NCBI RefSeq assembly: GCF_021155765.1
Contig: NC_060105.1
Span: 434,001 to 498,000, forward strand
Reading direction: 5' to 3'
From: Diprion similis
Lineage: Eukaryota > Arthropoda > Insecta > Hymenoptera > Diprionidae
Length of the DNA: 64,000 nucleotides
Positions 1 through 64,000 of the stretch are shown here, one piece after another. The notes beneath the pieces are model-generated. The model worked only from the letters and a program-made list of their open reading frames with translations. It had not been told where the DNA came from and searched no databases. Both the position numbers and the translations under genes were made by a program. Position 1 is the first letter of the stretch; each line of letters begins with the position of its first letter.

Positions 1-244
1 CAAACATAGAGAAAACCAAAATTAGCAAGACTTTGCAATTAAGTTCATTAGGACTACAATTTGTTTTGTATGTGTGAATAAACATGAAAGATCAGTCCTA
101 AGTAAAATATTGGATCGATACCAACTGAATACAAATGGAAATAAATTCATGCTTTGTACCTAAATTGATTAATTGTAAATATAAAAGGCAGGATTGTTTC
201 TATAAAGAATAGCAAAGTGTATAGAAGTACAGCAAGCGATATAC

Positions 245-573
245 CTGAGTTAATAAGGTTAGCGCTTCTAAATTCAAGCAAAGGATGCTCAAATATTCTT
301 TGATGTTTCTTGTTAAGCCATGCTGTTTGAGGTGGTACCTTGTCGATTACTCGGACATATGATACCAGCTCATTATCCAATAAATATTCCACAAGGTTCC
401 GTCCGATAAAACCACATCCTACACAAAGTTGATAAGATTATGAATGGCGAGAAGGTTGACTGTGCTGAGTTTCTTTATTCAGCTTCTTCTGTCCCAACAT
501 AGCATATGAATGATAAGTGATTACCTCCCAGAACGATTACTCCTGGTTTTGTATCAAAATTGACAGTTTCCAT
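245..573 (-). CDS. NAD(P)-binding Rossmann-fold protein, epimerase/NmrA-like, 5' part
   Basis: Two exons are visible: 525-573 (start ATG at 573) and 245-418, joined in phase 1. The gene then runs off the left edge after a GT donor at 243-244. The join gives a glycine-rich loop VLGGCGFIGRNL around residues 14-25, which is the GxxGxxG dinucleotide-binding turn of extended short-chain dehydrogenases. It is followed by YLLDNELVSYVRVIDK, the second beta strand, whose aspartate fits NAD binding. The frame-continuous hydrophobic tail read past residue 74 is intron. The family resembles an insect NAD-dependent epimerase/dehydratase-like protein of unknown substrate. About 74 residues are seen, too few to fix the enzyme. 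The gene is divergent from the receptor gene at 1838. Confidence 0.65.
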
Positions 574-1837
574 TGCTGATGACCATTCGAGGGGTAAAAA
601 AGGCAACCGGGTAAATGCAATTATTAAGAAACTACGCGTATTATAGTACAACAGAATAAACGCTTAAACAATGTAACGAGCAATTTGTCATCGAATACAC
701 GGAGTGTCGAACGAGGGCCCGATTTGATAAACTACGTATGTCAACGTCCTTCTTATACCACTAAAGGATCTCATAACCTCGCAAACCAAGAATGAATTAC
801 TGTCTGACACTACGACTCTAACGAGGATTTGGTACTGGTACTGTCAGGAAGTCGGACTGATCCACCGATCTCCATGCGAGCTGCAACGAGCTGTTTGCCC
901 AAACCGTGGAGCATATACTACTGGACGTTACGTAGCTACCCATGCCGCCAACCTCGCTGGCAATAACTGCAGCCGAAGTGATGGGCAAGCGAGATATATA
1001 CTCGGGATACTCCGTCTCTCTCACTCTGCGATTGATTGGCTGAGTGGAAACGTATCAGCCAACCAGGTGTAGAGCAAGAGAACAGGCTGTAACGAATATG
1101 TCCTCGCTCTCCCTTGCTCACTCCTCCGCCATACTTTATGTACACGCAAGGCTACCGCCAGTGGTATATCTGAAGATCCTACGGAAAATTTCTCATGCGA
1201 AGACCTTCCCTTATCTACTCGTCTATTTACGAACTTTGGGTGGATCCAGGTGTAATTTTATTGTTTTACACTTACGGTCCGTCTTGTGTTAAATCTCCCA
1301 GCGTTAATTCCAGTCAGCACAGCAGAACACTGCAATTTTCCCCCCGTCCTCAGCGCCCCCTATCAAGCCCTTACCCACGGAGCAAAGTTCACACGGTCAG
1401 TAGTCTTTATACATTCTCAAGTCGTCAGTGCTCGGTCATGCAGACTTTCCAATCTTGGTAATTGGAATTAACGGCGTCATGTAGTGCTGGTCGTCTATTG
1501 TCACTCGCGTGTATTTGGCGTATATTTTTATAATAACTACGAGGATATTCCATCACTATTTCTCAGAAACTTTATCACAACACTACAGATACGCATCGAC
1601 GATCGCATACGTATATTTATTCATTGTATCTGATTGTGAATAAGATATTGAGTTCAAGAATCCACGAAGTTCTGGGCCAGTAGCATTTGTGTGTCCTCGG
1701 TGGATAAGTGAATGACATGAGGCTGTGTTGTGCGCGGCTTGTTGAGTGAGAGAAATGTGTCGCCGAGTGAATTACTACAAATTGCTCAACAGCTAATAGC
1801 CGCAAAATTACTGTTATGCTTCTGTGATCCTATTACA
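574..1837. other. Divergent intergenic/5' region
   Basis: No convincing coding exon on either strand. It separates two head-to-head genes and should hold both promoters and the untranslated leaders. Only short unsupported open frames are present. Confidence 0.6.
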
Positions 1838-4800
1838 ATGCCTCCGTATTTGATGATACTACCATGCCTACTGGGGTTACTAGGTACATTCCAAGTATTA
1901 TATGTACACATATCGAAATTCTTTCGTAACAGTCGCTAGTTGCCCGTTTACACACTCGGCGATTATACACTGGGATGTGTATCGTGTTTCCCAAAATTTG
2001 TTGATTCAACGCCAGTATCCCTCCATCGCTCGAAAAATTCATGTTTTCGAATGACAGAATGCAATTTCTGTTTGACTCTCTGATTAATGAGTTTTGTCAT
2101 GAAAACACTATACCACCTACACATATACATTGCTGGCGAGGAATTGTTTTTTCGATTCTTGCTTCAGCAGCAATTGAACTCCACTAGTTGGCGCCTACAT
2201 CTGATAGTCTATACTTTTTCTTATGTTTTCAAGCGTAGGGCGAATATTTACGAGTACGTTTCATAATATTCTGCGGGCTTGTCTGGAAGAAAAAAAGATT
2301 TGATCCAATTTACTTATGTTTACAGGCACATCATTTGCCCACGATGTTAAGGGAGTAACGTATTGCGAGTTTTACAATGAGTCTATGTGTGTGGACCAGC
2401 AAAAAAACTGTTTTAAACAAGAAGAATGTAGTCCCCAAGAATCTGAAAAACGTAATCACTGCTATGTACTTTGGGAAAGAAATAGTACTACTGGACAGAC
2501 TAATATTAAATTAAAGGTTCTTACATGTTTAAAATTCCTATGTCTGGAGTTTGCCTGATTAAATGCAAAAGAATCTTAACTAATGTCACGTATTCGTGTT
2601 ACTTAACAGGGATGCTTCTTAGATAATAAGGATTGCTATGACAAAGCGCAATGCATTGAAAAGAGAAACGAACGAACAAAATTGTTTTTTTGTTGCTGCG
2701 ATGGAAACATGTGTAATCAAAATTATACATGGGATCCTACGCAATCACCTCTACAGACCGATGATGATCACCCAGACGGAGGTGAGTCAATTTTTCAAAA
2801 TTTGTGAAACACATGTTGTAAAATACTGCTTGACCTTTGAGGAATGGTGGGAAAAAGGAGGTCAGACAATAGTACGGTAGAAAAAATTTGAAAACAAAAT
2901 ATTTTAATATTTTTACACCTCTGTGCAATTCGTTACTACAATAAACTATTTTTCATAGAACGTGAACCAGTTCCAGTAAACGATGAACAGCATTACATTA
3001 CTATTGTTGTATCGGTCTCTATTCCGATGTTATTACTTGCATTCATCCTACTCAGCTTATACTGGTTTTATCGACAACGTAAACTAACCTACTTCAACGA
3101 GGTAAATTTTTTATACCTGTTTGGATTGCGAATTCATCGAGATAATGGGCTTTGATATACTCTCATTGATATTTCAATGTCTAGGTGCCGACATTAGAGC
3201 CTTTGCCATTACCACAACCTTCCCCAAATTTGGGTCTACGGCCAATTCAACTCTTAGAAATCAAAGCTCGCGGTCGTTTTGGGGCTGTGTGGAAAGCACA
3301 GCTGAAAAATGATGTTGTTGCTGTCAAAGTTTTTCCCATCCAAGATAAACAATCTTGGCAGTCGGAGCAAGAAATATTTAAACTGGCGCATATGGATCAT
3401 GAAGACATATTACGCTATATAGGAGTTGAAAAGCGAGGGGACAACCTTCAAGCTGAATTTTGGCTAATAACTGCGTATCATGAGAAAGGATCGCTATGTG
3501 ACTTCCTTAAGGCTAATGTTGTCACATGGCCTGAAATGTGCAAAATTGCAGAGTCTATGGCAAGGTAGAATAGATGATAAGTTATTTAAACTCTGATGAC
3601 AATTTGAGCCATATCTTTGATTTGGCAGCAGAAGGGCCTAATTATGAATATCTACTTTATTTAGGGGCCTAATGCATCTGCACGAGGAAATACCAGCAAA
3701 TAAAGCTGATGGATACAAGCCAGCAGTCGCACATCGTGATTTTAAATCGAAAAATGTTCTCCTCAAAGCTGACATGAGTGCCTGTATAGCTGACTTTGGG
3801 TTAGCTTTAATCTTTCATCCTGGGAAGCCATGCGGCGATACGCACGGACAGGTAGAGATAGTATGAATTTTATGCTATTTATTAATACAATTTAGAAACA
3901 AGGTCAAAGTTCGTTAGACTAACACAACGAAACGTTGAATATTATTGTTCGGAACTTTTAGAATTTGTTTGTAGGGATAAGTTGCAAAGCAAGTATAATG
4001 CTCTCTCTCACTAATAGTCGAGGACTTACTGCATTTCTGATAATACGAAAGTTGCAAAATAAAAATCTTCATGCCCTCTCGTCTTCCGTTAACATTATAA
4101 ACTTCAACCTTGTATTCTCGAAACTAAACTCTTCAACACAGCAAAATATTGTTCGCGAAACAAACACACGTACCTATATCAGTGTGTATACGCCATAGGT
4201 TGGTACCAGACGTTATATGGCACCCGAGGTACTGGAAGGTGCAATTAACTTTACCCGTGATTCTTTTCTGCGGATCGATATGTATGCTTGCGGATTGGTA
4301 CTGTGGGAATTAGCATCGAGATGTACTGTCCAAGATGTAAGCAGTTTTTGAAATTATTTTTCCATTCATTCGTTTTCACACTTGTAATGCTGTCGGCAAT
4401 TGTCAAAAAAATTTTAAGTTATCATCTTGTTTACAACAGGGTCCCATTGGAGAATACAGACTTCCTTTTGAGGAGGAAGTTGGCCTTCACCCAACATTAG
4501 AAGACATGCAAGAAAGCGTTGTTGTTAAGAAGGAACGCCCCCTCATATTAGAAACATGGCGAAAGCACCCGGTAAGTATCCCAACTGCATCAAGTTTCCT
4601 TTTTAATTTTCATTATTTACTCATTATTACTTTTCTTTTTGTCTGACAATCCCCAGGGTCTCTTATCACTCTGTGATACAATGGAAGAGTGTTGGGATCA
4701 TGATGCTGAAGCTCGATTGTCGGCATCGTGCGTTATGGAGAGAGTTGTTACTCTAGGCAGAACGTTACATCTTAACTCATCTACTTTGATACGCATGGAC

Positions 4801-4842
4801 CACAACAATGAGTCTCTTACCACCAAGGAATCTAGTATGTAG
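1838..4842 (+). CDS. put: Activin/BMP type II receptor (punt/ACVR2)
   Basis: Nine exons: 1838-1883, 2326-2516, 2610-2781, 2959-3101, 3185-3564, 3665-3851, 4199-4336, 4440-4571, 4657-4842. They join in phase to 524 residues, close to the usual ACVR2 length. Residues 1-20 form a signal peptide ([16 protein letters not shown] then TSFA). A cysteine-rich ectodomain follows, with the activin-receptor signature [11 protein letters not shown]. One membrane helix lies at about 150-174. The serine/threonine kinase has a glycine loop [11 protein letters not shown] (212-222), VAVK lysine 232, HRDFKSKN with aspartate 336, DFG with aspartate 354, and MAPE at 380-383. At the plasma membrane it binds activin/BMP-type ligands and phosphorylates type I receptors to signal through Smads. 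The start was chosen because it gives a clean signal peptide in phase. No defects seen. Confidence 0.96.
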
Positions 4843-6182
4843 TTAGTTTGTATGTATATTAGCTGTAGCCACACAGCACAACAACCGCTTCCCGTTCTAC
4901 ATTGCTTTATGTGCCAATCGGGAGCAATCGTAATCATGAGGTCAATTTTTATTTAATATTTGGCAACAATACACATTTGGGACACATCTTCACAATCATT
5001 AATATAGCATGACTTGATACAGTTGTAACACTATCATAATATTATTTATTGCCAAACTCATTGCAACTTTCAAAAATTGTTACTCTGCTAACTCTACTCG
5101 ACATCAGCCTGTTCCAAACTTTTATTAAAATGTCGTAATTGTGTCCCATTGGTCACATACTGTCCAAGATTTATTCAATTCGTGGTGCTTGTGCAAATTG
5201 ATAGTATGACAAATTATTTACAACCGATAGCAATCAAATAGGTATAGGCTACTCAAAACGAGGCAGCTGGCCCAAATGCTCTACAATGAATTGTACCATG
5301 GATTTGTGGACAAAAGCATGGGTAAATGTATGTTTGGGATATACCTATTTTGCACCTGTGAAGAGAAGAACAATCTTCTAATTTGACCAGTAATCAGTTT
5401 GCTACTCTTTCAGTAGAATGATTCATTTTCTCCCCTATAATTCTGTATGAGTCATTTCAGTTCACAATTGTTACCTGTGTAATACTACCTATTCACTTCA
5501 TCATTGTTAGTGAAATCTGAAACATCACAGCAGAACTTGTTAATTGTTGAGACACATATCTGGATAAATTTACGAAAATGAAACAGTGGTTCAAAAAATA
5601 TTTAGCTTGCATTAGCAGCAATTAATCCTAATATATTGAATGATGCAACATTGAGTGGAGTACATAGAAAGATGCAAGTACCTTTATTTTATTTGAATGA
5701 ACTGAATTTTCCAAAATATACACATAACTATTGAAGCTGTTTTTGAAATCTTGTCTCTTCTCTTCTCTTGTAACAATTGTTTGGTACTCAATACAATATC
5801 TATTTTTAGGATGGTGTAATTTGCAGATTGAAGTGAACTTGTTTGCTTCTTGGTGTTTAAGATTAGAGACAGAAAATCGACTGTCGTTGTTCGCCAGACT
5901 TGAAATTAAACATTGCAAAAACGCGAACCCGTTTCTAAACATTTCGAATTTATGATTTTCAGGCTTGAACAGCAATCAAATGAAGATTTTTTAAGCTGAA
6001 GTTTTTGTTAATGTCAAGGCACTCGTTTCTCTGTTTGAAGCAGATTTCAAGTGAGTGTCTTTGGCACTACTTAAAAGTTTTTACGTTCAAAACTTTATTT
6101 AAATATGACTCGTTTTTCAACAGTGTAGCTTGGTATACATGCGTTACACATGTGTGTCAGCAAGTAGGTGGGTGAGTCTGCC

Positions 6183-6198
6183 TGTGTGTGTGTGTGTG
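6183..6198. repeat. (TG)8 microsatellite
   Basis: Eight uninterrupted TG units. Confidence 0.9.
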
Positions 6199-8582
6199 AG
6201 TATGATTCGATGGTTTAAATAAGTCTTGGTATCAATAATTACCTTATATAAACTAACTATAGAAAAGTCAAGCTATTCAAAGAATATTAGCACATTCTCA
6301 ATTAGTGTTGCAAGATTGTTGCGCTCAACTTACAAGCTATTCATTCGTACTTGTGGGGACCCAGCTCAATTCGGTCACCCTGCAGACTTCAACCCTTCGA
6401 TTTTTTTTTTCAATGATATCTTGGGATTTGAAAAAGAAAAATGTGATATAAGTGGGTTCAATTCCAATTCATCAAAAATGGGACCATACGGCGAAAAACG
6501 ATGCGCATAGGTATGCATGATTACTATATGATTACATGAACATCCATATTCTCCGCTGTATAACCACATTTTTGACGAATTATAATTGAATCCATTCGCC
6601 AGTCAATAAGCTGTACTGTATCGATTGAAAAATAGGCAACAAACCATACAACGCTGATCGCTTGGAATGCTCAGCGAATAATAATTACGTTTTTATTCTG
6701 TTAAAATTCATACCTTTTAAACCATCGAAAATACAATTCAGAGGCAGCGCTTGAAATTTTTTGTTTTCAACGAGGAATTAGAAAAAAAAAAAAACGAAAA
6801 TTAATATTGTTCAAACTGTCGAAATATAGCATTTTCCTTTTCAAATCTATTCTTGTCAACTAAAACGTGATTTACAAATCTTAAAATTTTATTTCCAAAA
6901 TTTTGGATTCAGTGTTAACCCAATAAAGACCTTGTTGTTAACACAACTTTTCCATCTCCAGATATCATCAAATGAAAATTATTGGATTTCAAGACTTAAA
7001 AAAACTTTGGGCAACTTACAACTATGGAACGGGCTTCCGAAAAATTTCGAATTGAAATGGGGGAGGTACTATCACGTGGTATGAGATAATCCCGAAAGGA
7101 ACACAGAAATCGAAGGCGTTAATGTCTAGAGGGTGATCGAGTTAAGCTGGATTCCGACATTTATATTCAAACACTTCTTAATTATTCAGGAATTGCAGTT
7201 GGCAGCTCAGTCTATATTGTGCAAGAAGGTAGTGACAAATTCATTTGTCAACAAATTTTGGCATCTCAGTTATATCTATTCTATTAGAGACCACATATAG
7301 TCTTGTCAATTACCGGTACATTGTCAGCACTGGTCAAGAAACATACAATACCTGTCTAGTAATTCATAATTGTACATTCATTATTGTAATCATGTTAATA
7401 TATGAACTGTTTAATAACCATTGACACTTGCGGATACAGGTATATTTTACCTTACAGTATAAAATTGTAAGTACTAGTTATAGATAACGAATAATCATGA
7501 GATTGAAGTTCCTAACTTCAGTGCAACAAATATATAGGAGACAAATTTCATAACTGTAACCATTGGAGATGTGAAAGGGTGGGAAAAAAATTGGCATGCA
7601 ATTTATAATTTGATCACTAATTTGCCTACTTTTTTTCTCGTCCCTGAAACATTCAATGGTTAAAGTAGATGAATTATTTGTTCGTATTTTCTTATGATAA
7701 CGTTACAAACTTCAATCTCATAAGTAATTAAGTACCTAAATGTAAACAATTGTAGTACTTTGACTGTACTAAAAAGCACACACTCTCAATATTGCAACAA
7801 CTCCTGATACTAATATTTTAGCATTCACTGCAGGTATATAGAGACTGCTAATGTTTACAAGATCTGTCCAGTTTTTGATGGGCAACAGACAGTGAGAGAT
7901 ACACGGGAAATTGCAGTATTCTGCAATCATTTGCTCGATTGACATTACTATCACACTCAACGAGTCGGTATTCATGAGGTGCGAATGTATGAAAATTACC
8001 ACTAGTTCTACACGTGTAGTACCAAAAAGTACCAAAATCCCTCAAGAGGGTTTGGACCCAGGTCAGGAGTCTTGATATACATATAGTCAATGATTAAAGT
8101 GTGAACATTGGGAGCCCGAATTTTTTAATATGTCCTAATGGAAGCTTGAGTATTTTTAAACGAGCACATAGGTGGCTCAGAAAATGAAAAATTTTCTCAC
8201 TAAACAAATATTTCGTGGGTAATTAGAGATCTGGTACTTGGCAAGTACCTCCACTCCCTGCTTTTTAGTACCGTTATTGTAACTATGCGAAAATACATCT
8301 AAGTTACATTTTAGGCGATTGATTTTATAATTGTTTTTAATAAAAATCCCGAATGCATCTATTACTACATGTAGGCTGTATCATAACAAAGACCATGGTC
8401 AGAAAATACATGCACCTCGGTGCATATAGACTATTGTAAATATATATAAAGTGAATTAGCATGTAGGCATATGATAGAATAATTTTTATTTATCTCGATA
8501 AGTAGCGTGTAAACTGAAGAAATGGAATGTTCCTATATGTATGTACAAGTTAGCTTCGGCAGCTTACAACTTGACTTTTTCT

Positions 8583-8609
8583 CCCCCCCCCCCCCCCCCC
8601 CCCCCCCCC
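8583..8609. repeat. Poly(C) tract
   Basis: A run of 27 cytosines in AT-rich intergenic DNA. Length may be affected by sequencing or assembly error. Confidence 0.9.
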
Positions 8610-10328
8610 AAATATTCTGAAAGTAAGAAAATGGATGATGGGGATTCCTCTTTATAATTTGCATAATAGCATGTCGAAAATACTTGAACGTCCTCAATTT
8701 TCAAGATGGTCAACTGTAATAAAGCTAAAAATTAGTAAAAATTCATTACAGATTTTTGAGTACTCGCACGAGGCTTGTCTTTGTTTGAAAAATTTTACTT
8801 AACTTTGGCATATTTTTTCCTTGGAATGCAGCTTCCTGCTAATCTTTTGACGAAAATTACTAACTGTGTTGTATTTCATGTTCATTATCACTTGGTTTCT
8901 AGACATTGACGTGACAGTTGTAATGTTTTTTCTATAACATTTCTAGACTCCTACCCAGTTGATAAAAATGTGTGAAATCTATGAATTATTGTTAAATGAT
9001 AGCTCATAATTTGTAAACCTCGTTTGTATAATTAATACTTTATTATGAGAACATTCTGTTTGAAAGGAGTGTAAACTACATATGTACCCATAAACTTTAT
9101 CATTTTCTTTCTGTAAAAATTTACTATAACATACGTGTTTCATTATTTACGTATTGAAATAATAAAAAATATCAAGACATACGCTAATCGCAAACCCTGG
9201 AATCTTACCTTATCATGTAGCTACATACATACCTATACGTTTACGTACGTGCGTTATTATTGTATTCTAGGAGTACTGCATGTAAATAAATACGGTGCAC
9301 GTATAGTACAGCAGTATTCACTGCGCAACGTGGTTTCGGCGGTATCTGTCTTTTGTAGCCTTACGAGCCGATCATATTTTCTTTTTATTGGTCCAACACA
9401 TCTTTCGTGTGGGCAACGGTACGTTGTAGCTCATGCGATGCTTACACGTACTATCGGTAGGCAAAAAGAAAGGGGGAAACAGGCCCTGGAAGGAATCGAA
9501 TAAAAATATTTTGCGCCGACGCACAGTAAGGGTGAAAGTCAAGAACGGTTGGCGGACCTTGCCTTACAAATTGCAATCAATGGCACGGCGAGAGGGTGAG
9601 GGTGTTGCTACCGTCGGCTATTTATCCGATTTATCCCATTCGTCGAGTCTCTACTTGAGTTTCTTATTTTTCAATTCTGAACACGTTATTTGAGGTAAAT
9701 GTAGTAACTGACTACTGTCTCTTCAATGCACCGGCAGCATCAGGGGTGATTTTTTACGTATTACAACGCACGACTGTTACGTACGCGATACGCAACTGTT
9801 CGAAAAGGCATATTTCGTTACAGTCAGCCCAACATATACTACATTATTTTCTACGTATGTATACAAGTTCTGACAACACTCGCTACTTTGCTTACCCTAT
9901 AGCATTCTTAATGTTATATGGCAGGGTATAACACAAGATTTCATATTGACAACAATTATTTATGTATACTCCACGTTATCGAGAAATCTACGATGCCATT
10001 CGCAGTTTCAATTGAAAAACCCGTCTGCCCGTGAAAAATACTAAACTTTCTTTTGTATGAAAAAACTGAAATGATTAAATATGATTTTCTCTAGAGAGAG
10101 TGACGTATCTAATATGTGATACTAATTAAATAAAATAATTATCACTCCTAGTTAATTGTAAGACAAGAACGCCTAGCAGTAGGCAACCATCACTCTTCCT
10201 CGGGATTTTCCATTTCTACAGTCTTATTACAATACAGTAATTGGATCAATGAATAATTAGACTGTGTTGATTGTTAGTGCGTTAGCAGTACCAAATAATT
10301 TTGTTCTCTCGTATGTGTACAGTATTCT

Positions 10329-10355
10329 ATGGATAATAAGTTGAAGAAGCCTTGA
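10329..10355 (+). promoter_or_regulatory. Candidate upstream ORF of the SLC35F gene
   Basis: ATG at 10329 opens an eight-codon frame (MDNKLKKP) that stops at 10355, three bases before the main ATG at 10359. If the leader includes it, it could dampen initiation at the main start. The transcript start is not known. Confidence 0.35.
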
Positions 10356-10358
10356 AGG

Positions 10359-13300
10359 ATGGGTAGTGGTGGAGTCAGCGAAGTCCCAACAATATTTCAT
10401 CCCCGAAGATCACGTACTCCAAGCATCGTCTTGAACGAGGAACAACAGAACAACGGTCCTTATGCTAGTCCCGTGCAAGTTATACTGGAAACGTCTTCAG
10501 GTAATATCTACTGACTTCTGAGGAATCACTCCCAATAAGTACAGACTTATATATTAAGCTTGTGCGGGAAATATATAATATACATATATAATGTTAGACA
10601 CCATTTTTCAGGATGCGAACAACAAGGATGTAGCGCGAGCGGAGGATGCAGTGAAATTTCAATTGCTTGTAGATCTACGAATGACCCAGGCGGAGGAGGG
10701 CAAAGTCAACAGTCATATGCTCCAGGAAGTTCTTCAAATTCTCTATCAACATGTTATGCTTCTTGTTGTGCCGAATCGGCAAAGAAGGTAAACACTTTCT
10801 CAGTACGAATTCTACTGCAATTATGCTGAGGAAACTGTGGACTGTCAGAATTTGATTAGATAGTCTGTATATATTAGGAGTCCGTAGCAGTCATATATTG
10901 CATTTCAATTTATAGATCTACTTTGGAGTCTGTGTAACGATTTGCATAACGGCTAGCTGGGTTGGAGCAACCCATTGTATGAAATATTTATACTTTAAAA
11001 AACCAGAAACAGTTGGTCAAGAAGCTTCAATACCTTCTAATGTCTCTGGACTTCATCATCAGCATGTAAGTAGGTATCTCAGAAGGGGTACACAGCGCCT
11101 GTGAACATTGAGTAATGAGGTTTCAGCGAAATAAATTGTAGTGCAAATGTGATTTAATTAAGTGTGTATATTACTTACAGTTAACTCTGTCCTATAATGC
11201 ACCATTTTTCACGACATGGTTCTGCACAAACTGGGCAGTCCTGTATTTCCCGGTATACTTTCTGTGCCGAGTAGCGAGCACAAAATGCTCAAATCCATCG
11301 GAGATTGTCGCAGAAAGTCTTCGAGGTTTTCGAGACAAAGGGTTCACAGGCGGACGCTTCTTGACACGATGCAGTCTTTTTTGTGGTCTATGGGTAGTGA
11401 CAAATTACATGTACATTCATTCGCTAAGGATATTACTAGCAACAGATGTTATGGCTCTTTTTGCAACTAATGTTTGCTGTGTTTATCTTCTCTCCTGGGT
11501 TATTCTCCACGAACAATTTGTTGGCGTTCGGGTAAGACAAATGAATTGATTCGTAACTGATTGCAGCATAACATCGATTGAATATTTTGAATTACAGATA
11601 GTAGCAGTCATTTTGTGTGACACAGGAATTGCATTACTTGCATATATGGATGGTATCTCAGGTAGTCCAACTCTTGGTGGTGTAGTACTTGCAGTTTCGG
11701 CTGCTGCTGGTTCTGCAGTTTACAAAGTAAGTTACGATAATTCTAGTGTGGGATTGGATTATGCCAAATTTGTATTGAATTATTTCTTATACCACGGAAG
11801 AATACATTTTTTCCAACAATACAAGTCGATATGAAAATAATTCGAATCTGGTTGCAGGTATTATTTAAAAAGGTAATAGGGGAAACTACATTCGGTCAGG
11901 TTTCCCTTTTCTTTTCGTTGGTTGGGTTATGCAATGCTGCTTTACTGTGGCCAATTTGTCTCGCTTTGTATTTCTCGGGCGTCGAAAGTGTACAATGGAA
12001 TCGTCTCCCTTGGCCAGCTTTACTTTCGGCCAGTATTCTTCATTTGGGTTTGTTACACGATATTACTTTATTTCAATAATTCATAATAGTGAATGCATAT
12101 CAAGAAAGCAAAGTGCCGATGCGCTGTAATTCATATTTCGTGCTTGCGGCTCTGAAATCATCCGGTACTCACTAGCCTGTCATTGGCTTTGGTTAATATT
12201 CCAAGTTGTGTAGAAACTCTAAATTGAATAATTTTTTTACCCCGCTTACACAGTTGCCAACATGTTGGGGAACTTCAGCATTGCCTTGACTTACGATCTT
12301 TTCATAACTTTGGGATTAATCACCGCTGTACCTGTGTCTGCAGGTAGGATGATGATGCGATTTTATCGATTCTTGTAGGTCTGTCCGTATGCACCCATGC
12401 GAGCACCAAGCATATAGAATTGTGGCATTTGTTACAGCCCTTGATGTAGTCCTTTATGGCGCTCACTTTGTTGGCATGAAGTTGGCAGGGATAATATTGA
12501 TAGCAGTTGGATTCTTTCTTGTGATGTTCCCTGACAATTGGCCCGATTACATCACGCGATTGCTACGGTATGTACTTTGAATTCTTTTTGACTCCTCAGG
12601 ATTGTAGAATGCACTTTAGTTCTACTTAATTTCCATTATAGTTTTCAGTTTCTTAGGATTCATGTCCCTTTAACCTACTCTTGTAAATATAATTTGAATT
12701 TTTATCACTCATATCATACTTTGCACCAAATAGAAAGAGCATAGTTATACTACAGTAGGTTCTGCTTGAAAAATTCACTATATTCACAGTTTGTGCCTTT
12801 GATCTTCACTATAAATAGAAAGCATATTCTTCTCAAGTCTCAATTATGCCACAAGTGTATACCTACGTTCGTCGTTGATGTACATCAGAGTAACATTAAA
12901 TCTTTGATTTCTTTATGTGTTTTCAACAAATACACGAGACATTCGTTTAGGTCAAATTATGTTATTGCTGTAGTAGAATTGCAAGATAAGTTACACATGC
13001 CACTTAATTTTTCATCATCATCTGTTTTTGGAAGTAAAACAATATTTTAAAAACTGGTGACTCTGCGTTTAAGATAGGGGGTATTGCTTAGTAAATTGTG
13101 TCAAACGTGTAAGATTATTTTCACGATAGAATAGAATATTACATATATTCTATGTTTGTGTCCAAACTCGACTGTTTCTTGTTCCAATTGTGATTGTCTC
13201 ATCTTAGCAGGATTAGGATCGGACTGCTTAGGTTTAGGCTCACTCAGAATATAATGCATATTCGGGAACCACAGATTATTCACTGCCAACTGTTACATAA

Positions 13301-16300
13301 CTGCCGTGCAACATGATGGTACAGTGTAAGAATCATATAGTGTAATCGACCTGGTCGAATTTTCTTACACAAAGGACTCATCACCAAGCCTATATCATAC
13401 CTATTCTACTATGAGAATTGGAGTAGCATAGTAGAATATTAATATTCATACACATTAAAGTCGGAACAATTCATTCCAACATAATTTTGCCCTGTAGGAT
13501 CACAGCTTGGATTGAAATCCTAGACCCGTTACAAATTCGTGATATCACCTGTCTGAGATAGATACAAATATCTATCCTCTAATTCCTATATCCAATCATC
13601 ACAAGATCACAATTTACCTATGCATATAATTATATATACTGATATTAATGGGATTTGCCAAATTTAAAACTCGATCAATTTAATTAAATCAATCGCATCA
13701 GTTAAGATCTTCTTGAGTTTTAGAGTAAATCTTGATAACTCTGACGCGGCTGCTTATTATTATATGTGAATCAACTTTGACACTTCATCACTCACTTCCC
13801 AACAATCAGGATCCATTATATGCTGTTACAGAAACATAATCGCGATGAGTCACAATGCAAGGTAAGAAGAAATATCGCCTACATACCTATATTGTTTGCC
13901 AGTGACACTGAAAATTCACCTCTGAAATAGGCTGCGCAGAGAAGAAGTAATGGAGTGGCTGCATATTCGTGAATTTTTGTTGTTAACATGTGTTTAAATT
14001 TTTTTTCGTTTCGCAGTATAACTTAGAAGTTGTTAAATGTTTCGAAAGTTCCCACATTTCTTAAAAATTTGAAATAGATGCAGCAGAGATTATACGAACA
14101 GATACTATCATTTTTCAAATACGTTAAAGATTATTTAATAATCTATTTGAATCAATAATATCATGCTAAACGTAGGAGGGCCTGGAGGATTTAGTTGGCG
14201 AATAGTAAATTAATTTTTAAATTTCAGGGAATTGCACGCAAAATTATAAGGTTTCAAAATTCAAACACTAATCAACAGTAACTATAATATGATTCATTGA
14301 ATATATGTATATAATGATTGGGTCAGTTGACAAATCCACAATTACCATCCTGAGTTTGTTGCTATATGGCTGATTTACAACGCAACACTTGTTAACAACA
14401 AAATTTATGGTGTGTAAAATATGGAGTGCAGATTTTATTACTGCTTGCCATTTTATTGGTGAATTGTCTGTATGTGCGAACAATAAAAACAATCTAATAT
14501 TGGTGGGTGCATGGTGTTTCTAGTTTATGCTGATTCCGCTACTCTCAAATGCACACTGCTTCAAACTGTGTCCGCGTTTTTTTCATACATTCCATTTAGA
14601 AGCATGCTCGTCACACTTGTGTTCTCTCTAATCCTATATTTTTCATTGTATCTGCATATCTCATCTAAGCTGTATACTGGTTATGAAGCAAGTCTCTCCA
14701 TTGTGAACTATGCTGTCCTAAGATACAAATATCATAGCCTTCTACAGATACAGCCATGATTAACAATATTTTGCCATAAAGGCAATAACTCTATGTTCTC
14801 CATTACTTTCCGAATCTATACTCCACAGGTATTTTCATTTGCTTTTTTCTTAAGAACCAATAATCTTTGCGGAATATATGTATATTTGTTAGGAAGACGG
14901 GTACTCCATGTTTATGTTTTAATTTTGAATTTTATTGCTCAATGTTTGGATAAAAATATCATGAATTCGGGGAAAATCTCACCAAGTCTCCGACTCTTTG
15001 AAAAATTATCAAAGTATATGGTTGACAAATGAAACGGAAATTCCATTATTGATAAAAAATGCAGGGTTCATTCAAATACTTGTCTGAGAATCGTCAGGCA
15101 AATCACAAATTTTAGATCAAACACATGTATAACCATAAGTGTAGTGAATTAGTTTCACAGGGGATAGAAAAATAAGGTCTGACCAGAAAGAATTGCAGAT
15201 TTCAAGGGAAAAGAGGCTCGGCTGAGTGAAAATGAAAAGTATCAATATGACATAACATATAGATAAAGTAATACGTGAATTAGGTATGTAAATTTGAAAC
15301 AAAACATTCAATGGGGTTGATGCAGTACGACAAGTTCGCAGCATCATGGGGGTGGCAGAAGCGCGATGAATAGAAGCCGAAGACAATCAATCCAGCAACG
15401 GCAATTCAGACGGAACTACGGGGTCTCCTCCACTCAGGGTGATGGACAAACCCTTCTTCCACTCCCATCCGCAAATAGTACTAACTTGACCTATCATCAT
15501 AATATCAACACTTCTTCGTCCTCTGAACCTTCGCGCCGAGTCCCTACCTCAAATTCAACCACTACCAACAACCATCATCGCTCGCTCATCGTCCCTCAAG
15601 TCCAACAAGGTACGCCTTTCATAATTTACCAGCTGCTGTAGTAGCTTGCGCGTATTGCGCATCCAGTTCTTGGCTAATAACCAGCGAAGGGAAACTGTAC
15701 TTGGCTCGTCTCTTCCAGCGTGTAGAGTAAGATTAGAGGATGGATTTTCATGTAATAACCAACAAGATCTCTTGTTACTTTGCAACATTTTAATGAACAG
15801 AGCCAATTGCCTAAACCGACATTGTGTTGCACAAATTCTGGAATGGTAATAATAAGCCCACAATCCGAGGGTTCTATTTGTAGAATGCTGATTTTTTAAG
15901 AAGCATATTCAATGTATGTAGCATTGCACACAGCTGTTTTTTAGGTTTATAGGTGTGTTATTTTAATGCGGCAGGGATTTTTGGTTCTCCATATCATACC
16001 TTAATATTATATTGAATATTGAATTTCTGATCTAAAAATCAAGTTGAGCATATAGTGTGAAGCAGGAATGCTATTTTGTGCCTCTGCACATTTAGTTCTA
16101 TCCTACGTTTGATAAAATACATAGCTTGGGCGAAGAATATTCACATTGCAATACTGCCTCGAAACTCTTAACAAGGTATTGTTGATAATAGTCAGACAAT
16201 TCGCTCCCTTCGAGATCATCCACTAGCCAGGAAAATATTATATTTATTTCTTCAACATAACTAGGATCCTTTATACATTTATGTATGTTTCCAGTACTTG

Positions 16301-16878
16301 TCAACAATGTGTAATATTAAAAAGATTTGTTTCATTTCCACAATATATTAATCGCTCCGGTTTTAACTGTTTCTTTGAATTGCCAAACAACCTGTAATAA
16401 GAATATATGATTCATATGAATCACATTTCAACGACTATGAGTCGTGAGAGATTTAGTATACCTGGGTCACACGTATTTGTATATACATTATTACCTATAG
16501 AGTAAGACGCTGATTTTAGATCGTTGAAACCTGTAAATTATAGCCAATACTATTTGACTAGCTGTTTCTTCTATCATTCTGAATGTGCTATAATTATGGA
16601 ATGAAGCATCGTGATGTCCGTTGAACGGCTCAGCGTAATTTACAATTGGTTGGTACTATACTTTTTTGTTTAGTAAATAATATATTCTGTGTGTACTAGC
16701 ACATAGTATAGTGTTGATAAAAGTTGAATATCTTCATTGAAAATGTGCGAAGGCTTGCATGCTGGCAATGAGTAAATATATAAATAAAAAAAAATTGGTG
16801 GACTGAAAGAGAAACGTGTTTTCAGATGGAGCAGGAGACACAGGCACGGATTGCCAGGCGGTACATCACGTGACGTAG
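10359..16878 (+). CDS. SLC35F3/F4-like solute transporter
   Basis: Ten exons: 10359-10500, 10612-10787, 10916-11065, 11181-11531, 11598-11726, 11858-12047, 12254-12343, 12438-12567, 15326-15609, 16826-16878. They give 564 residues. Residues 1-106 are a hydrophilic Ser/Gly/Cys-rich N-terminus. Residues 107 to about 450 form a multi-helix drug/metabolite-transporter core, with stretches such as ATNVCCVYLLSWVILHEQF and LTYDLFITLGLITAVPVSA that match the SLC35F3/F4 family (human SLC35F3 is linked to thiamine transport). Its substrate here is unknown. The core ends at TRLLR. The last two exons add a polar tail of about 112 residues rich in Ser, Asn, Gln and Arg, behind a 2.76 kb intron. These tail exons are inferred from matching splice phase. 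An alternative end reads through exon 8 to a stop at 12580. Confidence 0.88.
12568..15325 (+). other. Long intron of the SLC35F gene
   Basis: 2.76 kb between exons 8 and 9. AT-rich; the frames at 13101-13289, 14268-14492 and 14511-14759 have no coding resemblance. Nothing else recognised. Confidence 0.55.
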
Positions 16879-18105
16879 TCGACTATCGAACTGGATACAT
16901 AAAATCACATCTACGATCACCTTCTGGGAGGGTTCGGTGACCAACCTACAGGGCCTTTTATGCTTATTATCAGATGACTATCAGGGTTTCACAAGATCCA
17001 GTTCTTGATTATCACACCCGGAATATCAAGGTTTATAGTGGTTTGATCTGTTAAAGAACCACTAACAATAAGCTGATTTTAAAGAAATGCTGTTCTTCAT
17101 ATAAAAATGAAAGATTCTGAGGAAATTTCATAACTTCACTTTTATGGGATTAACTCAAGCATTCAATGATTAATTGTTACGCAGTGAGTTCAGTGTTTGA
17201 AAAATAATCGTTTGTATTAAGGAGAAGTAATAGCGTGAATAGATCAAATCACCTTCGAAATTAATGAATATGCGTATATAGACACTTGTCTTTCTTGGCA
17301 TACCCTTGTATTATATTTGTACAATAGATTATCGAATTTTTATGTTTGTAAAACTCTCGATATGAGTACAGAAAACAGCCTCACTTGTTCAAAATACACG
17401 TCAATTACCATAATTAACGGAGCAAGCAAGGTGATCTCATTAGATATTTATGAAATTCGTGACATTGTCTTGCCAATGTTGAGAAAAAAGTATTACATTG
17501 TTACAATAAATTATGAGGCTAGTTAGAAAATTCCCAATTAAGAGTAATGAATTATTACCAGTAATATGTTAGGCAATAAAAATAATTGTTTCCAATTTTT
17601 AAATGAGCTCGTGGCAATGAAAAATCATTAAATATTTCAATTAACGATGTGGCAGGTACTACATTCACAAACTTTATAATACAACGTATCGGATTTGTTT
17701 GAACATCCCTTCTCTTTGTTCAGGATGTACTATAGTAGTAGCCGTCTGTTTCTTAAACCTTATAGTTGTATAACATTACATAATTGTGTGTCATTATACA
17801 CATGCGGAGGCAATATCAACCCTGTGAAAAGATATACTATAACTGAATGACATAGTAAAACTGGAGAATCAATCAATAAGAAGTACATGGAAATGATTTC
17901 CTTGCATTGCGTAAATTTTATTCTGTATCTTATACTTCGATTTAATTTATTTATTTATTTATTTATTTATTTATTCACCAGTTATCTTATTGTGCGATAG
18001 GAATCAAGTGAACTCATAGATAAACATTAAGTGAAACTAATTATGTGACGAATAATTGTGAAATATGAAAAATCATATTGCTCAAGTGCTGTTATCAGAG
18101 TAAAT
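16879..18105. other. Convergent intergenic region
   Basis: It lies between the stop codons of the SLC35F gene (plus) and the GST gene (minus), so it should carry both 3' UTRs. A minus-strand AATAAA (TTTATT at 17918-17923) is placed to serve the GST gene. No coding exon seen. Confidence 0.6.
17946..17975. repeat. (TTTA)n microsatellite
   Basis: About seven to eight tandem TTTA units. Confidence 0.9.
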
Positions 18106-19132
18106 TTAGTTTTGTTTTCGAACCGGATGTATAGGATGATCCATATGTGAGAGATCGGGAGGATTCTTTTCAAAATAGCTGATCTCCTGCATGCCACCTT
18201 GGGCGATTTCCCACAAGTCTTGATGTTTTGTTTTAAAGTTGTTGTACCAACTTTCGACGAAAGACCATGTAGATAAAGAAAAATCGATTGCCTCCAAACA
18301 CATTGTGGCTGTTACAAGGGGAAAGTCAGCGATTGTTAAGTTATCTGTAAAAAAATATCCTCTTCAACGTTGATTCTGCACCTACCATGGAGTACATACA
18401 TATATGTGTCGAATTACTCACTTCCAGCAGCATAAGTTGTCTTGGAACGTTTTAGGTATGTGTCAAAGGCACTCAAGCCAATATTCATCTTTTTTAATCC
18501 AAGAGGTGTTCGCTCGTACGCGAAGAATATCGGTGCCATCTGAAGTAAAACATGCTGTATTTCATGAATTTACAAATGAAACCTAAATATGATGTAACAT
18601 AAGTCATGAAAACCTACTACGTATTCTGAAATATAACGATAATATGTAGATAGGTTGAAGCAGAGCCTGTGATTCACGATTGCGCGTGCGGCGGGATCTT
18701 TTGGATAAAGTGTTCCGCTACCATCGTATTTATCAGCAAGGTATTGCAAAATTGCATTGCTAAAAATGAAGTAGTTGGAATGACATCCACTGGTTATATT
18801 AATTGTAACAGAACCTGGTAGTTGTTTCAAGGTTGGCAATAATGTGCATGTATGTACCTTTCTCCGATTGTGAGATCTCCATCTATTAATACTGGTATTT
18901 CCTTTTGAGGATTCAACTGTATAGACCAGAAAATAAACCTGTTTCTTAATAAATAGTTTTAAAAAAACTTGGCAATATTGGAATGTCATATATATACTTT
19001 CTCAAAATCATCCGTCATGTGTTCACCTCGTCCAAAATCTACGTTTACCAATTCATAATCAATCTTCAATGCTTTCAGAGCTTGCCTGCAAGCAAGAGAA
19101 GGTGGCCCATCCGACACTGAGTACAACTTCAT
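18106..19132 (-). CDS. Cytosolic glutathione S-transferase
   Basis: Five exons: 18998-19132, 18858-18916, 18618-18759, 18422-18539, 18106-18344. They join in phase to 230 residues, the normal length for soluble GSTs. The thioredoxin-like N-terminal domain begins MKLYSVSDGPPSLACRQALK; serine 12 sits where the Delta/Epsilon/Theta catalytic serine is expected. LNPQKEIPVL carries the cis-proline and GESNAILQYLADKY is the glutathione-contacting ESxA motif. The helical C-terminal half includes NNLTIADFPLV. The likely role is conjugating glutathione to electrophiles in the cytosol. It belongs to the Delta/Epsilon/Theta group, but I cannot fix the class by eye. It is convergent with the SLC35F gene. 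Confidence 0.93.
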
Positions 19133-20184
19133 ATTTTGATTATAAAGCTAAAACAATCAATAATATGATTCTGGTAATTAAAGAAAAATTCGTCCAATTA
19201 TTTTTTTCAATAAATGTTCAGAAATGTTTTTATCCCGATAAAGTACTCACGGAGTATTGTAGAACGTATGCCAACTCTGCTTGCAATCTGTGGTACCAGC
19301 TTGTCTGACGTTATCTGGATGTATAAGAGTAACAAGTCTTTTAACTTTCACCTCACTTGATATATAGCTCTCGTCAATGAATTGAGGTCAACAACAATCG
19401 GAAATATTTGAATGCAGATTCCTTGCAGAACTGTAATATTGATTTTACACTACATACTCAATGGATAGCAGGTTGTAAATTTGAACTATAGCTCGAACAA
19501 TTAAATTACTTTTAATTGTAAGTTGTTAAGGAGGAAAGGTACTATCTTTTCTAATAATGAGGTTCTCATTTTACAACCAAACAACATTTTATTCGTCAAA
19601 TATAATATTAACGTTACGAATAATCACGAGACTATTATCATACATGTAACTGTATGACTACAGTTTTAATTCAGAATTTGTTTCATATACAAGTATAGCA
19701 AGGCTACGGATCGTAGTAAACGTCACTTTGTTTCCTTACGAAAAAACAGTGGTATTTTCAGAGATACATTGCATAATTTCAAGTAGTATGACAAGCAAAA
19801 CACGATAAATTTTGGCATATCTGTAAAGTGATTTGCGAAATTTTATACTTGGAAAACACTATGGGAAATCATTATCTTCAGTGCAAAATATTCATTTGTA
19901 CATAGGTATATACATGCACTGTTGACTTTATACTTACTATTAGTATAGTAATTATGTTCAACTTCTTTGAGCGATTTTTTCAAATCACTTCAATGAATGG
20001 TTATTTTACGTAATAAATAAAACATCTGTCACTCCGAGAGAATTGAGCGACTATATCCTTTATCATTTGCATTAGCCAGAAATTGCTACAAACCTGAAGG
20101 TAATACATACTCGCAATAAATATAATTGAAACAACATAAATATCGTCAGTTGATTGACATTGCTTCATTATCCTTTTTCTGGAA
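19133..20184. other. Intergenic region
   Basis: About 1 kb between the GST start and the BTBD17-like stop codon, both minus. It should carry the BTBD17-like 3' UTR and the GST promoter. No coding exon recognised. Confidence 0.55.
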
Positions 20185-21901
20185 TCAATTAGCAGGAGAT
20201 ATAACAATGTGTAGTTTGAGCATATCCTTATTGGGACCAACAAGAAATGGGGAAATAACATTTCCAGCTGTTGCTTGTTGAGGATTAAGCTCTTCAAACG
20301 GCAAAAGATCATCTAAATTAAGAACTCGGTCGTCCTTGCTAAATCGATGAATGATCTCAGTAACTCTGGCTATGTGTTCCACACCGTCCTGTAGACCATA
20401 AAACAGAACCCCTATTTTTACTCGCATGTCAGATTCACTATTTGGCGGTGGTTCTCTACATGTCAGAGACAGTCTTACCGACCTCATCACATATTCCGGC
20501 ACCTCGACATTACCCTGCCAAACTATTAGGAAAAACTTTTTGAACCACACACCTTTTGGATAAATGTCTACAACCCACTCACAGGTACGATCTCCGGCAC
20601 ATTCAGCTAAATAGGAATGACTGGAAAATACTAATGTTCTTGTGTGGTAGGAAGGTAGGCTGCGGAAGTTTTCTATAGTGAGCAATGAACTGCATGTGTC
20701 TATTGTGTAAAGTCTAGGCTCAAAAAGTAAGCCACCATCTTCTTCAGTTCTAATCACTTTGTTGACTCTTTCTTGCAGACCAGAATGGAAAGACATTCCG
20801 ATAGCCATCCTCTCGACAAAGAATTCCTTGTACTTTTTTGTCAGTGGTGAAAGCAACAATTTTGCCAATTGTCGAGGTGACATCATTGGGAATCTTACAC
20901 AGGACATGACTGCAACAACAATCTGTTCCAGGGTTATTTCTAGATCTGTCGGAAGTAGCTCAGTTTTCAAACGTAGGGCTTGGTGATTTAGCCAAGATTC
21001 TAAACATTCGTACAGGGTCATTTCATCTCTGATAACCAAGCTGCTCTGGTGAAGCAGAGAGACAAGGACGTCTGGTTCGAAATTTCCAAAATCAGCGGTT
21101 TTTGCAACTAACTCCAAGTTCCATTTGATGAAATTCTGGCAGGATTGAGCAACCGCATGATGCCCACAGTTTGTAGTGTACTGTAGCCAAGAAACAAGTG
21201 TTCCATGAGTAGCAGCTGCAGGAATATGGCTTTGCATATAGTTTATGCAGAGTGAAATGAGATCCCTAACATTATACTTATCGGCAAGAGACAGTATGGG
21301 CAGAACAACGCCATAATTAATTCGTATTTGACCTGTATAAAAGTAGCGTAAGAATTCACTGAATATTGTAGCACACTGCGGAGTCTCTTGCAATGTGACT
21401 CTGCTCTCTTGTGATTCTGTCCATTGTGGGCTCATTAGCATTACCTAAAACACGTCACATGGCTCAGGCAGTTGAACACTGTGTAAAAAAAATAACAATG
21501 ATGTTCCAAACATTTGTAGATTCTATTAGGCAATCGTTTACCTGAAACACATCACTGGAGGCACAAAGTATCAAACGATGAGCTGGATACTCGACACCAT
21601 TGACTACCAAACAAATATCATTCATCAATCGTTCGGCATACAGTGTTGCAATTTTCAACAGTACTGTACTTGAATTGTCGACCTGAAATGAGACAATGGT
21701 GTACATACGTGCCAGATAATAATTACCAGCTGGGTTCTAATAAAAACTAATCCTTCCATTGTACGCATACGTAACACGTTTTCTTTTTAGATAAATGAAA
21801 CATACCTCTATGGAACCTGAATTTTCTGACTCTCCGCTAGGACTCGGCCTTGAGCCAGAAGCTTTGCCTTCCTTGTTCTCCATGTCAGAAGCCCCTGTCA
21901 T
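20185..21901 (-). CDS. BTBD17: BTB/POZ domain protein 17-like (BTBD17)
   Basis: Three coding exons: 21806-21901, 21542-21682, 20185-21444, giving 498 residues. A short acidic Ser-rich N-terminus is followed by the BTB fold (LMNDICLVVNGVEYPAHRLI, then SPQWTE to FLRYFYTGQI). A BACK domain follows (NFIKWNLELVAKTADFG, LSLLHQSSLVIRDEMTLYE), then a beta-rich C-terminal half ending SPAN. The length fits BTBD17 (about 480 residues in vertebrates). The start at 21901 was chosen because a pyrimidine-rich acceptor (AG near 21917) lies just upstream, making the farther in-frame ATG at 21997 probably intronic. BTB-BACK proteins are often substrate adaptors for Cullin-3 ligases; I infer that possibility only. 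It is divergent from the fucosyltransferase gene. Confidence 0.9.
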
Positions 21902-22950
21902 CCACCTGACCGCTCTACCAGAAATTAGATAGAAGAAAAATAGGGACGTACTTTGCGGACGAGATCTATCGGAAACGTCCTTCAAAACTTCTGACACTGC
22001 ATTTTTATTCGATTAAAGTCTATACTCGTGAAAATACGAAACAGTGTTCATAACTGTTGACAATTACAGGCGGGCATACGTGTATCGGAAAATGGCTGCA
22101 GAAAAAAACACAATGCAGAATGATTACCCGTCGATCGAAATCAGTTTTAGTACACGATATCCCATTCAGTCTTCAACGATAACGCATGATGAACCTGGAC
22201 GCACGAATGTCAGAAACTCGAGTAGCCTAGGCCGAGAACAACATTGACAACATAACCTCGCTTGCAACGATCAGCGAAGTTGCGGTTGTCTGCGTTCAGG
22301 AACCGAGTTGTCGCGGAATTTGGAAATTACGTGTTTGTAATTTTCAAAACATAATTTGTAGTAAATAAAGACTATTTTCTGATCTTGATACGATTCGGGT
22401 GCGACCGTTCGACTTCAAACACACTTAAACTAATCAGCATAGTCTTAAAACTTACAATAGGCTCCAGTGCTGAACGCTCGGCGCTACTCAATCAACTGGT
22501 GTCAACAAAACCAGCCCCAACATGCTGGTAAGGATGCCAATGTCGTCCTGTGAATTATTGAATTCTAACGAGCAATACCGAATACACTGACATAAGAAAT
22601 ACCGTCGTTAATTTATTGGGCATATATTTATTTGATGGAAAACGCTATAACTTTCGGTGATTTTTTGCTGCATTGTTTAAACTTATTAAACTTAAAAGAC
22701 AAATTCTTTGTTGTGGGTACTTCTGCGGAGCTGTACTACTGGCTCCAACTTCTTTATAGCCAATCAGCAGTCTTTTTCGTTATCTGTATACATGTTGTAT
22801 TTATCATGCGTTTACTGTTCATACTAATTTTCTATAGGTTGTTCTGCCCATTCCGGACATCCCCTTCCTGGAGCAGATAGATACTTGGAGTTATCCTCAA
22901 CAATTGTCATACGCACAAGGAACTGCAACCTAATGTAACTCTTGTGAAAA
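21902..22950. promoter_or_regulatory. Divergent promoter region, BTBD17-like / FUT10-like
   Basis: About 1 kb between two head-to-head genes. It contains a likely non-coding first exon for the minus gene (splice acceptor signal near 21917). No other coding exon is evident. Confidence 0.5.
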
Positions 22951-25056
22951 ATGGCAAACTATTTGAGAAAATGTATTTGGGTAGCGCTCGTTGCAAGCAG
23001 TTTATTTATTATTTCTCAGGTAAGTTAATTATGCATGTATTTAAGTGTAGTTCTCGAGGAACTTTCATGATAAAATGTTAAGAATTTGTGCCACATCAAT
23101 ATAAATTTGTAAATAATACGAAGTATAAAATATTTTCATTTCTATCATAGTTTTGGCTGATGCGCACCTACGAGGATTATGAAATACTATTTGAAGGTGA
23201 TGATGTGTATAAGTATATTAACATATTTTTTTAAATATTATGGTAGCATACTTACTAATTAGCTCATAATTCCATTCTCAGATATCAAGGTTCCAGTGAT
23301 ACTGTGGTGGACACCTTTCACCGGAAATCAGGGTCGATTGGAAAACTGCGGTCAAGTCAAGTGTTATTTCACACAGAATCGGAACTTTGTATCGCACAAT
23401 TTGCTCAGCGTGAGTCAAATCTTACTACGCTTTCAAAAGAATTTATCCTATATTACTATATCATCTATTTTGTAAAAAATCGCTCAATGGTTTTCACCAT
23501 TAATTGATTTTGCTTGTTTTTAGACCATTTTATTTTATGGTAGTAGTATTGAATTCGAAGATTTACCTTTGCCGCGGAGAGGTAGTATTGACTGGGGACT
23601 ACTGCACGAAGAATCACCTAGAAATATTCCGACGCTAACATCGGAAACTGCTCTTTCTTTATTCAATCACTCAGCAACTTTTAGTCGGTTTAGTGACGTA
23701 CCACTGACTTTAGTTGATTTAGACAGTGAAGAAGACTTGATAGGTACAACTCTTGAATTAAGTGTAAAAGATTGATCTTTGAGAATGATGACATATCAAT
23801 ATTAATTAAAAATTTTATAGGAACAAAATATTTTGTATCATTAGAGAAGAAAAACAGATTAATAAGGGAGAAACAACTCGCACCATTTCTGTACATTCAA
23901 TCAAATTGTGAGACAGCCAGCATGAGAGATTTGTACATTAAGGAACTCATGCAGTATATTTCCATTGATTCTTATGGTGCGTGTTTAAATAATAAAAAAC
24001 TCCCAGAAAGGTAAGCTTGGTTATCAACAACCAGATACTGCTAAAGTTTTATATTTCTATAATTTATAAGGTAACCACTATTTACCAAGCTCTTTGTTCT
24101 CCAAGATTACTACCTGTAGATTATAGTTGTGGACTTTTATATCATACAAGCCAGCAGCAAGTAGTCTTCAAAATCGCAAATGATACTTTTCTAATTTCCA
24201 TCATAAACTAAATTCAAAGAGTACATACATTCAGAAGATCAGTCAGTAAGTTATGACATCTGCCTTACATGACAATGTTCTTCGTTTGTTTAGCTTGAAA
24301 CGAGACCATGTGAGCTCCTTAAAAGACAGTGAATTTCTGTCGTTGACATCTCAGTACAAATTTACGCTAGCCTTTGAAAATGCTGTTTGTGATGATTATA
24401 TTACTGAAAAATTATGGAGACCGCTAATGGTTGGATCAGTACCGGTATATTATGGCTCACCATCTTTCAAGGTGGTAAAAATGTTTGAATCTTTTAATGG
24501 TTTGCTATTTAACATTTCTATATGTTCTTCAACTTATTTATGTATTTCATTTGAAAAACTTGATTTGCAGGATTGGCTACCGAATAAAAATTCAGCTGTA
24601 TCCGTGAGAGACTTTGCAGGGCCTAAGGAACTTGCAAATTTCTTGCTGCTGCTGGCAACAGATGAATCGCGCTATCGCGAGTATATCTCGCACAAGATAT
24701 CTAGAAATCTCAACGAACGAATAACGAATCCTCGTCTACGGAATGCTCTTCGTAATCGGGACAAAAGTGTCCCGAATGAATTTGGGAATTACGTCCAGTC
24801 ATTTGAATGCTTAGTCTGCCAAAGATCATTCGATAATGCAAATTCTTACATTGTCAATAAGGAGCACTACAATTGCCCGCTACCCGTGAATCCGCTGACC
24901 AATACAGTAGATAGAAGCAATTTTTGGGTGGATGAATTCATCGTTGGTAGATGCAAAGCAAAATTATTGGCACAACTAGTCTTGCGTAATATCAGCATTG
25001 ATCGAGAGAGTTTTCATCAACAATTGTTAACATTCAACCCAGAAAGAGATTGCTGA
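22951..25056 (+). CDS. FUT10/FUT11-like fucosyltransferase (GT10)
   Basis: Seven exons: 22951-23019, 23151-23196, 23282-23409, 23524-23743, 23821-24010, 24294-24471, 24571-25056. They give 438 residues. Residues 1-4 are cytosolic and about 5-25 form a signal anchor, as in type II secretory-pathway glycosyltransferases. VPVILWWTPFTG opens the GT10 N-terminal domain. The GT10 nucleotide-sugar motif is FTLAFENAVCDDYITEKLWR followed by PLMVGSVPVYYG. The family transfers fucose from GDP-fucose; FUT10 and FUT11 have been reported as protein O-fucosyltransferases of the ER. The C-terminal part has paired cysteines (CLVCQRSF) typical of the FUT10/11 branch. Exon 6 starts after a pyrimidine-rich acceptor at 24293. 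The ORF-internal ATG at 24253 is intronic. Confidence 0.92.
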
Positions 25057-25978
25057 TATAACAACATTGTTCTTAATTATGGTATATTTACTTCTTGAAT
25101 TCTATATCAAAGAAAGAAATCATAATTACTTTTCTTCAGTACCACTCTACAGAGCTTATTAAAATTGTGCAGATTTTGCGAGGGTAACACTTCTATTCGG
25201 GTAACAGTCTAGACGTGGAAAGGATCGAATTGAATGGTTCAATACCAAAGTTTTCACAATCAGTGACGACATCCATTGAATGAAACTGACTGCAAATCGA
25301 GAAAATTATTTCCTAAGTGACAATGTACATTAAAATTAACACAGATACATCGATTGGATGAATAATATACTGAATCCTCAATTTCGTCCACTGCACAAGA
25401 TAGAACTTGATGCGACCCTACGTAAGTTGTGCTGATTTTCCATCGGATGCAACTGAGCTTGCACATCGATAGAGGGTGTTGCCTAGAATCAGGGTTCAAC
25501 CACTGGAATCAGTGACTGAAATGCATGAAATGTAATACTGAAATGCACAGCGTACTGAAGATGAAGTCACACGAAGATAGGACACGAAGTGCACGCGAGG
25601 TCTCGTAACTCGAAATCGCGATATCGATTTTTGCCGGTTGGTCGGTGTATGCCGTGAATTGGCAATTTGCATTAAATAACACTTGAACCTAGAAAGGTAG
25701 TCTTGAACAACACTTCCGACGACGACAGATAAATTCTGAATTTATATAACTTCATCCGCATAAATTGTTGTGATTGGATGGTACTGAGTACAGACTTATA
25801 ATAGATACTGAGGCAACCCTGTCGTTAGGTTAGGGCAAATACAGTGAACCACATCGAAAAAAAAATCACTTCTAATACGGTCTCCGAAAGTAACCTACGT
25901 TAGAAATTCTAATTTATAGAGGTTAAAAGTTATATTGGTCAAGTTTCAAGCAGGATATTTCCCTGTAATATTCCAGTC
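25057..25978. other. Intergenic region
   Basis: FUT10-like 3' flank plus MIC19 promoter and leader. No coding exon recognised. Confidence 0.55.
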
Positions 25979-26914
25979 ATGGGATCAAGTCAAAGTGCCA
26001 GAAAGTTGACCATTTCCAATGATGAGGTAGTCGGAGTGATTCAAGTGTCAGACGCAGTTGTCCAGCGACTTCAGGGTGTTGAGGATGAAATTGGATCCAA
26101 GGATGTAAGGGATGCTCAGCCATCCAATCTGATGTCACTGCCCAGTGGGGTTCCAATACTCCCTGGTCAGGGTGCTCCGTCAAATGGAGTGGCAGTTTAT
26201 CATTATCCAGAATATACTATATCAGCTCTTGAAATCCAACAGCAGAAAGAGGAAGAACTCAAGAGCCAGGATCAGTACTGGCAGCGACGTCTTCAAAATT
26301 TGGAAAGAAATCATGAAAAAATTGATACTATCATGGCAATCGAGTACAAGAAAGCAGTCAACGAGTTTACAGATGGTAATTGAAAAGCAGATTTATACAC
26401 TACTCAATTGCAAAGGTGTAATTATCCTAAAAATGTGATTCTTCACTCTTAATCGAAATGTCAAATCAAATGTATAAAATTACTGCAACAACCTTAGCAG
26501 GATCGTAAAATGTGATTGCTAACATCTAAGGCTATTCATAAGCTAACTTCAGTTACAGATTTCATTTTTTTGTACTCCTACCACTGAGTGAAGAAACGTA
26601 TCTGGAAAATTCTCCATAATTAAATTGTGGTTTGAATTTGTTAGGCTTATATTTCTCTAATATAACGTCCGATCAAACCTGCTGTAGAAGTTCCAAACAT
26701 CTACTTTCATTCCGCTCAACTGATTATGTGACATGTAGGTAAAAATGCTCCGTCTACCAAAATGCCGAGACCTCCCTGCATTGAGAATAGCACCGAAGTA
26801 CTAAAGTGCTATCAAGAAAATCCCAAGGAAATACTAAAGTGCTCCACTTTGGTTGAAGAATTTTCCAACTGCGTGGATCAACGTCGTGCAAAAATCATCG
26901 CTGCTCGATGCTGA
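25979..26914 (+). CDS. CHCHD3: MICOS complex subunit MIC19 (CHCHD3)
   Basis: Two exons, 25979-26375 and 26739-26914, joined in phase 1 to 190 residues. The start MGSSQSARK is a consensus N-myristoylation site, as in CHCHD3. The middle is a charged helical, coiled-coil stretch (EIQQQKEEELKSQDQYWQRR). The C-terminal CHCH domain has a twin CX9C pattern with cysteines 146, 156, 167 and 177, the substrate of the MIA40 disulfide relay. The protein sits on the inner mitochondrial membrane in the intermembrane space and helps hold cristae junctions. It is slightly shorter than vertebrate CHCHD3 (about 227). It is convergent with the channel gene, 367 bp away. Confidence 0.95.
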
Positions 26915-27007
26915 GATACCTTATGAACTTAGCAGATTATTAATTTTATTTTCCTTTGTTGGAGTTTGAACGTTTAGTTTTCAACAAATTGTACAGCAGT
27001 TGGTATG

Positions 27008-27013
27008 AATAAA
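27008..27013 (+). terminator. Polyadenylation signal for MIC19
   Basis: AATAAA 94 bases after the MIC19 stop codon, followed by a T/G-rich stretch. Confidence 0.6.
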
Positions 27014-27281
27014 ATATTTATTGTTCACATTGCAAACCTAGGCCAATTTTCTTAGTGTTGAAAAATTTAGTGCGACGTGATCGCAGTTAAGCTGACAGTG
27101 TTATTTAGGTTTGATTTTTTACTGACAAGCACCGCTATGCATTGCTTAAAATTAGACCTAGAATATTAACAAAACTTTCTCTTCAAATTCTTCATGAACC
27201 TAGTATTTTGTAAACGTACATCACTGCTCTGAAACTTACATGACTATGAATTTAAAAAAATTATACACACACTGTAATAAT

Positions 27282-30200
27282 TTAGTAAAATTCTGTCATC
27301 TGGGCAATTCTATCAAAAAGGATTATTCTAGCAGATGGAAATTCTGCAAGTAAATCTTTCCATGCATCTTTGTGCAAGCTCATGACGTCAGTCACTGTTA
27401 GTGCAATTACATCGTTGAAATGAGGAAGAGCTGTAGTTACACCTTGTTTAACCCCGAGAATACTTCCGAGCCCTCTTGTACTGGGCTTAGCCTTGTCGAA
27501 AATTTGAACTTTTCCAGAATGTATAAAATACATTGTATGGTCGACATCACCAGCCTGAACAATGTAATTTTTCGGAAAATAAACACAGCGATTCATTCTA
27601 GCTGTGAGCTGATACAGGAAATCTTCGTGCAATCCATGAAATACTTTGGATTCGGTCAGCAAGTAGCCATATATGTCAAACATAATTTGATTTTGTAAAA
27701 AATTGGGCATGCTCAAAATCATGCTAGGCATCCATGCCCCTTGTTGTCTCAGCCACTGCTGCAAACAGTATTCCCATATTCGTTGCAGTAAGATAGGAGA
27801 GAGAGATTTACTCTCCATAAATGAGTAGAGCCTTTGAACTTGGATTTCAAAATTCGTGAACGTGTGCTGAGCAAAGTGAATGAGTGTAGCCAAAGTTGTT
27901 AGTAAATTCAATGCCATTATTTGATAAACTAGTATCAAAAATATTGTTGCCAGTACTTCGGGTATTGTGGTCGGCTGAACGTCATGTGTTCCAACTGCGG
28001 TCAGTAGATCAAAATTATACTGATAAGCTAGAAGCATGGCCTCGAGTCTTGAGGTGACAAGGCGCTCTTCACGATTTGGAGGGATATTATGCTTGCATCC
28101 TGATTTGCGACATGCAATCAATATCCACAGACAAACACCCATATGAACAAACAAGATATTTGTCATGCAAAGAAACATACTACGCTTCACTGGATTTACG
28201 TGCAATCGCTGTTGTTGCTCGGTTTGATAATGTAATACGTGATATAATCTAAGAAGTCGATTTAACTTCAGAACTGTAAGAAGTGTAGCCTTGACTCGGG
28301 ATTCGTCCACGGAATACGCCAGTACTTCAAACGGAATACAGCACAGCAGGTCTAGCCAGAATAAGTTCCATTTAACAAAGTATTTCTTTACCGTCCGCTT
28401 GTAACTATTAATGGAAGCATTTGAATTTTCGTCATCAAGATTTGTGTGAAAGCCAACGAATATCTTGATAAAGAAACAAAAGTCACAGGTGTAAATCAAG
28501 GAATTAACAGGCATGGTTAAAACTTGCAAAGCAACTTGAGATGTCACTAAATACACACTAATCACCGATATAGGGACACATATAATCCAGTGCAGATGTT
28601 TGTACCATCTCGACTTTGCTGAAATACAAATTAGCTCATAATGGGTTTTACTGTTGAATTTTACTTTCTTTTCCGAACTCTCGAAGTTTGACGCTATTGC
28701 AACTACATCCACAAATTCTGCATCCATTGCCGTGGCGCGAGATATTCTTTCCTGTATAACGGGAAAATGATCCAGTACGTTATAAAATTCTTCAGCTGAT
28801 ATAACAAATAGGGAAGTATGGCCAGATGCCATCATTTGCATTGTGTGTCTCACAGGCTTTTTTCTCCTGAACGAGCCAAAAATACCCCCAGGTCCAAGTG
28901 AGCAGATCAAAGTATCATCAGCTGCCAAAATATCAACGAATCCACTCTTGATAATGTAAATGTTACCTTGGACCTGGTTGCGTTGAATAATTGGCGTTTC
29001 CTTGCGATAGCACGTGTCTTCAACTTGACAGGCCAGTAATCTTGTTGCGCTAAAATCCTGGTCTTTGAGTAGATTAACTTTGGCCAATGCTGGGCCATGC
29101 AATTCGACGGCCACCTCTTCATGAAGTTGGGAGGGTAAAGTTCTGAAAAGCTTCTTCCAGTTCAATTCTTTGGAGCACTTCCAACGGTGTTCCACCTCCT
29201 CGATAGATAGCAGTATTAATTCTGAAGAGACGTCTTCGTTTTTCAAATATCTGAGCATAGCTTGCATCTCTTGACGGTAATCGGTGGGACTAAGATCCCC
29301 TCCAACTTTATTGGAGGTAATCTGGGCAATCATCAACCACCATGTAGGTATCAAGGTCATGCAAACTAGCATGATGACGATCATTTCTAGAGTTGTCACC
29401 ACTAATATTACCCCATTACCACAACGAAACATAAAGGTAGAGTGAAAATATACAGATATCAGGTAGACTGATAAAGGATCGTTGTATTGTTTAAATTGAG
29501 ACATTGAAAACCAGGAGTATGAAGTACATTCAATGTTGTGATACACGCCGTTATTATGTAGAAATTCACAGTTGTACAGCATATTAGCGCACGACAAAGC
29601 ATTCAGCATAACTCCAGTTGTCAGTAAAAATCGAAAGTAAGCCAAAGGCTTGTGATTATGCTTGATATCATCCTTTACCGTGGCAAATCTGCCAAAGATC
29701 CGAAAAAGTAAAAGCGGCCGTGTGATTAAGTAAAACCAGGCCTTTGTCAAATGGGTATTTTGACTACCGAATGTATTTTGCAGTCCAAACAATTCCAGCG
29801 GCGTACTCGTTATAATGTCTGTAATAAAACTAGTGGTCATGTAATGCAATGTGGTACAGAGAGGATGAGTGACGATAATGCCGTTTTCGTTGTAGTAAGA
29901 AACGTGCAAACGAAGATAAATATCTACAAACCCTACAATGTCGAACATGTAACCGGCTAAACGTGCATGAGGATACAGTACTAGCGATGTGAAGAAGTTT
30001 GGATAAAATAATGCACTTAGAAAACATACGACTTCGCGGAATTCTTCCCAGTGCTGGAATTTTTGTCCATGCGGATTTATGCCACGTCGTAACATTAAAT
30101 GACGAATAAAAGAAAACATTCCTATTCTTTTGAAAGGCGTCATATAATCCGAGATGATTGCTCTTTCATCTAAATTTGCCCAGTTTGGGTACCTGGTTAT

Positions 30201-33200
30201 TTTGTTCCCCCCTCTTCTTGCACTCAAGTTTTCTATAGTCTTACCAGTGAAATAACTGTAGTCGATAGCATTCTCGAATTGGGCTTTGAACTCAGGAAAC
30301 ATGTTGAGGGTATTCCAGAAATCGGTTCGCTGTATTGATATGATCTCACACGTTGTTATGGCATGTATATCAGCCAGATTATTAGTATCGTGCAGAAATT
30401 CAATGACCAGTATCATTGATCCAGGGCCAATGATTTCGCTTCTGTCCCTGTCCACATCGCTTGGTAATGCAGAAACAACTCGGCAGTATCCGTTTCGTAT
30501 TACGTACATAGCCGTGTTTTTCAAGCCGGCTTGGGCGATCATTGTATCTTTCGTAAGGAGAAATACCTTAGCCTTTTTAGCTAATATCTCCAAAAAACTT
30601 TCGTCTCCTCTGTAAAATATAGGCACAGATCTCAAAGTTTTCATGATGCTGTGTATAATTATTTTATCATACAGATCTTGAGATACGTTGGTTAACAATC
30701 TTCCGTTGGTATTCATGTTCAATTTCTTATACTCCCATTGCGTACCGAGATGATCTCGAACACGAGATATAATGTCAGATGAGTTTCCACGAAGTCTTAA
30801 AAATTGAGTGACCAAGTCGAGGTGCTCTGTGGCAGAATTTTTACTCTCGTAATAAATTATGTGCGTTGCTCCCAATTCAGCACAAAAGTAAACGTACATA
30901 ATTAGACTTAATATTATTCCTCCATCCAATTCTAAAATCTCCCAATTGTTTCTAGGCACCAATTTAGAAACACCCAAACTTGTTAAGGTATTAAATACAT
31001 AGTACATGGTAGTTATTAAAGGATTATAGAACAATTCCTTTTTACCATAAGTCTCTTCTTCGTGGTTGGTGTAATACCCAATCCACGAATCTACACCACA
31101 TCCCCTTAAGCGACAACTGCCATAATATGTTGCAGTCGCCAGCCAATACGCAGCAATTGTGTATGTAAAAACTGACCTACACGATTTCAACAATTCTACA
31201 TTGGTTTCTGTATGTCCTTCCAGTTTTAGTATGTACTTGTATAATCTATAAATCGTCAAGAGTCTGTTCATTCTGTAAGCCGAATACGAGTAATAAGGTA
31301 CACCTTCTGTAGAAGAACGAGTTCCGAATATCGTCATGAAAAGTTCTATCGGCAATGTAACAATAATATCGATGATGAAAGACAGTGTCTGTAATCGTAG
31401 TCTCAGTAAATGTCCAATGTCGACTATTCGGAGTCGATTCTCCAGCTTTACTGCAGTGGAAGCTTGTATAAATATATCAATACTTTTAGTTATGACAAAC
31501 ATAGTATCCAATAGTAGGAGCCAATTGGGGAGTGTTAGAGTAAATGTTATGTAGTATGGATACAATAGAATAATGACAACAGATACAAAGGCGTTAAGTT
31601 TTTCCCACCAGTTGAGAAAGTTTGATTCTGGTTCAAGAATACACGGGCAGTTCATGCTCAAGCATACGGCATTTGACATCAATTCCACCCTTTCACTCAA
31701 AGCTAATAATTCAAGGTATCGTGAAGTCTTTGTTCCATCGATTGGTATTAAATCTAGTGAGAAGTGATTGTTACCATATTTTGATGCCTCTTGAATTACG
31801 TGCCATTGCGTTTTCATCCAACTGATTCCATTACGTTCTGATATATTTTTATAATGTCGTACCTGCCCGTGTTTCAGTCTATTTAGGTTTTCAGCAATCA
31901 CAGTGCGTGCAGTTCGTTTATGGTGAAGATGAGCTGCTACTTTGGGATACAAATTCAATAGCCTGTAAAGACTTGTCGCATCCAATATATGCAATTTAGA
32001 ATGAGTTGCGGTACGAATGTCTGCTCGACACGTCGAGGGTATGAGTAGTTTTCCTTCACCTAATACAGTCCCACTTGATAATGACAATATTGGAGTTTCT
32101 GCATCATCTTCGGTTAATACTTGCAAAACGCCAGAAGCTATGTAGACCATTTTTGCTGAGTATCTATGAACAGAATAAATTATTGAGACAGAGTATCAGA
32201 GGATCAGTTGTAAGCTGACATACCACCCTATACGCTTTTGACGTTTATTACACTGTGCAAAGTTTGGAAACGCGTTTTTGTGAGAGAAATGAATGAAAAA
32301 TGATGACTCCGAATAAAATTCATGTACACGGCGATTGATTTCAAACTTTCTGTTCCAATGATTGGCGAGGCCATTTATTTCGTGGCAAAACTATTTTCAC
32401 CAACACACTACTAACCTGTTTACCCGAAACACATATTCACCCGGAAGGAAATATTGATGTCTGATTGCACAGCTGAGGGCACGTTTAAAAGCTATATCTT
32501 GGCTGCGAAACAACTGTGAATGTCGTAGCATCTCCCAGTGAAGATCAAGTTGAACTGAACGACGCAGAGGGCCAGGTAGCGCATGGAAGAACTCTGGCAT
32601 TTCTCTAATTCCAGCTCTATTTTCCAGCAGTGTCAAATGGTATAGATTCAGTTGGTTTCTCAAATAACCAGATGCACCCCAAGATTTGACAAACTCTGCC
32701 TCGGACCTGAAATCATAATTTCAAGTCATAATTGATTGGACTGAATTGTTCGATTGCAAAGTACAGAAGTGTGGGAATAGAACAATGCAGTACCTCCGGT
32801 ACTGCTTACTTTATTTCCAACATGAATGTAAGGTGTCTCCACATATTTCTCCTAAAAATGCTGACTAGAAAAGCGTAGAACATGGATTTCATGAAAAATC
32901 CAGAGACCATAACAAAACTGAAAAAACACCATTCTCTAGGTACAGTGGCTGAAACGTTTCCCCGAGCATTGTTCCAATTAACAGACATCACAACTGTAAT
33001 TGCTGCTAAAAACTGATTTATCTTTTTAGAAGTGTCGAGGACATCAGTTGGGAAGCTGTAGGTCCAGTTCATCTCTTCGCAATTCCAGCATGCCATGGCA
33101 TGTAATAACGCTGCTAAAATATGCCCTAAGACGAGGTACATTGTCAAGTAGACCATTGCAAGTTTCCACAAATTTCTAGCACCAATTGCAGATCGATATT

Positions 33201-33735
33201 CCAGAAAATGTAGTGGCAAGCGGTAGATTCTAAGTAATTTGTTTGATAAAAGTGCACTGTATGCTGCCTGCCGAGTGAGTTCTTTACTGGTATTCCACAC
33301 ATCGTAAATCAAGTTCAATGGTATTAATGAAGTTATATCAATGACAAGTAAGAGCCAATTTGTAGGCAAGTACTGTCGCATCTCTCGTATCCTGGTAAAC
33401 ATGTTATGCACTATTCTCAGGATGGTATCGGTCATGTAAATGACGTCGCAACTTGGTATGATGTAGTATTCTGGTATATACATGGTAGTATCTGCACTGT
33501 ATGCAATTTTGTAAATTACAGCGAGGATCAAAAGTATGACCGACATCATTACCACTTTGGCAAAAAATGTATCAAATGGTAAGAATATTGCTTTCTCCCA
33601 ATTAATGCCTGAATATTGTTGTTCAAATTTTGACTCTGAGTTCTGACTTGTGTTTTCACGTAGTTTCGTAGCATTACTGTCACTCATATCCAGACTTGGT
33701 TTATTGGGCCTGTTATCTATACCTTCCACTTGCAT
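27282..33735 (-). CDS. Four-repeat CNG/HCN-type channel-like protein with altered pores
   Basis: Three coding exons: 32810-33735, 32416-32706, 27282-32163, joined in phase to 2032 residues. Each of four repeats has six hydrophobic segments, a pore re-entrant region and a C-linker plus cyclic-nucleotide-binding-like domain. Approximate starts of S1: 57, 598, 1115, 1597. CNBD-like regions lie at about 396-480, 940-1030, 1460-1550 and 1934-2015. S4 segments carry a few spaced Arg/Lys (for example LSNKLLRIYRLPL and LKLNRLLRLYHVL), as in CNG/HCN channels. The layout matches the single-chain pseudotetrameric CNGK channels known from sea urchin and zebrafish sperm. At the GYGD position the repeats read NWNN, GVSK, GNGV and GTHD, so none keeps GYG or GFG. 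The first ATG in frame, at 33735, was taken; a farther upstream exon is possible. Conduction and ligand are unknown. Confidence 0.85.
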
Positions 33736-34561
33736 ATTAGTAAAAGTTTTCCACAATTTCAAATTGTAATTATCACAATACCAGAAAGTTAAATACTCTC
33801 CTCACACGATGCAACTTTACGAGTCATATTTATCTAGCCTACTAGATATTTTGTCATCAAGTCTATAGTTCTTTGTTTTTTATCAACATGTCTACATGTT
33901 TTGTTGGAGTAAAAAATCTTCCTAGTGGCCGATAATGTTGGTATATTTCTAAGAATTTACATCATACATCTTTTTTATCATTGTCGCACTATTATAATAC
34001 AATACTTTTGTATTGAGCAATCGCAATTAGGGATACAAGAAGACATCAAATTGATGATTTTTTATTTTAACGTATTTCTTATATTTAAGAAACTATAAAA
34101 GTTAATACAAACAGTTCAAAAATATGCATACAATACCAGGAAACATCATAGAAGTTATATTTATACTTTTAACGATATTAGAAATTGCTCTAATGGTAAT
34201 TAATAAACAACAGCCGGTTAATGCTATTCAGAATTTTACACTCTGATTAATATTTTAAGCTGACGAATAAATATCATTTAAAAACTTTTGAATCCCTCAT
34301 TTTTACGTAAATTTTTACCATAATTAAATTACAAATGCTCGAGCGCTTTACCAAATCATAGGAATCAACTAGCAATATTAAATCCCTCACACTGTAATTG
34401 TTGCTATGTACAAACATGAAATATTCAAGCATTCAAAGATAAATATGAGAGAAAGACTTGCTTAGAACTTCAATAATAAGACAACGCAGCTTTGCAAATC
34501 CTACAATAGAGAGTTACAAACAAATACCATGTCTTTTGTGCAAAAGGAAGTACGGTGGAAA
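33736..34561. other. Intergenic region
   Basis: Very AT-rich 0.8 kb between the channel start and the BCAP31 stop codon, both minus. It should hold the BCAP31 3' UTR and the channel gene promoter. No coding exon seen. Confidence 0.55.
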
Positions 34562-35406
34562 TTATTCCACTTTTTTGTCTCCGCTAGACTGCAACTTGGC
34601 ATGTTCTTCGCTCAGTCGATCATATTCCTGTACAAGAGATTTTGCTTGCGATGTGACTGCTTCTTTGTCTTTCTTCTCCTTTTTCAATTCTGCTTCAAGT
34701 TCGGAAATTTGTTTATTCAAGCTTTTGATTTGATTCTTAAGCTCAGAAACTGCTTTGTCATGAGCCTCGTTGGAATCATTCTGGGCACTTTCACCTGATG
34801 ATTTCTGTGCCAGTAGAGATTTTGCCGTGGTGGTGGCAGATACGGCTTGCCGCATAGCTGCCTCACTTTGAGCCAATAGCGTTGCTTGGGCCGAAATCAG
34901 AGTAACCAGGCGACGGATCACAAGACTCAAAAAGAGAGAAAATCCAGAAATGTAAAAATTCCGTTGAGCCCGAAACAGCCGCATGTTACCTGTAATTTAT
35001 GCAATTGTATTTAATCGTCAAAGATTGTTATTTTTTCGAAAACACATTAATCCACATTCTAAAGTAGTCTCATTTTTTAAATATTTAATCTCACGCACTC
35101 TTCATTTTTCAACAAATATTAGTATGCACATATCGTACCTTGCATTTCTGTATTTAAATGAACATGTTCTCCAGTCTCTATGTTAGAATACTTGCGCATT
35201 TCTCGGATCGCATCTAGCAGAAATAATACCAAAATGGCCAGCAAGACTAAAAAGTATATCGACGCTTGACTGCTCAAGCTCTGAAGGAATCTGGATTTGA
35301 AAAGCCTCTGCCAACTCTTCGGGGATGCTATTGGCAAAACGAGGAGTAGAACAACGGCTATTTCCACATACAGAAAAGAGGCGATAATTGTCCATTGCAA
35401 GCTCAT
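34562..35406 (-). CDS. BCAP31: B-cell receptor-associated protein 31-like (BCAP29/31)
   Basis: Two coding exons, 35139-35406 and 34562-34989, joined in phase 1 to 231 residues. The N-terminus MSLQWTIIASFLYVEIAVVL is the family signature and starts the first of three membrane helices (about 5-25, 43-63, 100-120). The C-terminal half is a long charged coiled coil facing the cytosol (LKNQIKSLNKQISELEAELK). The protein ends KKVE, which fits the dilysine KKXX ER-retrieval signal. BAP31 family members escort membrane proteins out of the ER and take part in ER quality control. A 5' UTR exon probably starts at 35453, after an acceptor at 35454-35455. The gene is divergent from RCL1. Confidence 0.95.
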
Positions 35407-36672
35407 CTTTACTAGTCTTGTTTCTTGCTTTCTTATCTTTCGGAAGAATATATCTGAAAATAATAACGAACAATTTCAATTACACGCTTAATCAACATCA
35501 GGTACTGAAAAGTTCTTGAATATTTGTCATTTCTAAGCCAGATGAATTTTGAATTCAATTAAATTGTCACATACAACGAATTATTGTAATATGATAGACT
35601 GACCAACGGATGAATTACAAATGAAAAAAGTGAAACTTTTTCTGTGCCCATTTTATTCAAACACGCAGTAATTTTTTTCCGACTTGGTACTAGTGTTGAT
35701 TACTGCAAGCCTAAGATAAAAAGAATTACAACTACCAAAATTACAGATGTCTATTACAAAATACTCCCTCTGTGGATGCAAGTAGATTTCACACCGTTGA
35801 ATATATCCAAAAACTTGAGCGGTCCGAATTATTTTTTCGCACAAAAAATAGTGTGTAAAGTAATGAGAATTGTCATAAAAAAAATCAGTACGATATGAGA
35901 TCGAATGCAATACCTATGTACTGAGGTGTAAAAGTGAATCACAATTGACTTATCAAACTTTGATCAGATAGCTTCAGCCTATGACGCAATACTATTTATG
36001 AATTTGAAAAATATTCTGTGTCAATGCATGGCTAAAAATGTATGCGACGAGGAGATGGCGGGGAGGTAGGATTTCACTATTGAATCGTAATGAAACTCGT
36101 ACATGTAGGCAAACCTTGTACTCAAGTCTCATAGGATTATTCTCTTGTACAATGGTACGGTAGAGAAAAAAAATGTCACGTTGGCGCGGAAAATTACAAA
36201 TGAAATGGGTAAATCGTCACTATTCTCTTGGTTAGCAAAATTTTTATATTAATGGCTCAGCTACTTACGTGGTTTTTAGAAAGTCGCACGCCGGTTCAAG
36301 CAATAGCTGAATCTCCGATCACTCATTCGCTCGGCTTAACGTCCAGCTAAGTACAAAGTGCGGTATGGATATTCCTGAGTTTATAAATAAATTACAGGAT
36401 GACGTCGTACTCCGTAAATGTTGCTATGTTTTCTACGTTTTTTCTATTTCGTTTTCCACGACACAGTGGAACACAGGGTCTTTTTTGATTGGCCAGTTCG
36501 TTAGCGAAAGTTTGCGTTCCTAAACATTTGAAAGACGTCGAAGATTGTTGTTTTCACTCAATTGAGGAACGCAAGTTAACGACTGTAATAGGTAGAAAAA
36601 AAAGATAACACCACGTGCTTTACGCATCGATTATTGTTTGGAACTTGAGCACAGTAATATAATTGAGCAAGA
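35407..36672. promoter_or_regulatory. Divergent promoter region, BCAP31 / RCL1
   Basis: About 1.3 kb between two head-to-head housekeeping genes. It holds the BCAP31 non-coding 5' exon and presumably a shared promoter near 36.2-36.6 kb. No coding exon seen. Confidence 0.5.
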
Positions 36673-38377
36673 ATGCCAGGTAAATTTATAAACAACGTAC
36701 TCACGTACGAAGGATGCAATTACTTTAGGTATCGTTTACTACTGGCAACATTATCCGGGAAACCTGTAAGAATAACAGGGATACGAATCAACGATGACAA
36801 TCCTGGCCTTAGAGGTTAGAATTTTTAAACTTGACGGATGTGATTTTTAATCAATTCAGTGGTTCAATTTTCGCCATAAAGTTGAAAATTTATATTTATG
36901 GTTTTTATTGCAGAATATGAAATAAACTTCGTTCGCCTCATGGACAAAATCACAAATGGGACGAGGATAGAGTTGAATGAGACTGGCACTATTATTTCCT
37001 ATATTCCTGGTTTACTAGTCGGAGGAGATCTGGAACACGAATGTAGTCTTGAGCGAGGCATCAGTTACTATTTGGAAGCTGTTATGATGTTAGCCCCTTT
37101 TTGTAAGAAAATGGTCAAACTCAAAATCAAGGGAATAACCAACAATACTCTCGGTAAGAATTTTTGAAAATCTATTCATTCATACAGTTTGCATATTGAA
37201 AATCTAACGTTCTATCAAATTAATTGGTTTTTAATTGTTTCAGACCCTTCTATCGATAGGCTGAAAGCTAGCGGAATTCCAGTCATTAAGCAATTCATTG
37301 TAGGGGATGATGATGTGGAATTAAATATTTCCAAGAGAGGCGTTGCTCCATTAGGTGGTGGCGAAGTATGGTTTAAATGTCCTGTGAATCGTCACCTTAA
37401 GTCGGTACAGGTTGGTTAACAATTTTTTTGAATAACTGTTGTAAATTTGAACTCATTCAGCTTCACATAGAGCCTAAGTTTAAACTTATTGCTATAGTGC
37501 CAGAATTGTGGAATGGTTAAACGAGTGCGAGGCGTAGCGTGTTCGGTACGTGTATCCCCAGCAATAGCCAATCGCATGGTGGAATCTGCTAAAGGATGCT
37601 TGTTGAAATATCTTCCAGATATTTATATTCACACAGATCAGAGCCGAGGTGCATCAAGCGGTAAATCTCCAGGTAAAATCGTTATTACAAATATTGGTGT
37701 ATAGAAATTTCTATGTCAGTAAGCTAGTTCACAATGAAAGTAAGTAATGTTTAACAGACTCCATCAGTTGAGGTTGAAATTTGTATTACATCCAGATAAA
37801 TATTTTTCACCCTTAGGTTTTGGAATAACTTTAGTCGCTGAAACGACAACAGGAGTATTTTTGAGTGGTGAAGCATTTTCACCCTTGACAGAGACCGGAT
37901 CTCTACCATGCGTTCCGGAAGATCTTGGTAAAAAAGCAGCCTTATATCTTTTGGACGAAATATACAGGTGAGATTAAATGTGTTACTATTTAATCAACAC
38001 CTCTCTAGAAACTCTTACTTTGCAGAAGCGGATGTGTAGATTCTGCTTTTCAAAGCATGGCAGCACTATTTATGGCACTTGGTAAGAAAGACATTTCAAA
38101 GATGACCCTAGGCCCATTGACGCAAGCCGCGTAAGTAAAAGTCATTTTGCATAAAAAACATTTTATTGGTATTATCTTGATCAAAGCTTGATTGTCGTTC
38201 AACTATATCTTATTGATTTTCAGAATACAATTTCTACGGGATTTGAGAGACTTTTTTGGTATTGTTTTTAAAATAGACATGGTGAGCAGTGATGAAACCA
38301 TCGTTGAGGAACCAAGTCTCGTATTATTAACTTGTGTTGGAATAGGATATTCGAATATCAATCGCCGTGTCATGTAG
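36673..38377 (+). CDS. RCL1: RNA 3'-terminal phosphate cyclase-like protein (RCL1)
   Basis: Seven exons: 36673-36814, 36914-37153, 37244-37410, 37498-37672, 37817-37967, 38026-38130, 38224-38377. They give 377 residues, as in human RCL1 (373). Family blocks include LLLATLSGKPVRITGIR, NPGLREYEINFVRL, RGVAPLGGGEVWFKCP, VRGVACSVRVSP and SGKSPGFGITLVAETT. RCL1 is a nucleolar partner of the GTPase Bms1 and is needed for early pre-rRNA cleavage and 40S assembly. It belongs to the RNA cyclase fold but lacks cyclase activity. Exon 4 starts with TGC CAG at 37498, which keeps the alignment length with other RCL1 proteins. It is convergent with ADAT1, with stop codons only 140 bp apart. Confidence 0.96.
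38162..38167 (-). terminator. Candidate polyadenylation signal for ADAT1
   Basis: TTTATT on the plus strand is AATAAA on the minus strand, 351 bases past the ADAT1 stop. It lies inside the last RCL1 intron. Confidence 0.35.
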
Positions 38378-38517
38378 CGTTTGAGTGTGAGTAGTTTTTA
38401 TCCATTAAGATAAGGGACAAACATACAGATACACGAGTTGTTACTATTACACTCGAACCTGTCAGACTTACTTCATACAATCTGAAACTTATATAATTGA
38501 TGAAATTTAGCATCGGA

Positions 38518-40177
38518 TTACATTAATACGAAGTCTTGAAGGTATAATGGCTTTGCAGGCCATGTCCGAAAACTTTGTAACTTTAACCCACTCCAAGATT
38601 GTTGATAAGCTGTTGAGCTTTGCTTTGCATGATAGTATGTGATTTTCTTTGGGTGATTTTGTTCACTGGTTGTCATTCTATTGAATCTGTCAACAGTTCT
38701 GAGGAATGTTCTAAAAAGCTCTTGCTTGCTGATTAATAAGTAATTTCCTCTTTTTTTTTTTTTCGTTGCACCTTGTTTTCGGCCATCCACAGATATCTCC
38801 AATTGTCTGTTTGTATTGAAAAATGATTACTTTCATATGAATCATATATGCACTAATTTAAAAAGATCGAAGTTCATCATGTTGATATAATTTTGCATTT
38901 CCAGAATGCGTGGCTACTTCACAACTCCAATATGATTCGAAATGCAATAAAAGTTGAATTATACTCATTCTGGTGTTAAAATCTCTTCAAATTAATTATA
39001 CAGTTGTGAAATAGTGATTTTTAAGAAACGTTTACTGATCTATTACAGATGTATTTCTGGTATTTGTCTTAAAGCCAGACCACTGTAAACCTCAATGTTT
39101 ACATAAGACAGTGATACTTACCTATCGGGCACTGCACACCATATTACGCTGGAGGGGCAAGGCCGAGTCCTGTTAGCTCCTTTTCTGTGGACGAAACTTT
39201 GTTCTGATTGCATGAAAACTGGACATCTTCCAGTGGCAAACCTTTCACAGATACCACGTTGCATAGCTTCTGGAGAAAATGGAGACTGCCCTCCAATACA
39301 AAAACTATCAATTCTTACAGGTGGAATTAGTCTGGATAAAAGAGCCCCTTGTATACCAAGAATATTCCATCTGTAGGAAGTATTATATAATTACAATATG
39401 TATAATGAAAATAAAAGAGATGCAGCTACCGTTTTCTATGGCAATAGCAGGTTTGAATTCAATTTGTAGGTCCCAATTTTCTTACTTAGCAATTTTGTCG
39501 GAACAGGATAAACTCAGTGTTCGATCACCCCGTCCTGGTTTTGTTCTTATAGGTCCAACAAGGTGATAGTCAACACCCGGTAGTCTAGAATCTTGTTCTC
39601 CGGTTTGCACACATTTTGCCCCTGTTCGATGCACGTCGTACTCGTCGCACTGATAATCTTCCTGAAGATTGAGTCGTTTTATTTCCATATTATCGTTTGC
39701 ATGACTTTTTCTTTTCCGTGCAGAAGCGTTGATGCCAAACACGCGATTCTCAACTATCTTAGGAAATATCGAACAATCCCCACAAGGAGTTTGACTACAA
39801 TAATAGTGAAGTGAAATATTGTTCCGTAGACAGATTGTTTTATTTGCATCCAACTCGAAAACATCGCTATTACTGTTGTTCAGCCTCAAATTTAATTGAT
39901 GGTATAAGTAGCGTAGAAATGCTCGCCGGGCTAGGATCTCAGCATGTGAATCGCTTAACCTACTTCCAATTTCCCACTGTTTTGTATCTAATAACTCAGT
40001 ACCGCTTAAACACTTGGTTCCAGTAGCCAGCGATACAACTGATAAAGTTTCTTGGGCATCTTTCAAAACAATTCCGGCTAGAACTGTCCACTCTGTATCT
40101 TGGGGTTTTCCTGTTTTTCCAAAACTATTATATTTTTCACAGCAGAGCTGCGCTATTCTATCCGCCAGGTTGTTCAT
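38518..40177 (-). CDS. ADAT1: tRNA-specific adenosine deaminase 1 (ADAT1)
   Basis: Three exons: 39486-40177, 39122-39370, 38518-38806, giving 409 residues. ADAT1 deaminates adenosine 37 of tRNA-Ala to inosine. The zinc-binding site is visible: SDSHAEIL with histidine 78 and catalytic glutamate 80, PCGDC with cysteine 132 and cysteine 135 as the zinc/second ligand region, and a later conserved SLSCSDKIAKWN segment. The motif RPCPSSVIWCAVPDR in exon 2 and LEISVDGRKQGATKKK in exon 3 are typical of the ADAT1/ADAR deaminase domain. The start at 40177 is the first true ATG; the frame stays open upstream only through TTG codons. It follows the aldo-keto reductase gene by 125 bp on the same strand. 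Confidence 0.95.
38946..38951 (+). terminator. Candidate polyadenylation signal for RCL1
   Basis: AATAAA 569 bases past the RCL1 stop codon, followed by T-rich sequence. Its use would make the RCL1 3' UTR antisense to the last ADAT1 exon. Confidence 0.35.
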
Positions 40178-40302
40178 AATTAACAACAACTTATGCTCCC
40201 ATTGTCAGATAGTTTTTAATTAAGTGTATCAACGATATAAAAATATGGAATCATTGCAAGCATTCTGCATTTAGACCAAGCCCATGTTCACTTTTGTATC
40301 TC

Positions 40303-41776
40303 TTAACAGACGTTGGTTGGATCCCATGTATATTTTTTTTGAGGTAAGCTCGACAATGTTTTCATGTGCTGATCGCTTATGACGAAGTTTAGATCGATGT
40401 TATCTCTGATGTGCTCTATTTTTGCAGCTTTTGGTATGATTCCTATGGAAATGAAAATAGTGGACAATTGTCAACATTATTACCATCTAAGCGTTTGAGA
40501 CATATGGAAAGTTCAGAAATCATACCGATATCCTGTTGCAGTGCCCATCTTAATAGAACCCTAGCTGGAGATACCTTGTATTCTTTGGCAATGCTGTTGA
40601 CTGTTGGATCCTGGAGCAGTTCGTTAGATTTACTTGTGCCTAAAGAGGAATAAGCTTGAACATGAATTCCTTCTTTATTACAATAAGTTCTTAGTTCATC
40701 CTGACGATAGTGGGGATGACATTCAACCTGTAAATTCAGCACAATGGTTAACCAGTGGACAAATTTCCACCAAAACTGCAAAAATCAAAATTCACCCTAC
40801 TTGATTAACAGAAGGTCTCACGCCATAATCATTCGCTAACAATTCTTTGAGATGTTTAACGAGGTAATTAGATACTCCAATTGATCTAAGTATGCCTTGC
40901 TTTTGAAACTCTGCCAACACTTTCCATGTTGCGTCTCTCAGTTTAATGTTCTCTGTGGAATTCTCCGGGATGGCCCCGGCACCAGGCCAATGAATCAAGT
41001 ACAGATCCAAGTAGGTGAGTCCCAATGCTGAGAGAGAATTCTTTACAGCGTTGTAAACTTTTTCTGGACAGCCAGTATCGCTCGGGGCTGTAATCCAGAA
41101 ATCATGTTTGTAAGTTTGATGTTCAAGTACAAAGAGACCGTCGAGTTCTCTTGAGACTACGTAGTATAATGAATCCAAGATCGGTATGAGTTCACTTGCC
41201 GAGTTTGGTAGTGACAAAGATATCCTCTCTTTTTAGATTATATTTAGGCAGAGATATTCTCAGGGCTTCGCCTATATCACGTTCATTTCCATATCTTGCA
41301 GCGGTATCTGAGGGGAATTGAAAGATTTAAATGTTTAAAAATATAAAGAAGCAGTGAGAATAAATGATATAGATAATAAACTATAAAAATATAGCCACGG
41401 CAGCCCTACTCACCGATCGATCGAAATCCCACTTTAAGGCTCTCGTCTACAACATCGAGGATGAGGTCTCTGCCTCTTATTGTGTAGGTTCCAACTGAAA
41501 TAAAAACCAAGTAATTATTTGTAGAGATGATATTTCCAAAAATATGTCTGTTGCAGGTTTCCGAGAATGGATCTTGTAACATATAAAAGTATGATAATCA
41601 TGAAATTGAACGTTGAACGATAATCTTCGCTGATAGATCGTCAGACTGTGATTGATGTTATAAAAGCAATGGATATTTTTTATTTGAATCATTTTTAGTC
41701 TTTGTTTGTTCTTACATCCAAGAAGAGGCATGTGGTAGCCACTTGACAGCTTCACATATTCTTTTGCCTTCAACAT
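40303..41776 (-). CDS. Aldo-keto reductase
   Basis: Six exons: 41716-41776, 41414-41494, 41200-41307, 40801-41087, 40526-40727, 40303-40442. They give 292 residues, the usual size of the TIM-barrel family. The catalytic tetrad is visible: aspartate 48 and tyrosine 53 in IDTAARYGNE, lysine 82 in FVTTKL and histidine 116 in LYLIHWPG. The NADPH-binding end is SPARVLLRWALQQ and GIIPKAAKIEHIRDN. The family reduces aldehydes and ketones with NADPH in the cytosol; the substrate is unknown. The third intron begins GCAAGT instead of GT: joining after CTC G restores the expected TTKLAPSDTG, so this is a GC-AG intron. The start at 41776 is the first ATG in frame. The neighbour upstream is the MDH1B-like gene, 416 bp away. 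Confidence 0.93.
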
Positions 41777-42192
41777 TTTGCAGTCTAACAAATTCTGAAC
41801 AAACTCGAGAATACGAACGATATAATTCTAATTTTCACCTACAAGTTATCAACTCGAGGTAACGAGCGTCTGGGGGTGGACAATTACGAATAAACTGTTT
41901 CCAAATACTCTGCTAACAATATGAGCAAGATGCGGTTTCATAGGTTAGAAAGCAGAATCAATGATCTTTTCGTATTCAGTATTCATGTACATATGTACAG
42001 TGGGAATGGTGGCTTCGACCTTGGATATATCTATGCACGTGTGTCTGTAATCGCTGCCAGGAATCAAATATCAAACGATCGTCTCTTTATTTTACATTTG
42101 AGATTTGGAATACACATTTTTATACACAATGTAAACCTTCCATGGTTGGTAGATGGGTACATAAATTGCTTTTTGTATCATAGATCAGTGAA

Positions 42193-44257
42193 CTACATCT
42201 TTAATGGGTCCGTCGCATAGATGAGTTTCTCTGCCAAAATTTGAGCAGTTTCAATCATGTTGTTCAAAATCCAGTGTTGATAATCTGGTTGTGGAAATTC
42301 AGCACATGGTATCCAATAACGGCTGTCGTCCATCAATTGTTGTAAATACACAGGTTGCGAGAAAAATATCCCCTTCGGAATGCCAAACATTCCTATGGGC
42401 ATAGTTAATCAAACGGTGGGCATGGCCACTGGCAGTATTCAATAGGAGTGGAATAATTTTTCCCTTTCTTACTTACCCTTTGAGCAAATTCCTAAAGAAA
42501 TAATTTCATCTTCCACATTGCTGCTTTTGTTGTACCAAAGTTTGACAAGATCACAGATCGCTGTGCATTTTTGAGAGTTACCTGCCAGCGGAACCTGGTG
42601 AATTTTAGATCAGCTCATGAATATTTGATTCAGACCTCGAAATACATCATTTTTTGGAATATAATACAGAATCAGTTTTCTAATCATTAATTTAAATGAA
42701 TTTCATGTCATTATACATTTATTTAGGCATAGATTACTTTGATTGTATTACTTTATGCTCAAGAAGAGTGACATCAGGGTCCTTGTCATGTACCAGGTAG
42801 AATATTGATCTTAACTCTCGGTGCCTCACCCCCAGTGACAACGTTGTACCATTTCGAGATTTCAACGCTCGGTTATTGGGTCTATAAATTTCGTGTCTCT
42901 GAATAGTGTTGCGTATATCCACAAAATGGTTTATGCCTGCAAAATTTGCTGTGAGCAATGTTTAACTTCACTCATAAGTGAATATCTGTCTGCAACAAAC
43001 ACTTGCCTATAAAGCCCCAAACTGGAGGGCACCCCATTTCTTCTAATGCTACATCAACCAAATTTGCTGTTTCACACAAAATTTCAAGTCCTAGGTGACT
43101 ACTCACAACGACAATATTATTTACATCCAAGTTTACAACTGTAGAAGCAAGCACTCCGGCGTTGAGACAATTTGGGCCCGCTGAACAAAATACCACCTTC
43201 ATGTAATCTGGGGCGAAATCATTTATGTGCCTTGCTAAGTCAAGCATGGACGATCGGTTACGATTTAACCAATGATCTACTGGTTCTCCAGTCTCCCTGA
43301 AAGACTATATAAGTTTTATGGCACAGCAGTGGAAGGAATACAAATTAGTTTACTAGTTATTTTAATTCTATAATCGATCCATATTGACTTTTACAATAAT
43401 TATTCAATTTACATGTAGGCTCAGCCTTTAATATCAATCACAACTTGTGTTATTAACTCACATTAGTATTTCGTCTAATATAATAAGTATGTCGCAGTCA
43501 TTCAAAGCAATACTTAGTGATTGTACAATTTCAATAGCAGATGAGCTTTTGCAGGGTGTTTCTATATCTATTGTTTGTTCATTTACTCTTGTACTAGGCA
43601 CAGGGGCATTGTACATTCTCACAACCATTTCCCTTGTAAAATGCAGTGTTTTAATTGCACATAAGTCAACTGCCAGGTTTTCACACAGTTGTTTGTCTGA
43701 TCCAAATATTGAAATATGCAGTTTTGAATTTCTTACGTGCAACATATTCTTATATGCCCTTATTTCTGTTTCCTAGACAGTATACGAATGTAATTCTTCA
43801 TCCCTAGCGAGTGCTAAATAATTGTTGATGGACTTGGTGTACCTGACTGCAATCTTGCCCCAACGTGTTCAGTTCATTGTTACTAAGCTGGGACTCAATA
43901 CCATAGTACTCACGAATAAATTCCCAGAATTGAGTTGCGTCACCTATGTATGTGTAGTTTCCTGCACATTTTCCAAATTTACGCCAAACGAGTGGTGAAT
44001 TTTTGTGTGACCAGCCTTGTGTTTTGCAGATCTTCGCCAACCACGGCTATATGCAAACAGATTTTCCTGTTGATTTTGTACAAAGAATGTTGTAGGGTTT
44101 GAATTCGTACTTCCCATTCTTCATATTGTTTACAAATCCTTTTAAATTTAAAATTCGGTAGAGTTTGAGATAAATGATTAGCAACATAGCACACATGGGA
44201 GAAAACCTGGTCCTCCACGATGCCAGCTACCAAGATTAATGGCTGGTTGGCTGTCAT
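42193..44257 (-). CDS. MDH1B: Putative malate dehydrogenase 1B-like protein (MDH1B)
   Basis: Seven exons: 44111-44257, 43843-44046, 43462-43772, 43007-43296, 42752-42936, 42477-42594, 42193-42392. They give 484 residues (human MDH1B 518). The N-terminal 110 residues are the non-dehydrogenase extension of this branch, with KTQGWSHKNSPLVW matching the family block. A lactate/malate-dehydrogenase-like Rossmann region follows (KLHISIFGSD, DCDILIILD), then the C-terminal domain (EDEIISLGICSKGMFGIP). MDH1B proteins are poorly studied, and real malate dehydrogenase activity is not established. The intron after exon 4 begins GCAAGT, a second GC-AG intron. The intron between exons 2 and 3 is only about 70 bp. 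It sits 523 bp downstream of the securin-like gene. Confidence 0.88.
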
Positions 44258-44780
44258 CTTTGGTTAGATTTATCAGTTTGAGTTATTTGTGATGTCCAAT
44301 AAGTATCAGCTTTATATCTAATCCATGTACGGATATTTGGCAAATGTTTATAGTCTGACATTCGTAACCATAGATACACCTAGGAATCTAAAGTACCAAG
44401 CAAATTACTGACAAGCTCCAAGTTATCAAAATGATGACATGTTTATTTTCAAAAATACAAAAAATTTACATGTGCAAAGATGCAGATTTATTATAAATAA
44501 TGATAATTATTATTAAATCAACTAGAAATGCAAGAGCTGGGAATCTAGTAGTGGTTAAAAAACGTCTTTGGCATGAAAAAACTGAGAATCAAAGCAATAG
44601 TTAACGAATAATCGATCAGACTCTGGTACGATCATATTTGATTCTTAATTTTATTTTTACCAAGATAAAGTAATGAGAAATCTGATTTGCAGCAAATACA
44701 AGTATTTCGTTGCCTTTGATTGTCATTGTGAACAGTCGCTCGTCGATGATGTCCAGGTATTGAAATATTCTCAGTTTTCA

Positions 44781-46167
44781 TTAAAATTCGTTGTCTGAAA
44801 TATCCGGAAGACTGAGCGAATCTTCATCAAGTTTCTGTTCAGATTTTAAACATGCGTGTAGCTTGAGCTCAGGTAATGCAGGGAAGGACAACATTTCAGG
44901 ATCTGAGAAAAAAAAAATGATTTTTTAATCTCAATTTATACTGCCATTTCATTTACCAAATGATGTGGCTAACAAATGAATTTGAACTTTGAAGTGGAAA
45001 ACTGTCTTACCAGATTCGAAACCCTCATCGTCGTAAGTCTGAATTGACCGAGTAAAGGTAGCTATTAATTCTTCAAAATCAGGAGCAGTAGGTGGTTCAT
45101 CGGTGTTCACTGCGACATAAAAAGATTTTTGGTTTATTGTAAATTGGTCCCAAGTAATTGGAAAACTCGAATATTTTATTTCATATTCTCAAGTAGACAT
45201 TGATGCATTCTAAAAGATAACATATGACACGTCATGCTAACTCACTGTAGTTCTCATCTTCGTCATAATAGAAAGCCAGTTTTTCTGGTTCTGGGTATGT
45301 AGATGATCTCGTATTTTTAATAACAGTAGGTGTCAATGGTTTTTTAAACACATCGTTCTGATGTAGTTTGCCACCAGAGTTGACTTCAAGAAATTTGGAT
45401 TTTGGGGAGGTCTTCGTTGACAAAGGCTTCAGATCCTTGACCTGAATGAATACACAAAAATTCTAATTTTTGATAACTATTAAATGTTGAACAGATTATA
45501 CGTTGAAATTGAACTTGAAATTGTTGAAAACATAATTCTTTAGTTTTTCTATTATAACTAATCAATGATCGTCACCTTCAGGAATTGCTGGTTTTTGGAT
45601 CGCGGGGATATAGGTTTCCCATCCAAGTCCATCTGAGTTACCGATGGTTTCAAGGTTTCAGTTTGTTTTTTATTTTTCAAGCTCATTGAGGGCTTTGGAA
45701 TTGCAGCATTAATATTAAGGTCAGAGTTGGAGCGTATCGATAATCCTTTGGGTTTACATCCGTTGTTGGGCCCGAAGAATTTTGCTGGGGTTGCACCCGG
45801 ACCTTCCTGATGAATACGTTGCTTTGATGCTCTCCCATGCTCTATTTACATAAATTCAACGATGAAGTTAAATCACGTTAATCGACAGATATTAGATCCC
45901 CGAAATGACATTCAATTCGTTTCTTTGTTTCCTGTTTATCGTGGCAGCGAGGTCAGATGCCTTATTCATTCCTATCTATATTGCACATTCAACAATTCTT
46001 GCACGCAGAATTTGTATATGTTGAGTCTTCAATTTAAAATTAAGTGATGGCAGACCGCGTAAACGTAAAAAACATAACCTGATTATTTATTTTTGCTCAC
46101 CTGGCATGATTGGAGCACGCTGAATCGGATCATCGATCTTTCCAAACAAGTCGAATATACCTGCCAT
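44781..46167 (-). CDS. Candidate divergent securin (separase inhibitor)
   Basis: Five exons: 46101-46167, 45576-45841, 45246-45441, 45011-45109, 44781-44902, joined in phase to 249 residues. The protein is basic and low-complexity in its N-terminal two thirds, acidic at the C-terminus, and has no folded domain. Residues near 160 read STYPEPEKLAFYYDEDENY. This resembles the separase pseudosubstrate segment of vertebrate securin, which has YPEIEKFF. The basic-then-acidic plan and length also fit securin, which blocks separase until anaphase. I do not see a clear KEN box or canonical RxxL destruction box, which counts against the call. The start at 46167 has a favourable context (A at -3, G at +4); the in-frame ATG at 46107 is the alternative. 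Family assignment is tentative. Confidence 0.5.
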
Positions 46168-46898
46168 TCTCTTTAGGTACGGGACTACGTGCCGCAGTTA
46201 TTTTTCAACTACGAATCTACGTTAGAGTCCAAATATTCTTTGTTATGTGCACTCGTTCCAACGTTTACAGTTTGTGTCAGTTGTCGGCAGTTGTCTATGG
46301 GTTTGAAGTTTTGAACTCGTTTGAAATCTGAGGGAATCCTTTTTGCCGCACAAGCGTCGCTGCTGCAGCGCCACCTTCGGGGTACTCACGGAATTCTGGG
46401 ACGTCGAAGAATTCAAACGTGCTGCCGTTGCATCCTGCGTCTCGAATTTGTGCAAATTTGTGCTCAGTTTGATGGTTCTTCGTAATTAAGTCGATCCGTG
46501 GGACTGGTATTGGTGAAGCATCGTCAAACAAACCGTTCACAGCCACCCAGAGGTTCGTTTTCACGCGTTATGCATGCGATTGGGTTTTTTCAACGGTAAA
46601 CAAGTGACGATAGCTATTTAACCGTTACATATTGTGTTGGCTGTGCTATATTCAGTTTTCCTGTCGGAGCGATTTAATTTCTGTGGAAAAAAGTTATATG
46701 CTATCGCTTCAACGAAATATGCACGTATGTTACATTATCTTATGTTCAATTGTGTTTTCAGTAAGGTCGTGACCATTGTTCAGCACAGATGACGGTGTCA
46801 AGTTGTTTCTGTTACGAATTGCGTGCTTACCGTATAAACAACAAATACAAACTGTTCGGACACTGAATAACTGTTTTCTTTTTTTTTTTTTTTAACAG

Positions 46899-47041
46899 AT
46901 CACATATGAGTCAGTTCAAGAGCTGGAAATTCATCGACTTTACGTCGGCGGGGACCATCACCGACTAAACCTGTGGCGTCTTGGGGTCGACAAAGAGAGC
47001 TGGTTCGGCCGATTCTACATTTTGGAAACATCGCGTGATTC
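46899..47041 (+). CDS. Isolated exon candidate, function unknown
   Basis: A pyrimidine tract and AG at 46897-46898 are followed by a fully open 143-base segment that ends at a GTAAGT donor (47042). One frame reads ITYESVQELEIHRLYVGGDH then WRLGVDKESWFGRFYILE, which looks like real protein. A second frame has an ATG but stops after 20 codons. I could not find the exon before or after it, so the gene is unplaced. The antisense frame is also open, so chance cannot be excluded. Confidence 0.25.
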
Positions 47042-47455
47042 GTAAGTTTCGCATGCGATCTGTTATAGGCGATTTCACCATAAGGCATAGCGAGCCTATT
47101 TTACCCTCCATTTTTTGACAGACCGATAGTTCGATCTGAATCTTGACACCCTTTATAGCGTGTAGCATCTTGATACTACGAAATTTTAAATACGTCTCCT
47201 TCTCGTAAGCGGTGAATCTCCTTTCCCCTTCTGCCTCAGGCAACCCGGCACACAAGCTTTGCCGTATCGAATTTTTTTATTATTATTTTTATCACATGTA
47301 TGTACGTGAAAAGTGGAACTTTGCTGCAACAATAATTCAGCTTGCATTGTATCACAGGTGGATTTGCCTCCGTTGCTTTTTGACTTTCTGTTGCTTTGAT
47401 CTGATCTAAATTTGCGTTCAAACTTTCTTGCGTCTCAGTTTCCACCTCCAGGTAT

Positions 47456-47677
47456 TCAGTTTTCAGCTTCAAATGCGTATCCTTCTTTGTTCTTTGCTTC
47501 GACCATCATTTTTCTTCGCGTCTCTCGTTCTAGCACCTAAAAATAAGTATTGAATGTAAAACATTTCGAATGATTTGAGATGAAATAGCACGTTAATTTA
47601 ATGTCTGAGCTGTTTACTGCAGTTGAAAGAAGCTTGCCGTTTTTTGATTTTTCTTTCGTTACCGTGCTGTTATCCAT
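47456..47677 (-). CDS. Small two-exon ORF, 46 residues, unknown
   Basis: Exon 1 (47618-47677) starts ATG and ends at a GTAAAC donor. Exon 2 (47456-47536) begins after an ATTTTTAG acceptor and ends in TGA. The 81 bp intron is in phase 0. The predicted product is a 46-residue charged peptide beginning MDNSTVTKEKSKNGKLL and ending EGYAFEAEN. I recognise no family. It could be a real small protein, the end of a longer gene, or chance. Confidence 0.3.
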
Positions 47678-48035
47678 GGGGAAATGTCATCAGGATGGGT
47701 AAAAAATAGATTTTCGTTTCATGGTGAAACTTTGCTTATAACAATTTTGTCGTTTGGAGTATCTAAAAAGGAGGCGTTTATATAATAGCGCTATAAAACA
47801 ACTCGCCATCAAGCACAAGCACCGATTTCACGTGGAACAAGAATGGCTAGAACCTGGAGATAATAGTATGAAACTTTGAAGTATAGAAAAGACGTTGCTA
47901 CGTGACACGATGGACATAGCACAGTATTGAGCGACCTAGAGTTTCTCAGTCCAACGAGGTCTACCTGCAGGTGAATCGATTATTTCGGGGAGAAGGCCAA
48001 GCCTTTTCTCGGTGAGCGACCTGGTATAGTTTGCG

Positions 48036-50191
48036 ATGGAGAGTCGTTCGGACAGTATTCGAGAGGCCTCCTCCATATCCTCGATTCCCGTTCTTCGGGG
48101 CAACGCCACTAACCAGAGCCTTAAGAGAAATTCCGGAGGGAGTGTCGAACTCTCGGGCTCGCAGACCGATGAGAAGAACAGCCCATCCCGGGTACCCAGA
48201 AAGTTCATTGCGAATTGGAGGCAGGCCTGTGATCGTACCAAAGACAGAACAAAGGAGCTGTTAAAAAGGTGGCGAACGATACCAGGCCAAGAAGATGGTT
48301 TCGTCATCAACGAGCCCCCCGCTAAGGAAATCGATCATCCAGGATGGAGTGTTCATGTGTGGAGTAAGTCGATTTCGCTCGTTCGCTATTTCCCACTCGA
48401 GATTGGTTAATGGACAGATAGATCGATGGTACATTTGCCACGGGACACGTCCTCTGTAAGCGTTTATCACAGTATTGCCTACAACATTACCGTGAGACAA
48501 TCCTCTGAAATCAATGGGTGCAAAAGTAATCGGAAAAGGAAATTTGTAACCCGCAGCGACCTGGGTGAGCAGGTTTCCGAGTGACGAGAGCTTGACAACG
48601 AATGAGATGCCGTCGAAAGATATTGGCGCGATACAGAGGTTAGCACCGGTTCAACGTGACAAGCTTGCCCATTTTTTTACATATCTTCTGGACCATAGGA
48701 GGACCGGAAGCGTCTCGAAGAGGGACTTCGAACTTCTGTCCGAGGTATGAGTCCACGGCGTATTTCGGTTCGTACAAATCATCGTGGGATCAATAAGTGC
48801 CAGGTGGACTATTTTTTACATAACAACGCGCCCCACCTTCCGCGAACTTGGTTTAGACTTTAATTTCTCTGCATTAATGTAGGTAATTATGTTATGTTAT
48901 ATTCAATCAGCATTTTTTTCCGCATTGCTTTCCGCATGCACTGACCTGGGTCAACAAGGAAGATAATTTTTCATTGATAACACGAGGATTTTACCTCAAT
49001 TTTTACTACATTACTCGCACTAAACTATAGGTGCAACGTACTTTATACTTATATGCATGTAAAATATATGAATCCCTATCGATTAATTTTGAGTTTCAGA
49101 ACGCGTATCATTCGGCTCAAGTGACAGTTAGTTAGTTTACAGAACACCATTTGACATTCAAGACCTTACTTTTCCCATCTTGCAGTTTATTACCTTCCGA
49201 TGAACAATCGCGTCTTGGTATTAATAAGATGGTTTCTGCGTAAGTAGGTTTCGAACTGGACTTACTCCCTCTCGGCGAGGGATTGAGGAAATTATTGAAA
49301 CTAATTTGAAAGAGGGAAAAAAATGTCTTGAAGAGAAAACGCTTTTACGCCCTTTAAATGGTTCCTTCTTTATTGTATCTTAACGTAAAGCGGCTGAGGA
49401 GGTTTGCGGACTGGTCGAAAAATAGCCCTGAATATCTACGACTGATGGAGATCGAGCAGGGACTGGTAGAGTCTATAATAAGCCGGGACCTCGCAGCGAG
49501 TGACGACGATGAGAAGCAGGTGGACCTGGAGGACTGGTTGAATTGGTGGGCTCAGAAAGTCGCCCCTCAAGAAGGGAGGAGTTTCAGCGACCTCCCTCTG
49601 TGGGTTAAGGCCTTGCCGCGCGTCTTCTTCCTAGCCATAAACACCTCGGGAACCGGGAGAATCACCAAGGATGAAATTGCTGCGTTCTACAGCTTCGTCG
49701 TCGGGTTCGATTCCGGTCGGATTAAGTCTTGCATCGATGTCGCCTACAGCTCGATGACCTCGGTAAGTCTTGAGGCTCGTCGATAGTCGCCTGACTCGTA
49801 AATACTCGGTCTATAGGGCCTGTTAATATATTCCACATGTTGAATTTGCACAAGGGCTATATGTAATTATATCACAGCATGAAGTGTCAAAGTTACATTC
49901 CCCAACTTAATACAAGGTATTCAAACCTCCCAAGAGATAATGTTCACGATTGCTTAGAATGGGGACCATCCGCTGGGCTGGCCGCAGTACCAGCTGGTTT
50001 TCGCCAACTTTCTATTCGGCCGGGGGCCTTTCGGCCCCGGAGAGCATCTCCTGGGCATGACTGAGAGCTGCGTTCTACGTGGCGACTCGATCTCCTTCCC
50101 AATCGATTACTCGGCCATGAACACCCCCGTGGACAAAATGGAAGTTTACAGTCCTTACTGTAAGACAAATCGACGTAGCGTGATCGTGTAG
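48036..50191 (+). CDS. EF-hand protein, sarcoplasmic calcium-binding/calexcitin-like
   Basis: Four exons: 48036-48363, 48557-48744, 49391-49762, 49958-50191, joined in phase to 373 residues. The first 110 residues are a Ser/Arg-rich extension (MESRSDSIREASSISSIPVL) containing a basic helix, KFIANWRQACDRTKDRTKEL. Residues after about 140 form a helical core like the invertebrate sarcoplasmic calcium-binding/calexcitin group (FFTYLLDHRRTGSVSKRDFE, EDWLNWWAQKVAP, LAINTSGTGRITKDEIAAF, GWPQYQLVFANFLFG). The EF loops are weak: DHRRTGSVSKRD has Arg where a ligand is expected, and NTSGTGRITKDE is the best preserved. Calcium binding is therefore uncertain. Exon 3 uses an unusual acceptor (TAAAG before 49391), the least certain junction. 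GC-rich coding sequence compared with its flanks. Confidence 0.8.
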
Positions 50192-52667
50192 AAGGAAGTC
50201 CCTCGTCGAATATAGTCAAAATTTTTCATCGATTTAAAAAATACTCAAAAAGAGATTATCTGGGTAGATTCTGATATGTAGATTTCTTCCGAAGATTATC
50301 TTGTATTTATTGATCGCAAGAAAAATAATGTTGATCATTGTTAAAAGTTGACGATATTTCATTGTTACGCTATTCGTTATCTCAGTATAGGTGTTACTTC
50401 CCGACGTGCGGAATTCATGAGTTAGTCATCCATACGTTAAATTATTCTGAATCACTTTAATTACAGTCAAAATTTTCGACGACTAATAGAAAGAACCTTG
50501 ATTTCATATCATATTAGACTTTCGTGCAATTTTACTATGCATAACTCTTATTTTACGACTATGCGACAGGCGTGCCTACATCAGCGTGTAACGAATAAAG
50601 TGCCTTTCTAAAAATTAAGTGTTTGCTTCACGAATATTGCCAGACGTTTATGTTGTCACCCAGGGGTGACGCTGATACTATATTTATAATATCATCCTGA
50701 AACGTCGAGATATAGGAAATCTTACCAAGCGATGGACCTAGTCTCGCCAGCCCTTGAGGGGGGTGGATAGGGTGGGTAGTCCTTCCCTCGCGACCCCTCT
50801 ACTTTCAAACAATACTTACTGTTATATTTATAGTTTGTCATTAGCCTCACAGATTTCGAGCAAATTGCAAGTGCAATCGGTGTGTTGATGCCCACCTTGT
50901 TGGTAACTTGGTGGCCTGAAATAATGTATGAGTAGTTTTGTAGGTCCACCAAGAAAAGTTGATGAATAAAAAATAAGAGAACTCATAAATTGTTTGTAAC
51001 TCCACGTGCTCCGTCTTCAGACGTATTTGCAGAGAGTTAAATCGGATTGCTTTCTACATGGTTCATATTTGATTTCATTTAATGGATTTAATTTATTGCG
51101 AGAAAATAATTCATTCTATAATTTGCCACTTTTCTATACAAAACACACGATGACCTGGTCATGCTTGTTTCTCCCATTGATTACATCCTTACAGACTTGG
51201 GTTCTTGGCTCTACGTAACGTCTGGCGAAAAATGATTATTTATTTCGTAAACAAGGGGGGTAAATTGAAGTGATGAATGAAATGAAAATCGGAAACAATC
51301 CACGATGGATCCATACGCGTTCCCATACGGATCCAAACTCCCTCTCATTTCTGTAGCCTTGCTGTAAAATTCACATTATTGGCTGGTAATGAACATTTAA
51401 CGCTGTTCCCCTAGTCGAAAGCTGGAACAACTCTGTATCCAAGTTGAAGAGTCGTTTATTCCGCAGTAATGAAAAATTTTACTGGCTTAGCGGGAAATTT
51501 ATTGGCGCGATAACCTTAAGTCTGCACCGGAAATTTTATACCTACAAGGTTTGTGCTGGTTGCGCTCGAAGGGAAAAGTTTTCACCTTCACGACTAACGA
51601 GATGGCTACATGATACCTGTCGTTAAAAGAATGTCGTTGTATACATTATACTTGATTTCATTGAAACCCTTAGAAGAAAAGCTCACTGTATTTTTAAATT
51701 CATAATTCTGGATTTTATTAAAGAACTGAACGGGTATTGGCATAGAATTTACCGTTTCGTTCTGACATAAAATTTAAAATGGTCCTTTTTTACAAAATTT
51801 TTGACTAGTCTACATAACACTTGTAGCGCTATGAACAATTTGATGGTTTGAGATAAGGGATACGTGTATGAAAAACAGTACGTGGCGATAGATAAGATCA
51901 AGAGGCGAGTGAAATAATTTATTATACGTATTTATTCGGTAATAAGCTTTACATTGATATTATTAATGCTTATTTGCCGGATTACAATAACAATGATGCG
52001 ATAATATACAGCTCAGTGGTTATAAACCTATTCATCCATTTTCCGTATCGAATCATTCAAAGTCTCGTTTAGTTTTTACCGCTCACGTTTAACAATTAAT
52101 TTTCACTAATGCAATAAGGATGTCTAAATATTGTTGAAAAATTCACGGTACTGAGCCTCGAGCCGACAATTCTGATCTGGAACAATTTGTGAACGACAGG
52201 AAGCTGAAGCCTTGTTCTCTCGTTGGATTTTACTTAACACCTTACTGTAACTATGTACAATACAAATCGACAAGCATATCGCTGCTGACTTTCAATTTCA
52301 AAACTTGGTCGAATATTCGTACACATGGAAAACTCATTGAAGGATTAGTACGATATCAGATGGTAGCAGTTAATTAAAATATTTACTTAACCAGTCATAA
52401 CATACCTATAACTTGATCAATTCCATTCTTCTTTTTGCTCGTTCAACGCTCCAGAGTTCCCTGGTTATAGCTATCAAATTGACATGAGCTTACAAACTCC
52501 GGACCAACATATCTATATTCTTATGTATTCTCATAAAAATTATTCATCGGTCGATAAAAAAAGAAAATACTTCTCTTCGTTGATCACTGCATTGTTGTAT
52601 TCAAGTGTGAAAGCTACATTATGATTTTTCCACATCCAGGTCTGGTCGGCCGTAAATAATTAGCAAA

Positions 52668-52994
52668 GGGATCGGCCATTAATTACGTGAGTTAAAAATG
52701 GGATGGAGGGGGGGGGGGGGGGGGGGGGGTGTCAATGAAAATCTCATGACAAGTTTTTAATCAAGAGAATATACATTATTATAACAGATAACATTTTGTA
52801 TTACAAAATCAATTCCGGAAATAGACAATATTAAATATCAATAGTATCGAATAAATTCAATTATTTAAAAGTTGTCGGGTCAATTCCACGTTATGGGTAG
52901 GGGGGTTCCACCACGTCTTACCAAATCTGACTAAATCTGGTTAAATAAAAAAAAAAAAAAAAAAAAACACCTCACGTAATTAATGGCCGCTCCC
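52668..52994. mobile_element. MITE-like element with 24 bp terminal inverted repeats
   Basis: Left end 52668-52691 and right end 52971-52994 are inverted copies, differing at one of 24 positions; 19 bases (52673-52691 against 52971-52989) match perfectly. The 327 bp element is non-coding. Inside it are a run of 22 G (52708-52729) near the left end and a run of 21 A (52947-52967) beside the right end. The size, ends and lack of coding sequence fit a non-autonomous DNA transposon; the superfamily is not assigned and no clear target-site duplication is evident. Confidence 0.75.
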
Positions 52995-54845
52995 CCAGTA
53001 TTAGTAGCGTTCGAATCGACGGCATAAGTAGTACGAACCGTGACTCATCAGCCGTCAACTCGTAGTAGTGGGTCTGGGGTGTCAGACAACCAATTGCAGT
53101 AGTGAGATCCGCGTCAGACCAGCCGAATACCCTATTCGGTTAACTATAACATCGCATCGTCTTTCGTCGAACTTTTTAAACCTCTTTTTTGACAAAGAAA
53201 GAGAATAATGAAAGTTGTTATAACCACCCTGAAGGTGCGAAGTTGACTACAGAATCACCTGTTACTATTTTCAGATAGACGTTTGGGTGTTTGCGTGTGT
53301 GTCTACGGTGTGAAAAAATTTTTGTTCGACGATATCTCGAGAACGAATTGATGCTTTTTATTTTAATCGACGGGGTTTTGCTTAACATAGAAATTTACAG
53401 ATTTTCGATCCGAACGGCCTCGTAGTTTTTCACTTACTTGTATAACAAAATCAAAAAGAAATGAGAATGTGACAAAAATGGAGCAGGATTTCCAGGACGT
53501 GAATGACTATAAATATAAGATCTGCAGGGACTGGCACCGACAAAGTGATTATATTTCCTACTTTGAACGATATCCACATTCCGGGTGAAACTGGTTATGA
53601 ATTTGAAAGTTTTCGGCTTATGTGCATACGTACGATGTACCTACATCCACATCACATCCCTACGTTTGGGAAGCGCGGCTATGCGAACGATCGTGATCAG
53701 CGAACAGCCAGTGACCGTGGTGTATAGCAAATTCTACACTCTTTACTTGTTTTCGGGTCTTTCGGAATTATTATCGTTTATTACATATTTCTTATAGGCA
53801 ATGAAGTTGGTGCTACTCATTGCATCACCTCGTATTGGTCAAATTTTCTTCGTTTTCGTTTGTCACTATTACGAAATTTTCCTTGATTCTTGAACAGCGT
53901 CGTTAGCAGACTTTTGTTCATTGATATTGGGTTGTTAATTTTTTTGAAATGTAAATTTTTGTACACGATTGATGTACAATAGATATGTTATAATGACTCG
54001 AGATTAATTCAGCTTGAGCATTAAACCACAAGCTAGATGGATTCATCGGCTAAAATAGGTACTCTAGCTCCACCCTGTAATATCGAATTAAGACCTTTAT
54101 CAACGAAGCGTTTGTCTCGAAGAAGCTATCTTGTAACAATCTTTCGTGTATATTTCAACTTTTAGAAATACCATATTTTTTTTTTGCCAGAAATATAGCA
54201 CAGCATTGCTTATTATTACAATATGATATTCATTTTACGATATACGCTACAAATTTGCAATTTTTAGTGAATTTTCAAATTGGTCAATATTTTACAATTT
54301 TAGCAAAGTATATCAAAGGAATCGTAAAGTGTACATAATATTAACACACACGAGTTAATTTCTAATTATTTCATTTCAAAATGCCTACACGTAATGCTAA
54401 CTTCGAATCAAAAACCGGTATTTTCTCGAACGTTTACGAACGAATTACCCTTGAGAACTGATAAAGTCCATATAGTATAGTGAGAATAGATCTTTAACAG
54501 GCGGTATCCCTATAAAGTTTTCTCATCGCGAAATGCCTATTTGTTAAAGTTATTGATTAAAATTAGATCACCAGTCAATCTACCTACAAGAGAACCTCCT
54601 CTTTGCAATGCAACAGATAATTTCGAAATTTCGTATATTATCTTTATCTTGTACGTTAATACGTGAATTTTTATCAGTAAGAATTTCTCTTGTCAAGCCG
54701 AGGAAGCTTTATTTACTCACTTTAACTCGTTCTACATGAATAATAATATACCGTGTTACGAGTATAACGGCTATCGTCTTGTGGCAAGATTATGTGGTAA
54801 TTGTAGAGGGTAGAAAATAAGTTGAATGTTAAGGGATACGCTTAG

Positions 54846-55165
54846 GGGGTGTTTCACCGAAGCGATTCAGGTGACAATATCATTCGAAATCATTTCCTAA
54901 TCTCCGAAATCACTTTATAATTTCCAAAATCACACTGAAATCGGTAATTATCGAAGTAATTATCGGTAGTAATGAGAAATTATTTAGGATTACAGCCACT
55001 TTGTAATCTTAATAATTTACATGAACCTTGGGAATCATCAGAAATCACGTGATCAAAGTAAAATTTATTTGTCAAGTAATCTCTCGTAATTACTCTGTGA
55101 AATGTGAAAAGGTAATCACGAAATACGTAATCATCCTGTCAATTTTTTCATCGGTGAAACACCCC
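54846..55165. mobile_element. MITE-like element with 15 bp terminal inverted repeats
   Basis: GGGGTGTTTCACCGA at 54846-54860 is matched by its exact inverse TCGGTGAAACACCCC at 55151-55165. The 320 bp between is AT-rich, non-coding and full of short variants of AATCA and GTAATC motifs. It fits a second, different non-autonomous DNA transposon. No sure target-site duplication. Confidence 0.7.
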
Positions 55166-55414
55166 TTGGAACACACACGGGGTGCATACCTTGTTTTTTT
55201 TGCACTATGGTGACTTATAGTCCGAAATCTTTCCTGCAACTAGGATATTTTTTAGTTTTTTCGGCATAATTGGACCGTAGTATTTGTCACTAGATTTTCA
55301 GAAGATAGTACTTGTCGCAGAATAGAGAACAGGAAAGGGGGCGAGAATGGGGAAAAAATGCGAAGGATAGAGAGATAAAGAATGAAAGTATAGATTTATT
55401 TGAAGAGGAATCCC

Positions 55415-58400
55415 TTACGCCCGGTGCATGTACTTGGTGAGACCGAGCTGAGACGGAGTCTCGTGGTTCCTGAGTGGTTCCTGATTCGGGAGCCGAGCCG
55501 GAGCTCGCGACAATAGTAATTCCTGAAGAAATCGTCCGCTCGGCTGCAGGGCTGGACCGCCAAGACCCTCGCGTGCCGTGGGGACGAGGTCCGGGTGCTT
55601 CGTTAGCGTATCGGAGAGAGACGCGATCAAAACGTCTGAAAAATAGATCGATTGCTGGCATAGGAATCGCGTAAGAGTCTGGGGTCAAAGTTCCAAACGT
55701 TGTGAACTTTAACTTAAGTCGTGGCGCATATGTAAAGGACGACAACGTTCGAAGTTTGTTTGACCATTCGGTACTTTGTTTGCAATTTTGATCCGTACCC
55801 TCGTATAACGTACTATATTCATGTGTTTTATACGAAAAAGACCGTAAAAACAGTCTATAAGGTCTTCAAGTCTATGTGAATTTCGGAATTTCTTATTGGT
55901 ATTGGTATTGAAAATTTCTTTTCTTCAATTTTGCTAGTCGATCAATCGTACAAGTGTTATCAGTAAGTTATTCTTACCAAGGATTTTCTTCTCCAGGGGT
56001 ATGGAAATGCGTCCTTGAGCGGCTTCCGCCTCGAGAAAGCTGGTGAACTTTTGAATAGCTTCTTGTACCTGCGTACTACCTAGAAAATATCAGTCGAGAA
56101 TTTTTTAGGTCATCGTCTTAAATTCGCAGCATTCGACTGGAGCCCGATTTGCGTATCGCTCCTATACATATAGCCAAGTCAACAAGGAGAATAAAGCTTT
56201 GGCCAGTTGTCTGAGAGTTCGAATAGAATAACCGCAAGCCTCGTGACTGATGGAAATTGAATGTCGAATGACCCGAGAATCCAGCTCTATAAGGATCGGC
56301 AGCGCGAAAACTCACCCCTAGCGAGAGACTGGGCGAACATAACGTTGGCCAGCTGATAAATCACTTCCTCAAGGGTATACTGAGTGTAGAGGAAATCTGC
56401 GACGCGGAGTCTTTCGAGGAGTTCCTCATAATCGGCATCCTCCGGGAACATACCCATGCCAACATCGACCGCCCCGACACCCGCGTGGGCCGGAGTATCT
56501 TGGCTCGATTCTTTGATCAAGTTGCTGACCTGTATGTCTAAGAATACGACATATAATAAAAGTAGAAGAACAAGCGTTGTCGTTAACCAGCCTGATTTTG
56601 ACACATGGAAAAAATAACTCACCGTTGACCGGCTCCATTTTCCTTTTCTTTAACGGCTCCACCATATCTTGGTAGTCCTTAACCATCGCCCGATTCTGAG
56701 CTTGCATCTCGGCGTTCTCTAACGCCTTTTGAACACGGCTTGCTCTTTCCTGCAATTGTAATTGTAAATGAAAATTTTCTTCATCCAATTCATGGATAAA
56801 GAATGTCAGGTGGCATTACACTTTTTACTGCACGTGACTAACTATCACTGGCGCATGAATCGAATGATTCGCAAAATATCGCACCTTGTTCTGAATGTAG
56901 TGCGCTTGCAAGTAATCCAGGTTGTACTTGACCTCCTGTAGAAAGGCTATTGCTTCATCGCGTGTCATCTGCGCAGAGAACGAACCAGTCAACTTTCTAT
57001 TGAACAATTAATTTTTTCATCGCCAGAGGCACGACATATCATATCAACGGGTTGGAAAATCCAGTTTGTGGAATAAAAAGCACAATGTAACGTGACGCGC
57101 TCACCAATCCCTGCTGCAGGAACTCCTCTACGGCCAAAGTAACTCCCTTCTCGTCTCCGGTTCTAAATACGTACTCGGCCATGTCCATCGGCGAATACTG
57201 GGCGTTCGCGTATGCTGCCAATTTGTCCATTCTCTCGATCTATGAGCCAAAAATTTCGAGTACGTCAAAGAATGAGTGAACACGTTAGACGAAGAGAATA
57301 CCTATACCTAATGTAAAAAAGCATCTGGTGTCTTACGGCGTTTGAAAGATCCCGAGAGGCGTAGGACCGCCTCTGTCCGTTGAATGTTAGTTGTTCGGGA
57401 GACTGGAGAGCGGGAGGAATGATGGAATCGGCTGGAACTGATCCAGATACACCGGGTGGCGTCGGTGTGTTTTGGCGTTGGTGTTCACCGTGTATGACTT
57501 CCGCTTGACCCCTGGGAACCAGAGAAGGTGGAAGTGGTCTAGGAGCGGAAGTAACTAACGCCGGCGATTCGCGAGAGACCTCCTTCTCATCGGCTTGGAC
57601 CAGTGATCCTGAAAAAACAAGGATTGATTCCAAGATCGACAAAGTGCAGGGTGGCGAGGACAACTAGCAATAAGACAGAATGGAATAGATCGAAGCTCTC
57701 CTTTTTAAGGAAACGTAGTCAAATCAAACGACTTGTCTACTACTGGAGCAGATAAATGTTGATATGGAAGGGCGTTGAAGTCAGGGCTTTTTGTCAGGAG
57801 GACATTTAAACGTATCGATAAGGCGCTATCTCTCAGAGATTCAAGGTTCTCGAATGAAATTTAATGCAAGTGTACCTATGATTAAATTACGGAATCAACC
57901 CTTGACGTTCCGGGTTCAACCACCGTAAATCCATTCACGTGTGTATGCGTGTCTGTACGTCATCACATACTATTTTACTTCTTCCGTTTCGTGGAGGGGA
58001 TAAATAAATGCAATGTTGGTGGGGACAAAATGGATGTGTGCGACATGAAAAGCTCACCGCGGGTATCCTGGGGTGAATTTAGCGCAGCGGTGCTGTTTGC
58101 CTGGGATGATGCCGCGGATGCGGCAATTGCTTCAGCCGTTTTAGCTACCTCGGCTGCATGCGCAGCGGCCTGTGCTTTCATTGCTGCCAATGTGTTTCCT
58201 GAAAAGCGAAATATTTCCCGTGTGACATTGGCCGAAATTTATGGGTCAAGTAGGCAGAATGCATGGTTGCGAAAGGGGTGAGTGAGTACCCGGGGGATTT
58301 TCGAGGTCGCTGATTACGAATCTGAACTCGAAATTCCAAAGTTCCGAATGGTGAATCCAATCCGGCAATATTAAGTCAGTTTTCGGGTTTTGATCTACCA

Positions 58401-61400
58401 TATTGGATTCGCTACGTTGAATTTTCGAATTTAGATTTCAGATTCGCAACCAGTGACCCAAGAAACCCTTCTATATTCACTTTTATTTAAATCTGTTCAG
58501 TAGATTTGATGTGTCCCGGAAAGAATTAATTGGAGAAATCCACCCTTTTGGTTCCACGGATTAAAGTTGAGATAAAAATCTGCGAAAATTATTTTTGGAT
58601 TAGGTATCTAAATCCGATTTGGAGGGCGAGCCGGTGAAATTAAAAAATGACTTTTTTAAGGACGACCCTGATTCGTATAGTACATACATTTATCTAGAGG
58701 TATCCACGAGCCCGGCCGTACGTGAGATAGGGAGGAGAATTTTAAGTGAAGTAAATGGGTACCGGGTCAGTGAATCCGACGGGACACGCGACACTTCGGA
58801 CACGCGATGCGCTCGGTGTAGGTACATTGATTATCGAAGACCGTGTACATAAGAAGCGGCCAGCCTCGGCCAGACAACTATGTCGGCATGGAAACTCCGA
58901 TAAACATGTTCGCGAAGAATCGGCTTCGATGGAACGCAGCGAAATCGGGAACGAGGGTGTTCGTCATCGCCACTATATCAGCCTTATCTTCGAGAGCTGG
59001 GTGTACTCGTATACCTACATGTAGTCTCACTCTTGAAAGAGGGTCGAAACAGGCTGACTTTGAGACTTACCGATCGAATGCTTCAGGGTCTGCAGCTGCT
59101 CGACATCCGAATCCTGGAAGAATTTGAATGACAGATATCAACATGCGATATTTTTCAGTTTCAGTTACCTCCTAACTTGTTTACCAACTGCAACCTAGCT
59201 AATAGATTAAGGGTTGTAAACTTTTCGTTTTTTTTAATCTAACAATATACGACTTAGATAAAAAAAAGGGGAGACATCTTTGTTTATAATCTGCTCTTAA
59301 GCCCGTCGCAAGTAAGGGGCAGCTGTATCTTGTAGGTAGGTGACAAGGTAACGACAATCGTGGCGCATTCGCGGCTCCCCAGTTTCAGCGGCAACAACAC
59401 TTGGCTTTTCTCAGGCATCCTCGAAGAGTGTCGTTAACAACGTTACACCCGAGTGCTTCTGAAGATCTCTTCTCGGCAAACATATTTAAAGGAAGGTGCG
59501 ATTCCCGGCGTTATCATTAGCAGCGACGAATCGGCTTGCGCGCGATGAGCGCGCCCTCGTATCGAGTTCCTTTTTTCATATTTTTAATTGTGAGGTGACA
59601 TAATTTCATTCAAAAGTATTATGTATAATATGCAGTCAAATTTAATTCATCGCGGTCATGAGAATTTCTTTCTCACATTTTTATAGTGGTTTGGAAAATT
59701 GTGCTTAAAAAATTATTATTCGATTTGACAAAAATGTATATGTCCATCTTTCGATGGTCATGTTTATTCATTTGTACTCCAAAACTAAAGTTCTGCCAAA
59801 TTATATTGTATTTATACTCTGCCAAGTGTTCGCTAAAGTCTGGAACAACGGCATGATAAAGTTATGCCACAATTTATTTGTCATACGTGAGTTTACGTAT
59901 TTTTAATTCGAATGCGAAAGCGGTAAAATGTTTGAAAGATGTCGCGATCCCATTATACTCGTTAAGCCTATTATATCCACACGGCCCTTCAACTCGTTCT
60001 ATATTAAAAAAAAAAAGATTAATGTATTCATGATTATTCAACCGGCACTAAATTCTGCTCAAATTTTATCTTCGCAAACAGTTCGTGTATTTAATGGATC
60101 TGCACGTTTCGCCGTAGTTATAAGTAACGGTGCAGTGTATTTGGAAAAAGGTCGGCCAGAGTTTCTACCTTTAGGAAATAAAAAAAGATTATAAAAATTC
60201 AATTTGATCGTTTAATTTTCTGCCTTACCGAGAAACTAGTAGTGTATTATTTATATAACTTTGTATACCGTTGATTATAATTTGTTTTTTCGAATGCTCC
60301 GCTCCGCATCGATTGTATCCTTATGACTCGTGATCCTGTTTCGACACTCTGTCACTTTTGAGATTTTCTTTGCATGACTACGTCGTTTTCCGAGTTTATA
60401 GTTCTGCCACTGTATAAATAGAACCGGGAAGGTATAAAACCTGTTCTCGGAATGTTTATATAGTTCACCGTAAACGTTGGTAGGTACTCTGAAAGCACAC
60501 AGGCTGAGTAAACCATTGTAGAGGCCGTAATATTTTCAAAAATAATATCACCCCAAGCTAAATGAATTCAGTGAATTACAGAGCAGATTAAGGGTACACG
60601 AGTACAATGGTTATATATCCATATAGAATTTCCCTAGTTTGCCTAACGCCAAGTTGTACTAACTTGTACGTACGTCGATTTTCTATAGCCGGCACCGCGA
60701 AGAGGGTAAATGTATAGAGAGATAATAATGTTCTTTAGAATATTTTCCATATCGTTATATAGTATATCTCGCATAGGTTTTTCCAGCAAGCGTAATTCTT
60801 TTCCTCTGTTCCTTTCTATTTCACGTTGTAAACGCGTCGGATATTTAAGATCTGGTCCGTATCTTTCGTCCGCGGAGTTCATTCATGGGCATCGAAGAAT
60901 GAATCCCGGTTGCCTGGGAGACTCTGATATAGGTAGGTAGGTATATACATGCATAGCCCGATTGACGTCAGAGGCTTCTGCGCGTCACCCATAACACAGC
61001 CACCCCCTCGGTCCCGAAGGAATAAAGACTCGCCCCTCGGTGCTGAATCTACTTGCAGGTGGGTGTGGTGTGGTGTGTATTGTACGTCAAGGAAGCGTCT
61101 ACGTAGGTACTTCGCTACGACGAGTCTCTTACAATCAGAGGCGCATTGATCGTAAAATTTTCGTCTCAACGTCAATCTAAAGTCGATCTTGGCCAGACTT
61201 TGTATTCAAGCACCAACTATCGAACTATTCGCAAGCGGCGTTGCTTTATTCACTTTGTCATTCGATTAATACATTTCTTCTATTCATCATTAAAGGTTTA
61301 TCGAAGACACAGATATTTACGTAGATACAATGAAATTTGTAAACAATACAGAATTTAGGGGATTCCCGACTCACCTCGTGTACATTGGCAGCTGGTGTAT
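55415..61400 (-). CDS. Uncharacterised helical protein, 5' end not found
   Basis: Ten exons join in phase: 61375-61400, 59071-59113, 58058-58198, 57337-57608, 57105-57239, 56885-56968, 56623-56749, 56316-56537, 55978-56079, 55415-55635 (TAA at 55415). About 457 residues are visible. An Ala-rich helix comes first (AMKAQAAAHAAEVAKTAEAI), then a Pro-rich linker. A conserved-looking helical core follows: RMDKLAAYANAQYSPMDMAE, TGDEKGVTLAVEEFLQQGL, ERASRVQKALENAEMQAQN. Later segments are acidic (FPEDADYEELLERLRVADFL) and then helical to the end (LTKYMHRA). I recognise no domain or enzyme motif and see no membrane helix. The first exon seen starts in phase 1, so at least one more 5' exon exists, beyond 61400 or outside the window. 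Confidence 0.8.
58199..59070 (-). other. Intron of the uncharacterised gene
   Basis: About 0.9 kb between exons 59071-59113 and 58058-58198. The plus-strand frames at 58619-58852 and 58755-59127 have no support as exons. Confidence 0.5.
59114..61374 (-). other. Long intron of the uncharacterised gene
   Basis: About 2.3 kb between the 43-base and the 26-base exons. AT-rich, nothing recognised; a further small exon could be hidden here. Confidence 0.45.
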
Positions 61401-62666
61401 CTGAAACAGAGGAATCGGAATACAATTTACAAAAACGTGAAGGCTTGTAGGTTCACAAGGTTGTCTATACTACTCAGGTATCAGACTGCTGTTTGTTGAG
61501 ATTTTTAATAATATATCGCGGCAGAGCTCAGTTTCAAATTTGATTGTGCGAGGAGGTGAGTTTAATTAATATTATTCTATTTATTCAACCGTTAAGATAA
61601 CAAGTCGATGCAAAACTGGAGCGAGCGTGGTATTGTTATTACTAACAAGCGAAACAATGCTGGCTAATAAGGATTTGAAGTAGAGATCGACTCGACCTCG
61701 TCTCGAATGTCTATGAGGTATACAATATACATATATCCTATTTGACCCCTTCGTTCGTTCTAGCTGGTGGAAATCCATCGTTGTATAATAACATGTTTCT
61801 GCAGTGCATGCAGATTGATGTATGCGGTGGTCGATGGCATACACGTGCATACTGTTGTAGGTTTAATCGGAAAATGACACGAATGGAAATATATTTCAAA
61901 TTCAGCGTACGTGCAACCGACGTGATGTTGCGGGCCGGATAAATGGATTCAAACCCCTCCCAATACTCACCTTTCCTTCACTCCCTTCCTCTCTACCATC
62001 TCTTTCTTTTTTTTCCTTTCTCCAACGCATTGGGATTAATAAACAGTATCTATATAGGTATTCATCTATCTATTTGCCTATCCACGTATCTGTCTAATAT
62101 CTATCTGTCTCTTGTTCTCGTCCCCACACTGACGGCTCTCTTGAATTTATCTCACCTGAAACGAGATATTCAATAATTCGTGTAGACAGGGCGAGGCAGG
62201 GGAAAAAAGGACAAATGAACCTGGGAGGAAACACCGAGACTTTTCTGGAAATAAATCTGAAAATGGCATTGGCGAGCGATGCGCGCAGTATAGGTGGGTT
62301 AAAAGCTCTCCGAGCATAAAAGCGATAGCTGTGAACCGCGAGTCTCGACGTCCCGCAGCTCGTGACTCGACTCTGTTAATTCCCTATTGGAGACTCCCGC
62401 AGGGCGATCTTTTGGTCACCAGCCACCATTATTGGCGACCGCGTTATGGGTATACGTAGTAAAGATTCTTGTGGGTAAGGCGAGAAGTTTCTAAGCTAGC
62501 CGTAAGCTTATTAACGACCATTGACGCCGTGAATGCCATCTTAATTAAACATGACTGCAATGTTTCATATTGAATTACGAGGTTGCAACGTACGTGGAAC
62601 GAAATTTTTTGACAAATAATCTGGGACAACGGAGCGTTCACAATTTCGTCAAGATGCTAAAAAATA

Positions 62667-62897
62667 ATTTTTTACGGCATGGGCATTGAAAAGTCCACTT
62701 TTGTGGCAGTTTTCGTTCCGTAAAGTGACGCTTTATACGGCAGCGAACAAAGTTGCGGAATAAAGTCTTTATTCCGCAGTTTTGATGCGCAGTTCGAAGT
62801 GCGCATCCCAAACTGCCGAATAAAGTAGCTTCGTCGAACAGATCGCGACATAACCTCACTCTTCGTTTTGCTTTGCAATGCCCATACCGTCAAAAAT
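62667..62897. mobile_element. Multi-hairpin element with 27 bp inverted ends
   Basis: Ends 62667-62693 and 62871-62897 are inverted copies with three mismatches in 27. Inside lie three more consecutive palindromes: 62718-62740, 62754-62778 (12-base perfect arms around one base) and 62777-62815. This nested palindrome design fits a foldback-type or MITE-like transposon. It has no coding sequence I trust. Confidence 0.65.
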
Positions 62898-62903
62898 ATT
62901 GCA

Positions 62904-63027
62904 TGTGGCATGCCCGTAAACCGTTTTTTGGCTCGGATAATTTCAGTACTCGCTTCCGGCTCGCCTTCAGCTCGTCCTGAAATCTTTATCCTTGCCAAAA
63001 AAACAGGCGGTTTACAGGCATGCCACA
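62904..63027. repeat. Imperfect foldback hairpin
   Basis: Arm 62904-62932 pairs with 62994-63027, apart from a single base difference in the first part and a four-base insertion. The loop itself contains a further inverted pair (GGATAATTTCAG near 62935 and CTGAAATCTTTATCC near 62977). It is six bases from the element on its left. Confidence 0.65.
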
Positions 63028-64000
63028 TAAATAGCTATTTTCTTCCTTTGGCCCTCGCTGGTTAAATCAGTTATATGTTTCAACATCTCCGACGAATAGC
63101 GTATTTCATTACCTCAGCTGAAATGTTTCGATTTATTGTATGACGGATCTTCAGCAGTTTGTACTGTTATTTAGTTGATGAAATTTCACAGGCAAGTTCT
63201 ATCCACATCAGTGTCGATTTTCTCTCATATACCTAGTTTCGGTTAAATATTTACCCACGCTCGACCCAATCATTTTCGACATGGACGCATTTCTCTGTAT
63301 CAATCACGGTTTCAACGAACAGCGGAGATGCGGAAACAGATGGTGTTCAATAACCAATTATACGGTTCATGCTTTTTCCTCGTCAAATCCGATCGTAAAT
63401 ACTCCGTCATAGGCATAAACAATTTTTCTCACGGGTGGATTCGGGAGTCGTCAGATTCCGTGAAAGCGAGACACTCTGATCCCTTGAAATTACGAGGCTT
63501 AAGATCGAGTTACGCCGTTTCTATCCGAAATTTGCGGGACGCAAAGTTTACTTGGCAACAAACACCTTGTGCAATTATTTCGTTTTGCATGGGATTAAAA
63601 TTCCTGGCAGTTTTCGACGACGACGCAAAATCTTCCTGCTCAGTTGGTTCACCAAGCTGTTATCCGAATTCAACACAAAAAAGCGCTAGAGCCAAAATCG
63701 TTACTTCAGCCACAATATGGCGGCGAAAATTTTCACGGATGTACACGATCTCGGAGGATGTTCTCAAGAGTTTAGGCAAATTCGCAAAACATTTGAGACC
63801 TATTAAAAAAAAACTCAGGGGAGTTAGCAACGGGGGAAAATGTCGAAAATAAGCAGTTCTGATTGTTGTAAAGTTCAGAAACGACCGCGGCAATGAAGAA
63901 TATAGATTTTTAGCCGTCTCATCTGATCAAGACCGAGCCTCAATTTTGTCAAAACTGTGAATCAAGTGTAACAAAAATCTCGAGTTCGCGATTCCTTGTT

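Follow-up and report, generated by a model that had tools for sequence, protein, structure and literature searches.

The gene at positions 27282..33735 on the minus strand of the window (the 64,000-nucleotide stretch of DNA analysed here, C1:434001-498000), hereafter the window gene, is probably, judging from its sequence, an old and intact paralogue of a CNGK-type K+ channel, and the K+ selectivity filter is gone from all four of its repeats. Two further genes of the same genome lack this filter in every repeat while a fourth retains it, and this set of three filter-less genes beside an ordinary one suggests a family kept for its voltage sensors and not for a K+ pore. With moderate confidence, we favour the reading that the pore of the window protein no longer conducts K+ and that the protein has been kept for its voltage sensors. 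A CNGK-type gene family is now placed in a probable insect. Four-repeat channels are usually seen as pores; here, in one event or several, the hallmark of the K+ pore has disappeared from three genes in which the voltage sensor ranks among the best conserved parts, and a sister gene of the same genome has its filters intact. Such genes would form a natural experiment, showing whether a voltage-sensing chain can persist once its K+ pore is gone, and would allow the HCNL1 idea of ion permeation by way of the voltage sensor to be put to the test.

The assembly amounts to 269 Mb, and its contig C1 opens with TTAGG-type, arthropod-like telomere repeats. The window gene is composed of three open frames on the minus strand (33801-32806, 32720-32397 and 32195-27282), whose exons are joined by GT-AG junctions at 32810/32706 and 32416/32163. 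The product has 2032 aa, with an ATG at 33735, a stop at 27284-27282 and no internal stop. Exon 3 covers 4.9 kb and is fully open and intronless; each of the other five frames of 27282-32195 contains 85-127 stops.

27282..33735, minus strand: whole window gene, three exons, four-repeat protein of 2032 aa (open frames, splice sites)
32810..33735, minus strand: exon 1, N-terminus and S1-S6 of repeat 1 (open frame; donor AAA/GTAAGC; Ion_trans at 24 bits vs a cut-off of 25)
32416..32706, minus strand: exon 2, C-linker and first part of CNBD 1 (acceptor TTTCAG, donor CAG/GTTAGT)
27282..32163, minus strand: exon 3, remaining CNBD 1, repeats 2-4 and stop codon (open frame, splice site; PDB matches to KCNH2, SthK, CNG and HCN)

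The four 6TM-CNBD repeats, the arrangement found in CNGK, extend over residues ca. 46-492, 569-1050, 1076-1548 and 1587-2032. The Pfam domain cNMP_binding was recognized in four stretches of the main-exon protein, and four six-frame matches were above cut-off. Ion_trans was detected in repeat 4 by the six-frame genome search (47.3 bits, above cut-off) and in repeat 1 at E 2.7e-5 and 24 bits, slightly below the Pfam cut-off of 25, and was not listed for repeats 2-4 by hmmscan of the window protein. Repeats 2, 3 and 4 match PDB chains of KCNH2, SthK, CNG and HCN across the pore and the CNBD. For the exon-1 part of repeat 1 a PDB search to E 1 gave no relevant match; repeat 1 aligns with repeat 1 of the three paralogues described below. 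An AlphaFold prediction of repeat 4, whose alignment input combined repeats 2 and 3 with the exon-1 portion of repeat 1, had a mean pLDDT of 41.4 and was not used. The first-pass annotation had described a single chain of about 2032 residues with four repeats in an open frame, which the three exons and their GT-AG joins confirm. Its own proposed objection, that exons of separate genes had been falsely joined, was rejected and is extremely improbable: just two junctions are involved, both read from the DNA letters, but repeats 2-4 share one unbroken frame, both introns are GT-AG and the joined CNBD 1 can be aligned with that of the three paralogues.

No GYG or GFG triad occurs in any of the four repeats, in either register considered for repeat 1, and the earlier claim that all four filters are changed is upheld. 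At the columns corresponding to T-V-G-Y-G-D, repeats 1 to 4 read as follows, with the segments of the paralogue on contig C2 given for comparison:

32956..32973, minus strand: repeat 1 filter-equivalent NNARGN (C2: STGFGG), from the four-gene and 16-repeat alignments
30963..30980, minus strand: repeat 2 filter-equivalent SLGVSK (C2: QTGYGD), from both alignments and opposite SVGFGN of KCNH2
29409..29426, minus strand: repeat 3 filter-equivalent RCGNGV (C2: CIGFGD), with Arg at the filter-Thr position, from both alignments and opposite TIGYGD of SthK
27981..27998, minus strand: repeat 4 filter-equivalent AVGTHD (C2: TTGFGD), from both alignments and opposite SVGFGN of KCNH2

For repeats 2-4, the filter positions proposed earlier (GVSK, GNGV and GTHD) were supported by the PDB alignments, in which GVSK and GTHD lie opposite GFGN of KCNH2 and GNGV opposite GYGD of SthK. 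The position proposed for repeat 1 (NWNN, 32979-32968) had to be abandoned as four residues too early: two unguided MAFFT alignments, one of the four genes and one of all 16 repeats, both give NNARGN, with ARGN (32967-32956) equivalent to GYGD, and the filter segments of all 16 repeats share one column in the second. Repeats 2-4 retain the first Gly of the filter, repeat 3 also a G-x-G, and the net charge is positive in three of the four filters.

When the exon-3 protein was searched against its own genome, 17 matches were obtained at E <=0.01, comprising itself, six on C2 (~9.37 Mb), four on C10 (~5.34 Mb), four more on C10 (~15.02 Mb) and two elsewhere. The three multi-match loci were modelled with a purpose-written spliced aligner, iterated and with one junction corrected. 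The resulting four-repeat models, designated C2, C10A and C10B, have 1996, 1979 and 2016 residues and no stop; they are alignment-guided models in which start and stop codons are not established, a short predicted intron might conceal a disruption, and the first one or two exons of each, as well as S1 of repeat 1 in C10A and C10B, are weakly supported.

C2:9364574-9375620, minus strand: C2 paralogue, 20 introns; filters STGFGG, QTGYGD, CIGFGD and TTGFGD
C10:5328953-5344396, plus strand: C10A paralogue, 21 introns; filter positions GHGFPE, GVGINV, RIGDVN and AVISSR
C10:15018040-15028635, plus strand: C10B paralogue, 27 introns; filter positions SHGTIE, GIGTPI, RVGVEE and GGSTTR

A first model of repeat 1 in C10B, with a weak 53-bp intron, was rejected on the DNA; SSHGTIE is obtained with a GC-AG intron at the position used in C10A. 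GYG/GFG triads are found in 4/4 repeats of C2 and in 0/4 of the window gene, C10A and C10B alike. The window gene is 22.6% identical to C2 (1934 aligned residues), 21.8% to C10A and 22.7% to C10B, and the last two are 33.4% identical to each other. Homology to C2, a four-repeat gene of the same genome with GYG/GFG filters, extends over nearly the full length, in agreement with the CNGK kinship proposed earlier; C2 differs in its kept K+ filters, in having 20 introns vs two and in that the segment best kept between its repeats is the filter and not S4. C10A and C10B resemble the window gene in the loss of four filters, in the kept S4 charges and in an Arg at the filter-Thr position of repeat 3 (Cys in C2), but have other filter replacements, are intron-rich, carry His instead of the S3 Asp in repeat 4 and lack the turret Cys in repeats 1 and 4; the window gene has the S3 Asp in 4/4 repeats and the turret cysteine pair in every repeat. 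Replacements common to C10A and C10B are His and Glu in repeat 1 and Arg in repeats 3 and 4. With full filter loss in two further paralogues and the repeat-3 Arg in all three, the idea of one odd protein is not supported. The main-exon protein had no relatives in prokaryote and virus contig collections, which say little on insects. In the genome, the Na/H exchanger domain PF00999 gave 11 matches, none near a CNBD match, and a CATSPERB search gave no match, its control being equally silent.

The loss of the filters is accompanied by the conservation of S4, located in the window gene as follows:

33217..33246, minus strand: S4 of repeat 1, SNKLLRIYRL, three basic residues in the scored columns
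31242..31277, minus strand: S4 of repeat 2, YRMNRLLTIYRL, four basic residues in the scored columns
29697..29726, minus strand: S4 of repeat 3, ITRPLLLFRI, three basic residues in the scored columns
28239..28268, minus strand: S4 of repeat 4, KLNRLLRLYH, three basic residues in the scored columns

The S4 basic residues of repeats 1-4 thus number 3, 4, 3 and 3, as they do in C10A, vs 2, 3, 2 and 4 in C2 and 2, 4, 2 and 3 in C10B. Between the window gene and C10A/C10B, the S4 segment with NRLLRL was the best of 377 six-column segments (pooled over the four repeats, those with occupancy <80% being left out), with 30/48 identities (median 0.21), and the filter had 9/48 (38th percentile). When repeats of the same gene were compared with each other, the filter ranked 1/369 in C2, 181/379 in the window gene, 152/369 in C10A and 57/379 in C10B, and S4 ranked 81, 2, 1 and 17, respectively. 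These figures may favour S4, for which the best score among several start columns was taken (against fewer, or a single one, for the filter) and whose Leu/Arg-rich composition may inflate its identity. The S4 effect is weak in C10B by these ranks. In the window gene, S4 moved to rank 1 with nine-column segments, and S3 ranked 6/379. Filter identity is close to the gene-wide background, with 6/24 vs 22% between the window gene and C2 and 8/24 vs 33% between C10A and C10B. The best segments between C10A and C10B lie in the CNBD, S4 being at the 96th percentile and the filter at the 42nd (six columns) or 70th (nine columns). The CNBD also holds the best segments when C2 is compared with the other three genes, with S4 at the 96th percentile, or at the 72nd with 13 columns. 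Conservation of S6 is low in all comparisons (14-24%), so that S6 cannot separate a dead pore from an altered one. Because S4 is well kept, the filter is average and basic residues occur in three filters, the pattern leans towards a non-conducting sensor when set against a new selectivity.

That the central pore still conducts but has acquired a new selectivity (for cations without discrimination, for divalents or for anions), by way of the asymmetric ring NNARGN/SLGVSK/RCGNGV/AVGTHD, appears unlikely. The presence of pore-helix and S6 segments, the turret cysteine pair in 4/4 repeats, the first filter Gly of repeats 2-4 and the G-x-G of repeat 3 would all be consistent with it. Metazoan CNG channels with TIGE conduct cations. 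This TIGE is not the K+ consensus (PMC7576140, excerpt), and according to the same text strong departures from the filter consensus are rare and belong to individual channels, the TIGE of metazoan CNG standing alone as an exception shared by a clade. A selective pore would, however, be expected to keep its lining, and the filter columns are only averagely conserved, among the filter-less genes or between repeats; in addition, the net positive charge of 3/4 filters and the different rings of the three filter-less genes argue against this alternative.

In the favoured reading, that of a protein kept for its voltage sensors, after a whole-gene duplication the window copy would have lost its K+ filter from every repeat, whereas four VSDs, pore helices, S6, C-linkers and CNBD folds would have been kept. 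The one central pore would receive Arg from the filter segment of repeat 1, Lys from that of repeat 2 and Arg from that of repeat 3, and would probably be shut; a K+ current is improbable because of these residues and because no K+ sites are expected without GYG/GFG. The protein would act through its voltage sensors, switching conformation in response to voltage or pH or, alternatively, providing a proton or ion pathway across the VSDs such as that of HCNL1. We thus infer K+ non-conduction, a VSD-based function and insensitivity to cyclic nucleotides for the window protein. HCNL1 of zebrafish sperm has a non-conducting pore and carries protons through its VSD (PMC11700363, excerpt). The likeness, that of a CNBD-channel relative with a dead pore and a working voltage sensor, concerns a proposed way of working and not membership, since HCNL1 is drawn in that excerpt with one VSD-pore-CNBD unit per subunit and the window gene has four repeats on one chain. 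By analogy with this precedent, protons may find a pathway through the VSDs of the window protein. A role in sperm, by analogy with known CNGK and HCNL1, would be a guess.

The decay of the window gene, under selection relaxed after duplication and on its way to a pseudogene, is improbable. The window gene has the longest terminal branch in each repeat clade (1.21-1.38 vs 0.76-1.08 substitutions/site), a comparison that is uneven in that C10A and C10B also share a stem, and it has lost both the filter and the Glu/Arg pair of the nucleotide pocket. Its dN to each of the three paralogues is 1.03-1.10, which would also fit decay, but dS is saturated (pS 0.73-0.77) and dN/dS between paralogues is therefore not informative. 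Against decay, 2032 codons have stayed open with no frameshift over the time needed to reach 22% identity, S4 and S3 rank 2 and 6 of 379, and C10A and C10B, filter-less and 33% identical, are free of stops in their models, which argues that such genes persist. The first-pass annotation had set aside a recent pseudogene, and we concur, as the reading frame has stayed open although identity to each paralogue is down to about 22%.

Equally improbable is a regulatory or dominant-negative partner of the C2 channel, which would carry no current of its own and would pair with, or titrate, the C2 protein or its trafficking. Silent Kv subunits are non-conducting relatives that regulate conducting channels, and C2 and the window gene have architecture and genome in common. 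A four-repeat chain is, however, a whole channel already, and co-assembly would be less natural for it than for single subunits.

With respect to the ligand, in none of the four window CNBDs are Glu and Arg both retained at the positions that we take, from HCN2, to contact the cyclic nucleotide and that were sought here as a CNGK feature (alignments read by eye). In repeat 1, GE is present and the Arg site is occupied by Cys; Ser and His stand at the two sites in repeat 3, and repeats 2 and 4 have neither residue. The repeat 3 cassette is located as follows:

28842..28895, minus strand: phosphate-binding-cassette region of CNBD 3, FGS for FGE and His at the cassette-Arg position (SthK alignment)

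Because no window CNBD keeps the pair and CNBD 3 has Ser/His, gating of the window protein by cyclic nucleotides is unlikely. In C2 also, both residues are kept in 0/4 CNBDs (by eye). Among known CNGK channels, pH rather than cyclic nucleotides gates that of zebrafish, which in its indifference to cyclic nucleotides resembles what is predicted for the window protein, and in that of sea urchin the third CNBD is the only working one (PMC4749565, excerpt).

CNGK channels are described as single chains of four 6TM and CNBD repeats with GYG/GFG filters and K+ selectivity, from a choanoflagellate, marine invertebrates and fish (PMC4749565, excerpt), which agrees with the earlier statement that known CNGK channels keep GYG/GFG. 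The window gene resembles those of sea urchin and fish sperm in its four 6TM-CNBD repeats on one chain and differs in its filters (0/4): by this test it is not a CNGK channel in the functional sense, and it is a CNGK-like paralogue by its architecture and its homology to C2. CNGK homologues have been noted to show no obvious domain specialisation (PMC6259924, excerpt), unlike the four-gene family described here. No insect CNGK appears among the sequences listed for the 2015 tree of PMC4749565, whose Drosophila entries are EAG and Shaker, and neither filter-less CNGK-like genes nor an insect CNGK were reported in the titles and abstract beginnings of the open-licence literature.

The history of the family was approached with a tree of the 16 repeats of the four genes (442/537 columns kept), built solely on genes of this one genome. 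The repeats group by repeat number and whole four-repeat genes were therefore duplicated. When the same gene order was imposed on all repeats, the order that sets C2 apart as sister of the filter-less trio led the two others by 4.5-6.7 log units, measured within the best repeat arrangement, and a single filter-less ancestor was best under three models; every alternative gene order keeps p-AU >=0.13, so this preference is not significant. In the unconstrained tree, gene order conflicts between repeats. The Arg of repeat 3 in all three filter-less genes speaks in favour of a single filter-less ancestor. The filters of C10A and C10B were probably lost before these two genes split, because both are filter-less and share some replacements as well as 13 intron positions, all in phase (0.4 expected by chance, before the C10B junction correction). 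Since then the pair has diverged until 33% of residues are identical, and the models of both are free of stops. It is conceivable, and we put it forward tentatively, that these genes represent an arthropod four-repeat voltage-sensor family derived from a K+ channel, which would have given up its pore once, before the family diversified and with the repeat-3 filter Arg, and been kept for its four linked VSDs, which would serve in voltage-driven signalling or let protons through.

Finally, one intron (phase 0, column 391) is placed exactly alike in C2, C10A and C10B and is missing from the window gene, whose own two introns are common to no paralogue (a comparison predating the C10B junction correction). 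Because of this missing shared intron and of the two private ones, the window gene looks intron-stripped, like an old retrocopy that would have gained two introns of its own.

An intron common to the three four-repeat paralogues, one on contig C2 and two on C10 (C10A and C10B), is absent from the window gene when its exon 3 (32163-27282) is compared with the stretches of DNA covering the paralogue loci (L009-L014). The window gene has two private introns, both of which are located at the 5' end, and its history appears retrocopy-like. In C10B, the repeat 1 filter region contains a GC-AG intron (L013:5901-5977) with a GCAAGT donor, while a GT-AG intron occurs at the corresponding place in C10A.

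The C2 paralogue (G000:C2:9364574-9375620, minus strand) is a CNGK-like gene of this arthropod-like genome, with four repeats in which K+ filters are present, that of repeat 1 reading GFGG. An alignment read by eye indicated that none of its four CNBDs retains both nucleotide-contact residues, and for this reason cyclic-nucleotide gating may be absent from this paralogue too.

Inspection by eye further detected similar translated fragments at three sites in the C10A introns (stretches L011 and L012):

L011, about 3650-3920
L012, about 3720-4180
L012, about 5620-5870

Because their translations are alike, these look like copies of a single interspersed element. Immediately upstream of C10B, frames recur by eye with a 312-base periodicity (L013, about 1-3030) in what looks like a tandem array. 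The first exon modelled for C10B, which is weak, sits at the edge of this apparent array.

Four neighbouring frames in the window were presumptively assigned by eye:

35475-34562, resembling BAP31
40189-39482, resembling ADAT1
25913-26383, resembling a CHCHD3-type MICOS protein
24253-25056, resembling an alpha-1,3-fucosyltransferase

Contig C1, on which the window lies, starts with a TTAGG-type telomere repeat (G000:C1:1), and the window begins ca. 434 kb from this telomeric end.
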